In this document: piece by piece, positions 1 through 64,000 of the stretch
How positions within the stretch are numbered: the first letter of the stretch is position 1
Layout of the letters: every line of letters begins with the position of its first letter
DNA from: Natronorubrum texcoconense
Lineage (GTDB): Archaea; Halobacteriota; Halobacteria; Halobacteriales; Natrialbaceae
Length of the DNA: 64,000 nucleotides
Assembly: GCF_900100335.1 (NCBI RefSeq)
Contig: NZ_FNFE01000004.1
Span: 1 to 64,000, forward strand
Direction: 5' to 3'
The notes under the pieces: model-generated
Databases searched by the model: none
What the model saw: the letters and a program-made list of their open reading frames with translations, nothing else
What the model was told of the DNA's origin: nothing
Program-made: the position numbers and the translations under genes

Positions 1-273
1 GTCGATGAGACGGTAGGCGAGACGGTCGAGAAAACGGTCGAAGAGACGGTGGGTGAAACAGTCGAGGAGACGGTGAGCGAAACCGTCGATGAGACAGTCG
101 AAGAAACGGTTGAGAAAACGGTCGAAGAGACCATTAACGAGCAACTCGCCGAGATGCAAGAACAGGTCAAATCCGTCGAAGAGCGCGTCGACCGCCGGCC
201 TCGAGAGGACGAAGTCGAGGAACTGGTCGAAAAATCGACCGCCGAGAAGGAGACGGACGAGGCTGAGGACTGA
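1..273 (+). CDS. C-terminal end of a Thr/Val/Glu tetrapeptide-repeat coiled-coil protein (partial)
   Basis: The reading frame is open from the first base, so the gene begins left of the window; 90 residues are visible. About 44 residues consist of a tetrapeptide repeat of the form x-E/K-T-V (DETV, GETV, EKTV, EETV, SETV), roughly eleven units, encoded by a 12-base degenerate repeat. The tail is charged (Gln/Glu/Lys/Arg, ending in an acidic stretch) and reads as a helical coiled coil. A GTG at 49 could be taken as a start, but the repeat continues upstream of it, so I treat the gene as truncated by the window edge. Function unknown; a structural or surface-associated helical rod is one possibility. 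The family was not recognised. Confidence 0.75.
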   Translation, partial: VDETVGETVEKTVEETVGETVEETVSETVDETVEETVEKTVEETINEQLAEMQEQVKSVEERVDRRPREDEVEELVEKSTAEKETDEAED

Positions 274-364
274 GACGGTTTGCTGTATCGATCTCTCGGT
301 ACAATCGCAGGACGGTCACGGTTGTATCGAACTGACGTACAGCGGTCCGTATGAGCCGACCTGA

Positions 365-790
365 TTACCGAACGACCGTCACCGGAACCGGCGACCGACG
401 GACGACCTTTTCGGCGACGTTTCCGACAAAGAGTCGTTCTGCCACTGTTCCCCCGTGGCTGCCGATAATGACCGTCTCGTAATCGTCGGCTCGATTGATG
501 ATCGCTCGGACGGGATGGCCCAACTGGATGTCCGTCTCGAGCGTGGCGTCGCCGTCGGCCGCGTCGACGATCTCGCGTGCGCGCTCGAACACGGGTTCCG
601 CGTGTTCCGCTGCGTCGACCTCGAGATCGTCGGCGAGCGAGAGGGCCGTGGCCTCCCCCCACATCGGCGACGGACCGCCGACGACGTGTAACACGGTTAT
701 TTCGGCGTTGGGATGGGCGCGAAGGGCGTACTCGAGTGCGTGTTCGCTCATCTCGGAGCCGTCCATCGGGACGAGGACGCGGGAAATCAT
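365..790 (-). CDS. UspA-family universal stress protein
   Basis: A 141-residue single-domain UspA protein, the usual length. It opens with the beta-strand and loop RVLVPMDGS and ends with the nucleotide-binding signature GSHGG followed by GNVAEKVVRRSPVPVTVVR, the classic G-2x-G-9x-G(S/T/N) ATP-binding loop. ATP-binding type Usp proteins are cytoplasmic and often act as small regulatory partners of membrane transporters. I chose the ATG at 790 over an in-frame TTG two codons upstream. The next gene on the same strand is a PiT phosphate permease, only 43 bases upstream, so a shared transcript in which Usp modulates the transporter is plausible but inferred. Confidence 0.9.
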   Translation of the reverse strand: MISRVLVPMDGSEMSEHALEYALRAHPNAEITVLHVVGGPSPMWGEATALSLADDLEVDAAEHAEPVFERAREIVDAADGDATLETDIQLGHPVRAIINRADDYETVIIGSHGGTVAERLFVGNVAEKVVRRSPVPVTVVR

Positions 791-833
791 ACGCAAACTA
801 CGATAGCGAGGTGAATAAACGCAGTGGACTGGC

Positions 834-2000
834 TCAGTTGACGAACGGAACGAGCGTGAAGAAGCCGTAGGCCAACAGGGTCGACATCGACGGGCCGATG
901 ATCCACATCGAGACGTACTTCATCACCGCTCGCGGATTGAACAGGTCGCCCGCGTCCAGCGCCGCTTCGGATTCTTCCTCACCGATCTGCGTCACGGGCG
1001 CGTCCGGCTCCGCCGCCAGTGCGCCCATCGCAATCTCAGTGTCAGTGTCTCCGCGCATGACCTCTCGAGCCGTGACGGGACGGGTCGCACGTCCCCAGCC
1101 GAGGCCGACGATGGTCATCACCGACCCCATCACGAGACTGATCGGAATGCCGATCCACGAGAGGGCGGTCGTGATCGTCGACGCGGTGGTCATGACGATG
1201 AGCGCCGCGAGCAACGGGATGTCGCTGAGTTCGCTGCCGACCGATTCCATCGTCCGGCGAGCGATGGTGAAGCCGCCGAGTCCGATCGCGACCGTCGCGA
1301 TGATAATCGCTGCGTTGGGCTCGAGCGCGCCGCTGCTTACGAGCGGGGCGACGGCGTTGGGGACGTTGCTCGCACCGGCGCTGAAGGCCATGTAACAGCC
1401 GATGATGAGCACGACGATCGTGCCGCCGAGTTCCTGGAGGGTCGTGTTCGGTCCGAGTGCCGGTTTCGGAACCGAACCGCTGCGATCGAGGGCGAGCAAC
1501 GATCCCTCGGACGATTTGATCTCGAACCGGCGATTGAGTTCCGGATAGAGATAGCGACCGATCGTGGCACCGATCCAGAACCCGATAATCGGCGTGACGA
1601 CCCACCACGAGACGATCCAGCCGATCGTCTCGAAGTTGGTCGTTCCGGTCGCCAGCCCGAGTCCGACGATCGCCCCGACGGTCGTCATCGATGTCGGGAC
1701 GGGGACACCGAAGACGTTCGCGACGAGGATTCCCAGACCGATGAAAAAGAGCACGGCGACACCGGCCGCGAGCGAGATTTCGATTGTGATGATGTCGCCC
1801 GAGAGCGTGTCCATTACGTTCCGGCCGACGGTCCAGCCGCCGAGGAAGACGAACATCGTCATCAGGGCGGCCGCCGTGGTCTTTTTTATGATTCCCGCAC
1901 CCACAGCGGGTCCCCACGCGATCCCGGTCGAGGAACCGCCGATGTTGAACCCGACGAAGATCGAGGCGACGATACCGACCAACAGCACGGTTTCGACCAT
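834..2000 (-). CDS. PiT-family inorganic phosphate transporter
   Basis: A 388-residue integral membrane protein with about ten hydrophobic segments arranged as the two inverted PiT halves. The first half carries GGSSTGIAWGPAVGAG and the second GASNVPNAVAPLVSSGAL, which matches the duplicated PiT signature (normally GANDVANA), with the canonical Asp replaced by Ser in both halves. A hydrophilic loop of roughly 50 residues, rich in acidic residues, lies before the last membrane segments. PiT proteins import phosphate, usually as a metal-phosphate complex, with a cation. ATG at 2000 is the start. Neighbours are a Usp protein downstream and an SLC13-type permease upstream, suggesting an anion-transport cluster. 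Substrate is inferred from family. Confidence 0.88.
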   Translation of the reverse strand: MVETVLLVGIVASIFVGFNIGGSSTGIAWGPAVGAGIIKKTTAAALMTMFVFLGGWTVGRNVMDTLSGDIITIEISLAAGVAVLFFIGLGILVANVFGVPVPTSMTTVGAIVGLGLATGTTNFETIGWIVSWWVVTPIIGFWIGATIGRYLYPELNRRFEIKSSEGSLLALDRSGSVPKPALGPNTTLQELGGTIVVLIIGCYMAFSAGASNVPNAVAPLVSSGALEPNAAIIIATVAIGLGGFTIARRTMESVGSELSDIPLLAALIVMTTASTITTALSWIGIPISLVMGSVMTIVGLGWGRATRPVTAREVMRGDTDTEIAMGALAAEPDAPVTQIGEEESEAALDAGDLFNPRAVMKYVSMWIIGPSMSTLLAYGFFTLVPFVN

Positions 2001-2053
2001 CGGTTGATAGTACAGGCATATTGGTAAAAGAAGTACTGGAACGTCTAACGACG

Positions 2054-2065
2054 TTGTTCGAACAA
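2054..2065. promoter_or_regulatory. 12-base perfect palindrome upstream of the PiT gene
   Basis: The sequence TTGTTCGAACAA is its own reverse complement. It sits 54 bases upstream of the PiT start codon and beside the AT-rich stretch AATATTAAAT. A TATA-like TTTTACC lies nearer the gene on the minus strand, around 2021-2032. The palindrome is therefore in operator position for the phosphate permease. No regulator is known to me for this word. Confidence 0.4.
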
Positions 2066-2141
2066 TATTAAATCTGGATGATATCTTTGCTCGTTTCGTT
2101 TGCCACCCTGTCCGTTCAAGACGGCCATCACGTCGAATCGA

Positions 2142-3998
2142 TCACACGCCCCAGAAGAACGCGATTCCGAGCACGGTGACGACTGATAGAATCAACTGCA
2201 GCGGCGCGCCGACGCGGAAGTAGTCGCTGAACCTGTACCCGCCGGGGCCGTAGACGAACAGGTTGGTCTGGTAGCCGATCGGTCCCAGAAACGCGGTACT
2301 CGCCGCGAACATCACCGCGAAGACGAACGCGAGCGGGTTCGCGCCGATTCCGGCCGCTGCGGCCGCGGCGACCGGGATCAGGAGGACGACGCTGGCGTTG
2401 TTGCTGATGACCTCCGTGATCAACCCCGTGAGGATGTAGAACAGCCAGAGGACGACGAGCGTCGGCATGAATCCGGCAGACTGGACGACCAGGAAGGCGA
2501 GATACGCGGCCCCACCGCTCTGCTCTAAGGCGATCCCCAGCGGGATCACGCCCGCCAACAGGAAGATGATGTCCCACTCGACGGCGTCGTACAGTTCGTT
2601 CGGCTCGAGGACGCCCGTGACGATCATCGCGACGACGCCCGCCAGCGCCGAAATCAGGATCGGGTAGATCTCGAGGGCGGCGACCGCGACGACGCCGATC
2701 ATGATCGCGACGGCGATCGGCACCTTGTCGGCCCGGTACTCGGGTCGGGGCGGTTCGCGAGCGACGATCACGTCGTTGCGTCGAGCGAGCCGGTCGAGGG
2801 TGTCCGGCGGGGCCTGGACGAGCAACGTGTCGCCGACGTCGAGTCGCCGCCCCACGAGGCGCTCGCCGACGAGCGAGCCGTGACGCCGGAGTCCGAGGAC
2901 GGCCGCGCCGAACTCCCGGCGGAAGGATTCGGGCTCGAGCCGTTCGCCGACCAGCCGCGAGTCGAGCGAGACGACCAGTTCCGTGACGATCCCCTCACCG
3001 TCATCGTCCGAAATCTCCGGGGTAGACTGGGGGTTGCCGACGAGTTCGACGCCCACGATGTCCTCGAGCATCGTGATCGCGTCGCGATCGGTGCGAACGA
3101 CGAGGATATCCCCCTCTCGCAAGCGGCTGTCTCGGCGAGGAGCGATCGAACGAGTCCCCTCTCGGACGACCTGCACGACGTCGATTTCGGGGCCGAATCC
3201 TTCGGTGGCGTCGTCGACCGTTGCGCCGGCGATCGGCGAGCCGGGAACCACGGCGACGTCGACGACGTAATCGCCCACGTCGTACTCCTCGAGGTAGTCC
3301 GCTCGCGGCGGGACCCGTTCGGGAATGAGGTAGTGGCCGACGAAGATGAGGTACAGCGCGCCGACGACGACGACGATCGCGCCCAACTGCGTGAACTCGA
3401 ACATCGAGAACCCGTGGAGTTCTGGGTAGTCGTCGCCGAGGCGGGCGCTGATGTCGCTCGCGAGGATGTTCGTCGAGGTGCCGATGAGGGTGAGCATCCC
3501 GCCGACCTGCGACGCATAAGAGAGCGGAATGAGCAGCTTCGACGGCGACGTGTTCCCCCGGTTCGCGACGTCGGTGACGACCGGGACCAGCAGCGCGACG
3601 ACGGGCGTGTTGTTCAGAAAACCGGAGACGGGACTGGTCGCGAGCACCGTTGCAAACAACTGTTTCCGGAGGCTGTCGCCCGCGAACGACGCCATCCGTC
3701 GTCCTAACTCCTGTACGAGTCCCGTGCGGGCGATCCCGCCGCTGAGGATGAGCATCGCGAGCACCGTGATGGTCGCGTCGTTCGCGAACCCGGAGATGCC
3801 CGTACTCGGATCGATCCCCGTCCACGGCTCTAAGACGACGAGAACCACGATAAGCAGGATCGCGGTTACGTCGATCGGCAGCCGCTCGGTGACGAAGAGG
3901 ACGAGCGCCAGCCCGACGACGCCGAAGACGACGAGCATGTCCGTCGTCAGTTCGGGACGAGTGACGGGCTCTTGTGCGAGCGCGACGAATGCCGACAT
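2142..3998 (-). CDS. SLC13/DASS-type anion permease with two RCK_C (TrkA-C) domains
   Basis: A 618-residue protein: a hydrophobic N-terminal half (about residues 15-220), a central soluble region with two successive TrkA-C-like domains (about 225-300 and 320-400), and a hydrophobic C-terminal half. This arrangement is the ArsB/CitT-like, SLC13-with-RCK_C family of sodium-coupled anion symporters, used for sulfate, phosphate or dicarboxylates. The motif GFLNNTPVVALLVP in the first half and ISNNASVVLLIPVA in the second are the duplicated substrate-loop signatures (xNNTP/xNNAS). I chose the ATG at 3998; an in-frame GTG lies six codons upstream. The substrate cannot be read from sequence, though a PiT permease follows on the same strand. 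Confidence 0.88.
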   Translation of the reverse strand: MSAFVALAQEPVTRPELTTDMLVVFGVVGLALVLFVTERLPIDVTAILLIVVLVVLEPWTGIDPSTGISGFANDATITVLAMLILSGGIARTGLVQELGRRMASFAGDSLRKQLFATVLATSPVSGFLNNTPVVALLVPVVTDVANRGNTSPSKLLIPLSYASQVGGMLTLIGTSTNILASDISARLGDDYPELHGFSMFEFTQLGAIVVVVGALYLIFVGHYLIPERVPPRADYLEEYDVGDYVVDVAVVPGSPIAGATVDDATEGFGPEIDVVQVVREGTRSIAPRRDSRLREGDILVVRTDRDAITMLEDIVGVELVGNPQSTPEISDDDGEGIVTELVVSLDSRLVGERLEPESFRREFGAAVLGLRRHGSLVGERLVGRRLDVGDTLLVQAPPDTLDRLARRNDVIVAREPPRPEYRADKVPIAVAIMIGVVAVAALEIYPILISALAGVVAMIVTGVLEPNELYDAVEWDIIFLLAGVIPLGIALEQSGGAAYLAFLVVQSAGFMPTLVVLWLFYILTGLITEVISNNASVVLLIPVAAAAAAGIGANPLAFVFAVMFAASTAFLGPIGYQTNLFVYGPGGYRFSDYFRVGAPLQLILSVVTVLGIAFFWGV

Positions 3999-4160
3999 TC
4001 GGGTATGACGACCCACACCGGCTCGCCACGTAACGTCTCCCCACAGCGATCGAACTGTAACGAGTTCGAACCCGTTTGCAGCGCCGTCTCAGGGGAGCGG
4101 AACGTTCGACAACGCGTCCCGAGCGGGCGGAGCCGACTCGAGTCCGACACGAAGTCGGTG

Positions 4161-4170
4161 GCTTTAGGCG
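4161..4170 (+). promoter_or_regulatory. Likely TATA element of hisA
   Basis: GCTTTAGGCG lies 23-32 bases before the hisA ATG. That is the spacing expected for a leaderless haloarchaeal transcript, and it supports the ATG at 4193 over upstream in-frame starts. Confidence 0.45.
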
Positions 4171-4192
4171 CGCGCCTCGCTTGCGACCCGCT

Positions 4193-4927
4193 ATGAGCGC
4201 CTTTCCCACGTTCGAAGTGATTCCCGCCGTCGATCTGCAGGACGGCGACGTCGTCCAGCTCGTCCAGGGCGAGCGTGGCACCGAGAAGACCTACGGCGAC
4301 CCCGTCGAGGCCGCCGAGCGCTGGATCGACGCCGGTGCGGAGTCGTTACACCTCGTCGACTTAGACGGCGCGTTCGAGGGCGAGCGCAAGAACGGCGACG
4401 CGATCGACGCGCTGCTCGAGACCGTCGACGTCCCCACGCAACTGGGCGGCGGGATTCGAACCGCCGCGGACGCGATCGAACTGCTCGAGCGCGGCGTCGA
4501 CCGCGTCATCCTCGGGACGGCGGCGGTCGAAGACCCGGATATCGTCGCCGAAATTAGCGACGAACACCCCGACAGCGTGGTCGTCAGCCTCGACGCGAAA
4601 GACGGCGAGGTCGTCGTCGAGGGCTGGACCGAGGGGGCCGGGATTTCGCCGGTCGAAGCCGCCGAGCGGTACGAGGAACTGGGGGCTGCGGCGATTCTAT
4701 TTACGAACGTCGACGTGGAGGGTCGACTCGAGGGCGTCGCGACCGACCCGGTTCGAGAACTGGTCGAGGCGACCGAGATCCCGGTCGTCGCCAGCGGCGG
4801 TGTGGCGACGCTCGAGGACGTGCGAGAACTCGAGGCGGCTGGGGCTGCGGCTGTGGTGGTCGGGAGCGCGCTGTACGAGGGGAACTTCTCGCTCGAGGAG
4901 GCGCAGAACGCGGTCGACGGAAGTTGA
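4193..4927 (+). CDS. hisA: Phosphoribosylformimino-AICAR ribotide isomerase
   Basis: A 244-residue (beta/alpha)8-barrel of the HisA/HisF family, normal length. It catalyses the Amadori rearrangement of ProFAR to PRFAR, the fourth step of histidine synthesis, in the cytoplasm. Seen in the sequence: the N-terminal catalytic Asp in IPAVDLQDGDVVQLVQGE, the half-barrel phosphate loop LGGGIR with the second phosphate site ASGGVATLEDV, and the second catalytic Asp in VVSLDAKDGEV. The ATG is supported by a TATA element about 27 bases upstream. The gene stands alone rather than in a his operon; hisB and hisG lie elsewhere in this window. The next gene is convergent (TrkH). Confidence 0.95.
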   Translation: MSAFPTFEVIPAVDLQDGDVVQLVQGERGTEKTYGDPVEAAERWIDAGAESLHLVDLDGAFEGERKNGDAIDALLETVDVPTQLGGGIRTAADAIELLERGVDRVILGTAAVEDPDIVAEISDEHPDSVVVSLDAKDGEVVVEGWTEGAGISPVEAAERYEELGAAAILFTNVDVEGRLEGVATDPVRELVEATEIPVVASGGVATLEDVRELEAAGAAAVVVGSALYEGNFSLEEAQNAVDGS

Positions 4928-5288
4928 GGTTTGGAGTGGAGTCGGTATTTTGAGGCTGTTTCCGAGGAACTGAACGATGACTCGAGCGTGCTGCTCACAC
5001 TGGCGGCGATGATTTCCACGTCCTCCCCAGCCGATTCGCTCCTTTCAGTCGCTCATCCCTCGCACGCGTTCGAGCCGCAGTTCACTGACGTTCACTGCGA
5101 CTCAGCGCGCGCCATGTGGGCTCACCGGCCGGGAGCACGGCTCGAGCAACGCGAAGAGCCGTGGGACTCGGGGGAGGGCAGGCAACTATCTGCCGACCGC
5201 GAGCGACCAAAGGGAGCGAGCGGGCCGACGACTGATGTGAGCGAACGACTGAAAGGAGTGAGAGAACGGAGGGAGGAGTGCTTTTGAT
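4928..5288. other. Intergenic region with purine-rich repetitive words
   Basis: No convincing gene. Between about 5195 and 5280 the plus strand carries two variants of one word, GAGCGACCAAAGGGAGCGAG and GAGCGAACGACTGAAAGGAG, followed by GTGAGAGAACGGAGGGAGGAG. Related words of this type are scattered in intergenic space of many haloarchaeal genomes. A related word on the other strand (TTTCAGTCGCTCATCCC) lies near 5043. I see no start codon with a promoter and no protein-like composition. Confidence 0.5.
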
Positions 5289-5358
5289 CGAAATTTTATC
5301 GAGGGACATCGCGGTCGCGGTGCTTCGCGACCGCGACAGACCGCAGAATAAAATTTCG
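5289..5358. terminator. Nested bidirectional terminator-like hairpin between hisA and trkH
   Basis: A perfect 10-base stem, TCGCGGTCGC at 5309-5318 and GCGACCGCGA at 5327-5336, with an 8-base loop, is nested inside a second inverted repeat, CGAAATTTTAT at 5289-5299 and ATAAAATTTCG at 5348-5358. Read on either strand the structure ends in a T-rich run. It lies four bases after the stop codon of the convergent TrkH gene, so it could end transcription from both sides. Confidence 0.6.
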
Positions 5359-5361
5359 TTG

Positions 5362-6891
5362 TTACGACTTCCAAAACGCCGGCGTCAGCAACACGAGCAC
5401 CGGAATGATCTCGATGCGGCCGATCCACATCATGACGATCATCACGGTGCGGGTGGCGGTGGAGAAGCCGGCGTAGTTGTCCATCGGGCCGAACTGGCCG
5501 AACGCGGGGCCGATGTTGAGGAAGATCGAGGCCGAGGCGCCGATGGCCTCGAACTCGGTGACGGCCGTGCTGGCGCGGGCCGCGTCGACGACGACGAAGA
5601 CCGTGAGCAGGAAGAAGATGACGATGGCTAGCAGGACGTAGGCGTAGATGTCGCGGATCGTCTCCTCGTCGACGACGGTGTTTCCGAGCCGAAGCGGGCG
5701 CACTGCCTCCGGGTGAATCGACGTAAAGAGGTTGCGCCGGAACGCCTTGAGGGTCACCAGCCAGCGCAGGGATTTGATCGAACAGGTCGTCGAGCCGGCC
5801 ATCCCGCCGATGAACATGGAGAAGAACAGGAGGTAGGTCGCCCCGGCGGGCCACAGCCCGAAATCGGTCGAGGCGTAGCCCGTCGTCGTCACCAGCGAGA
5901 CCACGTTGAACAGCCCGTGTCTGACCGTCTGCTCGAGGGTGCCGTCGGTCGCGGGATCGATCCAGAGGATCGCCGCGATGAGCGCGCTCAGGCTCACCAG
6001 CACGCCGACGTAGAACCGGAACTCCTCGGACTGGAGGGGCTGACGAATGTCACCCTGCGTGATGTAGTAAAGCAGGACGAAGTTGGTCGCCCCGAGGATC
6101 ATGAACGGCATGACGGCCCACTGAACGATCGGCTCGAACGCGCCGACGCTCTCGGGCTCCGGGGAGAATCCGGCCGTCGCAACGCTGGTCAGCGCGTGGG
6201 AGACGGCGTTGAAGAGGTCCATGTTGGGTGCCGCGCCGAGCAGGTGGAGCGCGTAGAAGGTCCCCGCGGCGAGCGCCGTCAAGCCGACGTACAGCCCCCA
6301 GATGAGCCGTGCGGTTTCGTCGAGGTGCGGCCGGAGTTTTCGGACGTTTCTCGTCTGCGTCTCGGTCTCCATCAGCTGTGCCCCACCGACCATCAGGTTC
6401 GAGAGCAGACCGATGGCGACGATCAGGATCCCGAGGCCGCCGAGCCACTGGATCAGCTGTCGCCAGAGCAAGATTGCGCGGGACTGGTTTTCGAAATCCC
6501 AGCCGCTCATCACCGTCGCGCCGGTCGTGGTGAGCCCGCTCGTACTCTCGAAGGCGGCGTTGACGAGCCCGCCCACTGACGTCGAAAATGCGGATGCCGA
6601 GGGCGCGCCGAGACCGACGAGTGCGAAGGGGATCGAGCCGATGGCGGCGACGCCGAACCAGGTCAGCGCGACCATCAGGAACGCCTCGCGCTGTCCCAAA
6701 TCCCGGTCGTCGCTCAGCCGCTCGAGTGCGATGCCGACGACGACCGTTGCGACGATTGCAGCGACGAACGCCAGCGGGCCGTCGCCGTCGAACACCGCCA
6801 GTACGAGCGGGACGGCGAGCGGGACGGCGAGCCACTTCAGTACCGTCCCGGTGAGACTACAGCTCGAACGCCAGTCGACACGAATCCCCAT
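5362..6891 (-). CDS. trkH: TrkH-family potassium uptake protein
   Basis: A 509-residue membrane protein with eight or more transmembrane segments interrupted by four pore-loop motifs. Recognisable filter-like sequences are STSGLTTTGATVM, LTSVATAGFSPE, VSLVTTTGYASTDF and ASIFLNIGPAFGQFGP, each centred on the Gly that lines the K+ filter; SGMAG-like MAGSTTCSIKSLR is a further TrkH hallmark. TrkH forms the K+ translocating subunit and normally works with a TrkA/KtrA nucleotide-binding gating protein, but no trkA is adjacent here. Halophiles accumulate molar K+, so uptake systems are usually multicopy. The ATG at 6891 agrees with the family start. Confidence 0.93.
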   Translation of the reverse strand: MGIRVDWRSSCSLTGTVLKWLAVPLAVPLVLAVFDGDGPLAFVAAIVATVVVGIALERLSDDRDLGQREAFLMVALTWFGVAAIGSIPFALVGLGAPSASAFSTSVGGLVNAAFESTSGLTTTGATVMSGWDFENQSRAILLWRQLIQWLGGLGILIVAIGLLSNLMVGGAQLMETETQTRNVRKLRPHLDETARLIWGLYVGLTALAAGTFYALHLLGAAPNMDLFNAVSHALTSVATAGFSPEPESVGAFEPIVQWAVMPFMILGATNFVLLYYITQGDIRQPLQSEEFRFYVGVLVSLSALIAAILWIDPATDGTLEQTVRHGLFNVVSLVTTTGYASTDFGLWPAGATYLLFFSMFIGGMAGSTTCSIKSLRWLVTLKAFRRNLFTSIHPEAVRPLRLGNTVVDEETIRDIYAYVLLAIVIFFLLTVFVVVDAARASTAVTEFEAIGASASIFLNIGPAFGQFGPMDNYAGFSTATRTVMIVMMWIGRIEIIPVLVLLTPAFWKS

Positions 6892-7061
6892 CGAGTACTC
6901 GTCTCTGCGAACGGGAGGACATTAATCAGTTCGGAACGAGACAATGTGTCGTTACTGCTTGCGCGACCCGAGGACGATTCAGGAGGAGAGACGGTGCTCG
7001 AGGGTGGGATCGACGTACGGAATCGGAAGACAGTGTTGCGCTCGGGGACAGTATCGCGCGA

Positions 7062-7331
7062 TCACTGCTTGTAGCCGTGGCCGACGTAGAGCGCGAACAC
7101 GTTGACCGCGAGTAGCACCAGGAACGTGAGGGTGATCTGCGGATTGCCGAGTCCCTGTGCGACGAGGGGCAGGTGGACGAAGGGGAGGGCGATCGCGACC
7201 CAAAACGAGAGGAACTGGGCCGGTCCTTTGATCGATCGGAGGGGCGTTCGGTCGGGCTGGTCGTGTGATCGGTCCGGGTCAGGGCTGGAGGGACCGAGCG
7301 ATTCGTTCGAGAGCGGGGAGTGGTTAGACAT
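7062..7331 (-). CDS. Small two-helix membrane protein, unknown function
   Basis: An 89-residue protein with a Ser/Pro/Asp-rich polar head of about 35 residues followed by two hydrophobic helices (around residues 40-60 and 65-82) joined by GLGNPQ, ending in the short basic tail HGYKQ. Composition and the GC-rich third codon position fit a real haloarchaeal gene. It lies 170 bases upstream of trkH on the same strand, so cotranscription is possible. I do not recognise the family. Confidence 0.6.
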   Translation of the reverse strand: MSNHSPLSNESLGPSSPDPDRSHDQPDRTPLRSIKGPAQFLSFWVAIALPFVHLPLVAQGLGNPQITLTFLVLLAVNVFALYVGHGYKQ

Positions 7332-7441
7332 CGGTTCGAGTCACCGTCCTGTATGAACGACATTCAGCCAACACATCATATAATGGGTCGAACCTTGGCG
7401 TCGTTTCGGTCCGTTTCAGGGCGTTAGTGTGTTTGAAATGA

Positions 7442-7453
7442 CGTTTCGAAACG
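7442..7453. promoter_or_regulatory. Palindrome CGTTTCGAAACG in the hisB upstream region
   Basis: A perfect 12-base palindrome lies between the divergent small membrane protein gene and hisB. The same 10-base core GTTTCGAAAC is found again at 29327-29336, upstream of the copper ATPase. An AT-rich TATA-like GTTTTATAG follows at about 7473. Operator function is inferred from position and symmetry only. Confidence 0.35.
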
Positions 7454-7621
7454 CCACGAGGGACGATTAGACGTTTTATAGCCAATTTTGAGGCGGTGGT
7501 TCTATTTTGGCTGCTCGAACTGGTCACAATCCCCGAATCGGGCGCTGCACTCGAATGAGTTCGTTCGTACCGACAGGCCCCGAGCGCAATTTCCTTGTAC
7601 CGGCGGCGATATCGCAACGGT

Positions 7622-8209
7622 ATGAGCGAGCGAACGGCGACCGTTACCCGCGAGACCGCCGAGACGTCGATCGAGTGTGCGCTGTCGATCGACGGCAGCG
7701 GCGACGCCGATGTGGATACCGGAGTCGGCTTTTTCGACCACATGCTGACGTCGTTCGCCAAACACGGGCTGTTCGACCTCGAGATCGACTGCGACGGCGA
7801 CCTCGAGATCGACGACCACCACACGGTCGAGGACGTGGCGATCGTCCTCGGGGAGGCGTTCGACGAGGCGCTGGGCGATCGGTCGGGCATCGTTCGCTAC
7901 GCGGATCGGAAGGTCCCGCTGGACGAGGCCGTCGCCGGTGCGGTCGTCGACGTGAGCGGTCGCCCGCGATTTTACTTCGACGGGACGTTCTCGCAGGCGC
8001 AGATCGGGGAGTTCACGAGCGACATGGCTCGTCACTTCGTGGAGTCGCTGGCGATGAACGCCGGGCTCACCGTTCACTGCGAGGTCACCGGCGAGAACGC
8101 CCACCACGAGGTCGAGGCGCTGTTCAAAGCCCTGACGCGAGCGCTCGACGACGCGACGCGGGTCGACGAGCGACGAACGGGAACGCCGAGTACGAAGGGA
8201 ACCCTTTAG
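7622..8209 (+). CDS. hisB: Imidazoleglycerol-phosphate dehydratase
   Basis: A 195-residue monofunctional IGPD, the archaeal length, without the phosphatase domain found in enterobacterial HisB. It dehydrates imidazole glycerol phosphate to imidazole acetol phosphate. Both manganese-binding signatures are visible: [13 protein letters not shown] around residue 60-72 and [17 protein letters not shown] near 160-176, plus [14 protein letters not shown] near residue 36. The ATG was chosen because it starts the conserved N-terminal strand; an in-frame ATG nine codons upstream adds only basic residues. The stop codon overlaps by four bases the stop of the convergent gene downstream. Confidence 0.96.
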
Positions 8210-9000
8210 GGTCGCTCGAGCAGGTCACGGCTCTCGACGAACTCGCCTTCTTCGAGCGCGTGGTCGACGACCGCCTCGACCTCGTGTGACTCGAGGTCGT
8301 AGGCGCCGGCGGCCAGGTTCTCGACGGCGGCCCGCGGCATGGGGAACTCCCGGTTTTGCAGCAGTCGAATCACCTTTCCGTAGGCTTTCGGCGGCCGATT
8401 CGCGGTCCGCTGAGCCGTCGATCCGCCAGCTGTCGTGTCGCTCTCCTCGCCGTCGGTACCGCTCGAAGCGTCGGTCGCCGTCTCTTCGTCGGTCGCTTCG
8501 TTCGACTCCGCCGCCGTCTCGGCTCGCTCGAACGTAATTCCGTCCTCGAGTGTCGACTTGGTCGCCGAGCCGTCCGTGTCGGCTTCGTTCGTGTCGTCCG
8601 CAGCGTCCGTATTATCCATCCCGTCCGCACCGTCCTCATCGTCCGTATTGTCCGCACCGTTCGCACCGTCCGTTTCGTCTGCCTCGTCCGCGTCGGATCC
8701 CGAAACGGTCGCGTTCGGACTCGAGGCTCGTTGTGTCGATTCGTTCGCCGAGGCGACGACGGTGCCGCTGTCGCCGTCCGTGCTGGTCGCTGTCTCGTCG
8801 GTTCCGACCGTCTGACTCGTTTCGCCAACACCTGCGCGGGCGAGTAGGGGTTCGAGGAGGTTTTCGAACTGATCTCGACAGCCGACACAGAGCACGATAC
8901 GCCGTTGTTCGGTCTCGGTCGGCTCGAGTTCGGGCGGGAGGACTTCGAAGGTCCCGACGGCCTCGCCGTCACAGAAGTCACAGCTTCGGAGTGCGCGCAT
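8206..9000 (-). CDS. CXXC zinc-finger protein with long acidic Asp/Thr linker and C-terminal helical domain
   Basis: A 264-residue protein in three parts. Residues 1-55 hold a four-cysteine zinc site (CDFC and CVGC) in a compact domain. Residues about 60-205 are extremely acidic and low complexity (Asp, Thr, Ala, Gly, Asn, Glu), encoded by degenerate GTCCGT/GTCCGC-type hexamers on the plus strand. The C-terminal 60 residues ([18 protein letters not shown] onward) look like a folded helical, winged-helix-like domain. It resembles haloarchaeal conserved proteins of unknown function; a nucleic-acid or protein-bridging role is possible. ATG at 9000 is preferred to a GTG at 9027 because it opens the zinc domain. 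It is convergent with hisB. Confidence 0.7.
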
Positions 9001-9196
9001 GGGGGTGGCTACTGGTTGGACCCTCAAAAATCGCCCGTCAGACGCCGTGTACGGGTTCCGATCGAGTCAGAATCGGTGCTCGAGCTGGCCGTTTCCGGCC
9101 GAACTGGCGACACTGGCTGCGGTCCGCCGTCGATCGAGCCGCTCCAGCAGTCGATCACCGGACATTATACCCCAGCACGCATAGATACGCGAACGA

Positions 9197-9700
9197 ATGT
9201 TCGACGAGATCATGGAGAAGTTCGAGGGATCCCCGAGCCAGCAGGCGGTTATTCGGCTCCTACTCGAGCGCGGGTTCTCCGTCAACGACGACGGCCGCGT
9301 CGTTTCGGGCGGCATCGAGATTCCGAACACGGGTATCGCCCGCGAGATCGGCGTCGACCGCCGCGTCGTCGACTCGACGACCGACGTCATTCTCGAGGAC
9401 CCCGAACTGCGACGAATCTTTCAAAACATCTCGCAGGTGCCGAGCCTGATGGACCTCGCACCAGTGCTCGACCTGACGGTGTTGACGATCACGCCGGACA
9501 ACGCCGACCAGAAGGGGATCGTCGCGGGGGTCACCGGGACCCTCGCAGACCACGGCATCTCGATCCGCCAGACGATTAGCGAGGACCCGGAGTTCACCGA
9601 CGAGCCCCAACTGTACCTGATCACCGATCAGGAGCTCTCCGGCGAGGTCTTCACCGCGATCCGCGAACTCGAGTTCGTCCGGAAGATGGAGATCCAGTAG
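9197..9700 (+). CDS. HTH plus ACT domain regulator of amino-acid metabolism (COG2150-like)
   Basis: A 167-residue protein. The N-terminal 90 residues contain a helix-turn-helix-like region (GIAREIGVDRRVVDSTTDVIL) and the C-terminal 75 residues an ACT fold beginning at VLTITPDNADQKGIVAGVTGTLADHGISIRQ. ACT domains bind amino acids, and archaeal proteins of this layout are annotated as regulators of amino-acid metabolism with an ACT domain. It may bind DNA in response to an amino acid. It stands alone, 190 bases downstream of the divergent zinc-finger gene. The family match is from recall of the architecture; the ligand is not known. Confidence 0.75.
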   Translation: MFDEIMEKFEGSPSQQAVIRLLLERGFSVNDDGRVVSGGIEIPNTGIAREIGVDRRVVDSTTDVILEDPELRRIFQNISQVPSLMDLAPVLDLTVLTITPDNADQKGIVAGVTGTLADHGISIRQTISEDPEFTDEPQLYLITDQELSGEVFTAIRELEFVRKMEIQ

Positions 9701-9737
9701 TCGAGGGGCGTTTAACGGTCGGTCGAACGCCGATCGC

Positions 9738-10142
9738 TCACTCGCTCTCGGTATCGACGTCGTCGGTGAACTCGTCGAGGACGACCTCGAGCGCGCTCGT
9801 GAGCTCCTCGAACCGTTCCATCGACATGGAGTCGGTCGTCACCCAGACGCCGTGGGGGCCGCGGATCACCCGCGAGAGGTAGCCGTTCTCGAACATCCGG
9901 ATCGTCGCCCCGTACTCGCCCAGTTGCGTGTTTCGGTACGCCGACTGCGAGCGAAAGCCGAGTCGCTCGTGGTCCGCGAAGCCGACCAGATCGGCGGTCT
10001 GATCGAGGTCAGAGCGGAGATAGAGCTGTTCGACCGCTTCCTCGGTGAAGTAGGTGACACTCCGCAGTTCGTCGCCAACCGTCGTTCGGCAGACGCTTCG
10101 CAGTTCGTCGGCGAGCTTCGGATCGATGGCTTCGGTGCTCAT
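9738..10142 (-). CDS. Conserved haloarchaeal protein, unknown function
   Basis: A 134-residue acidic, soluble protein with mixed alpha/beta character. It begins with a helix (DPKLADELRSVCRTTVGDELRSVTYF) and contains GEYGATIRMFENGYLSRVIRGPHGVWVTTD in the middle, which looks like a small sensor or roadblock-like beta sheet. Such proteins are common and single-domain in Halobacteria. It is convergent with the ACT-domain regulator, 37 bases apart. No catalytic motif is seen and I assign no function. Confidence 0.65.
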   Translation of the reverse strand: MSTEAIDPKLADELRSVCRTTVGDELRSVTYFTEEAVEQLYLRSDLDQTADLVGFADHERLGFRSQSAYRNTQLGEYGATIRMFENGYLSRVIRGPHGVWVTTDSMSMERFEELTSALEVVLDEFTDDVDTESE

Positions 10143-10374
10143 ACTGTCCTAGACGTCACCCACGATTACTAACGTACGGGTCGAACTGACTCGATTCGGG
10201 CCTCTGCTTCCGACGGTCTCTCGCTCTCGATCGCCGGGTCGGTCTCGCGAATCGCCTCGAGACGGACCGACGGGCTCTTTCCGACGGCGAGCGTACGCTC
10301 GCTATGGTCGCGCGGCAGCGACGGACGATTCGGTGGCGGTTTCGGCTCCCACGATGCCTGCGGGGTGACTCCGC

Positions 10375-11025
10375 GTGAGTCGCACCTATCTGACCGTGTC
10401 CGAGCCCGCGACCGCCGAGTTCGTCGTTCAGGGGTCGGAGTTCATCGGCCACGTTCGCCCCGTCGATTCCGTCGACGCCGCCGAGGCGTTCGTCGACGCC
10501 GTCGGCGAGGAGTACGCCGACGCCACTCACAACGTGCCCGCCTATCGAGTGCGAGTCGGCGGGACGAACTCGAGTACGAATGCGGCCGACGAGGACGCGA
10601 CTGCCGGCAACACGTTTCTCCGGGAGTACTCGAGCGACGACGGCGAGCCCTCCGGCTCCGCGGGGAAGCCGGCGCTGAACGTCCTCGCCCAGCAGGAACT
10701 CGAAAACTGCGCGGTCGTCGTCACGCGCTACTACGGCGGCACCAATCTCGGCATCGGCGGTCTCGTCCGCGCCTACTCTCGAGCGGTCAAAGAGGCCGTC
10801 GAGGAAGCCGGGATCGTCGAGGAACGTCCCCACGAGACGGTCTCGATCGGCGTCGAGTACGACGATTCGGGGACCGTTCGGAGCATCCTCGAGAGCGAGG
10901 GCTACGAGTTCGACGCGGCGTATCAGGCGTCGGTCTCCTTCGAGGTCCGAGTGCCGCTCGCGGAGGCCGACGCGTTTCGGGATCGGTTGCGGAGCGCGAC
11001 GAGCGGGCGAGTGGATCTCGAGTGA
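10375..11025 (+). CDS. YigZ/IMPACT family protein
   Basis: A 216-residue member of the IMPACT (UPF0029) family. Diagnostic motifs are DDGEPSGSAGKPALNVL and the signature VVVTRYYGGTNLGIGGLVRAY, followed by a small C-terminal DUF1949-like ferredoxin domain. Bacterial YigZ and eukaryotic IMPACT proteins are linked to translation and stress control, but the archaeal role is not established. The start is a GTG; no ATG precedes the conserved N-terminal strand in frame. An unusual Ser/Thr/Asn/Asp-rich insertion (about residues 62-80) interrupts the first domain. Confidence 0.88.
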   Translation: MSRTYLTVSEPATAEFVVQGSEFIGHVRPVDSVDAAEAFVDAVGEEYADATHNVPAYRVRVGGTNSSTNAADEDATAGNTFLREYSSDDGEPSGSAGKPALNVLAQQELENCAVVVTRYYGGTNLGIGGLVRAYSRAVKEAVEEAGIVEERPHETVSIGVEYDDSGTVRSILESEGYEFDAAYQASVSFEVRVPLAEADAFRDRLRSATSGRVDLE

Positions 11026-11058
11026 CGGTAGCGGCGACGGTGTTCGCACCGTGTGTCT

Positions 11059-11958
11059 TCAGCTATCTACGACGATCACGTCGAACTTCTTCTCCCACCG
11101 GTAGGTTCGACCGCCCCAGCGGAACGTGGGTGCAGCGACACCCACCGCGAGAAAGAGGGGAACGAACAGGAACGAGGGGAAGGTGAGCAAGACGGACGGA
11201 CGTTCGAGCTCGAGTTTTCGGTAGGCGGCGATTCCGACGAGCGTCGAACCGAGCGCTGCGAGAAGCGGGAACACCAGAGTGACGACGACGAACACGAGAG
11301 AAATCGCGAAGAGAACGCCGGTTTGGACCGGTTCGAAGAACGCCGATGTCTTCCCGAACCGGGCGATTCGGTTGTAGACACCTTCCGGTGAGCCGTCTAC
11401 GTGAACCGGGCGAACGTGATCCGTATCGACCCAGACGTCGTCGACGTACGTGCTGAGGAGCGTGTCATCCCCGACGGTTCGGCGCAGATCGGCGAGCAAC
11501 GCCGACTCGTCGAGTTCGGTTCGATCGAACGCGACGCCGCCGCCCCAGACGTAGTTGCCGGACGCGGTTCCGCTCGTTCCCAGCACGACCATCGCCGGCT
11601 CGAAGAGTCGCCAGAGCCCGCCGCCCACGAAGACGGGGACTTCCGTCGCGGCCCCGGTCTCGCGAGCGTGGGTAACGAGTCGCTCGAGCCAGCCGTCCTC
11701 CCGACTGACGTCGTCGTCGGTCCAGACGACGATCTCGTCCGACGCGCGTTCCATTCCTGTTGCCAGCGCGTTCGCCTTCCCCGAACAGCCGACCGGCTCC
11801 CCCGCGGTTACGACGGTGGCCCGCGACGGCGCGTCGTCGACGACCGGGTCCTCGTGCGAGTCACAGACGACGAGCAGTTCGTCGTCGTCGCGGAGCGTAT
11901 CGACGACGATCTCTGCCGCCGGCGTCCAGCGGTGGGTCGGGAGAATGATGCTCGCCAT
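11059..11958 (-). CDS. Family 2 glycosyltransferase with C-terminal membrane segments
   Basis: A 299-residue protein. The N-terminal 200 residues form a GT-A nucleotide-sugar binding fold: IILPTHRWTP at the start, VVCDSHEDP after the second strand, and the metal-binding triplet in VVWTDDDVS near residue 80. A later acidic pair in YVDDVWVDTDHV could be the catalytic base region. The last 90 residues contain two or three membrane helices and a cytoplasmic tail. This is typical of membrane glycosyltransferases that modify lipids or polymers. There is no sugar gene cluster around it. Acceptor and donor are unknown. Confidence 0.85.
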   Translation of the reverse strand: MASIILPTHRWTPAAEIVVDTLRDDDELLVVCDSHEDPVVDDAPSRATVVTAGEPVGCSGKANALATGMERASDEIVVWTDDDVSREDGWLERLVTHARETGAATEVPVFVGGGLWRLFEPAMVVLGTSGTASGNYVWGGGVAFDRTELDESALLADLRRTVGDDTLLSTYVDDVWVDTDHVRPVHVDGSPEGVYNRIARFGKTSAFFEPVQTGVLFAISLVFVVVTLVFPLLAALGSTLVGIAAYRKLELERPSVLLTFPSFLFVPLFLAVGVAAPTFRWGGRTYRWEKKFDVIVVDS

Positions 11959-12081
11959 CGGTCGCGTTTCGTTCGCCCTTCACAAAAATTCACTGACACT
12001 ATGATTGCGAGAACGGTCGATGGGCGAGGGACCAAAACGCACGTTTCTGGGCGTTTCGACGTCGTTCGGGGTTTCTTGTCG

Positions 12082-12948
12082 TTATCGTGAGCCAGTCTCC
12101 GACAGCCGCCGATCGACCGCCTCGAGGACGGCCTCCGAATTCTCGAGTTCGTCGCGGTCGAATCGGACGTCGCGCAGGCCGTAATCGAGGACGAGTTCGT
12201 CGCCGCGCAGGCGAGTATGGTTGATATCGCGCCACGCGACGAACGACTTCGTGTAAGGTCGTCGTTTGACCAACCCGGTCTCGTAGACCTGAATCTCGCA
12301 GCGATCCCGTCCGGGACCGAACGCCCACCGGCCTTCCGCGAGACAGGTCCCGATCCAGACGATCCCGAGTGAGAGCCACAGCAGCGCCTGCTCCCAGCTT
12401 CCGCCGGCGGCGTTGCCCGCGCCGAGCGCGACGTAGAGGACGAAAAGGGCAGCGTCGAGTCGGGGGGAACCGGGCGGGTCCCACCGCCAGGTTTCCTCGG
12501 GGTCGCCGGGCGTCACGCTGTCGACGTATCGATTTCCGGCCAGTTGTGAGAGGACGTAGCCCGCCGCGAAGACGAGAATCGCCGTCGCGAGTGCGACGTT
12601 TCCGGCGCCCCCCTCGAGCGCGACGAGCCAGAGGAGACCGAAGACGAGCGCCGGAGCGACGACGGCCAGTCGACGACCGAGCGTCCGGCCGAGTCGAGTC
12701 GGGAGGTGGCGGTCCGCTCTCGCGAGCGCGGCGCCGCCGACGAATCCGCCGGCGAAGCCGAGCGGGTAGGTGGCGACGGGGCCGATTGGCCAGGATCCGG
12801 TCACCACAGCGAGCACCACCAGGGACCCGGCGAGAACGACACCGCTGTACACGCCGCTTGCGACCACGAACGCTGTATCCGATCTATCCGATCCTCGGTT
12901 GCCTGCACCGATCGAATCGGGTGTGTTTCCAGCGGCCACGGACGACAC
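12082..12948 (-). CDS. Six-helix membrane protein with C-terminal PH-like domain, unknown function
   Basis: A 288-residue protein. About six hydrophobic segments occupy residues 25-195, and the last 70 residues (CEIQVYETGLVKRRPYTKSF followed by WRDI and LVLDYGLRDVRF) read as a bacterial-type PH beta sandwich plus a final helix. The proposed start is a GTG at 12948 with a second GTG three codons downstream, so the exact N-terminus is uncertain. It is convergent with nothing close and divergent from the peptidase gene. I do not recognise a named family; a comparable membrane-plus-PH design occurs in the gene at 19256-19984. Confidence 0.6.
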   Translation of the reverse strand: MSSVAAGNTPDSIGAGNRGSDRSDTAFVVASGVYSGVVLAGSLVVLAVVTGSWPIGPVATYPLGFAGGFVGGAALARADRHLPTRLGRTLGRRLAVVAPALVFGLLWLVALEGGAGNVALATAILVFAAGYVLSQLAGNRYVDSVTPGDPEETWRWDPPGSPRLDAALFVLYVALGAGNAAGGSWEQALLWLSLGIVWIGTCLAEGRWAFGPGRDRCEIQVYETGLVKRRPYTKSFVAWRDINHTRLRGDELVLDYGLRDVRFDRDELENSEAVLEAVDRRLSETGSR

Positions 12949-13082
12949 CTACGCCCGTCATATTGAAAAAGTAACTGAACCGTTCGAGTCCGATTGTGTG
13001 GGAACGATTCGACGAGCAGTGTCGAATCGATAGGGCTGAACGTATCGATGCGAACAAGGTTCACGACTGGGGAGTGTTGACT

Positions 13083-15194
13083 ATGCGATCGATTCAGGCC
13101 GCCGATTACCACGACATCGTGCAGGTGAGCGATCCGCAGTTCGAACCCGGTGACGAGCGCGTCGCCTTCGTCCGTCGAACGCCCGAGGACGACGAGTCGT
13201 ACACCGCGACGATCTACGTCGTTCCCGTCGGCGGCGACCAACCGAGACAGTTCACCGCCAGCGACGGCGTCGACAGCCAGCCCCGCTTCAGTCCGAGCGG
13301 CGACCGGCTCGCGTTCGCCAGCACCCGCGGCGAGACCGACCGCCAACAGCTGTGGCTCGTTCCGACCGACGGCGGCGAAGCGCGGCGGCTGACGTCGGTC
13401 GTCGGGGGGATCGGCGACCTCGAGTGGAGTCCCGACGGCTCCCGACTACTGTTCACCCAGCAGGTCACTCCTGACGACCGCGAGACGAACCGCGACCTCG
13501 CGGTCGATCCCGACTACGAGCCCGAGGAGCCTGATCCGCGCGTCATCGACCGGATGGTCTACCGCGCCGGAACCGAGTACCTCGACGGCCGACGGAGTCA
13601 CGTATACGCGCTCGACGTCGCGGCCGCGCTCGAGTCCTCCGAGACCGACGACCCCGACGGTGACGCGATCGCGCGGCTCACCGGGACGGACGACCAGCCC
13701 GTCGACCGGGACTACGTCGCGCCGACGTGGGGCGACGGCGAGACCGTCTACTACGCCGCTAAGACCGGCGAGGTGCCGGACGACTCGCTCACGTACGAGC
13801 TGTACGAACACGACCTTTCTTCGGGAGCCGTCGACTCGTTCACGGAGACCACGGGCTGGGTCTCGTCGCTCGAGGCGACCGACGACGGCCGGATCGCCTT
13901 CGAGTACACGCCCGAGGAGAACGCCTCGATGCGCCAGACCGAAATCCGGGTCCACGACCGCGAAACCGGCGAGGAACGAACGCCGACGGAGTCGCTTGAC
14001 CGGACCGTCGGCCACCGCTGTGGCTTCGAGTGGGCGCCCGACGGCGAGACGCTGTACCTCTCGACGCCCGACGAGGGGTCGCGGGTGCTGTGGTCGGTGC
14101 CGGGCGACGCGAGCGAGGACCCCGCGAAGGTGTACGGCGACGGCACTGACATCGGCGGCTTCTCCGTCGGCGAGAACGCCGTCGCGTACGTCCTCAGCGA
14201 GTGGGACCATCCCGGCGACGTTTTCGTCACCACGCGCGGAGGCAACGAGGTCCACCGGCTGACGCGGGTCAACGCCGACTACCTCGCCGATAAACCCGTC
14301 CGACAGCCCGAGGAGGTGTGGCTCGAGGTCGACGAGGAATCGAGTGAGAGCGAGGAACGTCACCGAATTCAGGGCTGGCTGCTCACGCCACCGGAGTTCG
14401 ACGCCGACGCCACCGACGAACAGTACCCGCTCGTCGTCAATATTCACGGCGGGCCACACGCCCAGTGGACGACGTCCGGAACGATGTGGCACGAGTTCCA
14501 GACGCTCGCGGCGCGGGGATACGTCATCTTCTGGTGTAACCCGCGGGGATCGACGGGCTACGGCGAGGACCACGCGACGGCCATCGAGCGCGACTGGGGC
14601 GAGGTCACCCTGACCGACGTGCTCGCCGGGGTCGACGCGGTCTGCGAGCGCGAGTACGTCGACGAAGGCGAGCAGTTCGTCACCGGCGGCAGCTTCGGCG
14701 GCTTCATGACCGCGTGGGCGGTCACCCAGACCGACCGCTTCGAGGCCGCAGTCTCCCAGCGCGGCGTCTACGATCTCACGAGCTTCTACGGCTCGACGGA
14801 CGCGTTCAAGCTGATCGAGGGCGACTTCGGGGCGACGCCGTGGGAGGAACCCGAGTTCCTCTGGGAGCAGTCACCCGCCGCCCACGTCGCCGGGGTCGAC
14901 ACGCCGACGCTCGTGATGCACTCCGACCGCGACTACCGCACGCCCGCGAACACGGCCGAACTGTTCTACCTCGGCCTGCAGAAACACGGCGTCGACACGC
15001 GACTCGTTCGCTACCCGCGAGAGGGCCACGAACTCTCCCGCTCCGGCGAACCGGCCCACGTCGTCGACCGACTCGAGCGCATCGCCCGTTGGTTCGACGG
15101 CTACGCCGACTCCCACGAGGCCCCCCCGGCGCTCGAGCGCGAGCGAACGGACGGGCTCTCGAGCGGGGATAACGAGTCGAAGTCCGAGGAGTAA
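13083..15194 (+). CDS. S9-family prolyl oligopeptidase / acylaminoacyl-peptidase
   Basis: A 703-residue cytoplasmic serine peptidase. The N-terminal 420 residues form a beta-propeller of WD40/TolB-like blades (repeated motifs such as SPDGSRLLFT, APDGETLYLS), which in this family filters access of unfolded proteins. The C-terminal alpha/beta-hydrolase domain has the nucleophile Ser537 in TGGSFGGFM, Asp615 or Asp617 in MHSDRDYRTP, and His649 in REGHELS. The oxyanion-loop motif HGGPHAQW lies near 460. The start is the ATG at 13083; upstream in-frame GTG starts would add a non-conserved extension. No membrane or export signal is present. Confidence 0.93.
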   Translation: MRSIQAADYHDIVQVSDPQFEPGDERVAFVRRTPEDDESYTATIYVVPVGGDQPRQFTASDGVDSQPRFSPSGDRLAFASTRGETDRQQLWLVPTDGGEARRLTSVVGGIGDLEWSPDGSRLLFTQQVTPDDRETNRDLAVDPDYEPEEPDPRVIDRMVYRAGTEYLDGRRSHVYALDVAAALESSETDDPDGDAIARLTGTDDQPVDRDYVAPTWGDGETVYYAAKTGEVPDDSLTYELYEHDLSSGAVDSFTETTGWVSSLEATDDGRIAFEYTPEENASMRQTEIRVHDRETGEERTPTESLDRTVGHRCGFEWAPDGETLYLSTPDEGSRVLWSVPGDASEDPAKVYGDGTDIGGFSVGENAVAYVLSEWDHPGDVFVTTRGGNEVHRLTRVNADYLADKPVRQPEEVWLEVDEESSESEERHRIQGWLLTPPEFDADATDEQYPLVVNIHGGPHAQWTTSGTMWHEFQTLAARGYVIFWCNPRGSTGYGEDHATAIERDWGEVTLTDVLAGVDAVCEREYVDEGEQFVTGGSFGGFMTAWAVTQTDRFEAAVSQRGVYDLTSFYGSTDAFKLIEGDFGATPWEEPEFLWEQSPAAHVAGVDTPTLVMHSDRDYRTPANTAELFYLGLQKHGVDTRLVRYPREGHELSRSGEPAHVVDRLERIARWFDGYADSHEAPPALERERTDGLSSGDNESKSEE

Positions 15195-15383
15195 CAGAAC
15201 CGCGATTCGCGCGGGAGTCCAGATGACCGTTTCGCCTCGACCGACAGCCGTCGTACCCCGCCCGAACGGCTGTTGCGGTCGGTTCGACCGGAAACGAAGG
15301 GGTTCGAGTGCACCGGATACCCGCGAGGAGATTCACTGGACTGCAAGGAAATCCCTACGGACGTCGCACTCGTGGTTCCGCGC

Positions 15384-15587
15384 ATGGATCGAAACGTCGG
15401 CGGGTTCGATCGCGTCTGGCGCGTCGTGGTCGGCCTCGCGTTACTCGTATTCGGCTACCGAAACCGAAATCGGACGCTCGGCGCGCTCGCGTTCATCGCC
15501 GGAAGCGATATCTTCGCGACGGCGATCATCCAGCGCTGCCCGATGAACGCACTGTTCGGGATCGATACCTGCGGAACGGATCAGTAG
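15384..15587 (+). CDS. Small DUF2892-like membrane protein
   Basis: A 67-residue protein with an N-terminal MDRNVGGFDRVWRVVVGLALLVFGY pattern, a second short hydrophobic segment, and a C-terminal CPMNALFGIDTCGT. This matches the DUF2892 (YgaP transmembrane-like) family: two small helices and a pair of cysteines near the end. Such proteins are inner membrane and sometimes accompany rhodanese domains, which is not the case here. The start is the ATG giving the conserved N-terminus. Confidence 0.75.
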   Translation: MDRNVGGFDRVWRVVVGLALLVFGYRNRNRTLGALAFIAGSDIFATAIIQRCPMNALFGIDTCGTDQ

Positions 15588-15664
15588 CCACGACCAGGTG
15601 GCAAACGGGGGTTGCGCGAGTCGTAACGGGCGGATGCTTGCGAGTTCGGTCGCCGGGAACCCGA

Positions 15665-16045
15665 TCACTCGTCGTCCGGTTCGTACTTCACCGCGTCACC
15701 CCTGACCGCCGGCGCACCGATCGCGAAGACCTCGACCGCCGTCTCGGCGTCCGCGGGGTTGTACGCCCGCTGTGGCGCTTCAGGCCGGACCGAAAACACC
15801 GACCCCGCCGGCACCTCGTACTCGCCGTCGGGGGTTTCGACGTGAAGCGTCCCCGACTGGACGATAAACGCCTCCTCCTGTTGTTCGTGATAGTGGTAGG
15901 CCAGGGGCAACTGTTCGCCCGGCTCCGCTCGAAAGCGGTTGATGGCAACGTTCTCGAGGCCGGCAGATTTGCTCACCAGGCGGAGATCACAGTCTCGGTC
16001 TTCGATTGGCTCGAGTTCGTCCGGATCGACGACGCTGTAGTCCAT
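15665..16045 (-). CDS. Single-domain cupin protein
   Basis: A 126-residue small beta-barrel cupin. Metal ligands are visible in the first cupin motif (LAYHYHEQQEEAFIVQSG, two His and a Glu) and the second (VPAGSVFSVRPEAPQRAY), where the usual terminal His is replaced. Single cupins of this type bind a divalent metal and small molecules, and enzymatic and non-enzymatic forms exist. It lies just 53 bases from the upp stop codon on the same strand, so the two genes may share a transcript. Function not assigned. Confidence 0.85.
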   Translation of the reverse strand: MDYSVVDPDELEPIEDRDCDLRLVSKSAGLENVAINRFRAEPGEQLPLAYHYHEQQEEAFIVQSGTLHVETPDGEYEVPAGSVFSVRPEAPQRAYNPADAETAVEVFAIGAPAVRGDAVKYEPDDE

Positions 16046-16098
16046 GTCATAGACTCACAGCCTATCCGCAAAAAGGCGACGGCAGCGCGAGTGACAGC

Positions 16099-16776
16099 TT
16101 AGGTCGTCCGGAACGCGCGGTCGCCGGCGTCGCCCAGCCCGGGGACGATGAAGCCGTCGTCGTCGAGGTAGTCGTCGATCGACACCGTCAACAGATCCGC
16201 CTGCGGACACTCCTCGTCGACGCGGAGCAGTCCTTCGGGGGCGGAGACCGCCGAGAGGACGATCAGGTTCTCCGGCTCCGGCGAGTTCTCGATGACGTGC
16301 TCGAGGACGGTACACATCGTACTTCCCGTCGCGAGCATCGGATCCGCGACGATCACGGTGTCCTCCTCGGTGATCTCGGGCAGTTTCACGTAGTCTACGG
16401 AGATGGGGAACGAGCCGTCCTCGTCGCGACCGGCCTCCTCGTCGCGGCTCGCGCTGATGACGCCCTGGCGCGCGCGGGGGAACGCCTTCAGGAGTCCCTC
16501 CACGAACGGCGTCGCCGCGCGCAGGACGTTGATGATCACGACGTCGTCGAGCCCGCGGACGCGCTCGCCCATCGTGGGCTCGAGCGGCGTCTCGATCTCG
16601 ACGTACTCGGTCTCCATCCGGCCGTCGATGATCTCGTAGCCGCAGATGCGCCCGAGCTTCACCAGCCCTTTCCGAAAGCTGACCTGCTCGGTCTCGACGT
16701 CGCGAAGCCGCGAGAGCGTGTCTTTCGCCAGTGCGTGAGTGATGAGATACGCGTTGTCCCGGTCTTCGATCGGCAT
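16099..16776 (-). CDS. upp: Uracil phosphoribosyltransferase
   Basis: A 225-residue UPRTase. It converts uracil and PRPP to UMP in the pyrimidine salvage pathway. The PRPP-binding loop is [20 protein letters not shown], and the uracil-binding C-terminal GDAGDRAF motif is present near the end ([13 protein letters not shown]). Conserved [17 protein letters not shown] lies near residue 90. The ATG at 16776 ([11 protein letters not shown]) was chosen; an in-frame ATG ten codons upstream would add a non-conserved extension. The cupin gene follows on the same strand. Confidence 0.95.
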
Positions 16777-16987
16777 ATCTCTACAGGCTGTCGCCGGGTA
16801 GTTCATCGTATCGGTCCGCCGCTGACGGCGGGAGGCTGCGCCACGGTGATGGCTCTCACTGATCGACCGTCACCCTGATTGTTCATAGTATCAGCAACAC
16901 CATCCCCACATCGTCGAGACGGTTGCGACGCTCGAGCGGAAGTGTTGGCGCCCGCGCTCGCCGGCACCATTTGCTCGCAGCAAGGAA

Positions 16988-16997
16988 GTTTATAGCG
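16988..16997 (+). promoter_or_regulatory. TATA element for the gene at 17026
   Basis: GTTTATAGCG is centred about 33 bases before the ATG at 17026, consistent with a leaderless or very short 5' leader transcript. The rest of the 249-base gap upstream shows no further feature. Confidence 0.5.
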
Positions 16998-17025
16998 GTC
17001 CATCTCCTATCACCCGGCCAGCCGA

Positions 17026-17748
17026 ATGGAAGAGAGTATCTCGGGATTCAAGGTCCGCGGTGACTGGGGCGACGTCGTCGAGCACGGCGAGCGCATCACG
17101 CGCGCGCTCCGAGACGCCGGCGTTCACGACCCTGCCGCCGACTACCAGGCGGGCTTCACTCGCGCGTTCGAGGAATGGGAGGAGTGGCGCCCCAAGGCTC
17201 ACGAGACCCTCGATACCGACGTCAGCGAGAAGACGTCCGAGCAGGCCAGTATCGAGGAGGGGAAAGGGGAGAAGGCCGGCAAGAACCCCGACGAGGACAT
17301 CAAGACCGCCGGCGAGAAGCTCTCGGAGTCGTACGAGCGACTCGAGGAGGACGACGCGGAAGCCGCGGTCGGCAACTGGAAGGAGTCGATCGACTACGTC
17401 GCGCGGGCGGCCGACTCCGCCAGCCGCAAGGCGTTCCGCCGGGTCGAGGACACGGTCTACCAGAACGTGATGACCCAGCTCGCGCCGTACTACTTCGACA
17501 ACGAACTCGTCAGCGCTAACATCCAGCAGTCGACGCGCAACGGCGGCAACGGCGAGCAGTTCGTCTTCGAGGTCAACGTCAACGACGACGTTCTCAAAGA
17601 CGACGTCTCCGATCGCCTCGCCGAGTTCGACGAGGAGATCGACCGCTGGCACGTCGAAGTCGAGAAGGACACCGACGCCGCGGAGGCGATCGAGGGCGCC
17701 GAACCGCCGCCGGAGCCGGAAGACAACTCGCGGTCGACGACGAACTGA
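17026..17748 (+). CDS. Conserved haloarchaeal protein (probably DUF5828 family)
   Basis: A 240-residue, strongly acidic soluble protein. An N-terminal helical region (about residues 1-60) is followed by a charged Lys/Glu-rich linker (residues 62-100), a helical segment with NWKESIDYVARAADSASRKAFRR, and a predicted beta-rich C-terminal domain (QFVFEVNVNDDVLKDDV), ending in a Pro/Glu tail. I recall a family of this length and layout restricted to Halobacteria, probably DUF5828, with no known function. It does not overlap its neighbours; a PiT-like permease gene follows after 250 bases on the same strand. Confidence 0.65.
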   Translation: MEESISGFKVRGDWGDVVEHGERITRALRDAGVHDPAADYQAGFTRAFEEWEEWRPKAHETLDTDVSEKTSEQASIEEGKGEKAGKNPDEDIKTAGEKLSESYERLEEDDAEAAVGNWKESIDYVARAADSASRKAFRRVEDTVYQNVMTQLAPYYFDNELVSANIQQSTRNGGNGEQFVFEVNVNDDVLKDDVSDRLAEFDEEIDRWHVEVEKDTDAAEAIEGAEPPPEPEDNSRSTTN

Positions 17749-17998
17749 GTCACCCGAGTCGCGCCGGTACAGTCTCGCAATCTGCGATTTTCACTGACTG
17801 ATCACTGCCCGGACCATCGGTAGCATCATTCGCCCGCTGCAAATTGTCGGTTGCGCAGCGTGACGAGGAGATGCTCGGGGTGTTCGAGACTTTTTAGGGT
17901 GGGGATCGGCCGTTTCACTCCTCGCGAACGTCGTAGGGTCTCGAGAGACGGGTACAGGTCGGCACACACTTGTAGGGCTAGCTGGTAAGCCGGGATAG

Positions 17999-19192
17999 AT
18001 GGTCGAGATCGTGACGATCGCGACGTTTCTGGTCGCTGCACTCGCCAGTCTCTTCATGGCCTGGGCGATCGGTGCCGGCTCGAGCGGGTCGACACCGTTC
18101 GCCCCGGCGGTCGGCGCGAACGCGATCTCGGTGATGCGAGCGGGCTTTCTCGTCGGTATTCTCGGCTTCGCCGGTGCAGTTTTGCAGGGCGCGAACGTCT
18201 CCGAGGCGGTCGGTGCCGACCTGATCGGCGGCGTGACGCTGTCGCCGCTGGCGGCGACCGTCGCCCTGATTATCGCGGCCGGGCTGGTCGCAATCGGCGT
18301 CTTCGCGGGGTATCCGATAGCGACCGCGTTTACGGTAACCGGCGCAGTCGTCGGTGTCGGGCTCGCGATGGGAGGCGATCCCGCGTGGGCGAAGTACACG
18401 GAAATCGCCACGTTGTGGATTCTGACCCCCTTCGTCGGCGGTGGCCTCGCCTACGCGATCGCTCGAGTACTCCGGAGCGAACCGATCGCGGAGGAGTATC
18501 TGATAATCGGCCTGTCGGCGCTGGTCGGCGTCATCGTCGCGAACATCGAGTTTGCGATCCTCGGCTCGGAGGGTGCCGGCGGCGAATCGATCGCACAGGC
18601 CTCGAGCGGCTGGGTTCCGGGACCGGAGCTCGTCGGTATCGTCGCCGCGACGGCCGTGATGGCGGCGCTTTGGGCGGGTGCGATCGCGATCGATCTTCGG
18701 AGCGACATCGAACAGGGCGAGCGCCATTTCCTGTTGATCCTCGGCGGACTGGTCGCGTTCTCCGCCGGCGGCAGTCAGGTCGGACTGGCGGTCGGGCCGC
18801 TGATTCCGCTGTCGGGTGACGTCGGCCTGCCGCTGATCGCCCTGCTCGTCGGCGGCGGGTTCGGCCTCCTGCTCGGCTCGTGGACCGGCGCGCCGCGGAT
18901 GATCAAGGCGATCTCGCAGGACTACTCCTCGCTCGGTCCGCGTCGGTCGATCGCCGCGCTCATCCCGTCGTTCATCATCGCCCAGGTCGCCGTCCTCTAC
19001 GGCATTCCGGTCTCGTTCAACGAGATCATCGTCAGCGCGATCATCGGGAGCGGCTACGCCGCGGCCGGCGCCGGCGGGGGCGTCAGCGCACGTAAGATGG
19101 GGTACACCGTCCTCGCGTGGATCGGCTCGTTGGCCGGCTCGATTATCATCTCCTATGTCGGCTTCGTCGTGATCGACGCGCTGCTGTTCTGA
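17999..19192 (+). CDS. PiT-family phosphate-type permease, divergent paralogue
   Basis: A 397-residue membrane protein with ten or more hydrophobic segments in two related halves. The first half has AIGAGSSGSTPFAPAVGANAISVMRAG and the second AFSAGGSQVGLAVGPLIPLSG, positions equivalent to the paired PiT motifs but without the Asn-Asp that usually binds phosphate. It resembles the permease at 834-2000 only distantly. Inorganic phosphate import is the family expectation; because both motif Asp residues are missing, another substrate is possible. The following gene lies 63 bases downstream on the same strand and is probably cotranscribed. Confidence 0.8.
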   Translation: MVEIVTIATFLVAALASLFMAWAIGAGSSGSTPFAPAVGANAISVMRAGFLVGILGFAGAVLQGANVSEAVGADLIGGVTLSPLAATVALIIAAGLVAIGVFAGYPIATAFTVTGAVVGVGLAMGGDPAWAKYTEIATLWILTPFVGGGLAYAIARVLRSEPIAEEYLIIGLSALVGVIVANIEFAILGSEGAGGESIAQASSGWVPGPELVGIVAATAVMAALWAGAIAIDLRSDIEQGERHFLLILGGLVAFSAGGSQVGLAVGPLIPLSGDVGLPLIALLVGGGFGLLLGSWTGAPRMIKAISQDYSSLGPRRSIAALIPSFIIAQVAVLYGIPVSFNEIIVSAIIGSGYAAAGAGGGVSARKMGYTVLAWIGSLAGSIIISYVGFVVIDALLF

Positions 19193-19255
19193 TGCTCGCC
19201 CGTACGGGCTGACCGACATCGAACAGGCTTTACACGACGGGTCGCGAGTGCTGGT

Positions 19256-19984
19256 ATGGACGAGGACGCTGCGAATCCGAACGATACCGAGACGATTCAG
19301 TGGCGACGCGACGCCTCGACGTCTCGAACCGTTCGCCTGCTGTGGTCGCTCGGCGTCGGGACGTTCTTCGCCGCGATCACGATCATCGTCTTCTGGCGAC
19401 TGTACGATCTCGCCGCGCAGGCCGGCGCCGGCGCGATTATCATCGCGATGTTCGCCGCAGTCGTCGTGACGATTCTCGCGTTCGCCGTCACCAGTCACAC
19501 CGAACGCCGGCTTGAGGCCCTCGCCAGCCGGCTTCCAATCGCGACGCCGTCCGGGACGGCTCTCGAGCGAGCGATGGACGCCGCGCTCGGAACGATCGCG
19601 ATGATGGGCGTCATGGGCTCGCTGATGGTCGTCGGGCGGTACGTCTCCCGGCGAGAGCTGCTGGAGGTCGGTGCCGGCCCGTTTACCGGGATGGCCGCGC
19701 TGTTGCTCCCCCTTGCGCTCATCGCGCTCGTGCTCGCGTCGTTTCTGCGGTCGGTCGGTACACTCGACCGCGAGAAGCGGACGGTCTACCTCTACGATCC
19801 CGATCAGGCGATCGATCTCGAGGTCATTCAAGGCGTCTCGACGCGCCGACTCGGCGACGCGACGATCCTGAAACTCGAGTACGCGGAACCCGACGGTCAG
19901 TACGTCGCGGGGCCGCGACGGATCGTCGTCCCGCCGGAGGTCGCGACCGAACTGCAGGGACTCGTCGACGGACGGGCGGCGTGA
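19256..19984 (+). CDS. Four-helix membrane protein with PH-like C-terminal domain
   Basis: A 242-residue protein with about four transmembrane helices in residues 28-165. The last 75 residues form a beta-rich region beginning LDREKRTVYLYDPDQAIDLEVIQGV that resembles a small PH-like fold. It follows the PiT-like permease closely and may be cotranscribed, so it could be an accessory or regulatory subunit. I do not recognise the family. The start codon ATG has an upstream AT-poor region and no clear promoter of its own, supporting the operon view. Confidence 0.6.
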   Translation: MDEDAANPNDTETIQWRRDASTSRTVRLLWSLGVGTFFAAITIIVFWRLYDLAAQAGAGAIIIAMFAAVVVTILAFAVTSHTERRLEALASRLPIATPSGTALERAMDAALGTIAMMGVMGSLMVVGRYVSRRELLEVGAGPFTGMAALLLPLALIALVLASFLRSVGTLDREKRTVYLYDPDQAIDLEVIQGVSTRRLGDATILKLEYAEPDGQYVAGPRRIVVPPEVATELQGLVDGRAA

Positions 19985-20682
19985 ACGGCAACGGACCGCT
20001 GCGGATCGCTTCGCAGTAGTCCGAATCGATGCCTGTCCGATAGCGACCGAACGGGGTCACCGAAGACGGTCGCTGAATCGTCGTGGCGAATCGAACGCCG
20101 CCTTCGGGTACTGATTTCCACGGGAGAACCCGCGAATCTACTCGAGCCCCTGGCTACGTGCCGATCGCTTCGATTAATTCGGCAAAATGACGATCGATTC
20201 TCAGTACATTCGTTAGCCGGGTAGGCGTGGCTACCAGCGGCACTTCGTTCGGACACACCGGTCGGACCGACTCCGCTCGCCGACGCGCCGTTCGATCGCC
20301 TGGAATTGGGTCTGTTCGTAGGACGAATCGGGACGAGCGACTCGTGCGGGTCTCCGCGGCGACCGATGCGGGCCGAGCGGCCTGGAATAACTGAACGCAA
20401 GAGTACACGTGTGGGTGACCCGAACTGTTGGTCGACTACTCAAACGGCCGGGACTGTGGAACTGCCGAGAGGGCGTCACAGGATGCCTGACCGTTCATCC
20501 ACGCCTGTGGATTTATTTGTCCGCTCGTCATCAGACTATATATCGACGAGTAATCGTCTAAATGTAGTGGGATTCACACGAACAACTCGAGTACTGTCTC
20601 AAAAATCTAACACAACCGAATGTCTGCTGAATCAAATCGGAACGTGAACGAAACTGTGACTGTGGTGACGTGATCTGCGTCT
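19985..20682. other. 698-base gene-poor region with divergent-looking debris and a promoter
   Basis: No gene is convincing here. A minus-strand open frame (20154-20408) encodes 84 residues whose last 35 (VPLVATPTRLTNVLRIDRHFAELI) look protein-like, but its start has no promoter and the first half is Arg/Ser-rich, so it may be a relic. Near 20524-20550 an AT-rich TATA-like core (ACTATATATC) is flanked by the inverted repeat CTCGTC / GACGAG, about 130 bases before the regulator gene. This may be its promoter with an operator. Confidence 0.45.
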
Positions 20683-22869
20683 ATGATAGCGGACGATACA
20701 TTCCGTGTTCTCCTCATCGAGGACAATCCAGGCGATGCCCGATTGATCGAGGAGATGCTTCGGGAAACGACCGTTCCCCTGTCGTCGATCAAAAGCGGGA
20801 GTGGCGATACCCCACACCCGGAACCTGGAACCGGTACGATGGAGCTACTGCACGCCGATCGACTCGAGACGGGACTCCAGCAGTTGGCCGAGTCGACGGT
20901 CGATATCGTGTTGCTCGATCTGGGGCTCCCGGATAGCACGGGACTGGAGACGCTTACGACCGTCCTCGAGCACTCGGTAGCCGTGCCAATCGTGGTGCTT
21001 ACGGGTCTCTCCGATGAGTCGGTCGGCATCCGTGCCGTCCAGCAGGGTGCCCAGGCGTACCTGGTGAAAGACGAGATCGGTAGCGAACTCCTGTCTCGAT
21101 CGCTCCGGCACGCGCTCGAGCGCCACCAGCGTGAGACGCAGTTGACCGCGCTGTCGACGGTCTCGAGGGAACTGATGGCGATGACGTCCTTCGACGACAT
21201 CGCCGAGCGAGCGGTCACGGCGGCGGCGGACTCACTCGACTTTCCCGTCGCGATGGTCTGTCTCTACGACACCGATCACGGCACGTTGCGGCCGCTCGCC
21301 GCCACCGACCGAGCGGAAGAACCCCTACCCACCGAGAACCCGACCGGCGACGTGGCCGACGTTTCGACCCGACTGACGTCGTCCTGTGCGGAGATCGTCG
21401 GACGAGCCTTCGCCACGGATCAGGTCCTCATCGACGCCGACGGGAGTTCCCAGACTGACCGCACGAACGCCGAGTTCCCGCTGGACAGCCGAATCGTGTT
21501 CCCGCTCGCTACCCACGGCGTCTTCCTCCTTGGCTCGGCGAGTTCGCCGACGATCCCGTCTACCGGCGTCGATTACGCGAAGATTCTGGCGACGAACACG
21601 CAGGCGGCACTGGAGCGTCTCGAGCGCGAACGGCGACTGCAGGAGCGGGAGGCCGAACTCGAGACGCAGACCGAGTCGCTCGAGCAACTCGACCAGATCA
21701 ACGCGATGATCCGCGATATCGTACAGGGCGTCGTCCACGCGACGACGCGAACCGAGATCGAGCAAGCCGTCTGCGATCGACTCGTGGCCGCCGACTCGTT
21801 CCGGTTCGCCTGGATCGGCGTACACGACGCGCTCACGCAGGCGCTGACGCCACACGCTCGTGCGGGCGTCGAGGACGGCTATCTCGAGAGCGTCACGATC
21901 ACGACCGACGAGAGCCAGACCGGGCGAGGGCCGGGTGGAACTGCCGTACGCACGCGTGAACTCCAGGTGATCGAGGATACGATGCGGGATCTCTCGTACG
22001 CCCCGTGGCGCGAGGAGACGATGAAACGCGGCTATCGGTCGATCGCGAGTATTCCGCTCGTGTACGCGGAGACGCTGTACGGCGTGTTGACCATCTACGC
22101 GGATCGCCCGGGGATCTTCACCGATCGGGTGCAGGCTGTCCTCTCCGAACTCGGTGAGACGATCGCCCACGCGATCAACGGGGTCGAGAGCAAGAAGGCG
22201 CTGATCAGCGATCGGGTCGTCGAACTCAAGTTTCAGGTGCGGGACGCGGAGCTCGTGTTCCTGGAGTTGACCGACGCGGTCGATTGCGAGATCACCTTCG
22301 AGAGCGTCGTCCCGCGAACCGACGATCGGCTTCGGGTCTTTTTCTCGACCCACGGCGCGCCGGTCGAGGAGGTGGTCGCGTTCGCCGAGCGAGCGCTCGC
22401 CATCGACGATCTCGCGCTCGTCGCAGAACGGGAGGGCGGCTGCGTGTTCGAGTGTACGCTGCGGGAGCCGAACGTCGTTTCGTTCTGTCTCGAACAGGGG
22501 GTGACGGTGCAGACGCTGACGGCAGAGCACGGAACGGGCCAACTGACGGTCGAACTCTCCAGCAACGCCGACGTTCGCGGATTTGCGGAGCGATTCCAGT
22601 CGACGTATCCGGAGTCGACGCTGGTGGCGAGTCGCGAAGACGAGCGATCGGTGCAGACGCGTCAGGCGTTCCAGACGACGCTCGACGACCGTCTCACCGA
22701 ACGTCAGGCGGAAGTCCTTCGAACGGCCTTCTTCAGCGGCTACTTCGAATCACCGCGCGCGAGCAGCGGACGAGACGTGGCGGCAACCCTCGACATCGCA
22801 CAGCCGACGTTCAATCACCACCTCCGCGCAGCCCTGCGAAAACTCTTGACACTCCTCTACACCGACTGA
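20683..22869 (+). CDS. Receiver-GAF-GAF-Bat/HTH_10 transcriptional regulator
   Basis: A 728-residue haloarchaeal regulator. Residues 8-150 are a receiver domain with the acidic pocket Glu13/Asp14, phosphoacceptor Asp79 in VLLDLGLPD and Lys129 in YLVKDE, interrupted by a Ser/Gly/Pro-rich insert (residues 34-58). Two GAF-like domains follow (about 155-310 and 340-495), separated by a coiled coil. Residues about 505-655 are the bacterioopsin-activator (Bat) domain, and residues 668-722 are the HTH_10 DNA-binding domain (LTERQAEVLRTAFFSGYFESPR). The GAF-Bat-HTH tail is paralogous to that of the giant regulator at 41386-46311. It probably activates genes in response to a phosphorelay and a small ligand. 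A HalOD1 protein gene follows. Confidence 0.92.
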   Translation: MIADDTFRVLLIEDNPGDARLIEEMLRETTVPLSSIKSGSGDTPHPEPGTGTMELLHADRLETGLQQLAESTVDIVLLDLGLPDSTGLETLTTVLEHSVAVPIVVLTGLSDESVGIRAVQQGAQAYLVKDEIGSELLSRSLRHALERHQRETQLTALSTVSRELMAMTSFDDIAERAVTAAADSLDFPVAMVCLYDTDHGTLRPLAATDRAEEPLPTENPTGDVADVSTRLTSSCAEIVGRAFATDQVLIDADGSSQTDRTNAEFPLDSRIVFPLATHGVFLLGSASSPTIPSTGVDYAKILATNTQAALERLERERRLQEREAELETQTESLEQLDQINAMIRDIVQGVVHATTRTEIEQAVCDRLVAADSFRFAWIGVHDALTQALTPHARAGVEDGYLESVTITTDESQTGRGPGGTAVRTRELQVIEDTMRDLSYAPWREETMKRGYRSIASIPLVYAETLYGVLTIYADRPGIFTDRVQAVLSELGETIAHAINGVESKKALISDRVVELKFQVRDAELVFLELTDAVDCEITFESVVPRTDDRLRVFFSTHGAPVEEVVAFAERALAIDDLALVAEREGGCVFECTLREPNVVSFCLEQGVTVQTLTAEHGTGQLTVELSSNADVRGFAERFQSTYPESTLVASREDERSVQTRQAFQTTLDDRLTERQAEVLRTAFFSGYFESPRASSGRDVAATLDIAQPTFNHHLRAALRKLLTLLYTD

Positions 22870-22923
22870 GGCCGTCGATCGAACGCCGCGTTCGTCTCCG
22901 CTTGCAGCTTCGCCCACCGGTAT

Positions 22924-22966
22924 CTCAACTGATAGCCTCCGCTCGAGCGCGCATCTTTCAGTTGAG
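22924..22966. promoter_or_regulatory. Inverted repeat between the Bat regulator and the HalOD1 gene
   Basis: CTCAACTGA (22924-22932) and TCAGTTGAG (22958-22966) are exact 9-base inverted repeats separated by 25 bases that contain the palindrome GCTCGAGC (22941-22948). The pair lies 55 bases after the regulator stop codon and about 50 bases before the HalOD1 start. It could be a terminator stem or an operator for the downstream gene; no T-run follows the right arm, which favours an operator. Confidence 0.4.
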
Positions 22967-23014
22967 CTAGTATGGCTTTCCCGGTACACTCCGTTTCTAC
23001 GGATAGATCAACAG

Positions 23015-23323
23015 ATGAGCGCAACCGAACCCGTAACCCAACAGCTGTCTCCGGCCGACGAGGTGTGTACCACGGTAGCTCTGGCGGTTTCGGCCGCGAC
23101 AGATACCCCAGTCGACGAACTGCCGCCGCTCTATACCGTAATCGATCCGGACGCTCTCAACGCGATTTTCCAACCGCGAACCGGTCGGGCACAGAACGGG
23201 ACGCAGCTCTCCTTTACGATAGCGGGGTGTGCGGTCAGCATTCGAGACGACACCGTTACCGTCACCGCGAACTCGGAGACGCCGAGTGAACGAGCCGCCT
23301 CGGGGTACGCACGCGCGAACTGA
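23015..23323 (+). CDS. HalOD1 output-domain protein
   Basis: A 102-residue protein made of one HalOD1 domain, an archaeal signalling output domain described in Halobacteria. The signature is VDELPPLYTVIDPDALNAIF around residues 34-53, followed by a beta hairpin (TQLSFTIAGCAVSIRDDTVTVT). There are no metal or nucleotide motifs. It lies downstream of a receiver-GAF-Bat regulator on the same strand and may be cotranscribed or modulate it; three other HalOD1 proteins are in this window. Function in signalling is inferred from genome context in the family. The ATG at 23015 is the only start giving the domain. Confidence 0.85.
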   Translation: MSATEPVTQQLSPADEVCTTVALAVSAATDTPVDELPPLYTVIDPDALNAIFQPRTGRAQNGTQLSFTIAGCAVSIRDDTVTVTANSETPSERAASGYARAN

Positions 23324-23358
23324 GTCGCCGATGAGCTACTCCAGCGCCGGAGGTTTCG

Positions 23359-23562
23359 ATGGATGACGACGGCTCCCCGTCGACCCCCGGAACGCCCGAC
23401 TCCCCCGACCGCTGTGCGACCTGCGGAACGAGCCTCGATCCCGGTAGCTGGCACCCGACGGTCGGATACACGGATTCGGACGGGAGGTACCGCATCGTTC
23501 GGTTCTGTAGCAACGCGTGTCACGACGAGTGGCGGTCGGCTCGCGACGCCGGCGACTCGTGA
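23359..23562 (+). CDS. Small CXXC/CX3C zinc-ribbon protein
   Basis: A 67-residue protein with an N-terminal Ser/Pro/Thr head and a four-cysteine site: CATC near residue 19-22 and CSNAC near residue 50-54, with a trailing HDEWRSARDAG. It is a typical haloarchaeal mini zinc finger with two strands between the cysteine pairs (SWHPTVGYT, RYRIVRF). Such small zinc proteins are often regulatory and bind DNA or protein. It begins 35 bases after the HalOD1 gene on the same strand, so it is probably cotranscribed with it. Family DUF number not certain. Confidence 0.75.
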   Translation: MDDDGSPSTPGTPDSPDRCATCGTSLDPGSWHPTVGYTDSDGRYRIVRFCSNACHDEWRSARDAGDS

Positions 23563-23755
23563 TGAACGGTTACAGTCGGATCAGCTCCTCCCTTCAGATT
23601 CCAATGAGTAAGACGCCAACGATACTGCTGCAGAGCAAATACGTGACGAATACACCGAGTTCACCGTCGACGACGGTGTCGTCGCCGTCGTCACCGATCC
23701 ACGGAACGATCAGGCCTGGATCACGTCGACGCTGACCGTCACCATCCGGCAGTAG
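23563..23755 (+). pseudogene. Remnant of a small haloarchaeal protein gene with in-frame stop
   Basis: In frame 2, downstream of the zinc-ribbon gene, the sequence reads as acidic protein: residues DERLQSDQLLPSDSNE, then a TAA at 23610-23612, then DANDTAAEQIRDEYTEF and VDDGVVAVVTDPRNDQAW, ending at a stop at 23753-23755. The second part resembles the end of short haloarchaeal proteins with a DGVV...W pattern. There is no in-frame ATG, GTG or TTG before the first part, and a single base change (CAA to TAA) would restore the continuity. I read it as a decayed gene; a sequencing error at the stop is an alternative. Confidence 0.45.
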
Positions 23756-23907
23756 CGAGTCCCTGCCGTCCGGGAGACGCCGTGGTGCGATACTGACCGC
23801 GTCTATCACCGAGTGACTCGCCGTTGACTCGAACCGCGCTCCTCGACGAACGCTGTGATCTGACGCGCGGAGACGACTCGCGTTACTCTCGTTCGAACTC
23901 GGGTCGA

Positions 23908-25041
23908 CTACGGCTCCCGCCGCTCGAGAATCAGTACGTACCGCGTCAACGACCGATGAACGCGGCGTTCGAACGCGGCCTCGAGTTCCCAACCCGCTTC
24001 CCGCGCCTCGCCGGCCCACGACCGATCCGCGACGACGACGGCCCGCGGGGCGACCCGGCGGGCCTCCGACAGCGCACCCGACACGAGATCCTCGAGTCGG
24101 TGCGTCTCGATCTTCGACTGCCGGCCGTAGGGGGCGTCGAACACCACGCCGTCGACGGCGTCGTCCGCCAGCGGCAGCCGGGTGCCGTCGCCGCGACCGA
24201 CGTGCCACTCGCCTCGCTCGACACCCACGGGAGAGAGCTCGTCTGACTCGAGAAAGTGGCCCAGATTCTTCCGCGCACCCGCGACCATCTTCGCCTGGGC
24301 GTCCGTCCCGACGACGTCGGCACCCACCAGTCCGGCCTCGACGAGCACGCCGCCGGTGCCACACATCGGGTCCAGCACCGTGGCTCCCGGCCGCGCCCCC
24401 GCGACGTTCGCGACGGCGCGGGCGAGCAGCGGGTCCATGCTCCCGGGCTGGAAGAACGGTTTGTCCGTGGGCGCGCGCGAGCCGAAATCGCGCACGCTCT
24501 CGGCGGCGAGCCAGCCGAGCGCGCAGACCGCAACCGTCTCGTCGAGCGCTTCGTCGCCCGTTTCGGACGCGAACAGGTCACCAGTCTCTCGTTCAGCCTC
24601 GAGCCCGCCACCGGACTCGAGTGCCCCTTCCGAAAACGTCGCCCGGAGCACGTGGTCGGGGTCGTCGAGATCCACCGCGAAGCCACGATCGACCAGGATT
24701 TGGCCGAGTTCACGCTCCATTCGCTCGGTATCGACGCCGCTCGAGCCGTGGACGTCGGTCGCACGGACCGCAACCGTTCCCTCGCGGTCGATCGATGCGG
24801 CCTCGAGCAGCGTGCGGGCGCTCGCCGGGTCGGCGTCGGTCCGGCCGAGCAGTTCGCTCGCGCGGTGAGTGTACGCCAATCCGCGGATTCGCTCGGGAGC
24901 GACGGCGTTCGCGACGGCGAGTCCGGGGGCGATTCGACGGACGTCGGCGGCCCCGCTGGCTGCCTCGCGGGCCGCAAAGGCGTCGTCCTCGCCGCCGAGC
25001 TCGAGTAGATACACGCGTAGTCGTCGCCGCGGGGAAGCCAT
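23908..25041 (-). CDS. Archaeal tRNA (guanine10-N2)-dimethyltransferase
   Basis: A 377-residue protein of the Trm-G10 (THUMP plus Rossmann methyltransferase) family. The N-terminal half is a THUMP-type tRNA-binding domain; the C-terminal half carries the SAM motif DPMCGTGGVLVEAG near residue 225 and the catalytic N-methylase motif VFDAPYGRQSK near residue 305, with the variant (D/N)PPY replaced by DAPY. Archaeal homologues dimethylate G10 in tRNA. Neither the D-P-P-Y form nor an RNA-binding loop is otherwise altered. ATG at 25041 is preceded by the divergent TBP gene promoter region, so the two genes share an intergenic region of 178 bases. Confidence 0.88.
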   Translation of the reverse strand: MASPRRRLRVYLLELGGEDDAFAAREAASGAADVRRIAPGLAVANAVAPERIRGLAYTHRASELLGRTDADPASARTLLEAASIDREGTVAVRATDVHGSSGVDTERMERELGQILVDRGFAVDLDDPDHVLRATFSEGALESGGGLEAERETGDLFASETGDEALDETVAVCALGWLAAESVRDFGSRAPTDKPFFQPGSMDPLLARAVANVAGARPGATVLDPMCGTGGVLVEAGLVGADVVGTDAQAKMVAGARKNLGHFLESDELSPVGVERGEWHVGRGDGTRLPLADDAVDGVVFDAPYGRQSKIETHRLEDLVSGALSEARRVAPRAVVVADRSWAGEAREAGWELEAAFERRVHRSLTRYVLILERREP

Positions 25042-25182
25042 GAGCCTACCGTTTTTCGTGACGGTTCGCTCGAGATTCGTTCGGGCCAGGACCGTTTATC
25101 AGACACTAATCGCCGTGAAATCGAGCGGTATTCGATCGACGCGGGCGCCCTATATACCGGATATATCAGGTGGCGGTACTAA

Positions 25183-25194
25183 CCTTTATAAACC
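25183..25194 (+). promoter_or_regulatory. Strong TATA box of the TBP gene
   Basis: CCTTTATAAACC lies 26-37 bases before the TBP ATG. A second AT-rich site, CTATATACCGGATATATC at 25150-25167, lies about 25 bases further upstream and could be an additional TBP or regulator site. Two TATA-like sites before a TBP gene are compatible with autoregulation, which is inferred. Confidence 0.6.
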
Positions 25195-25219
25195 TTAAAT
25201 ACGTCTTTTTAAGCGACTT

Positions 25220-25780
25220 ATGACGGATCCCAAGGACACCATCAACATCGAAAACGTGGTGGCGTCGACCGGTATCGGACAGGAGCTCGACCTACAGAGC
25301 GTGGCCATGGACCTCGAGGGGGCCGACTACGACCCCGAACAGTTCCCCGGCCTCGTCTACCGCACGCAGAACCCCAAGTCCGCCGCCCTGATCTTCCGCT
25401 CGGGGAAGATCGTCTGCACCGGCGCGAAATCGACCGACGACGTCCACGAGAGCCTGCGTATCGTCTTCGATAAGCTTCGTGAACTGCAGATTCAGGTCAA
25501 CGAGGACCCCGAAATCGTCGTCCAGAACATCGTCACCAGCGCCGACCTGGGCCGCAACCTCAACCTGAACGCGATCGCGATCGGTCTCGGCCTCGAGAAC
25601 ATCGAGTACGAGCCAGAACAGTTCCCCGGCCTGGTCTACCGCCTCGACGACCCCGAAGTGGTGGCCCTGCTCTTTGGCTCCGGGAAACTCGTCATCACCG
25701 GCGGAAAGAAGCCCGTCGACGCCGAACACGCCGTCGACAAGATCGTCTCACGGCTCGAGGACCTCGGCCTGCTCGAGTAA
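25220..25780 (+). CDS. tbp: TATA-box binding protein
   Basis: A 186-residue archaeal TBP consisting of the two symmetric saddle repeats. Both repeats contain the diagnostic EQFPGLVYR, with NPKSAALIFRSGKIVCTGAKS in the first and DPEVVALLFGSGKLVITGGKK in the second. TBP recognises TATA boxes and recruits TFB and RNA polymerase. Haloarchaea carry several TBPs; this one has the standard length and a strong TATA in front. It is divergent from the tRNA methyltransferase gene. Confidence 0.97.
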   Translation: MTDPKDTINIENVVASTGIGQELDLQSVAMDLEGADYDPEQFPGLVYRTQNPKSAALIFRSGKIVCTGAKSTDDVHESLRIVFDKLRELQIQVNEDPEIVVQNIVTSADLGRNLNLNAIAIGLGLENIEYEPEQFPGLVYRLDDPEVVALLFGSGKLVITGGKKPVDAEHAVDKIVSRLEDLGLLE

Positions 25781-26075
25781 CGCCGCTCAGTTTCGGTCCT
25801 CGCGGTGAACGCTGATTCTCAGCGGCGCCTTCGCCGAACTGGGTCACGGAAACCGACAGTATCGGTCGGTCACGGTTTTCGATTCGTTCTCGACGGTCGC
25901 ATCTCCGACTCTCCGCGCTGATCTCCTGAACCGTTCACCGAGACCGATCACTCTCTTCGGCCGGATTATCGATCGTTTACCGGCCCGTGAACGATTCGTA
26001 GTGGGGTGAACTGTGTCTCAGGGAGTGGAACGACCAGCCGCGTTTATTGGATCCTCGGCTGAGTTTCAGCTATCG
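25781..26075. other. Intergenic region after tbp
   Basis: A perfect 6-base stem, CGCTGA (25810-25815) and TCAGCG (25819-25824), with a 3-base loop, lies 30 bases after the tbp stop codon; there is no T-run behind it, so terminator function is only possible. The rest of the 295 bases shows no gene. A TATA-like GTTTATTGG at 26042-26050 precedes the next gene by about 27 bases. Confidence 0.45.
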
Positions 26076-26504
26076 ATGACGATCCATCCAGACCGACTGG
26101 CAACCGCGCAGGATAGCCCCGCTCCCGGCAGTATCGAGCGATTTCAGGGAGCCCTCCCGCGTGCGGCAGTCCGTCGCGTGCTGGGCAACGACCGTCGACG
26201 CGAGGTGCTCCGCAGTCTCCTCGCCGAGGACGGCTCCCTCCCGGTGTCCACGCTCGTCGCACGAATCGCGGACGCCGAACACGACGCGACGGCCGTCACG
26301 TCGCTCCTCGAACTCCGCCAGCGCGTCCACGTCTCGCTCTGCCGGACCCACCTCCCGCTGCTCGAGGACCATCGCGCCCTCGCGTACGACCAAGTGCAGG
26401 GGCTCGTCTCCCCCGGAGCGACGCTCCCGGCGTTCGAGCCGCTGCTCGAAGCGGAGTCGCTCGAGGGACCGGTCGACTCTCGGCTGGAGTCGCAGTCGGA
26501 GTAG
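26076..26504 (+). CDS. Winged-helix protein of the DUF7344 type
   Basis: A 142-residue acidic protein. After a polar N-terminal 30 residues it contains a helix-turn-helix core (RRVLGNDRRREVLRSLLAEDGSL and LARIADAEHD), followed by the pattern RQRVHVSLCRTHLPLLEDHRALAYD, which resembles the haloarchaeal DUF7344 winged-helix domain. The start is the ATG at 26076, supported by a TATA element 27-34 bases upstream; an upstream GTG at 26013 is rejected. A second protein with the same helix-turn-helix pattern is encoded at 39060-39509. Likely a transcription regulator; ligand unknown. Confidence 0.7.
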   Translation: MTIHPDRLATAQDSPAPGSIERFQGALPRAAVRRVLGNDRRREVLRSLLAEDGSLPVSTLVARIADAEHDATAVTSLLELRQRVHVSLCRTHLPLLEDHRALAYDQVQGLVSPGATLPAFEPLLEAESLEGPVDSRLESQSE

Positions 26505-26511
26505 TGTCCGT

Positions 26512-26844
26512 TCAGTCCTCCGTATCGGTATCGACGTTCGTTTCCCGGAGTACGCGACCGAGCCACCGGTGATACCGGTCGAACCACGGAATCGACACGA
26601 TGCAGAGAAGAACCCCGGCGAGCCACGCGAGCGGTTCGCTGGCTCGGTCGGCAGCGATTCGGGATATCGACAGTTCGCCTACGACGAACGCGAGGGGGAC
26701 GCCGAAAAGAAGCCCGAGCAGTAGATAGAACACGATACTGAGTGCGACCAGCGTGGCTCCCACGACTCCGAGAAGGACGAGCAGCCCGACCGCTGTGAGC
26801 GGGAGGTGGAACCACTGCGGCCTGACGAAGCTGGTTCCGGCCAT
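26512..26844 (-). CDS. Small membrane protein, unknown function
   Basis: A 110-residue protein with three hydrophobic stretches (about residues 13-40, 44-58 and 71-87) and an acidic C-terminal tail ending TNVDTDTED. The tail could be a targeting or protein-contact segment. It is convergent with the winged-helix gene, 7 bases apart, and lies upstream of hisG on the same strand with 128 bases between. No family recognised. Confidence 0.6.
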   Translation of the reverse strand: MAGTSFVRPQWFHLPLTAVGLLVLLGVVGATLVALSIVFYLLLGLLFGVPLAFVVGELSISRIAADRASEPLAWLAGVLLCIVSIPWFDRYHRWLGRVLRETNVDTDTED

Positions 26845-26972
26845 TGATCAGCGTTCGTGAGTACCGACCTTGAATCCACCGTCGATCCTACTCCTCCGGT
26901 CCTGATACGGTCCACACTGCCCTTGGCCGCCGTACGATTCGCGCCGCCCTCGTCTCGAGGGTCCGATCGCGA

Positions 26973-27836
26973 CTACTCGATCAACCGCTCGATCTCGGTG
27001 ACCAGGATATCGCTCGCGCCGGCCTTTTTGACCTCCGTGATCGTCTCGAACACGTCCTGTTCGTCGACGACGACGTGGACGGCCACCTTTTCGTCGCCGT
27101 TCTCGTCCTTCCCGGCGATATCCATCACCGTCGGCCCGCCCATCCCGGGAATGACGTCCCGGACGTCGTCCAGTTTCGTCGTCGGGACGTTCATCATCAG
27201 GTAGCGCTTGCCCTCGGCCTGCTTGACCGAGGAGAGCGCCGTCCGGACCTCCTCGACTTTCGGCTCGGAGAGGACGTCCTCGCGGCCGAACAGCCGGACC
27301 GAGCTCGAGAGCACGTCGTCGACCACTGCGAGCCGGTTCATCTTGAGCGTCGTCCCCGTGCTCGTGATGTCGACGATGGCGTCGGCCATCTCGACGTGCG
27401 GCGTCAGCTCCGTCGCTCCCGTGACTTCGACGATATCGGGTTCGACGCCGGTGTCATCGAAGAAGTCGCGGGTGATGTTCGGGAACTCGGTGGCGACGGT
27501 CTTGCCCGCCAGATCGTCGACGGTCTCGATGTCGCCGTCCTCCGGCGCCGCCAGCACGAGGCGACAGCGGCCGAACTCGAGATCGAGCAGCTCCGAGACG
27601 TCGTCGACGCGGGCCTCGTGGACCTGATCGAGTCCGGTGATGCCGAGGTCCGCCGCGCCGTCGGAGACGTACTCGGGGATGTCCGCCGCGCGGGCGAAGA
27701 GGACGGAGACGTCGGGGTCGACCGTGTCCGCGTACAGTTTCCGGTCGGCACCGTTCTCGAGGTGGAGTCCCGCCCGCTCTAGGAGGTCGATCGTCGGCTC
27801 GTGCAGGCGGCCCTTGTTGGGAACGGCGATTCGCAT
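26973..27836 (-). CDS. hisG: ATP phosphoribosyltransferase (long form)
   Basis: A 287-residue HisG of the long, HisZ-independent type with a C-terminal ACT-like regulatory domain. It makes phosphoribosyl-ATP from ATP and PRPP, the committed step of histidine synthesis, and is inhibited by histidine. Motifs: the N-terminal [18 protein letters not shown] near residue 66, and the PRPP loop [13 protein letters not shown] near residue 150. ATG at 27836 is the start. It is unlinked to hisA and hisB in this window. The last 70 residues carry the regulatory fold with [19 protein letters not shown]. Confidence 0.96.
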
Positions 27837-28155
27837 TGCCCGGGTATTGGGCACGGTGGGGGAATTGTCTTTTCATCCGGGCGAATCTCCGCAGGGTACG
27901 ACACCGCTGTTCGTTGACACCGGTCGTTCTACGCGCGGGCCGATGCCGATGCCCGTCATCACGACACTGCGAGATGCGTCTTCCAGGGTATCACGCTCGT
28001 CTCTGAAGACACGGCCGAGCTGTAGTCGTCACTTCGAACCGAACTCCCATAGCGACCCGGGAACAGCAACCGAGTTCTCGTTGGCCTTGCTCTCGAGGTG
28101 GAGTTTCGCCCGCTCCCACGGAAACTGTTACTTACCTGCCAGTACAGGATTAGAT
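27837..28155. other. Intergenic region upstream of hisG, no gene seen
   Basis: No open frame with protein-like composition. One stretch near 28094 (CTCGAGGTGGAG followed by CGCCCGCTC) nearly repeats bases about 27757-27779 inside hisG; it is likely coincidence. A TATA-like element TCTTTTCATC near 27868 could serve hisG on the minus strand. No other structure found. Confidence 0.5.
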
Positions 28156-28425
28156 ATGGATACTACACGTCTCTATTACGCGTCGACGATCCTCTGTGGC
28201 GTCGTTGTCGGAGCGATGGGGCTCTCGAGTGTCGCCGCCGGAAACACCGGTATCGCAGCCGCACTGATGGCGATAGGCGGCGTCGGAACGGTCTGTAGTG
28301 CGCTTTTTGTCCTAGGATTCTCGGAGAATCCGTCTGCATCTGTGCCAGCGGATCGGTGGGTCTGGGCGATGTTCCTCGGGGCGGTCCTTGTGCTTCTCGG
28401 GGGAGTAGGTCAGATCCTACTGTAA
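28156..28425 (+). CDS. Small three-helix membrane protein
   Basis: An 89-residue protein with three hydrophobic segments (about residues 9-28, 30-54 and 68-87) joined by a short polar loop ENPSASVPADRW. ATG follows an AT-rich block (GATTAGATATG), which may contain its promoter. The stop lies 20 bases from the stop of the truncated ATPase on the other strand. No family recognised; it may be a small transport or stress accessory protein. Confidence 0.55.
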   Translation: MDTTRLYYASTILCGVVVGAMGLSSVAAGNTGIAAALMAIGGVGTVCSALFVLGFSENPSASVPADRWVWAMFLGAVLVLLGGVGQILL

Positions 28426-28445
28426 AACAGTTCTCGGATACCTCC

Positions 28446-29237
28446 TCACACCGACAGATCCGCCCGCCGGAGCAACTGCGCGTTGATCGCGACGATCACC
28501 GTACTCGCGGACATGAGCACCGCGCCGACGGCCGGCGAGAGTAAGATGCCGATCGGCGCGAGGATCCCAGCGGCAAGCGGCAGGGCGAACACGTTGTAGC
28601 CGGCCGCCCAGACGATGTTCTCCTGCATCTTCCGGTAGCTCTTCGCGCTCAGTCGGACGAGGCTGGCGACGTCGCGCGGGTCGTTCTCGACGAGCACCAC
28701 GTCCGCCGACTCGACGGCCACGTCGGTGCCCGAGCCGATGGCGATTCCCACGTCGGCTCGAGTAAGCGCGGGCGCGTCGTTGACGCCATCGCCGACCATC
28801 GCGACGAGGTGGCCTCGATCCTGTAACTCGAGGATCTTCTCGTCTTTGTCCTCGGGCAGTACCTCGGCGAAGACGGTGTCGATGCCGAGTTCGTCGGCGA
28901 CGCTGTGGGCCACGTCCGCGTCGTCGCCGGTCAGCATCGCGACCTCGACGCCCATCCCGTGGAGCGCGTCGATGGCCTCGAAGCTCTCCTCGCGGATCAC
29001 GTCTGCCAGCGCGACCGCGCCGACGATTTCCTCGTCGTGTAACACGTAGACGACGCCCTCGCCCCGAGCGCCGGCCTCGTCCGCGAAGCGCTCGAGGTCG
29101 GTGGACGGTTCGACCTCGAGATATCGGAGCAGGTTGGGACCGCCGACGGAGACACCCATAGTGACCACCGTGGCGGTAACCACCACGTCGGTACCAGCGC
29201 CTGCTAGCTGGCGACTCTTCTTTCGAAACCAACCGTA
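28446..29237 (-). pseudogene. N-terminally truncated P1B-type ATPase (CopB-like) remnant
   Basis: The frame encodes only the C-terminal third of a heavy-metal P1B-ATPase: the end of the nucleotide domain (GVSVGGPNLL), the phosphorylation-domain end ([43 protein letters not shown]) and the last two membrane helices. The DKTGT aspartyl site, the ion-binding CPC/CPH segment, the actuator domain and most helices are missing. The frame stays open upstream to a stop at 29238-29240, giving KKSRQLAGAGTDVVVTATVV before the first possible start (GTG 29186, ATG 29159). The CopA-type gene starts 168 bases away on the other strand. It is most likely a deletion remnant. Confidence 0.8.
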
Positions 29238-29325
29238 TCACAGGCTCGACTGACGTACGGAGCCGAACGAGGACGGTCCGATAACGACCGGCTTCAATCG
29301 TTCGGCCGGTGAGTCGATCGAGTTT

Positions 29326-29337
29326 AGTTTCGAAACT
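29326..29337. promoter_or_regulatory. Palindrome AGTTTCGAAACT upstream of copA
   Basis: A perfect 12-base palindrome whose core GTTTCGAAAC recurs at 7443-7452. It sits just upstream of the AT-rich promoter GATATTCTTATATTC (29348-29362) and 68 bases before the copper ATPase start. A second, shorter core TTTCGAAA lies at 29221-29228. This is a candidate operator for a metal-responsive regulator; it could also affect the divergent remnant. Confidence 0.45.
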
Positions 29338-29404
29338 CGCGCTCGAAGATATTCTTATATTCAAAAGCACAATCCGCTTGAACGTCTATCCCGTACAGCT
29401 ATAC

Positions 29405-32038
29405 ATGAGCACCAGACGAGCGCACCTCGAGATCACCGGCATGTCGTGTTCGACGTGCTCGGGGACCGTCGAGGACGCGGTGGCGGGCCTCGAGGGCGTC
29501 GAGTCGGCGAGTGCGAACTACGCGACCGACGAGGGGACGGTCGCGTACGACCCCGAGGCCGTCTCGCTGGCCGAGATCTACGACGCCATCGACGACGCGG
29601 GCTACGAGGCCGCTTCGGAGTCGGAGACGATCACGGTGATGGGGATGTCCTGTTCGACGTGTTCCGGCTCCGTCGCGGACGCGGTCACGGAACTGCCGGG
29701 CGTGATTCGAGCGGACGTGAACTTCGCGTCCGACGAGGCTCGCGTCGAGTACAACCCGAACGACGTCTCGCTGGGTGAGATTCACACGGCTATCGAGGCG
29801 GCCGGCTACGAACCTGTCCGCGACGAGCGCGACGACACCGACGGAACGCAGGGCTCGAGCCAGCGCGAGCGCGCCGTCGAGAAGGAGCTTCGGCGCCAGC
29901 GACGACTGGTGATCGGCGGCGGACTCCTCACGCTCGCGTTCCTGCCGATGATGATCGAGATGTTGTTCGGCCTCGCCGGCGTCGCCTCGCCGATTCCGGC
30001 GGCGTTGGCCCATCCGCCGGGCTGGCTCGAGTTCGTCCTCGCGACGGTCCTGATGGGGACGCTCGGGATGGAGTTCCTCCGCGGCGCCTGGCGGGCGTTC
30101 TCGCACAATCGGCGAGCGAACATGGACACGCTGGTGGCCGTCGGCACCTCCGCGGGCTACGTCTACAGTACGGCGGTGCTGGCCGGCGCGATCACCGGCG
30201 GGCTCTACTTCGAGGCCGTCGCCTTCATCCTCTGGTTCATCACGCTGGGCAACTGGCTCGAGGTCCGATCGAAGGCTCGGGCCGGCAACGCCCTCCGCGA
30301 ACTCCTGCAGATGGAGGCCGAGGAGGCGACCGTCGTGGAAGACGGAGACGAACGGCAGGTCCCACTCGAGGACGTCACGGTCGGCGACGTGATGAAGGTC
30401 CGGCCGGGCGAGCGGATTCCGACGGACGGCGTGGTAGTCGACGGCCAGAGTGCCGTCGACGAGTCGATGCTCACCGGCGAGTCCGTCCCAGTCGAGAAGG
30501 GCGAGGGCGACGAAGTGGTCGGCTCGACGATCAACGAGAACGGCGTGCTCCTCGTGGAGGCCACCAAAGTCGGCTCCGAGACGGCGATCCAGCAGATCGT
30601 CGATCGGGTGAAAGAGGCCCAGTCGCGCCAGCCCGAGATCCAGCGGCTGGTCGACAAAGTGAGCGCCTACTTCGTCCCCGCGGTGATCGTCAACGCGATT
30701 CTCTGGGCGACGCTCTGGTTCCTCTTTCCGGACGCGCTGTACGGCGTTTCGTCGGCGCTCGGGAGCTGGATTCCGATCCTCGAGCCCGTCGGCGGCGGCC
30801 CCGTCATCGGCGGCGTGCCGGTCCTCGAGTTCTCGGTCGTCGTGCTCGCTTCGGCCCTGCTGATCGCCTGTCCCTGCGCGCTGGGGCTGGCGACGCCCGC
30901 GGCGACGATGGTCGGCTCGACCCTCTCCGCCACGAACGGCGTGCTGTTCAAGGGCGGCGACGTGCTCGAGCAGGTCCGCGGTATCGACACCATCGTCTTC
31001 GACAAGACGGGGACGCTGACCCACGGCGAGATGGTGCTGATGGACGTCGAACTCGTGGGCGAGCGAGCCGCCACCGACGGCGGCGATACTGCGGCGGACG
31101 GCGGTCTCCTAACCGAACGCGAGGAGGACCTCGAGTCGCTCGTCCTCGGTGCCGCGGCGACGGCCGAATCCGGCTCCGAACACCCGATCGCCCGCGCGAT
31201 CGTCGAGGGCTGTGCGGAACGAGGGATCGACGTCGGCGACGTCAGCGAGTTCGAGAACGTCCCCGGCCACGGGATCCGCGCCGAGACCGACCGCGGCAGC
31301 GTGCTGATCGGTCGTCGAAAGCTGCTCGAGGACGCGGGCATCGACACCGAACCCGCCGAGGAGACGCTGACGCGACTCGAGCGCGAGGGGAAGACGGCGA
31401 TGCCGGTCGCGGTGGACGGCCAACTCTTGGGCGTGCTCGCGGTGGCCGACGAGGTTCGCGAGAGTGCGAAAGAGACCGTCGCGGCTCTGCGCGAACGGGG
31501 CACCGAGGTCGTCATGCTCACCGGCGACAACGAGCGCACCGCTCGAGCAGTCGCCGAACAGGTCGGCATCGATCCCGACAACGTGCGTGCGGCAGTCCTC
31601 CCTGAGGATAAGGCAGACCACATCGAGGACCTGCAGTCGGAGGGGGCTCGAGTCATGATGGTCGGCGACGGGGTCAACGACGCGCCCGCGCTCACGACCG
31701 CACAGGTCGGCGTCGCCATCGGCTCGGGCACCGACGTGGCCATCGAGTCGGCGGACGTGACGCTGATGCGCGACGATCCGGCGGACGTGCTGAAGGCCGT
31801 CAGGATCTCGGAGGCGACCATCTCGAAGGTGCGCCAGAACCTGTTCTGGGCCTTCGCCTACAACACGACGCTGATCCCCATCGCCTCGCTGGGGCTCCTG
31901 AATCCGGCGCTGGCGGGGCTGGCGATGGCCGCCTCGAGCGTGAGCGTGATGGCGAACAGCCTCTCGTTCGCGAAGTACGACCCCCACGAGGACTATCGGT
32001 TGGCGGTACTGAAGCCGCTCGAGTGGTTCCGTCGGTAG
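29405..32038 (+). CDS. copA: Copper-translocating P1B-type ATPase
   Basis: An 877-residue P1B-ATPase with two N-terminal HMA metal-binding domains (each GMSCSTCSG), eight membrane helices, the ion-site motif CPC at residues 489-491 (ACPCALG), actuator motif LTGES, phosphorylation site Asp533 in DKTGT, the HP nucleotide motif (SEHPIARA) and GDGVNDAP. The CPC motif and paired GMxCxxC domains indicate Cu(I) export from the cytoplasm, protecting against copper stress. The ATG at 29405 follows an AT-rich promoter and a palindrome. A truncated CopB-like gene lies divergently upstream. A copper chaperone gene is not seen nearby. Confidence 0.95.
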
Positions 32039-32151
32039 TCAATAGAAACGAGGGTTTTCAGTTCGCGTGTGGCACGGTTTTCCGTCGTGAGCGTGGCGAG
32101 TGAGATGTGAGGCGAGCGTACGTTTTATCCTGACCTGCCGTATCCGGGCCA

Positions 32152-33180
32152 CTATCCGGTCGCGTTCGGGAAGAGCGCGTCCGCGATGAGAAACGTCACG
32201 TAGGCCTCGACGAACGCGGCGAGGACGAGGATCAGCCACGCGAAGACGACCAGCGCGGCGGTCCGGAGGAGATACCCCTTCGTGAACAGCGCGTCTCGAG
32301 TGCCGGCGATTCGTTGTCCGACCCGATGGACGAACCGAAAGCCCACGCCGGCGGCGATGAACAGCGCCGGCAGTTCGAAGATGCCGTGGGGGACGAGCAG
32401 TGCGAGAATGACGCCGAACCCGGATTCCAACCCGGCGAACACGGCGATGTTCCCGACGATCACGCCGTTGAAGACCATGATGACGAACGTCAGTAACCCC
32501 AGCGTGAGCGCACCGAAGATGGCGGCCAGGAACGGCGGCGTGTTGTTCACGATGAAAAACGAGGCCGTGAGCTCGAACCCGGCTTCCTCGCCGAGTTCGC
32601 CGTCCGTCCCGCCGGGGAGTTCGTCCTCGCCGAACTCCTCCATGATCATCTCGAGGAAGAAATCGATCAGGTTCACGCCGGCGAAGTAGAGCAGTGCACC
32701 GAGGAGGGCGCCGAGGGCGAACAGTCCGGTCGAGAACCAGACGTACAGCCGATGTTCGGCCCAGGCATCGTCGAGGTGGCCGAAAACGGCGGGTGAGGCC
32801 GTCCGCCCGACGAGCGCGATGGCACCGAACCCGGCACCGAGGACGACGGCACCGGCGGCGGCCGTCGGCGCGTCGTAGGCGACGAAAATCGCCGCGGCGC
32901 TCGCGAGCGAGACCACCGCGAGCGCGACCGTGAGCGCGGTCCAGTTGCGGATCGTCTCGGGATCCGGGGGTTCCGGGGGCTCCGGGGCTCGCTCTCGAGG
33001 GGGGTCCGCGTCCGGTGTCGGACTCGAGACCGATCGGTCGTCACCGATGTCGACGGTCGGCCGGTCGTCGACTCGAGACTGCTCGCGGTCGCGCTCCCAG
33101 TCGCGATTCACGCCGTACCCGTCGCGGTTCTCGGCGTCCGTCTCGGTCCGACCGTTGCGGTCGTCCTCGCTTCCGTTCAT
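32152..33180 (-). CDS. Stage II sporulation protein M (SpoIIM) family membrane protein
   Basis: A 342-residue protein. The first 90 residues are a charged, Asp/Glu/Arg/Pro-rich cytoplasmic segment; six or so membrane helices follow, with the conserved loop patterns FIVNNTPPFLAAIFG and LVPHGIFELPALFIAAGVG, characteristic of the SpoIIM/DUF95 family. In Bacillus SpoIIM acts in spore engulfment with a peptidoglycan complex; archaea have no such process, so the archaeal role is unknown, perhaps in membrane shaping or transport. It is convergent with copA and lies 112 bases before the APH-family gene on the same strand. Confidence 0.85.
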   Translation of the reverse strand: MNGSEDDRNGRTETDAENRDGYGVNRDWERDREQSRVDDRPTVDIGDDRSVSSPTPDADPPRERAPEPPEPPDPETIRNWTALTVALAVVSLASAAAIFVAYDAPTAAAGAVVLGAGFGAIALVGRTASPAVFGHLDDAWAEHRLYVWFSTGLFALGALLGALLYFAGVNLIDFFLEMIMEEFGEDELPGGTDGELGEEAGFELTASFFIVNNTPPFLAAIFGALTLGLLTFVIMVFNGVIVGNIAVFAGLESGFGVILALLVPHGIFELPALFIAAGVGFRFVHRVGQRIAGTRDALFTKGYLLRTAALVVFAWLILVLAAFVEAYVTFLIADALFPNATG

Positions 33181-33292
33181 AGTCGACGTGTCGACAAATG
33201 AGTGGATAAATCCGCCGACTGTCCGGGACGGATACGGCTCTACCCCGCCGCGACGCTCTCGAGGCGAACGTGCGACTCGTTTCGGCTTCGAC

Positions 33293-34243
33293 TCACTCGA
33301 GCAGCCGCCGTACCTGCGTCCGAAGCTGTCGTCGGCCGCGGGGCTCGCGAGCGATTCGCAGGTAGTTCGCCCCGGACTGGGCGACCCACAGCAGTTTGTA
33401 GATCGACGCGCGCCGATCGAACCCGGTCTCGAGCGGCGCATCGTTCGCGTACGCCCGCCGAAACAGCCCTCGAAGCCGCTCCCGTTCGGCCCGCGGGAGC
33501 CGGCCCGCGTAGACGTCGACGAACCGGGCTTCCGCTCGAGCCAGCGCGTACTCGGCGTGCGTAACGTGGGCGTTGCCCCAGTCGAGGACGGCCGTCACGG
33601 CACCCTCGTCGTCGACGAGGAGATTACTCGGCTGGTAGTCGCCGTGGGTCACCACCGGACGGCAGCCCTCGTCGCCCGCCAGGGGGACCGGAAAGCCCGT
33701 CAGTGGCCACCCTGGATCGACGGCGTGCCAGCCGTCGGGCGCTCGAAGGCGGAGCGATCGGTCGTCCGCGCCGCGTGCCAGTCCGCCGACGCGGTCGAAC
33801 GCGAGTGCCGACGTCGCGTGGAGCCGTCCGAGCAGTTCGCCGGCGTCGGCGACGAGCCGTCGGCGAACGGCCGGCTCGAGGTCGAGATACCGAGGCCCGG
33901 GATTCCGCCCCTCCCGAAACTCGTAGATCGCCCAGCGCTCGAGGGGATCGTTCGATTCGCCCTCGAGTTCGACCGATCCCGACGCGAGGACGCGGGGGAC
34001 CGGTAGGTCGGTCGCTTCGGCCACGTACTCGAGGACGAGCGGTTCGATCACGTCGTCCGTCCAGACGCTCGCCCCACCGCGTTTGCAGACGACTCGAGAG
34101 GGCCGGTCCTCCCCACCACAGTCACCCGTCTCGAGCCGACAGACGACGGTCTCCGCAACTGACCCCGACCGCGGCCGGTACCACGACCGGACCTCGGCCT
34201 CGAGCGCGTCGGCGACGAGTCGCTCGACCGTCTCCGCCTCCAT
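33293..34243 (-). CDS. Aminoglycoside phosphotransferase-family kinase
   Basis: A 316-residue APH/ChoK-type kinase. The catalytic loop is VVTHGDYQPSNLLVDD and the metal-binding motif is AVLDWGNAHV, in the usual order and spacing, with the N-lobe Lys probably in RVVCKRGG. Members phosphorylate small molecules (antibiotics, choline, sugars, homoserine); the substrate here cannot be told from sequence. The ATG at 34243 is preferred; the frame upstream stays open across the other strand's genes, so it is not evidence of a longer protein. It is divergent from the FkbM methyltransferase gene with 108 bases between them. Confidence 0.88.
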   Translation of the reverse strand: MEAETVERLVADALEAEVRSWYRPRSGSVAETVVCRLETGDCGGEDRPSRVVCKRGGASVWTDDVIEPLVLEYVAEATDLPVPRVLASGSVELEGESNDPLERWAIYEFREGRNPGPRYLDLEPAVRRRLVADAGELLGRLHATSALAFDRVGGLARGADDRSLRLRAPDGWHAVDPGWPLTGFPVPLAGDEGCRPVVTHGDYQPSNLLVDDEGAVTAVLDWGNAHVTHAEYALARAEARFVDVYAGRLPRAERERLRGLFRRAYANDAPLETGFDRRASIYKLLWVAQSGANYLRIAREPRGRRQLRTQVRRLLE

Positions 34244-34351
34244 ACTCGAGGGATACACCGTGCTCGACGTAGTCGTTTGGCCGAACTCCGCCCTTGGCGT
34301 CGGCGTAGGGACCGCATATACAATCGCATCCGTCTCGAAACCACCGAGTGG

Positions 34352-35125
34352 ATGGAGACGTCGGAACTGGTGTCTCTCGCGAATCGGACGCTTCAGGCCG
34401 CTCGCAGCGTCGGCTATCGAGGGTACTACCGCCTCGCCGCGGCGAACTACGACCGCGAACTCCTCGCGCGCCGTAATCGGACGTCGGCGGGGACGGTTCG
34501 CTGTTACGAGCCGCTCAACCGCCACGGGAGCGACGCGATGCTCGCCAAATTGGCCGCCTGCTGTGGGCCGTCGGACGTCGTCTACGATATCGGCGCGAAC
34601 GTGGGGATTTACGCACTCGCGCTGGCGAGCGGCGCGCCCGGTCGCCGCGTCGTCGCGTTCGAGCCCTCGTCGACTACCGTCGAGCGACTGCGGCGAAACG
34701 TTCGCGCGAACGATCTCGAGCGCCGGATCGACGTCCTGGCCTGCGGCGTCGGCGACGAGAGCGGCGAGCACCCGTTCTACGTCTCGACGTACCCCGAACT
34801 GTCGGCGTTCGACCGCGCGAGCGCGACCCGCTGGGGAGCCGCCGTCGCCGACGTACCGTCGGTTCCGATCCGTCGGCTGGACGATATCGTGCTCGAGGAC
34901 GACCTCTGGCCGCCGGATCACCTCAAAATCGACGTCGAGGGCGCGGCTCCCGCCGTCCTCCGCGGTGCTCGAACGACGCTCGAGCGCCACCGACCGACCG
35001 TTTTCGTCGAACTTCACGACGAGGGGCTCGCGGGGGACGTGCCGGGGGAAACGAGGGCGATACTCGAGGCCCTCGACTACGAAGTCTACGAGCGCAAGCG
35101 CTACTGGCGATGCGAACCACGCTGA
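34352..35125 (+). CDS. FkbM-family methyltransferase
   Basis: A 257-residue protein with a SAM-binding Rossmann domain: motif I VYDIGANVGIYALAL near residue 75, the FEPSS acidic strand-2 end after it, and the FkbM hallmark HLKIDVEGAAPAVLRGA near residue 200. FkbM enzymes methylate hydroxyl groups, often on sugars or glycolipids, and haloarchaeal members sit in glycosylation clusters. The ATG at 34352 is chosen since a TATA-like CATATACAAT lies about 30 bases upstream; an in-frame TTG at 34277 is rejected. Acceptor is unknown. Confidence 0.88.
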   Translation: METSELVSLANRTLQAARSVGYRGYYRLAAANYDRELLARRNRTSAGTVRCYEPLNRHGSDAMLAKLAACCGPSDVVYDIGANVGIYALALASGAPGRRVVAFEPSSTTVERLRRNVRANDLERRIDVLACGVGDESGEHPFYVSTYPELSAFDRASATRWGAAVADVPSVPIRRLDDIVLEDDLWPPDHLKIDVEGAAPAVLRGARTTLERHRPTVFVELHDEGLAGDVPGETRAILEALDYEVYERKRYWRCEPR

Positions 35126-35170
35126 CGCCCTTTCGACAGTATAAGGCCCTCGCGGGAGAAACTCCATCCC

Positions 35171-36469
35171 ATGACGACACTGGCGATCACCGGCGGGCAG
35201 GTGCTGTTGCCCGACATCACGGTCACGCGCGCGGACGTACTGGTCGATCAGGACGGCGGCGAGATTCTCGAGGTCGGCGACGACCTCGCGAGCGATGCCG
35301 ACGAAACCCTCGACGCCACCGACTCGCTGGTCACGCCCGGCTTCGTCAACGGCCACTGTCACGTCGCGATGACGCTCATGCGCGGCTACGCCGACGACAA
35401 GTCTCTCGACGCCTGGCTTCAGGAGGATATCTGGCCGACCGAAGCCGAACTGACGCCCGACGACGTCTACCACGGCACGCGACTCGGGGCACTCGAGATG
35501 ATCAAATCCGGGACGACCGCCTTCGCGGACATGTACTTCATGGTCCCGAACATCGCCGACGCGGTCGAGGAGGCCGGGCTCCGCGCCCGTCTCGGTCACG
35601 GGATCGTCACCGTCGCGTCGAACGACGAGGAGGCCCGCGAGGACGCTCGAGAGGGGCTCGAAGTGGCCGAGGAACTCGACGGCCGCGCGGACGGCCGGAT
35701 CTCGACGGCGTTTATGCCCCACTCGCTGACGACGATCGGCAGCGAGTATCTCGAGGAGTTCGTCCCGCAGGCTCGCGACCTCGGCGTGCCGATCCACTAC
35801 CACGCCAACGAGACGACGAACGAGGTGACGCCGATCGTCGAGGAACACGGCGTCCGACCGATGGCCTACGCCGCAGAACGCGGGATGGTCCAGGAGGGCG
35901 ACTTCGTCGCCCACGGCGTCCACCTCGACGAGAGCGAGATCGGTCTGCTCGCCGAAGCCGGGACGAGCGTGGTCCACTGTCCCGCCTCGAACATGAAACT
36001 CGCGAGCGGGATGGCCCCGGTCCAGCGCATGCTCGACGCGGGCGTGACGGTAGGTATCGGCACCGACGGCGCGGCTTCGAACAACGACCTCTCGATGCTC
36101 GACGAGGCCCGCGACGCGGCCATGATCGGCAAACTCGAGACCGGCGACGCGAGCGCGGTCCCCGCCGAATCGGTGGTCGAGATGATGACGCAGGGCAGCG
36201 CGGACGCAATCGGACTCGACGTCGGTCGACTCGAGGAAGGGGCACCCGCCGACCTCGCTGTGCTGGACCTCGAGTCCGCTCACCTGACGCCGCGTCACGA
36301 CCTCGTGAGCCACCTCGCGTACGCCGCCGCGGCTTCGGATGTTCGCCACACCGTCTGTGACGGTCAGGTGCTTATGTGCGACCGCGACGTGCGGTCCCTC
36401 GACGAGGAGGCGGTTCGAACGCAGGCGAGCGAGGCCGCCGAAGCGCTGGTCGATCGTGCCGAAAACTGA
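35171..36469 (+). CDS. S-adenosylhomocysteine / 5'-methylthioadenosine / 5'-deoxyadenosine deaminase (amidohydrolase)
   Basis: A 432-residue amidohydrolase. Metal ligands are in GFVNGHCHVAM (HxH, near residue 63), the catalytic region IHYHANET (near 215), and GIGTDGAASNNDLSMLDEA (near 300). The HCPASNMKLASG motif is characteristic of MTA/SAH deaminase (DadD/MtaD). Related enzymes deaminate the adenine ring of SAH, MTA and 5'-deoxyadenosine; the exact preference is not certain. Context supports an SAH role: the S-adenosylhomocysteine hydrolase gene is 1.1 kb downstream on the same strand, with only one gene between. Confidence 0.88.
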   Translation: MTTLAITGGQVLLPDITVTRADVLVDQDGGEILEVGDDLASDADETLDATDSLVTPGFVNGHCHVAMTLMRGYADDKSLDAWLQEDIWPTEAELTPDDVYHGTRLGALEMIKSGTTAFADMYFMVPNIADAVEEAGLRARLGHGIVTVASNDEEAREDAREGLEVAEELDGRADGRISTAFMPHSLTTIGSEYLEEFVPQARDLGVPIHYHANETTNEVTPIVEEHGVRPMAYAAERGMVQEGDFVAHGVHLDESEIGLLAEAGTSVVHCPASNMKLASGMAPVQRMLDAGVTVGIGTDGAASNNDLSMLDEARDAAMIGKLETGDASAVPAESVVEMMTQGSADAIGLDVGRLEEGAPADLAVLDLESAHLTPRHDLVSHLAYAAAASDVRHTVCDGQVLMCDRDVRSLDEEAVRTQASEAAEALVDRAEN

Positions 36470-36509
36470 CCCAGCCGTTCGGTTGAACAATCGGTACAGT
36501 GAACCGAAT

Positions 36510-36519
36510 TGAACGTTCA
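36510..36519. promoter_or_regulatory. Palindrome TGAACGTTCA upstream of the secreted protein gene
   Basis: A 10-base palindrome sits beside a TATA-like AGTTATAAAC (36525-36534). A second TATA-like GTTTATTCAC (36594-36603) lies about 27 bases before the ATG at 36626 and is the likely promoter. The first site could be a further promoter or operator; its meaning is inferred. Confidence 0.35.
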
Positions 36520-36625
36520 GAACTAGTTATAAACGCTCGAACTGTCTCTCAGGCGCTCACATTGGTCCGGAATCGTCGAGAACTGCCGACGGGGTTTATT
36601 CACGAAGTACTGAATATCTGAGTGG

Positions 36626-37300
36626 ATGAGTAATCGAAAACTATTCGCAGTGGTGTTCGCCGCTGTCGTGGTGCTGTCGGCGCTCGCACTGCCGGGCGTT
36701 GTCGCAGCGAGCGCAGCTGCGGGCGCAGCAACTAACAGCGGTGAGGACGATCCGTCGATCAACGTCGAATCGACCGATGATGGATACTCCGCCATCGTGG
36801 ACGGAGAGGTCATCGAAAACGTCAATGTGACCGTTTCGACCGTCGACGAGAACGCCTCGTACGTGGACGCGGGGACGCACACGACCGACGAGAACGGAAC
36901 GGTCGACCTCGAGGCACCGACGGGTAACGAGAGCGTCGAAATTTCGCTCGAGGCGACCGTCGACGACGAGTCCGTCGAGACGACGACGATCCTCGAGCCG
37001 GTCGAGGAGGAGCCGGAGAACTTCGGGCAACTTCTCAACGAGTTCAAGACCAACAACGTGACCGACGACGAGCCGCGGGGGCTCCAGATCGCTTCCTTTG
37101 TCGTCCAGAACAACCCGGGTAACGCACCGGATCACGCGGGCCCGCCGAGCCACGCCGGCCCACCGAGTAACGACACCGAGAGCAGCCAGGGACCACCGGC
37201 TCACGCCGGCGGTCCGTCTGATGACGGCGACGGAGACGACGACGACCGCGGGCACGGTAACGGCGGGGGCCCACCGTCCCACGCGAACGGCGCCGAGTAA
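36626..37300 (+). CDS. Secreted low-complexity protein with HAGPPS-type repeats
   Basis: A 224-residue protein. An N-terminal Sec signal peptide (basic start, hydrophobic core VVFAAVVVLSALALPGVVAA, cleavage near residue 28) is followed by an acidic domain of short beta strands (residues 40-140), with a probable Ig-like pattern. The last 85 residues repeat the words DHAGPPSHAGPPS and GPPAHAGGPS, rich in Gly, Pro, His, Asp and Ser, with no membrane anchor. This suggests an extracellular or surface-associated protein, possibly metal-binding through His. It lies between the SAH deaminase and the SAH hydrolase genes. Family not recognised. Confidence 0.72.
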   Translation: MSNRKLFAVVFAAVVVLSALALPGVVAASAAAGAATNSGEDDPSINVESTDDGYSAIVDGEVIENVNVTVSTVDENASYVDAGTHTTDENGTVDLEAPTGNESVEISLEATVDDESVETTTILEPVEEEPENFGQLLNEFKTNNVTDDEPRGLQIASFVVQNNPGNAPDHAGPPSHAGPPSNDTESSQGPPAHAGGPSDDGDGDDDDRGHGNGGGPPSHANGAE

Positions 37301-37586
37301 TGATCTGATCGTCCTCGAACCGACCGCCGAACGTCGACCGACGGATTCGAGTTCCACCTTGTCAGAGGCACGATCCCGTCGCCGCCGTTCGGACCGATCG
37401 CGACGCTGACGGTACGCGAAGCGTCCTGATCGAATCGCGTAGACTCGGTCCACACCGACCCTTTCGTTGTAACCGTTTTTCACGCGCTCGAGCGACACGG
37501 CTCGCGGAGACTGGGCTCGGACCGACCCCTGCCAACGACGGTCCGGGTTCGGTAGCGTTTTGCCTCCCCTCCTACTCAGTTATCGT

Positions 37587-38876
37587 ATGACCGACACTGC
37601 GTATCCGCCGATCAGCGAGCAACTGGCGGATCTCGAGGCCGCACAGGAGGAAGGCCGCCGAAAGATGGACTGGGCGACCCAGCACATGCCCATCCTCGAG
37701 CACGTCCGCGAGGAGTTCGTCGCCAACCAGCCCTTCGAGGGCGAGCGAATCGCGATGGCGATGCACGTCGAAGCGAAGACGGCGATCCTGGTCGAGACGC
37801 TCGCGGAGGGCGGCGCGGAAGTCGCCGTCACGGGCTGCAACCCGCTGTCGACTCACGACGACGTGAGCGCGGCGCTCGACACCCACGAGAACATCACGAG
37901 CTACGCCAAACGCGGCGTCGACGACGAGGAGTACTACGCCGCGATCGAGGCCGTCATCGCCCACGAGCCGACCGTGACGGTCGACGACGGGATGGACCTC
38001 GTCGCCGCGATCCACGAGGACTACCCCGAACTGATCGACGGCATCGTCGGCGGGGCCGAGGAGACCACGACGGGCGTCCACCGCCTGCGCGCGATGGACG
38101 ACGACGGGGCGCTCGAGTATCCCGTCTTCGCGGTCAACGACACCCCGATGAAGCGGCTGTTCGACAACGTCCACGGCACCGGCGAGTCTTCCCTCGCGTC
38201 GATCGCCATGACCACGAACCTCTCGTGGGCCGGCAAAAACGTCGTCGTCGCCGGCTTCGGCTACTGCGGCAAGGGCGTCGCTCGGAAGGCCTCTGGCCAG
38301 AACGCGAACGTCATTGTCACCGAAGTCGAGCCCCGGCGCGCGCTCGAGGCCCACATGGAGGGCTACGACGTGATGCCGATGACCGAGGCGGCCGAAGTGG
38401 GCGACGTCTTCCTGACGACGACGGGCAACCGCGACGTCATCGTCGAGGAGCACTTCGAGTCGATGAACGACGGCGTCCTGCTCGCCAACGCGGGGCACTT
38501 CGACATCGAGATCGACCTCGAGGCGCTCGACGACCTCGCTGTTGACCGCTACGAGGCCCGCGACGGCGTCGAAGCGTACGAACTCGCGGACGGTCGCCGA
38601 CTCAACGTCATCGCCGAGGGGCGACTCGTGAACCTCGCGGCGCCGATCTCGCTGGGCCACCCCGTCGAAGTGATGGATCAGTCGTTCGGTATTCAGGCCG
38701 TCTGTGTTCGCGAGATGCTCGAGAACAGTGACGCGTACGAGGCCGGCGTCCACGACGTCCCCGACGAACTCGACAAGGAGATCGCGGAGATCAAACTCGC
38801 GGCCGAAGGCGTCGACTTCGACTCGCTGACGGACACCCAACGCGACTACATGGGGAGCTGGGACCACGGAACGTAG
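37587..38876 (+). CDS. ahcY: Adenosylhomocysteinase
   Basis: A 429-residue S-adenosylhomocysteine hydrolase of the NAD-dependent archaeal form. It splits SAH to homocysteine and adenosine, releasing product inhibition of methyltransferases. Visible: the substrate loop GCNPLSTHDDVSAALD, DDGMDLVA with the catalytic region, GGAEETTTGVHRL, the NAD-binding GFGYCGKGVARKA (near residue 225), and HPVEVMDQSF near the end. It ends at GSWDHGT, without the C-terminal Lys-Tyr tail of bacterial and eukaryotic enzymes, as is usual in archaea. ATG at 37587 is the start. Confidence 0.95.
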   Translation: MTDTAYPPISEQLADLEAAQEEGRRKMDWATQHMPILEHVREEFVANQPFEGERIAMAMHVEAKTAILVETLAEGGAEVAVTGCNPLSTHDDVSAALDTHENITSYAKRGVDDEEYYAAIEAVIAHEPTVTVDDGMDLVAAIHEDYPELIDGIVGGAEETTTGVHRLRAMDDDGALEYPVFAVNDTPMKRLFDNVHGTGESSLASIAMTTNLSWAGKNVVVAGFGYCGKGVARKASGQNANVIVTEVEPRRALEAHMEGYDVMPMTEAAEVGDVFLTTTGNRDVIVEEHFESMNDGVLLANAGHFDIEIDLEALDDLAVDRYEARDGVEAYELADGRRLNVIAEGRLVNLAAPISLGHPVEVMDQSFGIQAVCVREMLENSDAYEAGVHDVPDELDKEIAEIKLAAEGVDFDSLTDTQRDYMGSWDHGT

Positions 38877-39059
38877 AGTCCCGGCGACCGACGGCGAGCC
38901 GCGTCCCGAGTCGGGTGATCCGCGAACCGAACCGGATTCGCCGGTCTCGGCGGGCCTCGATGAACCCTGTAACCGGTGAGATGCCTCGCGGTCGCGTCGT
39001 ATTGTGTAGTCGGTTGACAACGAAGGTTAATGGCTGAGGGTCGCATCCTCTCCAGCACC

Positions 39060-39509
39060 ATGAGTGATGATACCAAGTGGGATGGCAGAGACGATGCCCA
39101 CACGGAACGCTCGTCGGCCGGGGATCTCCCGCCGCGAGAGATACTGGAGTTGGATCACGTCTACGAGGCGCTCGGCCACCCTCGGCGTCGGTATCTCTGC
39201 TACACGCTCCTGGAGGATGCGAACTGGTCGCTGATCGATCTGGCGACGAAAATCGCCGCGTGGGAGAACGACGTTCCCGACCATGAGGTTACCGACGGCC
39301 AACGAGAGCGGGTGTACGTCTCGCTCTATCACGCCCACGTTCCCAAGCTCGTCGACGAGGGTGTCATCACCTTCGCCGACGAGTCCGAAACGATCACGAC
39401 CGCCGGGAACGCCGAACAGGTTTTGACCGCGCTCGCGGGCATGGGGGCGACTCTCGACGGCGCTCAAGAAACGCACGCGCGAAGTGAGATGAACGATGGA
39501 GAGCAATAA
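39060..39509 (+). CDS. Winged-helix protein of the DUF7344 type
   Basis: A 149-residue protein. After 32 polar residues a winged-helix domain (LDHVYEALGHPRRRYLCYTLLEDANW, DLATKIAAWEND) contains the family pattern RERVYVSLYHAHVPKLVDEGVITF, which resembles the haloarchaeal DUF7344 winged helix. The ATG at 39060 is preferred over an upstream in-frame ATG. Its stop codon overlaps the start of the following HalOD1 gene by 14 bases, so the two are cotranslated. It is probably a transcription factor whose input is HalOD1-linked; the target is unknown. Confidence 0.78.
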   Translation: MSDDTKWDGRDDAHTERSSAGDLPPREILELDHVYEALGHPRRRYLCYTLLEDANWSLIDLATKIAAWENDVPDHEVTDGQRERVYVSLYHAHVPKLVDEGVITFADESETITTAGNAEQVLTALAGMGATLDGAQETHARSEMNDGEQ

Positions 39510-39852
39510 CGGGAGAATCAGTGGCGGCGAACCGGCCCTCAGCGGGGACACTCACTGGCGACAGGTCGCACAGCGACACTACGAACCCGACCGAGACGGC
39601 GGCCTCACGACGCCGATCGTGTTCGCCATCGCGGAAGCCGCTGACGTTTCCCCGAGCGAGGTGAAATCCCCGCCGCTGTACGAGACTGTCGACGTGGCCG
39701 GCATCGAAGATGCGTTCTTCGGCTCCAGTGCGGGAACCGCACCTCGACGAGGGACGGGAACCGTCGAATTTCACTACACCGACTACCTCGTCAAAGTCAG
39801 GAGCGACGGCTGGATTCAGATCTACGAGCCGACCGACACCGAGTCGTTGTGA
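39496..39852 (+). CDS. HalOD1 output-domain protein
   Basis: A 118-residue protein. After an N-terminal 30-residue polar segment, the HalOD1 domain is recognisable by SEVKSPPLYETVDVAGIEDAFF and the hairpin GTVEFHYTDYLVKVRSDGWIQIYEP. It overlaps the 3' end of the winged-helix gene by 14 bases, a classic translational coupling. The two proteins probably act together, with the HalOD1 domain as a signalling output or adaptor. The gene is followed by 146 bases before the convergent receiver-PAS gene. Confidence 0.83.
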   Translation: MESNNGRISGGEPALSGDTHWRQVAQRHYEPDRDGGLTTPIVFAIAEAADVSPSEVKSPPLYETVDVAGIEDAFFGSSAGTAPRRGTGTVEFHYTDYLVKVRSDGWIQIYEPTDTESL

Positions 39853-39998
39853 GCTGACACTACTCTCTCGGGACCCGATACGGTCTCTCGCGGTGTCGAA
39901 CCGTTCGGCACGGCTAACCATCCCGCCGGCGTCGTGCGCGACGCGCGTGTTCGTTCTCGTCTTCGGCGCTTTCGTCTTCGGCGCTTCGTCCCGCAGTT

Positions 39999-40859
39999 TC
40001 ACCCTTCGACGGTCGGCGTATCCACGCCGAACACGAGGCTCCCGTCCTCGAGTCCCCCGAGCCGAACCCTGACGTCGAACGGCTCGCCCGATCCTCGCAG
40101 TCCGGTACAGCTGCCGGTCCAGCGCCAGCCGTCCGTGACGGTCGGGATCGCGGTGGTCTCGAGGCGCTCGACGCTGTCGTCGGTGAACAACGTCTGCCAG
40201 ACCGTCCCGCAGAGCGCGTCGCGATCGGCGCCGAACTGCATCGCGAACGATCGGTTGGCGAACTCGAGATTGCCGTCGGGTGCGGTGATGGCGACCGCGT
40301 CCTGGGCGAGTTCGACGCTGGCGAGCGATCGGCGGGAGAGCGCGGCGAGTCGGCGGTGTTCGACGAGCGTCTCGACGCGGTGTCGCAGTCGGTCGGGAAG
40401 CGTCGTCGTGTCGGGGTGGGCGACGCAGTCGGCCCATCGGTTGCTATGGATCGCGTCGACGGCGACCGACGAGTCGTCGGTGCCGTCCACGAGGAAGACG
40501 ATCGGTAAGGTGGGCGTTCGATCAGTTACCCGGTCGAGCAGGTCGAGGCCGTCGCCGTCCGCCAGCGTGTACTCGCTGATGAGACAGTCGACGTCCTCGA
40601 GCCGCGCCATCGCGTCCGTGATCGACTCGGCCGTCCGGATCGTGAACTCGTCCCCGGTGGTCGCCTCGAGGTAGTCTCCGTACCGGTGATCGTTCGCGAC
40701 GACGAGCGCGGTGATCGAGTTGGAAACCGGCGGACAGTCGCCGTCGCTCGTCGCGATCGATGGAATCATCTCCAGTTGGCCGCCGCTCGAGTCGGTCGCT
40801 CGAGCCGCGTGCTGTCGACCATCGGTAGCGGGCACGTCACTCGAGTCGGCAGTAGCCAC
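39999..40859 (-). CDS. Receiver-like plus PAS protein with Glu at the phosphoacceptor site
   Basis: A 286-residue protein. A low-complexity N-terminus of about 45 residues precedes a receiver-like domain (residues 50-165) and a PAS domain (residues 178-282, VELAQDAVAITAPDGNLEFANRSF). In the receiver the expected Asp is Glu96 (CLISEYTLADGDG), the acidic pocket is reduced to a single Asp (VVANDHR), and the usual Lys before the last strand is His148 (CVAHPDT). Phosphorylation is therefore unlikely, and the Glu may mimic a permanently active state. GTG start, three bases after the stop of the upstream HalOD1 gene, which indicates translational coupling. Confidence 0.82.
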   Translation of the reverse strand: MATADSSDVPATDGRQHAARATDSSGGQLEMIPSIATSDGDCPPVSNSITALVVANDHRYGDYLEATTGDEFTIRTAESITDAMARLEDVDCLISEYTLADGDGLDLLDRVTDRTPTLPIVFLVDGTDDSSVAVDAIHSNRWADCVAHPDTTTLPDRLRHRVETLVEHRRLAALSRRSLASVELAQDAVAITAPDGNLEFANRSFAMQFGADRDALCGTVWQTLFTDDSVERLETTAIPTVTDGWRWTGSCTGLRGSGEPFDVRVRLGGLEDGSLVFGVDTPTVEG

Positions 40860-40862
40860 CGC

Positions 40863-41120
40863 TTACGCACGAACATGGACCGTTCCGTCGATCAGGATGG
40901 TCCCGTCGCTTCGGACTTCGACGGCGTGATCACCGTACGAGAACTGGACCCGGCCGTTGACCGTCGCGTTCCCAGTAAATAGCTGATCGAGCGCTTCGGG
41001 GTCGACGACGTGGTAAAGGGGCTCGAGTTCGGTCGGATCAGTCTCGGTCGCGTCGGCGAGGGCGTCGATAACGGTGAGGCTGATCGAATCGTTGTGGTAA
41101 TCGAGCGTCGCTTCGGGCAT
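40863..41120 (-). CDS. HalOD1 output-domain protein, coupled to the receiver-PAS gene
   Basis: An 85-residue protein that is a single HalOD1 domain, with TELEPLYHVVDPEALDQLFTG and the hairpin GRVQFSYGDHAVEVRSDGTILIDG. It is the first gene of a two-gene unit; its stop codon and the next GTG start are separated by three bases. Start at 41120 gives the shortest complete domain; a TTG/ATG upstream would add non-conserved residues. The upstream region is shared with the giant regulator on the other strand and contains a large inverted repeat. Confidence 0.82.
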   Translation of the reverse strand: MPEATLDYHNDSISLTVIDALADATETDPTELEPLYHVVDPEALDQLFTGNATVNGRVQFSYGDHAVEVRSDGTILIDGTVHVRA

Positions 41121-41162
41121 TATGTTCGTCCGAACGCGAACGACGGCTATTCTCCTGTCCAT

Positions 41163-41203
41163 TATACACGTAATCTCGTTGCGATTGAGACACTACGTGT
41201 ATA
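41163..41203. promoter_or_regulatory. 10-base inverted repeat with TATA-like arms in the divergent promoter region
   Basis: TATACACGTA (41163-41172) and TACGTGTATA (41194-41203) are exact reverse complements separated by 21 bases. Inner sequences TCTC and GAGA extend the symmetry with a small offset. The arms resemble TATA boxes facing the HalOD1-receiver operon (left) and the giant regulator (right). This could be a shared operator. A further near-palindromic AT block, CTTAAATATATTAA (41317-41330), is probably the promoter of the giant gene. Confidence 0.5.
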
Positions 41204-41385
41204 GAAGCCCGGACGAAACCGCACGACTCCGTCCGGGTACTCGTACCGAACCCGTCGCGCTCTGGGCCGTCTCTCCTCTCCCTTCTCTCCGACAATCTTA
41301 TTTCAATAATACAGTTCTTAAATATATTAAGTGTGGAGAAATCTAAAACCGCGAACATCATTTGTGGGCGTTGCGTACGCGCTGT

Positions 41386-44300
41386 ATGGCTATCCCTTCG
41401 TCTTGCAGGGGATCGTTCGTGTGTCTCACCGGTCGAGAGATCCGACTGCTCGCTCTCGGCCTCCTCTCGCTCGCGTTCGGCGCGTTGATCGGTTTACTGG
41501 TTGTTGTATCGAGTTCCGTCGGACCGACGGCATCGATGGATCCGAGTCCGATAGCGGAACCGACGCCGGGCATTCCGGTCGTCCTGCCGTTACTGTTCGG
41601 ACTCGCCGCATCCGGTGATCCGGACCGAGATACCGCCCTCGAGCGACTCGCGACCGACCTCGAGTCGTTCGTCGCCGAGTTCACGGCCGACAGTTCGCTG
41701 CCGGCGTCGAGCCGGGACGGGAGGGGAGGAGACGGAACGAGTCGGAACGGAGCCGCTGCAGACGCGACGGAACGGGACGAGACGGACCCGGATACACCGG
41801 TACCGGACGAACCAACCGCGAAGGCACCGGCCCCGAACGACCGAGCCGCGGACGCATCGGCACGAGTCGACACGAGCCGGGTCCGAGAGGCGGAGCCGAC
41901 GTTCGACCTCGAGCGCGACGACGAACTGGGTCGACTGTCGGCGGCCATCGAGACGCTCGCGACGACGGTTCGAGAACGCGACCGACAGTTCGAAGCGGTC
42001 TTCGACGATCCGAAGACGCTCGTCGCCCTGCTCGATCCGAACGGGACGGTGCGACGGATCAACGAGACGGCCCTCGAGTATCTCGACAGCGACCGGGAGG
42101 AAGCGATCGGCGAGCCGTTCCCAGCGATGTCCTGGTGGGCTGACACGCCGACTGGGGACGTACAAGCGTGGATCGACCGCGCCGAATCCGGCGTGTACGT
42201 CGAGTACGAAGCGCAATTGAACGACCCGGACGGGAATCGACGGTGGGTGAGCGGCACGTTTCGGCCGGTGACGAACGAGGCGGGGGAGGTCGCCTCGATC
42301 GTCGTCTCCGGTCGGGATGACACCGCGCGGAAGGAACGCGAACAGCGACTGGAAGCGGCGAACGCGCGGCTCGAGACGCTGTTCGAGAGCGCTCCCGACA
42401 TGATCGACGTTCTCGACGCCGACGGGCGGATCGTCGACGCGAACCGACGGCTCCGTACCGAACTGGGGTACGAGGAGGGCGAACTGCTCGGGACGGGGAT
42501 CTGGACGTACGACAAACTGGTCGACGAAGCGGATGTCGAGTCGATCCTCGAGGAGCTGTCGGTCGGTGACCGACGGACGTTCGAAGGGCGCTATCTGCGC
42601 CGTGACGGCTCGGAGTTTCCCGTCGAGATACAGCTGCTGCACCTCGATCTCCCGGAGGCGAACCGGTTCGTGGCTATCAGTCGCGACATCACCGAGCAGA
42701 AGGCTCGCGAACGGGAGTTACAGCGGCACACGGCGTACACCGACGAGTTGCTCGACGCCGTCGACGACGTCTTCTACGTTATCGACGGGAACGGCGAGAT
42801 TCAGCGGTGGAACGAGACGCTCTCGTCGGTGACCGGCTTCTCGACAGCGGAGATCGAGTCGATGAACGCCGCCGAGTTCTTTTCGCCCGCGGATCAGCGA
42901 CTGGTCGCCGACGCGATCGACGAAGCGCTCGAGACGGGCTCCGCGCGAGTGGAGGTGTCGCTGCTCACCGCCGACGGCGAGTCGATTCCCTACGAGTTCA
43001 TCGGCGCCAGACTCGAGGATCTCGACGGGAACGCCGTCGTCACGGGGATCGGTCGCGACATCTCCGAACGCAAAGAGCGCGAACGCCAGCTCTCGACGTT
43101 GATGAGCAACGTCCCGGGGATGGTGTACCGGTGTCGGAACGAGCCGGACTGGCCGTTCGACTTCGTCAGCGAGGGCTGTTTCGAACTCACCGGCTACGAC
43201 CCCGAAATGCTGGAGAACGACGACGTGAACTGGGCTTCGGATATCATCCTCGAGCGACACGGCGAGCTGTGGGAGACGGTTCAGCAGGCCGTCGCGAACC
43301 GGGAGCCGTTTCAAGTAACCTTCCCGATCGAGACGGCCGACGGCGACCGCCGTTGGGTCCGCGAACGCGGACGAGGCGTTTTCGACGAGAACGGCGAACT
43401 CGAGTCGCTAGAGGGTGTCATCACCGACGTCACCGAGCAGATCGAGAACGGGCGTCGACTCGAGCGAACCACGCGGCTCCTCGAGCAGTCCCAGCGGCTG
43501 GCCAACATCGGGGCCTGGGAGCTCGACGCGACCGAGGAGCCGTACGATCTCGAGTGGACCGATCAGGTGTCCCGGATTCACGGGCTCCCGCCCAGCGAAG
43601 CGGTCGACGTGGAGCGAGCGCTCGAGTTCTACCACCCAGCGGATCGGCCGACCGTCAGGTCGGCCCTCGAGCGCGCCATCGAGGACGGCGAACCGTACGA
43701 TCTCCAGGTCCGGCTCCAGTCGGACGACGGCGACCAACGGTGGGTGCGCACGATCGGCGACCCGGTCGAAGCGGACGGGACCATCGTCAAAGTTCGAGGG
43801 GCATTTCAGGAGATTACCGACCGCAAACGACGCGAACGCGAACTCGAGCGCTACGAGACGATCATTCAGGCGGTCGGTGACCCGGTCTATACGCTCGACG
43901 AATCGGGCGAGTTCCAGTTCGTCAACGACGCGATGGAGTCGCTTACGGGCTACGAGCCCGAGCAGATGCTCGAGTGGGACGTTGCGGACGTCATGACGAG
44001 CGCGGATCTCGAGGCGGCCAGGGAGTTGGTTCGCGACCTGCTCCGCGAGGGCGAACCGTACGGGACCTTCGAAATGGGCCTCGTGACAGCTGACGGCGAC
44101 GTGATCGAAGCGGAGAACCACGTTGCGCTGTTACCGATGGACGACGGCGAGTTCGCCGGCACCGCGGGCGTCGTCCGCGATATCACCGAGCGCAAGGAGC
44201 GCGAACGCGAACTCGAGCGCACGACCGATCTGTTAGAGCGGGTCCAGCGCATGGCGAAGGTCGGTGGCTGGGAACTGGACGTCGACGCCGAGCCGCCGGC

Positions 44301-46311
44301 AGCGACCTGGACCGACGAGTGCTATCGATTGCACGGCCTCTCCCGCGACGTCACGCCCACGCTCGAGACGACTCTCGAGAGCTATCATCCGGACGATCGC
44401 CCGTTCGTTCGCACCCGACTCAGAAACGCGATGGACGCCGAACGGGGGTACGATTTCGAAGCCCGGCTCCAACCCGACGAGGACGAGAGCAGGTGGGTAC
44501 GAGCGACCGGCGAGCCGATCTTCGACGCGGCGGGCGACCTCCGCGCGTACCGCGGCTCGATCAAGGACATCTCCGAGCAGAAGAGACGAGAACTCACGCT
44601 CGAGTCGCTCCACGAGACCGCACGCGACCTGCTCAACGCCGAGACGGAGACGGCGATCGCGGAACTGGTCGTCGAGACGGCCGCGGATATCCTCGAACCG
44701 GGGAGCGCGGGAGTGTATCTGCTGGACTCGGGAACGAATCGGTTCGAGCCGACCGCGTTCACGGACGAGTTCGCCGATCGAACCGACGGCGCGCCGTCGA
44801 TCACGGTCGGCGACAACGACTCCGTGCTCTGGAACACCTATCTGGCCGGCTCACAGACGGTCGTCGACGACGCTGCGACCAGCGACCGCTCGCCGCTGTT
44901 CGGCGGCGACGTGCCGGGCGGGTTGCTGGTCCCGATCGGCGACCACGGGGTGTTCGTCCTGGTCACTCCGCCCGCCACCATCGACGACGAGGCGCGACGA
45001 CTGGTCGAGACCCTCGTCGCGACGACCGAAGCCGCGTTCGACCGCCTCGAGAGCGAGGCGAGCCTTCGAGAACGCGACGCGGAGCTGGAGGCACAGAACC
45101 GGCGGCTCCGACGCCAGATTCAGATCACCGAGATCATTAGGGGGATCGACCGGTCGCTCATCGGCGCCAACAGCCGCGAAGAGATCGAGCAAACCGTCCC
45201 CGAACGGCTCGTCGAGGGCGACACCGTCGCGTTCGCCTGGATCGGCGACGTCGACGCCGCCGGAAGGACGCTCGAGCCGCGGAGCTGGGCGGGCGCCGAA
45301 CCGGAGTATCTGGACGCGGTGTCGTTCGATCTCGAGACCGACGCGGACGAGCCGTCCGTTCGGACCGTCGGGTCGGGGACGCCTTCGGTCGTCGAAAACG
45401 TCGTCGAGGGGCTCAAAGACGAGCCGTGGCGGACCAGTGCGCTCGATGCGGGCTTCCAGTCGGTGCTCTCCGTGCCGCTGTCGTTCGAGGAGTACAGCTA
45501 CGGCGTGCTCACGGTGTACGCCGACGAGCCGGACGCCTTCACCGACCTCGAGCGGACGGTGTTTGCGGAGCTCGGCGAGGGAATCGCGAACGCGACGAAC
45601 GCGGCGAAGACGCAGGAAGCGCTCCACGCGGAGACGCTCGTCGAACTCACGCTCGCGCTCGAGGGCAGCGACGACGCGCTGTCTCAAATCGCGAGGAAGA
45701 CCGGCGCGACCGTCGAGTACGAGGGCCTCGGCGTCGACTCCGGCTCGGAAACGGTGCTGTTCTTCGAGACGAACGGTGTCGCGCCGGACGATGTCCGTAC
45801 CGTCCTCGACGAGCTCGTCTCCGTAACGGACGCGCGACTCGTCACCGAGTCGGACGAGCAGTGTCTGTTCGAGGCGACCGTCACGAGCGACGTCGTCGCC
45901 TCTCGGCTGGTTCGTCACGGCGCCAGCCCGCGGTCGATCACCGCCGACGGCGACCGAACGATGATCACCGTCGACGTTCCCACGACGACCGACGTCAGGG
46001 AGTTCGTCGAGATGCTCGCCGAGCGGCACGCCGGCGTCGAACTCCAGTCGCGGCGCCACGTCAGGCGATCGTCCACCACGAGACAGCTGTCGTCGCTGTT
46101 CGACGAACTGACCGATCGCCAACTCGAGGTGCTGCGGACGGCGTATCTGGCCGGTTTCTTCGAGTGGCCCCGCGAGAGCACCGGCGAGGAGATCGCCGAG
46201 ATGCTCGAAGTAACTCAGCCGACGGTCAACCGGCACCTCCGGATCGGCCAGCAGCGACTGCTGGCTCAACTGTTCGAGAACGGCGCGCTCTCGTTCGCCG
46301 ACGAGGCGTAA
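41386..46311 (+). CDS. Membrane-anchored seven-PAS, two-GAF, Bat/HTH_10 regulator
   Basis: A 1641-residue regulator, unusually large for the family. Two N-terminal hydrophobic segments (about 18-44 and 62-78) suggest membrane anchoring, followed by an acidic linker and a helical stretch. Seven PAS domains occupy about residues 195-1060, each ending near a DIT/DIS-like motif joined by a charged helix (RERE or RRE). Two GAF-like domains (about 1065-1215 and 1235-1390), a Bat domain (about 1400-1560) and HTH_10 (LTDRQLEVLRTAYLAGFFEW) follow. There is no kinase domain, so sensing seems to be coupled directly to DNA binding. ATG at 41386 is preferred over a TTG eight codons earlier. Confidence 0.9.
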   Translation: MAIPSSCRGSFVCLTGREIRLLALGLLSLAFGALIGLLVVVSSSVGPTASMDPSPIAEPTPGIPVVLPLLFGLAASGDPDRDTALERLATDLESFVAEFTADSSLPASSRDGRGGDGTSRNGAAADATERDETDPDTPVPDEPTAKAPAPNDRAADASARVDTSRVREAEPTFDLERDDELGRLSAAIETLATTVRERDRQFEAVFDDPKTLVALLDPNGTVRRINETALEYLDSDREEAIGEPFPAMSWWADTPTGDVQAWIDRAESGVYVEYEAQLNDPDGNRRWVSGTFRPVTNEAGEVASIVVSGRDDTARKEREQRLEAANARLETLFESAPDMIDVLDADGRIVDANRRLRTELGYEEGELLGTGIWTYDKLVDEADVESILEELSVGDRRTFEGRYLRRDGSEFPVEIQLLHLDLPEANRFVAISRDITEQKARERELQRHTAYTDELLDAVDDVFYVIDGNGEIQRWNETLSSVTGFSTAEIESMNAAEFFSPADQRLVADAIDEALETGSARVEVSLLTADGESIPYEFIGARLEDLDGNAVVTGIGRDISERKERERQLSTLMSNVPGMVYRCRNEPDWPFDFVSEGCFELTGYDPEMLENDDVNWASDIILERHGELWETVQQAVANREPFQVTFPIETADGDRRWVRERGRGVFDENGELESLEGVITDVTEQIENGRRLERTTRLLEQSQRLANIGAWELDATEEPYDLEWTDQVSRIHGLPPSEAVDVERALEFYHPADRPTVRSALERAIEDGEPYDLQVRLQSDDGDQRWVRTIGDPVEADGTIVKVRGAFQEITDRKRRERELERYETIIQAVGDPVYTLDESGEFQFVNDAMESLTGYEPEQMLEWDVADVMTSADLEAARELVRDLLREGEPYGTFEMGLVTADGDVIEAENHVALLPMDDGEFAGTAGVVRDITERKERERELERTTDLLERVQRMAKVGGWELDVDAEPPAATWTDECYRLHGLSRDVTPTLETTLESYHPDDRPFVRTRLRNAMDAERGYDFEARLQPDEDESRWVRATGEPIFDAAGDLRAYRGSIKDISEQKRRELTLESLHETARDLLNAETETAIAELVVETAADILEPGSAGVYLLDSGTNRFEPTAFTDEFADRTDGAPSITVGDNDSVLWNTYLAGSQTVVDDAATSDRSPLFGGDVPGGLLVPIGDHGVFVLVTPPATIDDEARRLVETLVATTEAAFDRLESEASLRERDAELEAQNRRLRRQIQITEIIRGIDRSLIGANSREEIEQTVPERLVEGDTVAFAWIGDVDAAGRTLEPRSWAGAEPEYLDAVSFDLETDADEPSVRTVGSGTPSVVENVVEGLKDEPWRTSALDAGFQSVLSVPLSFEEYSYGVLTVYADEPDAFTDLERTVFAELGEGIANATNAAKTQEALHAETLVELTLALEGSDDALSQIARKTGATVEYEGLGVDSGSETVLFFETNGVAPDDVRTVLDELVSVTDARLVTESDEQCLFEATVTSDVVASRLVRHGASPRSITADGDRTMITVDVPTTTDVREFVEMLAERHAGVELQSRRHVRRSSTTRQLSSLFDELTDRQLEVLRTAYLAGFFEWPRESTGEEIAEMLEVTQPTVNRHLRIGQQRLLAQLFENGALSFADEA

Positions 46312-46389
46312 GCCGGCCGTTCGGTCGGTCGTTTTCGGTGCTGTTTCGAGAAAGGAACACCCAAGGAGGGCGATGCCGTAGCCCTCCGC

Positions 46390-47220
46390 ATGGAAACGCC
46401 CTCGCATTCGGAACAGCGTGACGGTGCGCCGCTCCGATCGACGTTCGTCGCGATCGGACTGACGGTCTTCGGTCTCCTCATGGCGGAGTTCGCAACGCTC
46501 CCCGCCTTCCTGGTCGATCCTTCCCTGCTCGATGCCGTCATGGGCGGCTCGCTGGGCGACGCTTCGATGGGCGGCCGGACGCTACTCCTGATGTTGAACT
46601 TCGTCGGAATGGCGCTAGCCGGCGTGATCTACCTGCTCGCCACCGGTCGCGGGCTGTCGTGGATCGACCTCCGCGTCCCGACCCGAAACGACTGGAAGTA
46701 CCTGATCGGCGGCAGCGTCGGCATCATCGTGTTCCTCTACGCCGTGAGTATCCTCTTTATGCTGCTCGACGTGCCCGCCGCGGAGAGTCAGGTGATGGAT
46801 ATCGTCGGCGAGAACCAGACGATGATCCTGATCATGATCTTCATCGTGTTCTTCTTCAACGCTCCCGCCGAGGAGTTCCTCTTCCGGAACGTCATCCAGA
46901 AACGCCTCTACGAGGGCTTTTCGCGGACGAACGCGATTCTGGTCACGAGCGTCATCTTCGCGGCCGTCCACCTCCCGATGTACCTCCTCGCCGAAACGCT
47001 CGTCGCGACCCTCGCGTCGCTCACGATCATGTTCGGCGGCTCGGTGATCTTCGGCTACCTCTACGCGAAAACGGACAACCTCCTCGTGCCGACCATCGCC
47101 CACGCCGTGCTCAACGCCTTCCAGTTCACGATGCTCTATCTCGCGATCGAGTTCGGGCTGGACGACGCCGAGACTGCGCCCTCGTTTGTCCTCGAGGCGG
47201 TCGCACTGATTCCGCTGTAG
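46390..47220 (+). CDS. CPBP-family intramembrane glutamic endopeptidase
   Basis: A 276-residue membrane protein with about eight helices. The catalytic motifs are EEFLFR (Glu161, Glu162, Arg166) in helix 4-5 region, FAAVHLP and HAVLN, in the order and spacing of CAAX protease/bacteriocin-processing (CPBP, Rce1-like) enzymes. Such enzymes cleave near the membrane surface; substrate unknown. The start ATG is 78 bases after the giant regulator on the same strand, but no functional link is evident. The N-terminal 16 residues are polar and do not form a signal peptide. Confidence 0.9.
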   Translation: METPSHSEQRDGAPLRSTFVAIGLTVFGLLMAEFATLPAFLVDPSLLDAVMGGSLGDASMGGRTLLLMLNFVGMALAGVIYLLATGRGLSWIDLRVPTRNDWKYLIGGSVGIIVFLYAVSILFMLLDVPAAESQVMDIVGENQTMILIMIFIVFFFNAPAEEFLFRNVIQKRLYEGFSRTNAILVTSVIFAAVHLPMYLLAETLVATLASLTIMFGGSVIFGYLYAKTDNLLVPTIAHAVLNAFQFTMLYLAIEFGLDDAETAPSFVLEAVALIPL

Positions 47221-47251
47221 CCGCCCGATCAGTTTCACCGCGTTCTCCCTC

Positions 47252-47261
47252 CCTTTATTAG
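47252..47261 (+). promoter_or_regulatory. TATA element of the Hjc gene
   Basis: CTTTATTAGG lies 22-31 bases before the ATG at 47283, the usual position for a leaderless haloarchaeal gene. Confidence 0.45.
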
Positions 47262-47282
47262 GGCCGGCGGGTGAGAGCGTGT

Positions 47283-47801
47283 ATGTCTCAGGCGAAGGGT
47301 GACAGACGCGAACGGGAACTCGTCAACGCGCTCGACGAGGCCGGGTTCGCGGTCATGCGTGCACCCGCGAGCGGTTCCGCGACGGAACGCGAACTGCCGG
47401 ACGTCCTCGCGGGCGACGGCGAGCAGTTCTACGCGATCGAAGCGAAATCGAGTTCGGGTGACCCCATCTATCTCACCGGCGAGGAAGTGGAGGCGCTGAT
47501 CTATTTCTCCCGGAACTTCGGTGCGAAACCCCGCATCGGCGTCCGATTCGACCGCGAGGACTGGTACTTCTTCCACCCCGGCGACCTCTACGTGACCGAC
47601 GGCGGCAACTACCGCGTCAAGAAGGAGACGGCCATCGCCGACGGCACCGACTTCGCCGAATTCGTCGGCGAGAGCGAGAAGGTGACGCTCGCGGAGGTCG
47701 GTGACGACGACGACGGGCCGGACGAAGACGTTCTCCGCGTGCTCAACGCCGTCGAACAGGGCGTGATGGAGGTAGAAGAGGCCGCCGAAATGCTCGAATA
47801 A
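47283..47801 (+). CDS. hjc: Holliday junction resolvase Hjc
   Basis: A 172-residue archaeal Hjc. The nuclease core is [17 protein letters not shown] with the later catalytic triad Asp40 in LPDVLAG, Glu53 and Lys55 in AIEAKSSSG, and the loop SGDPIYL. It cuts four-way DNA junctions during recombination and repair. Compared with the core family the last 45 residues form a helical, acidic tail ([32 protein letters not shown]), common in haloarchaeal members. It is a short single-gene transcript judging by its own TATA. Confidence 0.92.
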
Positions 47802-47925
47802 GGGTGTCAAACGGACCGTCACTGGCTGCGGTGGGGCGAAGCTATTTGACCGTGTGTGTCTTTCACACACCCGTCTCGAAGACGTGAGTACGCCGCAATC
47901 TCGAGACGCGACGGAGGCGTGTACC

Positions 47926-48072
47926 ATGACACTCCCACCAGCCGAGCCGATGTTGGCGTTCGCAGCGGGGGCCTCGGTTCTGTACCTGGCGTTCTGGTGG
48001 GTGTGGTGGAACGTGCTCGTCGACAACGGGGTCGAACTACAGTACTCGGAGGACGGCTCCGAACTCGACTGA
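47926..48072 (+). CDS. Small single-helix membrane protein
   Basis: A 48-residue protein: one hydrophobic helix (residues 10-30, with WWVWW) followed by an acidic C-terminus (SEDGSELD). The ATG at 47926 is chosen; an ATG at 47854 would add a non-conserved stretch. Composition, codon use and position between two real genes support it, but short proteins are hard to confirm. It is convergent with the acyl-CoA dehydrogenase gene, 27 bases apart. Confidence 0.55.
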   Translation: MTLPPAEPMLAFAAGASVLYLAFWWVWWNVLVDNGVELQYSEDGSELD

Positions 48073-48099
48073 CGATACCTCGATCGTCGGCAGAGCCGG

Positions 48100-49953
48100 T
48101 CAGTCGTCCGCCGCCATCGGCTCCGAGAGCGTTTCGGGATCGACCGACGCCCCCCTGACGATCGGTTCGAACGCCTCGAGCGCGAACCGGTCGCCGCTCG
48201 CAATCCCCCTCGCGTCGGGGGTCTCGAGTTCGGTCGCGACGAACCGCCGGGCCACGAGCGCCATCCTGCCGTTTCCGTCGTCGAGTTTCGTTTGGGCCTC
48301 CTTGAGCAGGAGTGCGCCGGTGAAGACGTCGAAGACGTAGTGGGCGAGGCGCTTGGCCGAGAGCTGTGCGTACTCGCCGTCCGCGCCGGCCAGCATTGCG
48401 AGCGCCCCCGCGAGGTCGTGGTACTCCGCTTCGACCGTCTCGGCGGCGTCCGCCAGCGCCGGGTGCGAGACGGTCTCGAGTCGGTCCTCGATCGCCTCGA
48501 ACAGCGGTTCGTGGGCGTCCTCGCGCTCGAGCGCCCGGAGCACATCTAGCGAGAGGATGTTCTCGGTGCCCTCCCAGATCGGGAGGACCTGTGCGTCCCG
48601 GAGCAGTCGGTTGGTGACGAAGTCGTTCACGTAGCCGTTGCCGCCGTGAATCTCCATCCCGTAGGAGGCGGTGTCGACGGCCATTCGCGCCGTTCGCGCC
48701 TTGGCGATCGGCACCAGCAGGCGCATCAGGCGGTAGGTGTCCTCGGCGTCGGTATCGCCCTCCGCCGAATCTGCGCCGCGTTCGGCCCGCTCGCGTTCGG
48801 ACAACAGCCGCGCCGCTTCGAACGTGTACGCCATCGCGGCCTCGTGGTCGACGGCCATGTCGACCAGATCGGCTCTCATTAGTGGGTACTGGTCGATTGT
48901 CTCGCCAAACGCCTCGCGGTTCGCGGCGTAGATCTTGCTCTCGAGCAGCACGCGACCGATGATTCCACAGGAGGCGGCGGCGTTCGAGAGCCGCTCGACG
49001 TTGAGCATCTCGGTCATCTGCTTGAACCCGTTCTCTTCCTCGCCGACGAGGTGGGCTTTCGCGCCGGTGAACTCGACTTCCCCAGTTGGAACGGCGATAG
49101 TCCCGAGTTTGTCCTTCAGCCGCCGATAGAGTTGGTCGTTCACCTCGTCGGGTGCGAGCGGGCCGTCCTCGAGTCGGTCGCCCTTCGTGTAGGGGCCGTC
49201 ACCGGCCTCGTCGGGGTCTGCGTGGGGGACGAGAAACATCGAGAGGCCCTGCGTGCCCTCGGGGGCGTCCTCGGTTCGGGCCAGCGCGAGGGTTCCCTCG
49301 GCGTCGATATTCGAACAGAACCACTTCTCGCCGTAGAGGCGCCAACACTCCTCGTCTTGGTCCCACTCGGCGCGCGTTTCGTTCGCCCCGACGTCGCTGC
49401 CGCCCTGTTTTTCGGTGAGGAACATCGCGCCCTCGAGCAGGTCCGCGTAGGTTCGGCTCGTCAGCCCCTCGTAGTAGCCGGCGAGGTCGCCGTCGTCGAA
49501 CTTCTCGAGGACGAGCGCTGCGCCCGCGGTCATCGCCACCGGGCAGTCGAATCCGGGGTCGGCGTAACACAAGAGGTACTGCATCGCGAGGTTGTGCGAG
49601 AGCGGCATCGGCTCCTCGCGGCCGGGTGGGGCTTCGAACGAGTCGGACACGATCCCCATCTCGTAGGCCAGTCGCTCGTTCTCGAGCTGTTCGGCGGGGT
49701 AACGAACGCGGTTCTGGACCTCGCCGTGTTTGTCGTAGGGCTCGAGTTCCGGCCCGTGATCGTCGATGTAATCGGCGTTGTCCGCGATCGTGTGACCGAC
49801 GATCTCGCCGAACTCCGAGAGCCGGGACTCGGCCCACTCGAACTCGTCGTCGGTGTAGATTCGACGCAACTCGCGCTCGAGGGCGCGATCGAGCTTCCAG
49901 TAGTTGACGTGGCGTCCCTCCGCGAACTGGCCGTGGTCGATCCCGTCGCTCAT
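48100..49953 (-). CDS. Acyl-CoA dehydrogenase (AidB-like family)
   Basis: A 617-residue flavoprotein larger than ordinary acyl-CoA dehydrogenases (about 380), like the AidB/large-ACAD family. Middle-domain motifs include MFLTEKQGGSDVGANETRA and KWFCSNIDAEG, typical FAD/substrate signatures; the C-terminal domain has YGMEIHGGNGYVNDF and IWEGTENILSLDVLRAL. Members either oxidise acyl-CoAs or bind DNA (AidB); the acyl or DNA role is not resolvable. ATG at 49953 (MSDGIDHG) fits the family start better than an in-frame start nine codons earlier. No other fatty acid genes are adjacent. Confidence 0.9.
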   Translation of the reverse strand: MSDGIDHGQFAEGRHVNYWKLDRALERELRRIYTDDEFEWAESRLSEFGEIVGHTIADNADYIDDHGPELEPYDKHGEVQNRVRYPAEQLENERLAYEMGIVSDSFEAPPGREEPMPLSHNLAMQYLLCYADPGFDCPVAMTAGAALVLEKFDDGDLAGYYEGLTSRTYADLLEGAMFLTEKQGGSDVGANETRAEWDQDEECWRLYGEKWFCSNIDAEGTLALARTEDAPEGTQGLSMFLVPHADPDEAGDGPYTKGDRLEDGPLAPDEVNDQLYRRLKDKLGTIAVPTGEVEFTGAKAHLVGEEENGFKQMTEMLNVERLSNAAASCGIIGRVLLESKIYAANREAFGETIDQYPLMRADLVDMAVDHEAAMAYTFEAARLLSERERAERGADSAEGDTDAEDTYRLMRLLVPIAKARTARMAVDTASYGMEIHGGNGYVNDFVTNRLLRDAQVLPIWEGTENILSLDVLRALEREDAHEPLFEAIEDRLETVSHPALADAAETVEAEYHDLAGALAMLAGADGEYAQLSAKRLAHYVFDVFTGALLLKEAQTKLDDGNGRMALVARRFVATELETPDARGIASGDRFALEAFEPIVRGASVDPETLSEPMAADD

Positions 49954-50326
49954 AGCCTGGTAGTTGTTGGCGCGTCTCAATAAAACGGTCGTGAGTCAAC
50001 GGCCGATTCGTTTTCGATCGTTTATGGGCTCGAGTGACATGGTTCGTCGGCAGGTATCCGTCTAGCCGGTTCGAAACGGCAATCTACTACGCGGGTGATG
50101 ATCCGTCCCAGATGTCGTGACGGGGAGACACCGTCGACGAGAGTGGCAAGCGGTAACGCTTTGTCTTGGTCGAGACTGCCCGAGAACTGCGTGTTAATGG
50201 TGCTGTGTATGGCTCACGTAGTGTGGTTGCCAGAAGTTACCTCCTTTGCAACGGGAGTCAGTTACGGTTCCATACGAGATTGGATAGATTTTATACATAT
50301 ATTGGACAATAAGGTACGTACGTAGC
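49954..50326. other. Intergenic, increasingly AT-rich region before the lipoprotein
   Basis: A near-palindrome GCCGGTTCGAAACGGC lies at 50065-50080 (14 of 16 bases symmetric). From about 50250 the sequence turns AT-rich, and ATTTTATACATATATTGG near 50287-50304 is the probable promoter for the lipoprotein. Small open frames on both strands here have no supporting composition. No other feature seen. Confidence 0.5.
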
Positions 50327-50743
50327 ATGCGACGACGAAAATATCTCTCAGTGACTGGACTCGTGGCCGTACTTCCGGGCTGTATTTCCGATAGTAGTAC
50401 TGTTGAATTCAAACTACATCGAATATTGATTATGAACCGTTTAGCGGAAGATATCGGCGTTACCGTGACAATAGAAGAAGATGAAGCGGTTGTCTATGAA
50501 AAAGAGCATCAAACCGAAGCGGTTGACGGCTCTTCTACGTCATCAGTTGAGGTCAAAGAAGAAACGATGACCAAATTAGGAGATTATAAGGTCACTATCC
50601 ATGTCGGTGATAGCGATAGTGGAGGTAGTGCCACGTTCAGTAGTGATGGAATCGAGGGCATAGACGGTAACAAAATAGAATTAATTACCACTGTAGAAGC
50701 TGTCGATGATGTACGTTTGTACACTCAAATTGCTGAGGATTAG
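50327..50743 (+). CDS. Putative lipoprotein in an AT-rich islet
   Basis: A 138-residue protein with a Tat-like double arginine (MRRRKY) and a lipobox LPGC at residues 16-19, indicating a surface lipoprotein. The mature part is mostly beta strands (EFKLHRILIMN, GVTVTIEEDEAVVY, GDYKVTIHVGDSD), probably a single Ig-like or jelly-roll domain. Codons are A/T-ending far more often than in neighbours (GC content clearly below the rest of the window), so it was probably acquired recently. Haloarchaeal lipoproteins of this short type are frequent but not named. Function unknown. Confidence 0.68.
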   Translation: MRRRKYLSVTGLVAVLPGCISDSSTVEFKLHRILIMNRLAEDIGVTVTIEEDEAVVYEKEHQTEAVDGSSTSSVEVKEETMTKLGDYKVTIHVGDSDSGGSATFSSDGIEGIDGNKIELITTVEAVDDVRLYTQIAED

Positions 50744-50855
50744 CATATTTCGAATTTGTTTGTCAACGGTCGACTGGTATAACGGATGACCCATACACGT
50801 TCAACGACTGTCCAACAGACAGTGTGTGATCGACTGTGAACTGTCGAAGCGAACG

Positions 50856-51482
50856 CTACGCCGCCTTCTCGAGTCGCGTTCGCGGGAAGACGTAGACCTT
50901 CAGCGAGCCAGGGATGACGCCGTTCGTGGCGACGGTTGCATGGGGGTAGACGGCCCCGACGACGGGGACGTCTGGCTCGTAGTTCTCGTTCGTCCCGTAG
51001 TCGGCGACGGAACAGTCGGCTGCGCCGATCTGGACCGCGTCAGCCCGCAGGTCGGAGACGTCGACGACCGTGAGTCGGTCGCCCGTCTCGCGGTCGCGGA
51101 CCGCGCTGCCCGGCCAGATCGCGTGTTCGTCACAGTAGGCGGGGGCGTTCGCCGCGTCTTCGTCGACGAAGACGGCGGTTCCGCAGTCGTGACAGGGAAC
51201 CGCGACCTCGCCCGGCGGCGGCGTTCGACCGTCGGTGATCTCGATGGCGACCCGGCGGATGTGCTTGCAGCGAGCCTCACGGAAGATGTGATCCGGACAG
51301 GTGCAGCGACCGCCCTCGAGGTCGACGAGGTAGGTGTGGTTGCTGGCCGATTCGACCTCGTAGAGGCCATCGCCTAGCGAGAGGACGGACATCGGTTCGG
51401 TGCGAGCGCGGCGCGCCCGCGCCTCGAGGCGGTTGCTCGGCGGTACTGGCAGTGGTGTTTTCGGTGACGCTGTTGTGTTCAT
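50856..51482 (-). CDS. SWIM zinc-finger domain protein
   Basis: A 208-residue protein. After a 30-residue N-terminal segment, residues 38-75 carry a SWIM-type motif, CTCPDHIFREARCKHIRRV (CxCx6-8CxH). A second cysteine pair, CHDCGTAVFVDED, follows, and the last 90 residues form an acidic beta-rich domain. SWIM domains bind DNA or proteins; haloarchaea have several such small SWIM proteins. The ATG at 51482 gives the conserved N-terminus, but MSVLSLGDGLY at residue 31 could also be a start. It sits 110 bases after the AT-rich islet. Confidence 0.8.
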   Translation of the reverse strand: MNTTASPKTPLPVPPSNRLEARARRARTEPMSVLSLGDGLYEVESASNHTYLVDLEGGRCTCPDHIFREARCKHIRRVAIEITDGRTPPPGEVAVPCHDCGTAVFVDEDAANAPAYCDEHAIWPGSAVRDRETGDRLTVVDVSDLRADAVQIGAADCSVADYGTNENYEPDVPVVGAVYPHATVATNGVIPGSLKVYVFPRTRLEKAA

Positions 51483-51747
51483 GGGTGCGTCGAAGCGGTG
51501 CGATCAACGGCTGCTGATCGGCTTTGTTGTAGTCGGCTGGCTATTCGAAGATTCTAGGCGTTCGAGCGATATAACGCGTTTGCCGGCAGTTGCCGGCAGC
51601 TGCTTTATATGCCTTAGACGGAGAACCCCTTCAGTTCGAGTGGAGATATGCCGGGCTGTCGAGGAGGATCGTCGGCCGAGTCGGACCCGGTCCTCGGGGC
51701 GCGCCCTTCGAAGCGCTTTTGCCCGGTCCGCCGAAATCCATCCGGTA

Positions 51748-52011
51748 ATGCTCGAGCGTGAGCGAATCATCGAAATCGTCGTCGCCGTCGCCGCCGTCCT
51801 CCTGATGCTCGGCGTCATGATCGGTATCGGTTCCGAATACGGTGGCAACGGACAAGCCATGTCGACCGACGGCGGGGAGATGCTCGTGATGGCCATCGTC
51901 GGCTTCATCCTCCTGTTGACGGCCGTCGGCATCGCCCTCGCGTTCGTCCTGAACGATCCTGAGGACGGACTCGAGACGGACGACGACCCGGACGCCCAGA
52001 GCGCGGCCTGA
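51748..52011 (+). CDS. Small two-helix membrane protein
   Basis: An 87-residue protein: two hydrophobic helices (about residues 8-28 and 46-68) joined by a Gly/Ser/Met loop (GSEYGGNGQAMSTDGGEM), and an acidic C-terminus (DDDPDAQSAA). ATG is preceded by GGTA. I think it resembles a haloarchaeal uncharacterised family (possibly DUF7472), but I cannot confirm this. Its promoter region lies in a 265-base gap to the divergent SWIM gene, which holds no other gene. Confidence 0.6.
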   Translation: MLERERIIEIVVAVAAVLLMLGVMIGIGSEYGGNGQAMSTDGGEMLVMAIVGFILLLTAVGIALAFVLNDPEDGLETDDDPDAQSAA

Positions 52012-52091
52012 AGTCGGTCGTTCACGTCGGCGGGGACACGGATCCGACGACGCTGCGGTATCTTTTTCACGCCCTGTAAATGACAGTACAT

Positions 52092-52490
52092 ATGGACAAT
52101 TCCGGCGTCAGTGCTGAGTCGCGAACGGGGTCGGTGAGTCGTCTTCGGCGTCTCGCCGTCGCCGCCGTCTTCGTGCTCCTCGTCTCGTCGGTGGTCGTGC
52201 GGATGACCGGCGCCGTCGATCCGCTGCTGGCCGGCGCCGCGCTGGCGCTGCTGATCGTGCTCGGCGTCGTTGTGGTGCTGTCGACGGCCGGCTCGAGCAC
52301 GGAGACGAACGGCGACGACGAGGACGGGAACACCGACGACGGCGAGTCCGACGTCTGGGACGCGATTCCCTCCTGGCAGTACGAGGGTCGACACGTCGAA
52401 TCGGGGGGTCTCGCTCGTGGCGAACAGGAGCAGGCGTTACAGGACATTCAGCGACAGGCAGACGAACTGTCCGAGGAGCCCGAAAAATAG
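52092..52490 (+). CDS. Membrane protein with acidic cytoplasmic tail, unknown function
   Basis: A 132-residue protein: a short polar head, two adjacent hydrophobic helices (about residues 20-40 and 42-66), then a long acidic tail with a possible helical end (RGEQEQALQDIQRQADELS). A TATA-like TATCTTTTTC at 52060-52069 gives the right spacing to the ATG at 52092, so I chose that over the ATG at 52080, four codons upstream. No family recognised. It is convergent with the primase gene. Confidence 0.6.
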   Translation: MDNSGVSAESRTGSVSRLRRLAVAAVFVLLVSSVVVRMTGAVDPLLAGAALALLIVLGVVVVLSTAGSSTETNGDDEDGNTDDGESDVWDAIPSWQYEGRHVESGGLARGEQEQALQDIQRQADELSEEPEK

Positions 52491-52521
52491 TCGCGCGCTC
52501 GGTCGCACCGGTTCGCCCCGA

Positions 52522-53604
52522 TCAATCGCCGCTCGCTTCCTGCCCTTCGTCGCTCTCGTCACGCCAGTCTTCGACCTCGTCGTCGTCGGCGTCGTCGATC
52601 CGCTCCTCGTAGTAGGCCATCGGATGTGGAATACGTTCGCAGAGATCGTCCTTGTTCACGCAGTCGCCGTAGGACTGCATCGTCGCACAGGAGGGCGCGG
52701 AGTACTCCGTCGGCGAGGAGTCGCCGCGGATGTGGTCGGTCTGATAGCGGGTCATCTCCTCGCCGAACGACGAGTTCACGCGGTAGAGGTCGACGATCTC
52801 GTCGGTCGTCATCCCGATGTTCGCCAGGAAGGCGGTGATCGCGAACCGGGAGTGGTGTGGGAGGTGTTCGCCCTTCTGAATCTGATCGAGCAGGGCCTTC
52901 ATACACGGCGGGAACAGGTCCGGAACGACGGTGTCGATCTCCCGCGTGAGTTCGAGGTCGGCGAGCACGTCCCGAATCTCGGCTTCCTCCTCCTCGAGCG
53001 CCGTCGCGATGACCTCGGGAACGTCGAACGGAAGCCCCTCCTCGATCCGACTCCGGATGGCCTCCTGGAGCAAGACGAGGAGTTCGGCCTCCGAGACCGG
53101 CACCTCGCCGTCGGCCAACGCGCGGTTGACGAGCCGCCACTCGTCGTCCCAGCAGTCCTCCGCCAGCGGCAGGTAGGTTCCGACGTCGATCCGGTAGCCA
53201 CCGGACGTCTCCCGAACGTCGCCGTGGAGGTCGAACTCCGAGAGGAGCGTCTCGAGGTCGAGCCCCGTCGACTCGACGCTTTTGAGTTCGGTCGTCTCCT
53301 CGAGGTCGGCCGTAAAGCGGTCGTAGGCCGTCGCGGCTTCGGCGCGGGCGTACTTGCGCACGAGGATGTTCTCCTCGACCATCGAGACGAGCACGCGCGC
53401 GACCGGATAGGAGAGCAACTCGACGCGGGCCTCCCGCCGCGGTTCACCGGTTTCGCCGTCCTCGAGGGCCGCCACGACGCGCTCGCGAGCGCGGTCGACG
53501 ACCGCGTCGTCCTGCTCGACGACGGTGGCCAGATCGACGGCCTCCGTCGCCACCGCGTCGCGGGCGGCCTCGAGGAACGGGTACCGGGCGTGCAGTCGCT
53601 GCAT
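52522..53604 (-). CDS. priL: DNA primase large subunit
   Basis: A 360-residue PriL. The C-terminal half bears the four cysteines that bind the 4Fe-4S cluster (PPCMKALL, APSCATMQ, YGDCVNKDDLCER), together with the conserved motif HHSRFAITAFLANIGM. The N-terminal half is helical and binds the small subunit. PriL guides the catalytic PriS during RNA-primer synthesis; priS is not in the window. The acidic C-terminal tail (DDADDDEVEDWRDESDE) is typical of haloarchaeal orthologues. ATG at 53604 is the start. Confidence 0.94.
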   Translation of the reverse strand: MQRLHARYPFLEAARDAVATEAVDLATVVEQDDAVVDRARERVVAALEDGETGEPRREARVELLSYPVARVLVSMVEENILVRKYARAEAATAYDRFTADLEETTELKSVESTGLDLETLLSEFDLHGDVRETSGGYRIDVGTYLPLAEDCWDDEWRLVNRALADGEVPVSEAELLVLLQEAIRSRIEEGLPFDVPEVIATALEEEEAEIRDVLADLELTREIDTVVPDLFPPCMKALLDQIQKGEHLPHHSRFAITAFLANIGMTTDEIVDLYRVNSSFGEEMTRYQTDHIRGDSSPTEYSAPSCATMQSYGDCVNKDDLCERIPHPMAYYEERIDDADDDEVEDWRDESDEGQEASGD

Positions 53605-53764
53605 CGGTAATGGGATGTTACTGCGCGGGGTTAAACCCGCTGATTGTTCGTCGGATCACGGGGGGTGGTAACCGGCGATTGGATCGCTCGATCGTCGGCC
53701 ACTCCCGGTGCTGATAGCGCAAACGAGGGTCGATTTCAAGGGGATCCGATACGTCACTCCGAGT

Positions 53765-54631
53765 ATGCCACGGGCGCTACGCGACGGTGTGTCGATCTAC
53801 TACGAGCGCGAGGAGAGCGAGGACGGCGGGACGCCGGTCGTCTTCGTGCAGGGACTGGGTTACGGCCGGTGGATGTGGCGGTGGCAGCGCGAGGCCGTCC
53901 GCGACAGCTACGACATGGTCGCGCCGGACAACCGCGGAACGGGCCAGTCCGACACCGGGCTGCCGCCGGTCCTCCCGCGACTGCCCCGCAAACTCCGCGC
54001 GCCGCTCATCTTCAAACTGGCCGGCTACTCCATCGGCGGGCTCGCGGCCGACCTCGAGGCCGTCCTCGAGGACGCGGGCATCCGGGAGGCCCACATCGTC
54101 GGGGCGAGCATGGGCGGGATGATCGCCCAGCGCTACGCGATCGAGTACACCCGTGCGAAGACGCTCACGCTCTGTTGTACGAGCCACGGCGGTCCGGACG
54201 CCGTTCCCGTCCCGGAGGAGACACAGGAGTTCATCTTCGACGTGCCGAAGGGGGCCACCGAGCGCGAAAAATTGCGGCATCGAATGCGTCCCGCGTTCAA
54301 CGAACGGTTCACGAATCGGAATCCGCACCTGATGGACCGTATCCTCGAGTGGCGACTCGAACAGGACGCCGAGGACCCGGCCCGCGAGGCCCAGGCCGCC
54401 GCCGTCCTGAACTTCGACGTCAGCGACCGTCTCGACAGCATTCGGGTGCCGACGTTGGTCCTCCACGGGACCGACGATCGGGTCGTCCCCGCGGGGAACG
54501 GGACGCTGCTCGAGGAGGCGATTCCGAACGCTCGACTCGAGCGGTTCGAGGGCGGTTCGCACCTGTTTTTCATCGAGGACGCGGCGGACGTGAACGAGGA
54601 ACTGCTGGCGTTTCTCGACGAACACGAGTGA
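53765..54631 (+). CDS. Alpha/beta-hydrolase
   Basis: A 288-residue alpha/beta-hydrolase fold protein. The nucleophile elbow is VGASMGGMIAQRYA (Ser near residue 118), the acid is probably in LVLHGTDDRVVPAGNG, and the catalytic His is in FEGGSHLFFIED. It looks like the MhpC/epoxide-hydrolase-like family with a lid region after the elbow. Substrate not assigned. The ATG at 53765 is preferred over an ATG at 53708, where a non-conserved extension would result. It stands alone between the divergent primase gene and a convergent HalOD1 gene. Confidence 0.88.
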   Translation: MPRALRDGVSIYYEREESEDGGTPVVFVQGLGYGRWMWRWQREAVRDSYDMVAPDNRGTGQSDTGLPPVLPRLPRKLRAPLIFKLAGYSIGGLAADLEAVLEDAGIREAHIVGASMGGMIAQRYAIEYTRAKTLTLCCTSHGGPDAVPVPEETQEFIFDVPKGATEREKLRHRMRPAFNERFTNRNPHLMDRILEWRLEQDAEDPAREAQAAAVLNFDVSDRLDSIRVPTLVLHGTDDRVVPAGNGTLLEEAIPNARLERFEGGSHLFFIEDAADVNEELLAFLDEHE

Positions 54632-54742
54632 CGGCGCGCTCGGCGGGGGTTCCGTTCGGCTGCTCGAGGTCGGTTATCCGGCTTCCGCGGATTCGAGGGC
54701 CGGCTACCCGCGACCCATCGTCTCGAGGGTCGGTGACTCGAG

Positions 54743-55066
54743 TTACGGCTCGGCTGCGACGGGTCCCCGTCGGATTCGAATCTCCCCGTCGCTGTGGACG
54801 CCGATGTCGAACCCCTCGTAGGTGAACCACAGCTGGTGGACGCCGGCGTCGTCGCTTCGACGGGCGTGCCGGACGAGCGAGTCGAGGGAGTCGGGTTCGA
54901 CGGCCTCGTAGAGCGGGCTGAGTTCCGCCGGCGCGTCGCCGGTGAGCGCGGCGACGGCCGTCACGACGGCTTCGCTCGCCCGCTCGCCGGCTTCGGGGTC
55001 GAACGTCGCGACGTATCGGAGTTCGGCCGCCTCTGACGCGTCCGTCTGATCGTCTGCGGAGGGCAT
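54743..55066 (-). CDS. HalOD1 output-domain protein next to a Bat-type regulator
   Basis: A 107-residue protein: an acidic N-terminus of 15 residues, a strand-helix segment (LRYVATFDPEAGERASEAVVTAVAAL), the HalOD1 signature (PAELSPLYEAVEPDSLDSLV) and hairpin (HQLWFTYEGFDIGVHSDGEIRIRRG). It lies downstream of the Bat/HTH_10 gene on the same strand, with 212 bases between them; those contain a short repeat TACTA-TG-TAGTA at 55105-55116 and a minus-strand AT-rich promoter near 55121. The pairing with a Bat regulator mirrors 20683-23323. Confidence 0.83.
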   Translation of the reverse strand: MPSADDQTDASEAAELRYVATFDPEAGERASEAVVTAVAALTGDAPAELSPLYEAVEPDSLDSLVRHARRSDDAGVHQLWFTYEGFDIGVHSDGEIRIRRGPVAAEP

Positions 55067-55278
55067 ACGACGTCTACTCTGGAGAGACTGGTAGGTCGTA
55101 TCCTTACTATGTAGTATCATTAAATAACGGTGCGTACACATCAGTTCGATACGATAGTTACGACTGGAGTAATTTCCACACCGTTTGCGGTTCTCGCTCA
55201 CGGGTCGCTTGTGCTCCCATCCTCCGATCGGGCGTCCATCGACGTCCAGGGCTCCTATCGGTGTCTGGGGCGCGGTGA

Positions 55279-55959
55279 CTACTCGGCCGAAAACGACGTT
55301 GGGCGTCGAGCCACCTGTTCGTCGATTCCGAACAGACGGGCGAGCAGGTTCCGGTGCCCGCGACGGAGCCGTCCCGCGAGCGACTGTCGGGTAATTCCCA
55401 GCTCGGTCGCGAGGTCGTCGAGCGTCGCCCGTCTGGGGTCGTCGAAATAACCCCGTTCGAACGCCAACTCGAGCGCCTCGAGCTGGGCCAGCGTCAGCTC
55501 GGTGTTCGTCTCGCGGGACTCGAGCGGCTGGAGTCGGCGAACGGAGAGCCGAACGTCGTTCGTCCGACACCGGCTCTGGAACCGTTTGATCGCGTCGTGG
55601 TCGTCCGCTCGGAGTCTGAACCGCCACTGGTTCCGTTTGCCGACCGCCGAGAGAAGCGTGACGTTCGAGTCGACGATCGCGCTGACGATGCCGTTGGCCG
55701 TCGGATCCCACTCCGCTCGAAAGAGGACGTTGCCGTCGTCGAGCTCGTCGACCAGCGTGAACGTCTCCGCGGGCGGCGACGCCTCGAGTGCGGCCGTGAC
55801 GTCGTGTCGGTCCGCACCGCTGATCCAGAGATAGGGAAACACTGCCCCGTTCGTCGGAACGATCCGCTCGAGTTCGACCGTCGCCTCGGGAACCGCCGAG
55901 AACAGCGAGCCGAGCGGAAACTCGTCGGCGGGGACGGCGAACTCGACGAGGATTGCCAT
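55279..55959 (-). CDS. Bacterioopsin-activator (Bat)/HTH_10 family regulator
   Basis: A 226-residue protein. Residues 1-160 form the Bat domain (starting MAILVEFAVPADEFPLGS and containing ERIVPTNGAVFPYLWI), and residues 165-220 the HTH_10 domain (LTLAQLEALELAFERGYFDDPRRATLDDLATELGITRQSLAGRLRRG). It has no receiver, PAS or GAF input, so it is a minimal member of the family. It probably activates or represses nearby genes by DNA binding; target unknown. A HalOD1 gene follows downstream on the same strand. Confidence 0.92.
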   Translation of the reverse strand: MAILVEFAVPADEFPLGSLFSAVPEATVELERIVPTNGAVFPYLWISGADRHDVTAALEASPPAETFTLVDELDDGNVLFRAEWDPTANGIVSAIVDSNVTLLSAVGKRNQWRFRLRADDHDAIKRFQSRCRTNDVRLSVRRLQPLESRETNTELTLAQLEALELAFERGYFDDPRRATLDDLATELGITRQSLAGRLRRGHRNLLARLFGIDEQVARRPTSFSAE

Positions 55960-56059
55960 TGACCCACGCTGACGTGACGGCGCCCAATAAATCCAGTGAT
56001 ACGAGTAACGAATAGAAACACTCCCACCGTAAGAACGGTTTTCCGTCGAGGCGGCGCGA

Positions 56060-56803
56060 TCAGTCGCTCTGAATGCGCGGTGCGAGCATGTAGGTGACCT
56101 GTCCCTGTCCCTCCGCGAAGCCGAAGTAGATCTTGACGGGGAACTCCTCGCCGAGGTGGAGCGTGACCTCGGTGTCGGAGGGAATCGCCTTGTTCATGTC
56201 CTTGAGGTAGTCGAGCGAGAACAGCGAGTGGGCCGGACCGACCTGCAGGTCGATCAGGTCCTCCTGGGTGAGTTCGAGGTGGACGTCGTCGGTGTCGCCC
56301 TCCGCGTCGACGTAGAAGTACTCGTCCGCCTCCTTGACGCCGAGTGCGATATGATCGCTCACCATATCGGCTGCTTTCACCGAGCGGTTGACGTCTTTGC
56401 CCTCGAGGATGACCTCTGCGGGCAGGTCGAGATCCGGAATGTCCGGCTCCTGTCGGATGGAGTCGGGGTCGATGAGCGCGAGGGTGTACTCGAGCCCGTC
56501 GATCTGGATGTGGAGTTTGCGCGTCTCTTCGTCGAGTTCGAGCTGGACGAGCTGGCCGGATTCGGCCATGCCTGCGATATCCTCGAGTCGCGAGAGGTCG
56601 ACACCGATCAGCCCGCCGTCGGCTTCGTAGGATTCGAACGCCGCCGCATCGAGCGAGAGGTCGACCATCCCGACGTTAGCGGGGTCGACGGCTCGAATTT
56701 CGAGACCGTCTTCCTCGAGGTGGATCTTACACTCGTCGACCAGCACGCTCACCGAATCGAGCGCGCTGGTGAGCGTTGCCGCGCTCACGATGGCCTTGAA
56801 CAT
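56060..56803 (-). CDS. pcn: DNA polymerase sliding clamp (PCNA)
   Basis: A 247-residue PCNA, exact length of haloarchaeal orthologues. It encircles DNA as a trimer and anchors polymerase, ligase and FEN1. Typical sequence runs are [25 protein letters not shown] at the start, [12 protein letters not shown] and [24 protein letters not shown] near the end, with the interdomain loop region [16 protein letters not shown] in the middle. I chose the ATG at 56803; an upstream start would add nine residues not found in the family. The upstream 229-base region separates it from the divergent glmU-like gene. Confidence 0.96.
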
Positions 56804-57032
56804 ATAGCTCGGGGTACGGACGGTTGCCATAAAAAGCCACCCTTTACGCGCGAGCGCGACACGGGCGACGCGGCGAGTACCGCCGCATCGAAACCTCGAG
56901 TTTGTCGCTGAAACGGAGATACGGGTGGGCGGTGGGGGTCGTTTGGAGCGATCACTCTTCGAGCCGGGTATGTCTATCGTTATCGTGCAGTAAGGTGACA
57001 CAAACGAAATACCGAGAAATCGCCCGTTCGGT

Positions 57033-58208
57033 ATGAGTCTCCCTTCTGCGGTCGTCCTCGCGGCGGGTGAGGGGACCCGTCTCAGGCCGTTGACTCGGAA
57101 TCGACCCAAACCGATGCTCCCGGCGGGAACCAGGCCCATCCTCGAGCACGTCTTCGATCAGTTGATCGAGGCTGGAATCGACTCGATCACGGTCGTCGTC
57201 GGCTACCGTGGCGACCGAATCCGGTCGTACTTCGGCTCGAGTTATCGCGAGGCCGATCTTACGTACGTTAGGCAGGACCGACAGCTCGGAACCGGACATG
57301 CGCTTCGCGCTGCGTCGTCGATCATCGACGGAACGACGATCGTCGTCAACGGGGATCAGCTCGTGGACAGCCGGCTCATCGACGACGTCGCTACCGCCCA
57401 CGACGTCGACGCCGCCGCGACGATCGGTCTCGTCAGACGACAGGAGATCGGCGAGTACGGCGGCGCGATTCTCGATGACGATGGCACCGTCGCGGAGCTT
57501 GTCGAAAGGCCACAGGACAAGCGGGCGTACAAACTCAACGCCGGCGTCTACGCCGTCGAGCCGTCGATCTTCGACGCGATCCGTCGAACGGAGCCGACTG
57601 ACGGCGAATCGTCGCTGATCGACGCGGTCACGACGCTGATCGAAGACGGCGAGACGGTTCGCGGCACCGTCTCGGACAGCTACTGGCTCGACGCGACCTA
57701 CCCGTGGGATCTGCTCGATCTCTCAGACGCGCTGTTCGATACCGGCGTGATCGGTGACGAGGTCGCCTCCTCCGCGACCGTCCACGACTCGGCGACGATC
57801 CGCTCGCCGGTGGTGATCGACCGCGACTGCGAGGTCGGTCCCGGGGCGGTCGTCGGCCCACACACCTGTCTCGGCGAGAACGCGACCGTCGGCTCGAACG
57901 CTGTCGTCGAGCGGAGCGTGATCGACGCCGACAGCCGTCTCGGCGCCAACGCGACGGTCGTCGACTGCGTGACCGGAATCGGTGTCGACGTCGGCCACGC
58001 GTCCGTCGTTCCGGGCGGCCCTGGGGACGTTCGCGTCGGCGACCGGTTCTTCGAGGACGAGCCGATCGGGGCCTTACTCGCCGATCGGGTCACCGATCGC
58101 GGCGGCGTGACGTACGCGCCGGGGACCATCGTCGGGGCCACCGCGACGATCGCCGCCGGCACGACGGTCCGTGGTCGGATCGACGACGAAACCGAGGTGC
58201 GTTCCTGA
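57033..58208 (+). CDS. glmU: Bifunctional sugar-1-phosphate nucleotidylyltransferase/acetyltransferase (GlmU-like)
   Basis: A 391-residue protein. The N-terminal 230 residues form a nucleotidyltransferase fold with the signature [26 protein letters not shown] and the substrate loop LGTGHALRA; the C-terminal 150 residues form a left-handed parallel beta-helix of hexapeptide repeats ([34 protein letters not shown]). In archaea this layout makes UDP-GlcNAc from GlcN-1-P in two steps, supplied by GlmS. Its stop overlaps the glmS start by one base (TGATG), a tight operon. Specific sugar cannot be fully settled; the pairing supports UDP-GlcNAc. Confidence 0.9.
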
Positions 58209-60064
58209 TGTGCGGAATCATCGGCTACGCCGGCGGTGAGTCGGACGACACCGTCCTCGAGCGACTCCTCCACGGCCTCTCGAACCTCGAGTACCGCGGC
58301 TACGACTCGGCTGGAATCGCGGTGGCGAACGCCCCGCTCGCGGTCGAAAAACGGCAGGGCGAACTCTCGGAACTCGAGCGCGCGCTCACCGACGGCGGCA
58401 CGGATTCGGACGACTGGATCGGGAGCGACGCCGTCGACGGCTTCGACGGCCCGACCGGAATCGGCCACACGCGCTGGAGTACGCACGGCCCGCCGTCGGA
58501 CGTCAACGCCCACCCGCACACGAGCCCCAACGGTTCGGTCGCCGTCGTTCACAACGGGATCATCGAGAACTACTGCGAACTCCGCGAGGAGCTGTCGGCG
58601 GCCGGTTACGAGTTCCGGAGCGATACCGACACCGAGGTCGTTCCCCACCTCATCGATCAGGAGCGTTCGGCGGGAGTCGACCGCTTTGCGGCGTTTCGCG
58701 CGGCGATCGACCGACTCGAGGGCAGCTACGCGATCGCGGCGGTGTTTCCCGGCTGCGAGACGATCTACGTCGCCCGACACGAGTCGCCGCTTGTTCTCGG
58801 GCTTGGCGAAGACGGCAACTTCCTCGCGAGCGACGTCCCCGCGTTCATCGAGTACACGAACCAGGTCGTCTACCTCGACGACGGCGAGTTCGCCGCGGTC
58901 TCGCCCTCGTCGGTCACCGTCTCCGACGAGTCGGGCGCCGTCGTCGAGAAGTCTATCGAGACGATCGACTGGGATCCGGAGGACGCCGGCAAGAGCGGCT
59001 ACGACCACTACATGCGAAAGGAGATCACCGAACAGCCCCGGGCCATTCGGGACTGTCTGCGCGGTCGCATCGAAGAGCTGGGTGGCACCGTCTCGCTCCC
59101 CGAACTCGAGGGGCTCGAGAGCCCCTCTTCGGTCCAGTTCGTCGCCTGCGGAACGTCCTACCACGCGGGACTGTTCGGCGAGCGCCTGCTCCAGCGTCGG
59201 GGGATCCCCGCCCAGACGTTCGTCGCGAGCGAGTACGACGCCGACGAGCTGCCCGTCGACGAGGAGACGCTCGTCGTCGGCGTCACCCAGAGCGGCGAGA
59301 CGGCCGACACGATGCGCGCGCTTCGGGGGGCGAACCGCGCCGGCGCCACGACGCTCGCGCTGACCAACGTCGTCGCCAGCTCCGCGGCGCGGGAGTGCGA
59401 CCACGTGCTCTACATCCGCGCGGGCCCGGAGATCAGCGTCGCCGCGACGAAGTCGTTCGCCTCCCAGCAGGTCACCCTCTCGCTGCTCGCGACCGCGCTG
59501 GCCGACACCGCCGATCCCTCCTCGTCCGCCTCGCGCGAGCACCTTCGCGAACTCCGGCGGCTTCCCGATCACATCCAGTCCGTACTGGACGATTCGAACG
59601 CCCGATCAGTCGCCGAGGCGTTCCTCGAGTCCGACGCCTACTTCTTCATCGGTCGGGGGTACAACGCGCCGGTCGCGCTCGAGGGCGCGTTGAAGCTCAA
59701 GGAGATCACGTACCGACACGCCGAGGGGTTCCCGGCCGGCGAGTTGAAACACGGGCCGCTGGCGCTGGTCACGGAGGCGACGCCGGTGTTCGCGATCGTC
59801 TCGGGTCGGGAGAAGACGTCGGCGACGATCGGGAACGTGACGGAGGTACAGGCTCGCGGGGCGCCGGTCGTCGCGGTGACCGATTCGCCGGAGACGGTCG
59901 GCAGCCACGCCGACTACGTCCTCGAGGTTCCCGAGACGCATCCGGCGGTGATGCCGATCGTCGCGAACGTCCAACTCCAGCTGGTCGCCTACTGGCTGGC
60001 CGACGCGCTCGATCGACCGATCGACAAACCGCGGAACCTGGCGAAGAGCGTCACCGTCCTCTGA
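58208..60064 (+). CDS. glmS: Glucosamine-fructose-6-phosphate aminotransferase (isomerizing)
   Basis: A 618-residue GlmS with an N-terminal class II glutaminase domain (nucleophile Cys2 in CGIIGYAGG, HTRWSTHG, HNGIIENY) and two C-terminal SIS domains (FVACGTSYHAGLFGE, QSGETADTMRALRGA, ERALKLKEIT-like GALKLKEITYRHAEGFPAGELKHGP). It makes glucosamine-6-phosphate from fructose-6-phosphate and glutamine, the first step to UDP-GlcNAc. It ends with DKPRNLAKSVTV, typical for the family. It is translationally coupled to the glmU-like gene. Confidence 0.96.
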   Translation: MCGIIGYAGGESDDTVLERLLHGLSNLEYRGYDSAGIAVANAPLAVEKRQGELSELERALTDGGTDSDDWIGSDAVDGFDGPTGIGHTRWSTHGPPSDVNAHPHTSPNGSVAVVHNGIIENYCELREELSAAGYEFRSDTDTEVVPHLIDQERSAGVDRFAAFRAAIDRLEGSYAIAAVFPGCETIYVARHESPLVLGLGEDGNFLASDVPAFIEYTNQVVYLDDGEFAAVSPSSVTVSDESGAVVEKSIETIDWDPEDAGKSGYDHYMRKEITEQPRAIRDCLRGRIEELGGTVSLPELEGLESPSSVQFVACGTSYHAGLFGERLLQRRGIPAQTFVASEYDADELPVDEETLVVGVTQSGETADTMRALRGANRAGATTLALTNVVASSAARECDHVLYIRAGPEISVAATKSFASQQVTLSLLATALADTADPSSSASREHLRELRRLPDHIQSVLDDSNARSVAEAFLESDAYFFIGRGYNAPVALEGALKLKEITYRHAEGFPAGELKHGPLALVTEATPVFAIVSGREKTSATIGNVTEVQARGAPVVAVTDSPETVGSHADYVLEVPETHPAVMPIVANVQLQLVAYWLADALDRPIDKPRNLAKSVTVL

Positions 60065-60177
60065 TCGCGCCGATCGCGATCCGCGACGATACCGATCGTT
60101 CGGAGCGCTGTCCGTCAGTTCCGGCACGATCGGAGGGCGGTTACGGTTCCACCGGTACATCGGTACAGCAGACCGTC

Positions 60178-61620
60178 TCAGCCGGACTCGACGCCGGTGA
60201 TCTCGAACCGGGCACCGCCCGCCCGTCCCTCGCCGATCGAGACGTCCCAGCCGTGGGCGTCGACGATGTCCTTCACGATTCGCAGCCCGAGACCGGTTCC
60301 CTCGCCGGTCGTATACCCCGGCTCGAAGATCAGGTCCCGGTCCGCCGCCGGAACGCCGGGACCGTCGTCTTCGACGAAGAACCCGTCCTCGAGCGTCCCG
60401 ACGGTAACGGTTACCGTCGGTTTCTCACCGTCGTGCTCCTCGGTCGTTCCGTGAACGAGCGAGTTCCCGAAGAGGTTCTCGAGCAACTGGACGAGACGGG
60501 TTTCGTCGGCGCGGAGCGTCGTCCGCTCGTCGACCTCGATCTCGAGGGTCGAATCGACGTGCGGACTCGCGTTCCAGGCGTCGTTGGCGGTCGCGGCCAG
60601 CGAGACGGATTCGGTTTCGGCGGCGACGGTCCCCGCTCGGGCCAGCGACAGCATGTCGTCGATCAACGTCTCCATCCGCTCGTGGGCCGCCTGGACGTCA
60701 TCGAGATACGGAACGTCGTCGTCGATCTGGTCCCGGACTAGCTCGAGGTAGCCCGTCGCAATGGCGAGCGGTCCGCGGAGATCGTGAGAGACGGTGCTCG
60801 CGAACTCGTTAAGCAGATCGTTCTGCCGATTGAGTCGCTCTTCGGCGAGCTTTCGACGCGTCACGTCCTTCTGGAAGCCGACGAAGTGCAGGCCCGACTC
60901 CCCGTTGCCACCGATCGGTGCGATCGTCACCTCGTTCCAGAACATCGTCCCGTCGCGCCGGTAGTTCCGGACGTCGACGGAAACCGGTTTCCGGGCGTCG
61001 ATCGCCGCCCGCATCTCGTCGACAGGTTCCTGTCGCGTCCGCTCTCCCTGCAGAAACCGACAGTTGCGGCCGATGATCTCTGACTGCGGGTACCCGGTTA
61101 ACTCGGTGAACGTTCGGTTCGCGTAGACGATCGGATTGTCCGCCTTCGAGGGATCGGTGATCGTGATTCCGACCGGGGCCTCGTCCATCGCCGCGTTCTT
61201 GCACTCGAGTTCCCGGTGGTTCCGGTACCCCGAGACGGCGTTCGTGATCTGGTTCGCGAGGAGTTCGTACTGGTTCGTTCCGCCCCCCTTCCTGAGGTAG
61301 TCGGTTACGCCCGCCGTAATTGCCTCGCTCGCGACCGCCTCGGAGCCGGAGCCGGTAAACAGGATCACCGGGAGGTTTTCGTCGAACTCTCTGATGGCCT
61401 CTAACAGTTCGATGCCGTTCATCGTCGGCATCTCGTAGTCCGTCACGATACAGTCGTATCGCTGCTCTCGAATGCGCTCGAGGGCGCCTTCGGGCTCCTC
61501 CTCGGTGTCGACGACCAGTGAGTCGGTCGTCTTCTCGAGAACCGCGGCCGTAAGTCCGAGTATTGCGGCGTCGTCGTCCACGCAGAGGACGCGGATCGGG
61601 CGGCCGGTCGGTACTGCCAT
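60178..61620 (-). CDS. Receiver-LOV-HisKA-HATPase hybrid sensor kinase
   Basis: A 480-residue soluble kinase. Residues 8-125 are a receiver (acidic pocket Asp15-Asp17, phosphoacceptor Asp61 in IVTDYEMP, Lys111 in YLRKGGG). Residues 145-255 are a PAS domain of LOV type: GRNCRFLQG with the photoadduct Cys187, plus the flavin-contact Asn219, Asn229 and Gln250 (RNYRRDG, FWNEVTI, GFQKDVT). Then HisKA with His279 in SHDLRGP and a HATPase_c (Asn382/Asn386, DGPGV, GTGLGL). It is a likely blue-light or redox sensor. The partner output protein is not adjacent. ATG at 61620 is the start. Confidence 0.92.
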
Positions 61621-61766
61621 ACGATTCGTACGGTGCCAGCGGGCTTGAACGTATGGTGCGAGAGCCGACTCGAGCGGATGGAGCCGCTATCAACCGGCGA
61701 CGATAGCTCGAGTATCAGTCCGATTCTGAGACGGAGAGCGAGCCTGAACGCCTTGCTTCGGGGTGT

Positions 61767-61777
61767 TGATTTATAGG
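61767..61777 (+). promoter_or_regulatory. TATA element of the right-end regulatory operon
   Basis: TTGATTTATAG lies about 27-37 bases before the GTG at 61804, in the right place for a leaderless transcript. It lies in the 183-base gap that divides the divergent LOV kinase gene from the operon. Confidence 0.5.
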
Positions 61778-61803
61778 AACGGGCACTGTTAATACGACCA
61801 TCC

Positions 61804-62817
61804 GTGACCTCCGAACCGACCGACGCCGAGGCGGCGTTTCAGTACGAACTCCGCCGCAGACTGGCCGTGGTTCACGCGACCGCTGAAACCATGCTCGAAG
61901 ACCCCGACGGCTCGCTGACGGTTGACCAGCGCGAGTCCGTCGAGACGATCCTCGCCGCGTCGAACGAACTCTCGTCACTCGTCGCTCACGACCCAGAGAC
62001 GGTCGAGCCGGCGCTGGAGCCCGACGCGGACGGCGACGTGGCCGCACCCACGCCGAGCGTCGACGATCCCGACCGATCGGCGTCGATAGACCTCGTCCTC
62101 GAGTCGGGCCCGTTCGCCGACGTTCTCGTCGACCAACTCGAGCAGTCGGGATACGAACCGACGGTCGTCTCGAGCGTCGACGACGTTCGATCGTCGGCCG
62201 AGGGGGCCGACGCGGCCCGACACGTCGTCCTCGACTGGCGCGCCTTCCCGGAGCCGTCGATCGAGAGCCTCACGGCCCTGTTCGATCGACTCGAGGCGGG
62301 GACGTCGATCGCGTTGCTCTCGGTCGTCGACGACGAGTCGATTCCGGCGCCGGTTCTCGGCGTCTCGGGACTGCTCTCGCCGCGGGCGTCGACGGAGATG
62401 GTCGCGGACGTTCTCGCGTCGATCCACTTCGATCCTGACGACGAGCCTCGAGTAGTTGTCGCGACGGTGGACGACGACGCGGCCGAGGGCCGTTCGATGG
62501 CGGAGACGCTCGAGGCGGTCGGCTGTGCGGTCGACACCGTGTCGGTCGCAGAACTCCGGTCGCACGCGGATCGGGACGGGATCGATTGTGTCTTCCTCTC
62601 CGCCGACGGCGTCGATACGATCGACGACGCGACGCTCCGTTCGTTGCGGACGCCGGAGACGTCGCTTCCGGTCCCCGTCGTCGTCGTCGGTCCCACGCCG
62701 AAGGCCGACGACTGGCTGCCGGTCTGTGGCTCCCAACGCTTCGTTCGTCGGTCGGTCACCGCCCACGGACTGGCCGGCGAGATACTCCTCGCGATCGATC
62801 CAGAGGCCGAATCATGA
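61804..62817 (+). CDS. HisKA-like helix plus two degenerate receiver-like domains
   Basis: A 337-residue protein. Residues 10-60 resemble a HisKA dimerisation helix hairpin (ELRRRLAVVHATAETM with His24) but no ATPase domain follows. Residues about 90-200 and 212-330 are each built like a receiver domain; the first has HVVLDWRAFPEP with a possible Asp and the second FLSADGVDTID, where the phosphoacceptor position is not conserved. Both lack the acidic pocket and the Lys. It starts at GTG, supported by a TATA. The last four bases overlap the following CheY-like gene. Probably a signalling scaffold. Confidence 0.72.
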   Translation: MTSEPTDAEAAFQYELRRRLAVVHATAETMLEDPDGSLTVDQRESVETILAASNELSSLVAHDPETVEPALEPDADGDVAAPTPSVDDPDRSASIDLVLESGPFADVLVDQLEQSGYEPTVVSSVDDVRSSAEGADAARHVVLDWRAFPEPSIESLTALFDRLEAGTSIALLSVVDDESIPAPVLGVSGLLSPRASTEMVADVLASIHFDPDDEPRVVVATVDDDAAEGRSMAETLEAVGCAVDTVSVAELRSHADRDGIDCVFLSADGVDTIDDATLRSLRTPETSLPVPVVVVGPTPKADDWLPVCGSQRFVRRSVTAHGLAGEILLAIDPEAES

Positions 62818-63182
62818 GCGGACACATACTCGTCGTCGAGGACGACGAACAGATCTCGGAGATCCTCTCTTACCGGCTCGAAATCGCGGACTACGAAGTT
62901 ACCGTGATCGACGACGGCGACGACTGCTGGGCGTATCTCGAGGAGGCCGACGAGCTTCCGGACGCGATGTTGCTCGACGTCATGCTCCCCGGCACCGACG
63001 GCTTCGGCGTACTGCGTCGACTCCAGCGAACGGACCGGTACGACGGAATGCCGGTGATCCTCATCACCGGCCGGGGGCTCGAGGACGACGTCATCCAGGG
63101 GTTCGACCTCGGAGCCGACGACTACATCGTGAAACCGTTCAGCCCCTCGGAAGTGGTCGCCAGACTCAACCGACTCCTCTGA
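62814..63182 (+). CDS. CheY-like single-domain response regulator
   Basis: A 122-residue receiver with complete active site: acidic pocket Glu9-Asp10-Asp11 (VVEDDEQ), phosphoacceptor Asp55 in LLDVMLPG, Thr85 in ITG and Lys107 in YIVKPFS. It has no DNA-binding or output domain. It overlaps the previous gene by four bases (ATGA) and the next gene by one base, so it is part of a translationally coupled operon. It probably relays phosphate to a protein partner, perhaps the HEAT-like membrane protein encoded next. Confidence 0.92.
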   Translation: MSGHILVVEDDEQISEILSYRLEIADYEVTVIDDGDDCWAYLEEADELPDAMLLDVMLPGTDGFGVLRRLQRTDRYDGMPVILITGRGLEDDVIQGFDLGADDYIVKPFSPSEVVARLNRLL

Positions 63183-64000
63183 TGGTGTCGACACTGCTCG
63201 TCGCGGCCGTCGTCGTCTTCGCCATCTGTCTCCTCGTCGCCGCGGTCACCCTCTTCCTCTCGGTGATCCGCTTCTGGCTCGACCAGCGCCGCGAGGCGAT
63301 TCGTGCGGAACTGATGCCGGAACTGTTCGTCCGTCTCGAGCAACCCGACCCCGACTGGGCCGGCTGGTACGAGAGCCACTCCCGACTCGAGCGGTACGTT
63401 ATCCGGGACGTGGTCTCCCAGTACCTCCGCCGGCTTCGCGGCTACGAACGCCAACAATTGCTGTCGCTCGCTGCCGCGGCGAGCATCGACGACCGGGCGG
63501 ATCGCTCGCTCGATTCGTGGCGACTCACGCGGCGACTCCGCGGGCTCATCTGGTTGAGCCTGCTCGAGCGACCGGTGTCGACCGATCGGCTGCGTACGAC
63601 CTGTCTCGACCACTCCACGACGCGTGCGGCCGCTGCACGGCTGCTCCTCGTTTGCGAGGGCGAGACCGCCGCGGACGACGGGACGTCGCTGCTCTGCTTT
63701 CGTAACGACGAGCGGCTGTCAGTGTTCGGTCTCGATACGCTGTACCGACTCAATCGGGTCGATGCCTCGGCGCTGACGTCGAAGCTCATCGTCGACGGCG
63801 AGTGGTGGGACGAGGAACTGCTGTTGCAGTCGCTGCTCGTGCTCGCACACTGCCGCCTCGAGCGCCGATCCGACCTCCTCGAGTGGCTCGGAGAACTGCT
63901 CGAACACGATTCGCCGCAGGTTCGGGCCGCCGCGCTCGCCGCGTTCGAACGACAGGGCTGGAGTCAGGAGATTCGCGCCCGCGTCGACGTCGAAGGGGCG
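63182..64000 (+). CDS. Membrane-anchored HEAT-like repeat protein (partial, runs off the window)
   Basis: The frame is open from the ATG at 63182 to the last base, 273 codons. An N-terminal helix (about residues 3-30, LLVAAVVVFAICLLVAAVTLFLSVI) anchors it in the membrane. The rest is a run of paired helices with Leu/Ala/Arg pattern (LSLAAAASIDDRADRSLDSWRLTRRLRG, LSLLERPVSTDRLRTTC, LEWLGELLEHDSPQVRAAALAAFERQGW), which I read as HEAT/armadillo-like repeats. It is translationally coupled to the receiver gene. The 3' end, and hence any further domain, lies beyond the window. Confidence 0.75.
   Translation, partial: MVSTLLVAAVVVFAICLLVAAVTLFLSVIRFWLDQRREAIRAELMPELFVRLEQPDPDWAGWYESHSRLERYVIRDVVSQYLRRLRGYERQQLLSLAAAASIDDRADRSLDSWRLTRRLRGLIWLSLLERPVSTDRLRTTCLDHSTTRAAAARLLLVCEGETAADDGTSLLCFRNDERLSVFGLDTLYRLNRVDASALTSKLIVDGEWWDEELLLQSLLVLAHCRLERRSDLLEWLGELLEHDSPQVRAAALAAFERQGWSQEIRARVDVEGA

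Follow-up and report, generated by a model that had tools for sequence, protein, structure and literature searches.

A small HalOD1 gene (D), a pseudo-receiver-PAS gene (C) and the divergently transcribed gene of a giant Bat-type regulator (E), all located in the 64,000-nt stretch of Natronorubrum texcoconense DNA analysed here (the window), constitute, as judged from their conservation, a haloarchaeal module with the HalOD1-Bat pair D-E as its core. We estimate a probability of about 60% that it operates as a one-component module in which D is the dedicated partner of a kinase-independent E within a feedback circuit. The first-pass annotation of this DNA had described four small regulatory genes and one giant gene as a single circuit; all of these open reading frames were confirmed, but they fall into two unrelated units, the D-C-E module and the gene pair A-B. 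The proposed circuit is supported for D, C and E, whose linkage is conserved, but not for A-B, which is absent from the other orthologous loci read. The features of the locus are as follows.

39060..39509, + strand: gene A, DUF7344 winged-helix-type protein, 149 aa (Pfam PF24035, E=4e-24)
39496..39852, + strand: gene B, HalOD1 protein, 118 aa (PF18545, 50.1 bits against a cut-off of 26.3)
39999..40769, − strand: gene C, pseudo-receiver and PAS protein (PAS_4 above cut-off, receiver below cut-off)
40863..41120, − strand: gene D, stand-alone HalOD1 protein, 85 aa (PF18545, 89.6 bits; 66 family loci)
41162..41173: proximal arm TTATACACGTAA, overlapping the TATA box of D (..TTACGTGTATAA.. towards D; alignment of 66 loci)
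41193..41204, read on the − strand: distal arm CTATACACGTAG, a conserved near-palindromic half-site 31 bp from the proximal arm
41345..41366, + strand: second conserved block, aaCC.c.c.taTcATt (alignment of E-side intergenic regions)
41386..46311, + strand: gene E, membrane-anchored Bat-type regulator, 1641 aa (Pfam/NCBIfam, transmembrane scan, orthologue search)

Conserved neighbourhood of D, C and E

Comparison of gene neighbourhoods across Halobacteria, the check proposed with the annotation, bore out the linkage of D and E. At 66 Natrialbaceae D loci, which belong to one family and are related by descent, so that the observations are not independent, E was divergent and adjacent in 64, C was present in 61 and both in 59; of the two D loci without an adjoining E, one was an incomplete second copy located at the edge of a contig and the other belonged to a rearranged genome (G118) with E 84 kb away. 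The triad was also found at 14 of 17 loci outside the family, which had been selected by C, and six of these had no ahcY, Hjc or CPBP gene nearby (for example L181, L182, L183 and L188); no D or E adjoined the more distant C-like genes of G206, G352 and G412. A reciprocal search using the C-terminal 230 aa of E separated orthologues and second copies (at least 206 bits) from other Bat proteins (at most 171 bits), and most matches of at least 206 bits fell at D loci. C was missing from five loci (G016, G034, G056, G066 and G068), one of which (G066) retains a 3' remnant of it. Because D and E persist in these five genomes, D-E is the core of the module and C a dispensable member. Adjacency kept across several families, together with a promoter element restricted to the locus, indicates that D and E probably function jointly.

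The pairing of HalOD1 with HTH_10 regulators recurs beyond this locus. Of the paralogues of E in other genomes, nine adjoin a HalOD1 gene and five have none next to them (G053, G051, G067, G016 and G101). In the N. texcoconense genome, 5 of 31 HalOD1 domains lie at most 500 bp from an HTH_10 domain, where 0.54 would be expected (P=0.0004 by contig rotation); all five are just downstream of HTH_10 on the same strand, and the D-E pair comes in addition to them. Most HalOD1 genes of this genome are not adjacent to an HTH_10 gene.

Domain architecture of the encoded proteins

E combines a transmembrane segment with seven PAS, two GAF, one BAT and one HTH_10 domain, in agreement with its earlier description as a membrane-anchored, seven-PAS Bat regulator of 1641 residues. 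The matches to BAT (PF15915, 140 bits) and to the C-terminal HTH_10 (PF04967, 57 bits) are both above cut-off; the hydrophobic N-terminal segment is kept in nearly all orthologues, and the HTH_10 helix is almost invariant among them. E thus shares with the Bat (bacterio-opsin activator) regulators the GAF, BAT and HTH_10 C-terminus and sensing by PAS domains, and differs from them in its membrane anchor, its seven PAS domains, its size of ~1640 residues and the divergent HalOD1 gene linked to it. It also differs in its N-terminus, where no REC match was obtained and the transmembrane segment takes its place; since some Bat-like proteins have a diverged or replaced REC, according to a 2018 survey (PMC5847659), we regard E as a variant of the Bat type rather than a non-member. 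The earlier statement that E has no kinase was likewise borne out by Pfam, which detected no HisKA or HATPase domain in any of genes A-E; the linked histidine kinase of a two-component system is thus missing.

The open frame of C extends to a GTG at 40859 (ORF 39999-40859, − strand), and on this unlikely start depended the previously described 3-base coupling of D to C. In about half of the C orthologues, the first residue corresponds to ATG 40769 or lies one residue ahead of it, and this ATG is probably the start of C; for this reason the coupling was dropped. This start leaves ~93 nt between D and C; at other loci the two genes are mostly separated by 60-120 nt. The Glu that had been named as phosphoacceptor is present in the N. 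texcoconense protein but occurs in only 9 of 60 orthologues, the others having S (11), P (9), A (8), V (6), Q (5), D (4), R (3), T (2) or, once each, Y, H and G; with 9 Glu and 4 Asp among 60 orthologues, the conserved acidic acceptor of a phosphorylatable response regulator was not found. The C-terminal PAS motif GWRWTG is conserved among the orthologues. C has the same REC-PAS layout as archaeal REC-PAS response regulators; unlike them, it lacks a conserved acceptor and its receiver remains under the Pfam cut-off. Because the Glu is not conserved, C is best described as a pseudo-receiver protein and, with E containing no HisKA or HATPase, the locus would carry no phosphorelay.

D and B both belong to the HalOD1 family (PF18545; a ~75-aa domain), with 89.6 and 50.1 bits, respectively, against the gathering cut-off of 26.3. 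D starts at ATG 41120; an upstream extension (MDRRIAVV) was rejected as protein, being promoter DNA that is not conserved as protein and contains stops in some orthologues. HalOD1 occurs in more than 2,000 haloarchaeal proteins and, to our knowledge, has no known function. An AlphaFold (AF2) model built from five sequences, of low-to-moderate confidence, consists of two helices followed by four strands (mean pLDDT 66). It had no convincing match in the PDB (best Foldseek E 0.5), and sequence comparison found no relative with a solved structure. A WWE-like resemblance of the model was also seen (best Z 4.3), on which we place no reliance.

The HalOD1 sections of the same survey (Galperin et al. 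2018, PMC5847659) report stand-alone HalOD1 proteins, like D and B, in nearly all haloarchaea, with up to 49 per genome, as well as REC-HalOD1 and HalOD1-PAS fusions. At the D-E locus HalOD1 adjoins a REC-PAS gene. Those sections name no partner for the stand-alone form, whereas D is conserved next to E and is served by its own promoter element; no partner or mechanism for HalOD1 proteins was found in the literature searched. D has the same domain as DdfA (HVO_2176), the disk-determining HalOD1 protein of Haloferax volcanii, whose gene is near sph3, samp3 and rdfA (PMC7824242, PMC10869688). In the first quorum-sensing response of an archaeon to be analysed in detail, DdfA is required for the changes in shape and motility (PMC12240190). 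D scored 74.4 bits against the DdfA family (NCBIfam NF053557, cut-off 70). The match does not specifically identify D as DdfA, since that cut-off is exceeded by eight HalOD1 genes in this genome, among which D ranks third and another gene is the best.

The D promoter element and the A-B cassette

A perfect 10-base inverted repeat, TATACACGTA-N21-TACGTGTATA, was located at 41163-41203, with its arms 31 bp apart. The repeat had been attributed to a promoter region shared by both transcription units; it is real, but it belongs to the promoter of D, because it keeps a nearly constant distance from D but not from E, and because E is preceded by a conserved block of its own (41345..41366), probably its transcription-start region. 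The distal arm is conserved at the family loci and, as YTATA.., at 14 out-of-family loci, and elsewhere in the N. texcoconense genome every match to its 16-bp context has three or more mismatches. A pattern search of 125 genomes, with a spacer of 10-35 allowed, recovered the inverted repeat in 21, each time with a spacer of exactly 21 nt and at no site other than 5' of D. This exceeds chance; the reversed pattern, searched as a control, matched 0 times. The two-armed element is thus restricted to the D promoter in both the own-genome and family searches. It stayed with D, in decayed form, in G118, the genome with the distant E, and is gone in G023, a genome that has lost D and has an N-terminally truncated E. 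The proximal arm varies across loci, and covariation between the arms did not exceed chance (P=0.38); it was rejected as proof of a bound dimer. With the HTH_10 helix near invariant, these data do not demonstrate co-evolution of the operator with E.

The winged-helix frame reported to overlap a HalOD1 frame was confirmed: B overlaps A by 14 nt, the pair spans 39060-39852, and A is a member of DUF7344 (PF24035, 85.2 bits; cut-off 27.8). B comes after A at the cassette loci examined, and close relatives of A have a patchy distribution and are sited at other loci. A-B pairs occur at sites unrelated to this one and, in other families, on plasmids near IS5 transposases, with identical protein accessions in two families. 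At none of the other 65 orthologous D loci was the pair present, including that of the closest relative (G109, C 87% identical). Compared for transposon ends, the flanks of 15 cassette loci showed a conserved gene pair with no shared terminal repeats and no clean empty site. The flanks of A-B in the window have no alignment to the stretch between ahcY and C in G109, so that no exact insertion boundary could be drawn. A pattern search of IMG/VR returned no viral relatives of A, D or the HalOD1 at 23015, and none of D was found among INPHARED phages. This distribution marks A-B as a separate mobile, plasmid-type HalOD1/wHTH cassette outside the D-C-E module, beside which it would have arrived in the N. 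texcoconense lineage.

Proposed mechanism and alternatives

In the mechanism that we propose, E would be anchored via its N-terminal transmembrane segment, sense through its stacked PAS/GAF domains and act on DNA by its C-terminal HTH_10. D would be a small dedicated partner that alters the activity of E or carries its output, so that the earlier idea of a HalOD1 adaptor tuning a DNA-binding sensor is plausible for D alone. C may serve as an optional PAS sensor whose degenerate receiver fold no longer relies on phosphorylation. In the D-C operon promoter, two CTATACACGTAG-like half-sites are separated by three helical turns, and one of them would enclose the TATA box. A regulator acting as a dimer or tetramer, for which E is the simplest candidate, may bind these half-sites and so control how much D and C is made, which would complete a feedback circuit. 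The partnership of D and E has good genomic support; we infer the contact of D with E, the binding of the element by E and the sign of the regulation.

That the element is read by another factor, such as an unlinked repressor or a variant TFB/TBP, leaving the D-C promoter outside the control of E, is quite possible if on balance doubtful. The proximal arm does overlap the TATA box, and it varies without arm covariation while the HTH of E is near invariant; an element found at the D-E locus only, in the own-genome and family searches, however, favours a locus-dedicated over a global regulator, and its absence from G023 accompanies the loss of D and truncation of E. We consider it somewhat unlikely that D, together with C, lies downstream of E as its output instead of serving it as adaptor, E activating or repressing a nearby HalOD1 effector gene whose product acts elsewhere, like DdfA in the cell-shape, motility and quorum-sensing responses of Haloferax (PMC10869688, PMC12240190). 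A single genomic element at a fixed distance in the D promoter would suit this reading; against it, the same-direction placement of other HalOD1 genes downstream of HTH_10 genes suggests co-expression as partners, not a target relation, and HalOD1 is fused to REC, PAS and KaiC-like domains in examples given by the 2018 survey (PMC5847659).

Hitch-hiking of unrelated D, C and E genes within a generally conserved ahcY...CPBP-Hjc segment is disfavoured and very improbable: ahcY, CPBP and Hjc do flank most family D loci, but the triad is kept without them outside the family, the HalOD1 pairing recurs at paralogous and unrelated HTH_10 loci, and C alone has been lost repeatedly. Still further from likely is the five-gene circuit first described; only about 150 bp separate A-B from C in N. 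texcoconense and B is a HalOD1 protein, yet the distribution of the pair, at unrelated sites and at no other orthologous locus, contradicts it.

Returning to D as the dedicated partner of E, the genome-wide adjacency of HalOD1 and HTH_10 suggests that the answer for D-E may generalise. We tentatively propose, at a little below even odds, that HalOD1 serves Bat/HTH_10 regulators in general as a partner module, with D-E as its most conserved instance, in which a kinase-free, membrane-tethered E would be controlled by a HalOD1 subunit via a single feedback site per genome. The conserved pairing of HalOD1 and regulator at this locus, with an element confined to it, offers a small, concrete test system for HalOD1 function.

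Conservation of the D-C-E module

The five regulatory ORFs in the studied stretch had been taken by the first-pass annotation for a single block:

39060-39509, plus strand: A, DUF7344 winged-helix type
39496-39852, plus strand: B, HalOD1
ending at 39999, minus strand: C, REC-PAS
ending at 40863, minus strand: D, HalOD1
41386-46311, plus strand: E, Bat-type regulator

Domain calls on E returned seven PAS, two GAF, BAT and HTH_10 domains and no kinase domain, and nearly all orthologues keep the hydrophobic transmembrane segment at its N-terminus, in agreement with the initial description of a membrane-anchored regulator without a kinase. The start of D was set at 41120, because the codons upstream of this position belong to the promoter, while C probably starts at 40769; the 3-base coupling of D with C proposed earlier is therefore dropped. 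The Glu phosphoacceptor ascribed to C is present, but Glu occupies the acceptor position in only 9 of 60 orthologues and is hence not conserved; the conserved portion of C is the PAS C-terminus bearing GWRWTG.

In 125 genomes of the Natrialbaceae (the family), genes related to A, C, D and E were located, and the regions were then fetched and their gene order read. E was divergently adjacent in 64 of the 66 D loci (orthologous D sites) and C was adjacent in 61, with both present in 59, upholding the view of D, C and E as a linked unit; the block usually lies between ahcY and the genes for a CPBP protease and the Hjc resolvase. Five family genomes lack C (one has a 3' remnant), and all five keep D and E. 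D-C-E is a conserved module, the core of which is D-E. One genome (G023) has lost both D and the promoter element, and its E is truncated at the N-terminus; in another (G118) D-C is kept and E lies 84 kb away. A reciprocal search from the C-terminus of E revealed a sharp score break (at least 206 bits versus at most 171 bits), and the matches of at least 206 bits lay at D loci or at contig breaks or were second copies; among the second copies and neighbours inspected, nine had an adjacent HalOD1 gene and five had none.

When 391 genomes of the class were scanned with a profile of C, relatives turned up in other families. Eighteen such loci were fetched, one of which (G030) belongs to the same family, leaving 17 outside it; D-C-E was found in the same layout at 14 of these 17, so that the co-occurrence of orthologues across Halobacteria was confirmed. 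ahcY, Hjc and CPBP are missing next door in six of the 14.

Near a contig end in G072 (L077; C7:46000-51269), a second, decaying ahcY-C-D segment was observed, with the promoter element and D intact and C and ahcY broken up. Giant Bat paralogues in other genomes (L206-L209, L217-L221) also adjoin HalOD1 genes, which are either divergently oriented or placed downstream with the same orientation; the CTATAYRYRTAG element is absent there.

The A-B cassette and other HalOD1 genes

The inclusion of A and B in the same block did not survive the comparison: A-B was present at none of the other D loci among the 66 in the family (the window's own included), and in the closest relative (G109; C 87% identical) C comes immediately after ahcY. 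About one in five of the 125 family genomes carries a close relative of A, some of them several copies, and at the 14 such loci inspected B follows A at a position outside the D-C-E block. Outside the family, plasmids of Halosimplex, Halorussus and Haloarcula (L169, L170, L171) carry A and a small gene right after it beside IS5 transposases; the small gene is annotated HalOD1 on the Halosimplex and Halorussus plasmids, which share identical protein accessions for both genes (WP_248652993, WP_248652994). Being located elsewhere, outside D-C-E, and carried on plasmids across families beside IS5 transposases, A-B is a two-gene travelling cassette, present here by happenstance. A DUF7344-HalOD1 cassette was also seen between the CPBP and Hjc genes of G038 (L119; C6:46000-54000), the neighbourhood that elsewhere flanks the D-C-E block.

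The window's own genome holds 31 HalOD1 and 51 HTH_10 matches over the cut-off. Five of the 31 HalOD1 domains have an HTH_10 domain no more than 500 bp away, and each of the five sits just downstream of it on the same strand, against a chance expectation of 0.54 on average (P=0.0004; positions rotated within contigs, contig sizes approximated). D-E is counted beyond these five, since the HTH of E sits 5 kb from D. Two of the pairs are inside the window:

20683-22869: REC-GAF-BAT-HTH_10-type regulator, 728 aa, with a HalOD1 gene 145 bp downstream
23015-23323, plus strand: the HalOD1 gene paired with it
55279-55959, minus strand: short HTH_10 regulator, 226 aa, then a HalOD1 gene ending at 54743

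The 2018 description defines HalOD1 as an output domain whose function is unknown, occurring as REC-HalOD1, HalOD1-PAS and stand-alone forms (PMC5847659), and later papers give the HalOD1 protein DdfA of Haloferax volcanii a role in cell shape and in quorum sensing (PMC10869688, PMC12240190). D exceeds the cut-off of the NCBIfam DdfA model NF053557; it was not called a DdfA orthologue, because seven other HalOD1 genes of the genome do so as well. With eight paralogues above this cut-off in one genome, automatic 'DdfA' names may be unreliable. The structure of D was modelled with low confidence, and no usable match to a known fold emerged. The HalOD1 papers found in an open-access search were not seen to describe the D-C-E module.

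The promoter element of D and a proposed kinase-free model

Alignment of the regions upstream of D revealed a single highly conserved block inside an otherwise unconserved spacer, consisting of CTATACACGTAGTGTC, 14-15 nt, ATTACGTGTATAAYGG and then ~40 nt to the ATG of D. The arms of this inverted repeat (41162-41173, proximal; 41193-41204, distal) are 31 bp apart across the 66 loci (32 in nine). The pattern TATACAYGTA..TACRTGTATA, searched in the 125 family genomes with a spacer of 10-35 nt allowed, matched in 21, always with a 21-nt spacer and always in the D promoter. Each of these genomes has a single match, apart from G072, where there are two D loci and two matches; reversing the pattern gave zero matches. 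No other site in the window's own genome matched the 16-nt half at fewer than three mismatches, and outside the family the distal half-site is retained as YTATA.. in 14 of 14 loci. The repeat that had been assigned to the divergent promoter is real and, in the family and own-genome searches, confined to the D promoter. Its spacing is tied to D: across the 66 loci it keeps a nearly constant distance from the end of D and a variable one from E. As the TATA box of D falls inside the proximal arm, a protein occupying both arms would be expected, from the sequence, either to hinder initiation at D or to organise it. The arms show no covariation, so the idea of a bound dimer stays unproven.

A kinase-free circuit is the most economical model for D-C-E. 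The membrane-anchored E would sense through its PAS and GAF domains, with the HalOD1 protein D as its dedicated partner and C as an optional PAS input, and E or another locus-dedicated factor would control D-C via the two half-sites. Direct contact between D and E, the protein that binds the DNA and whether control is positive or negative are what we infer within this model; linkage lends good support to D and E as partners.
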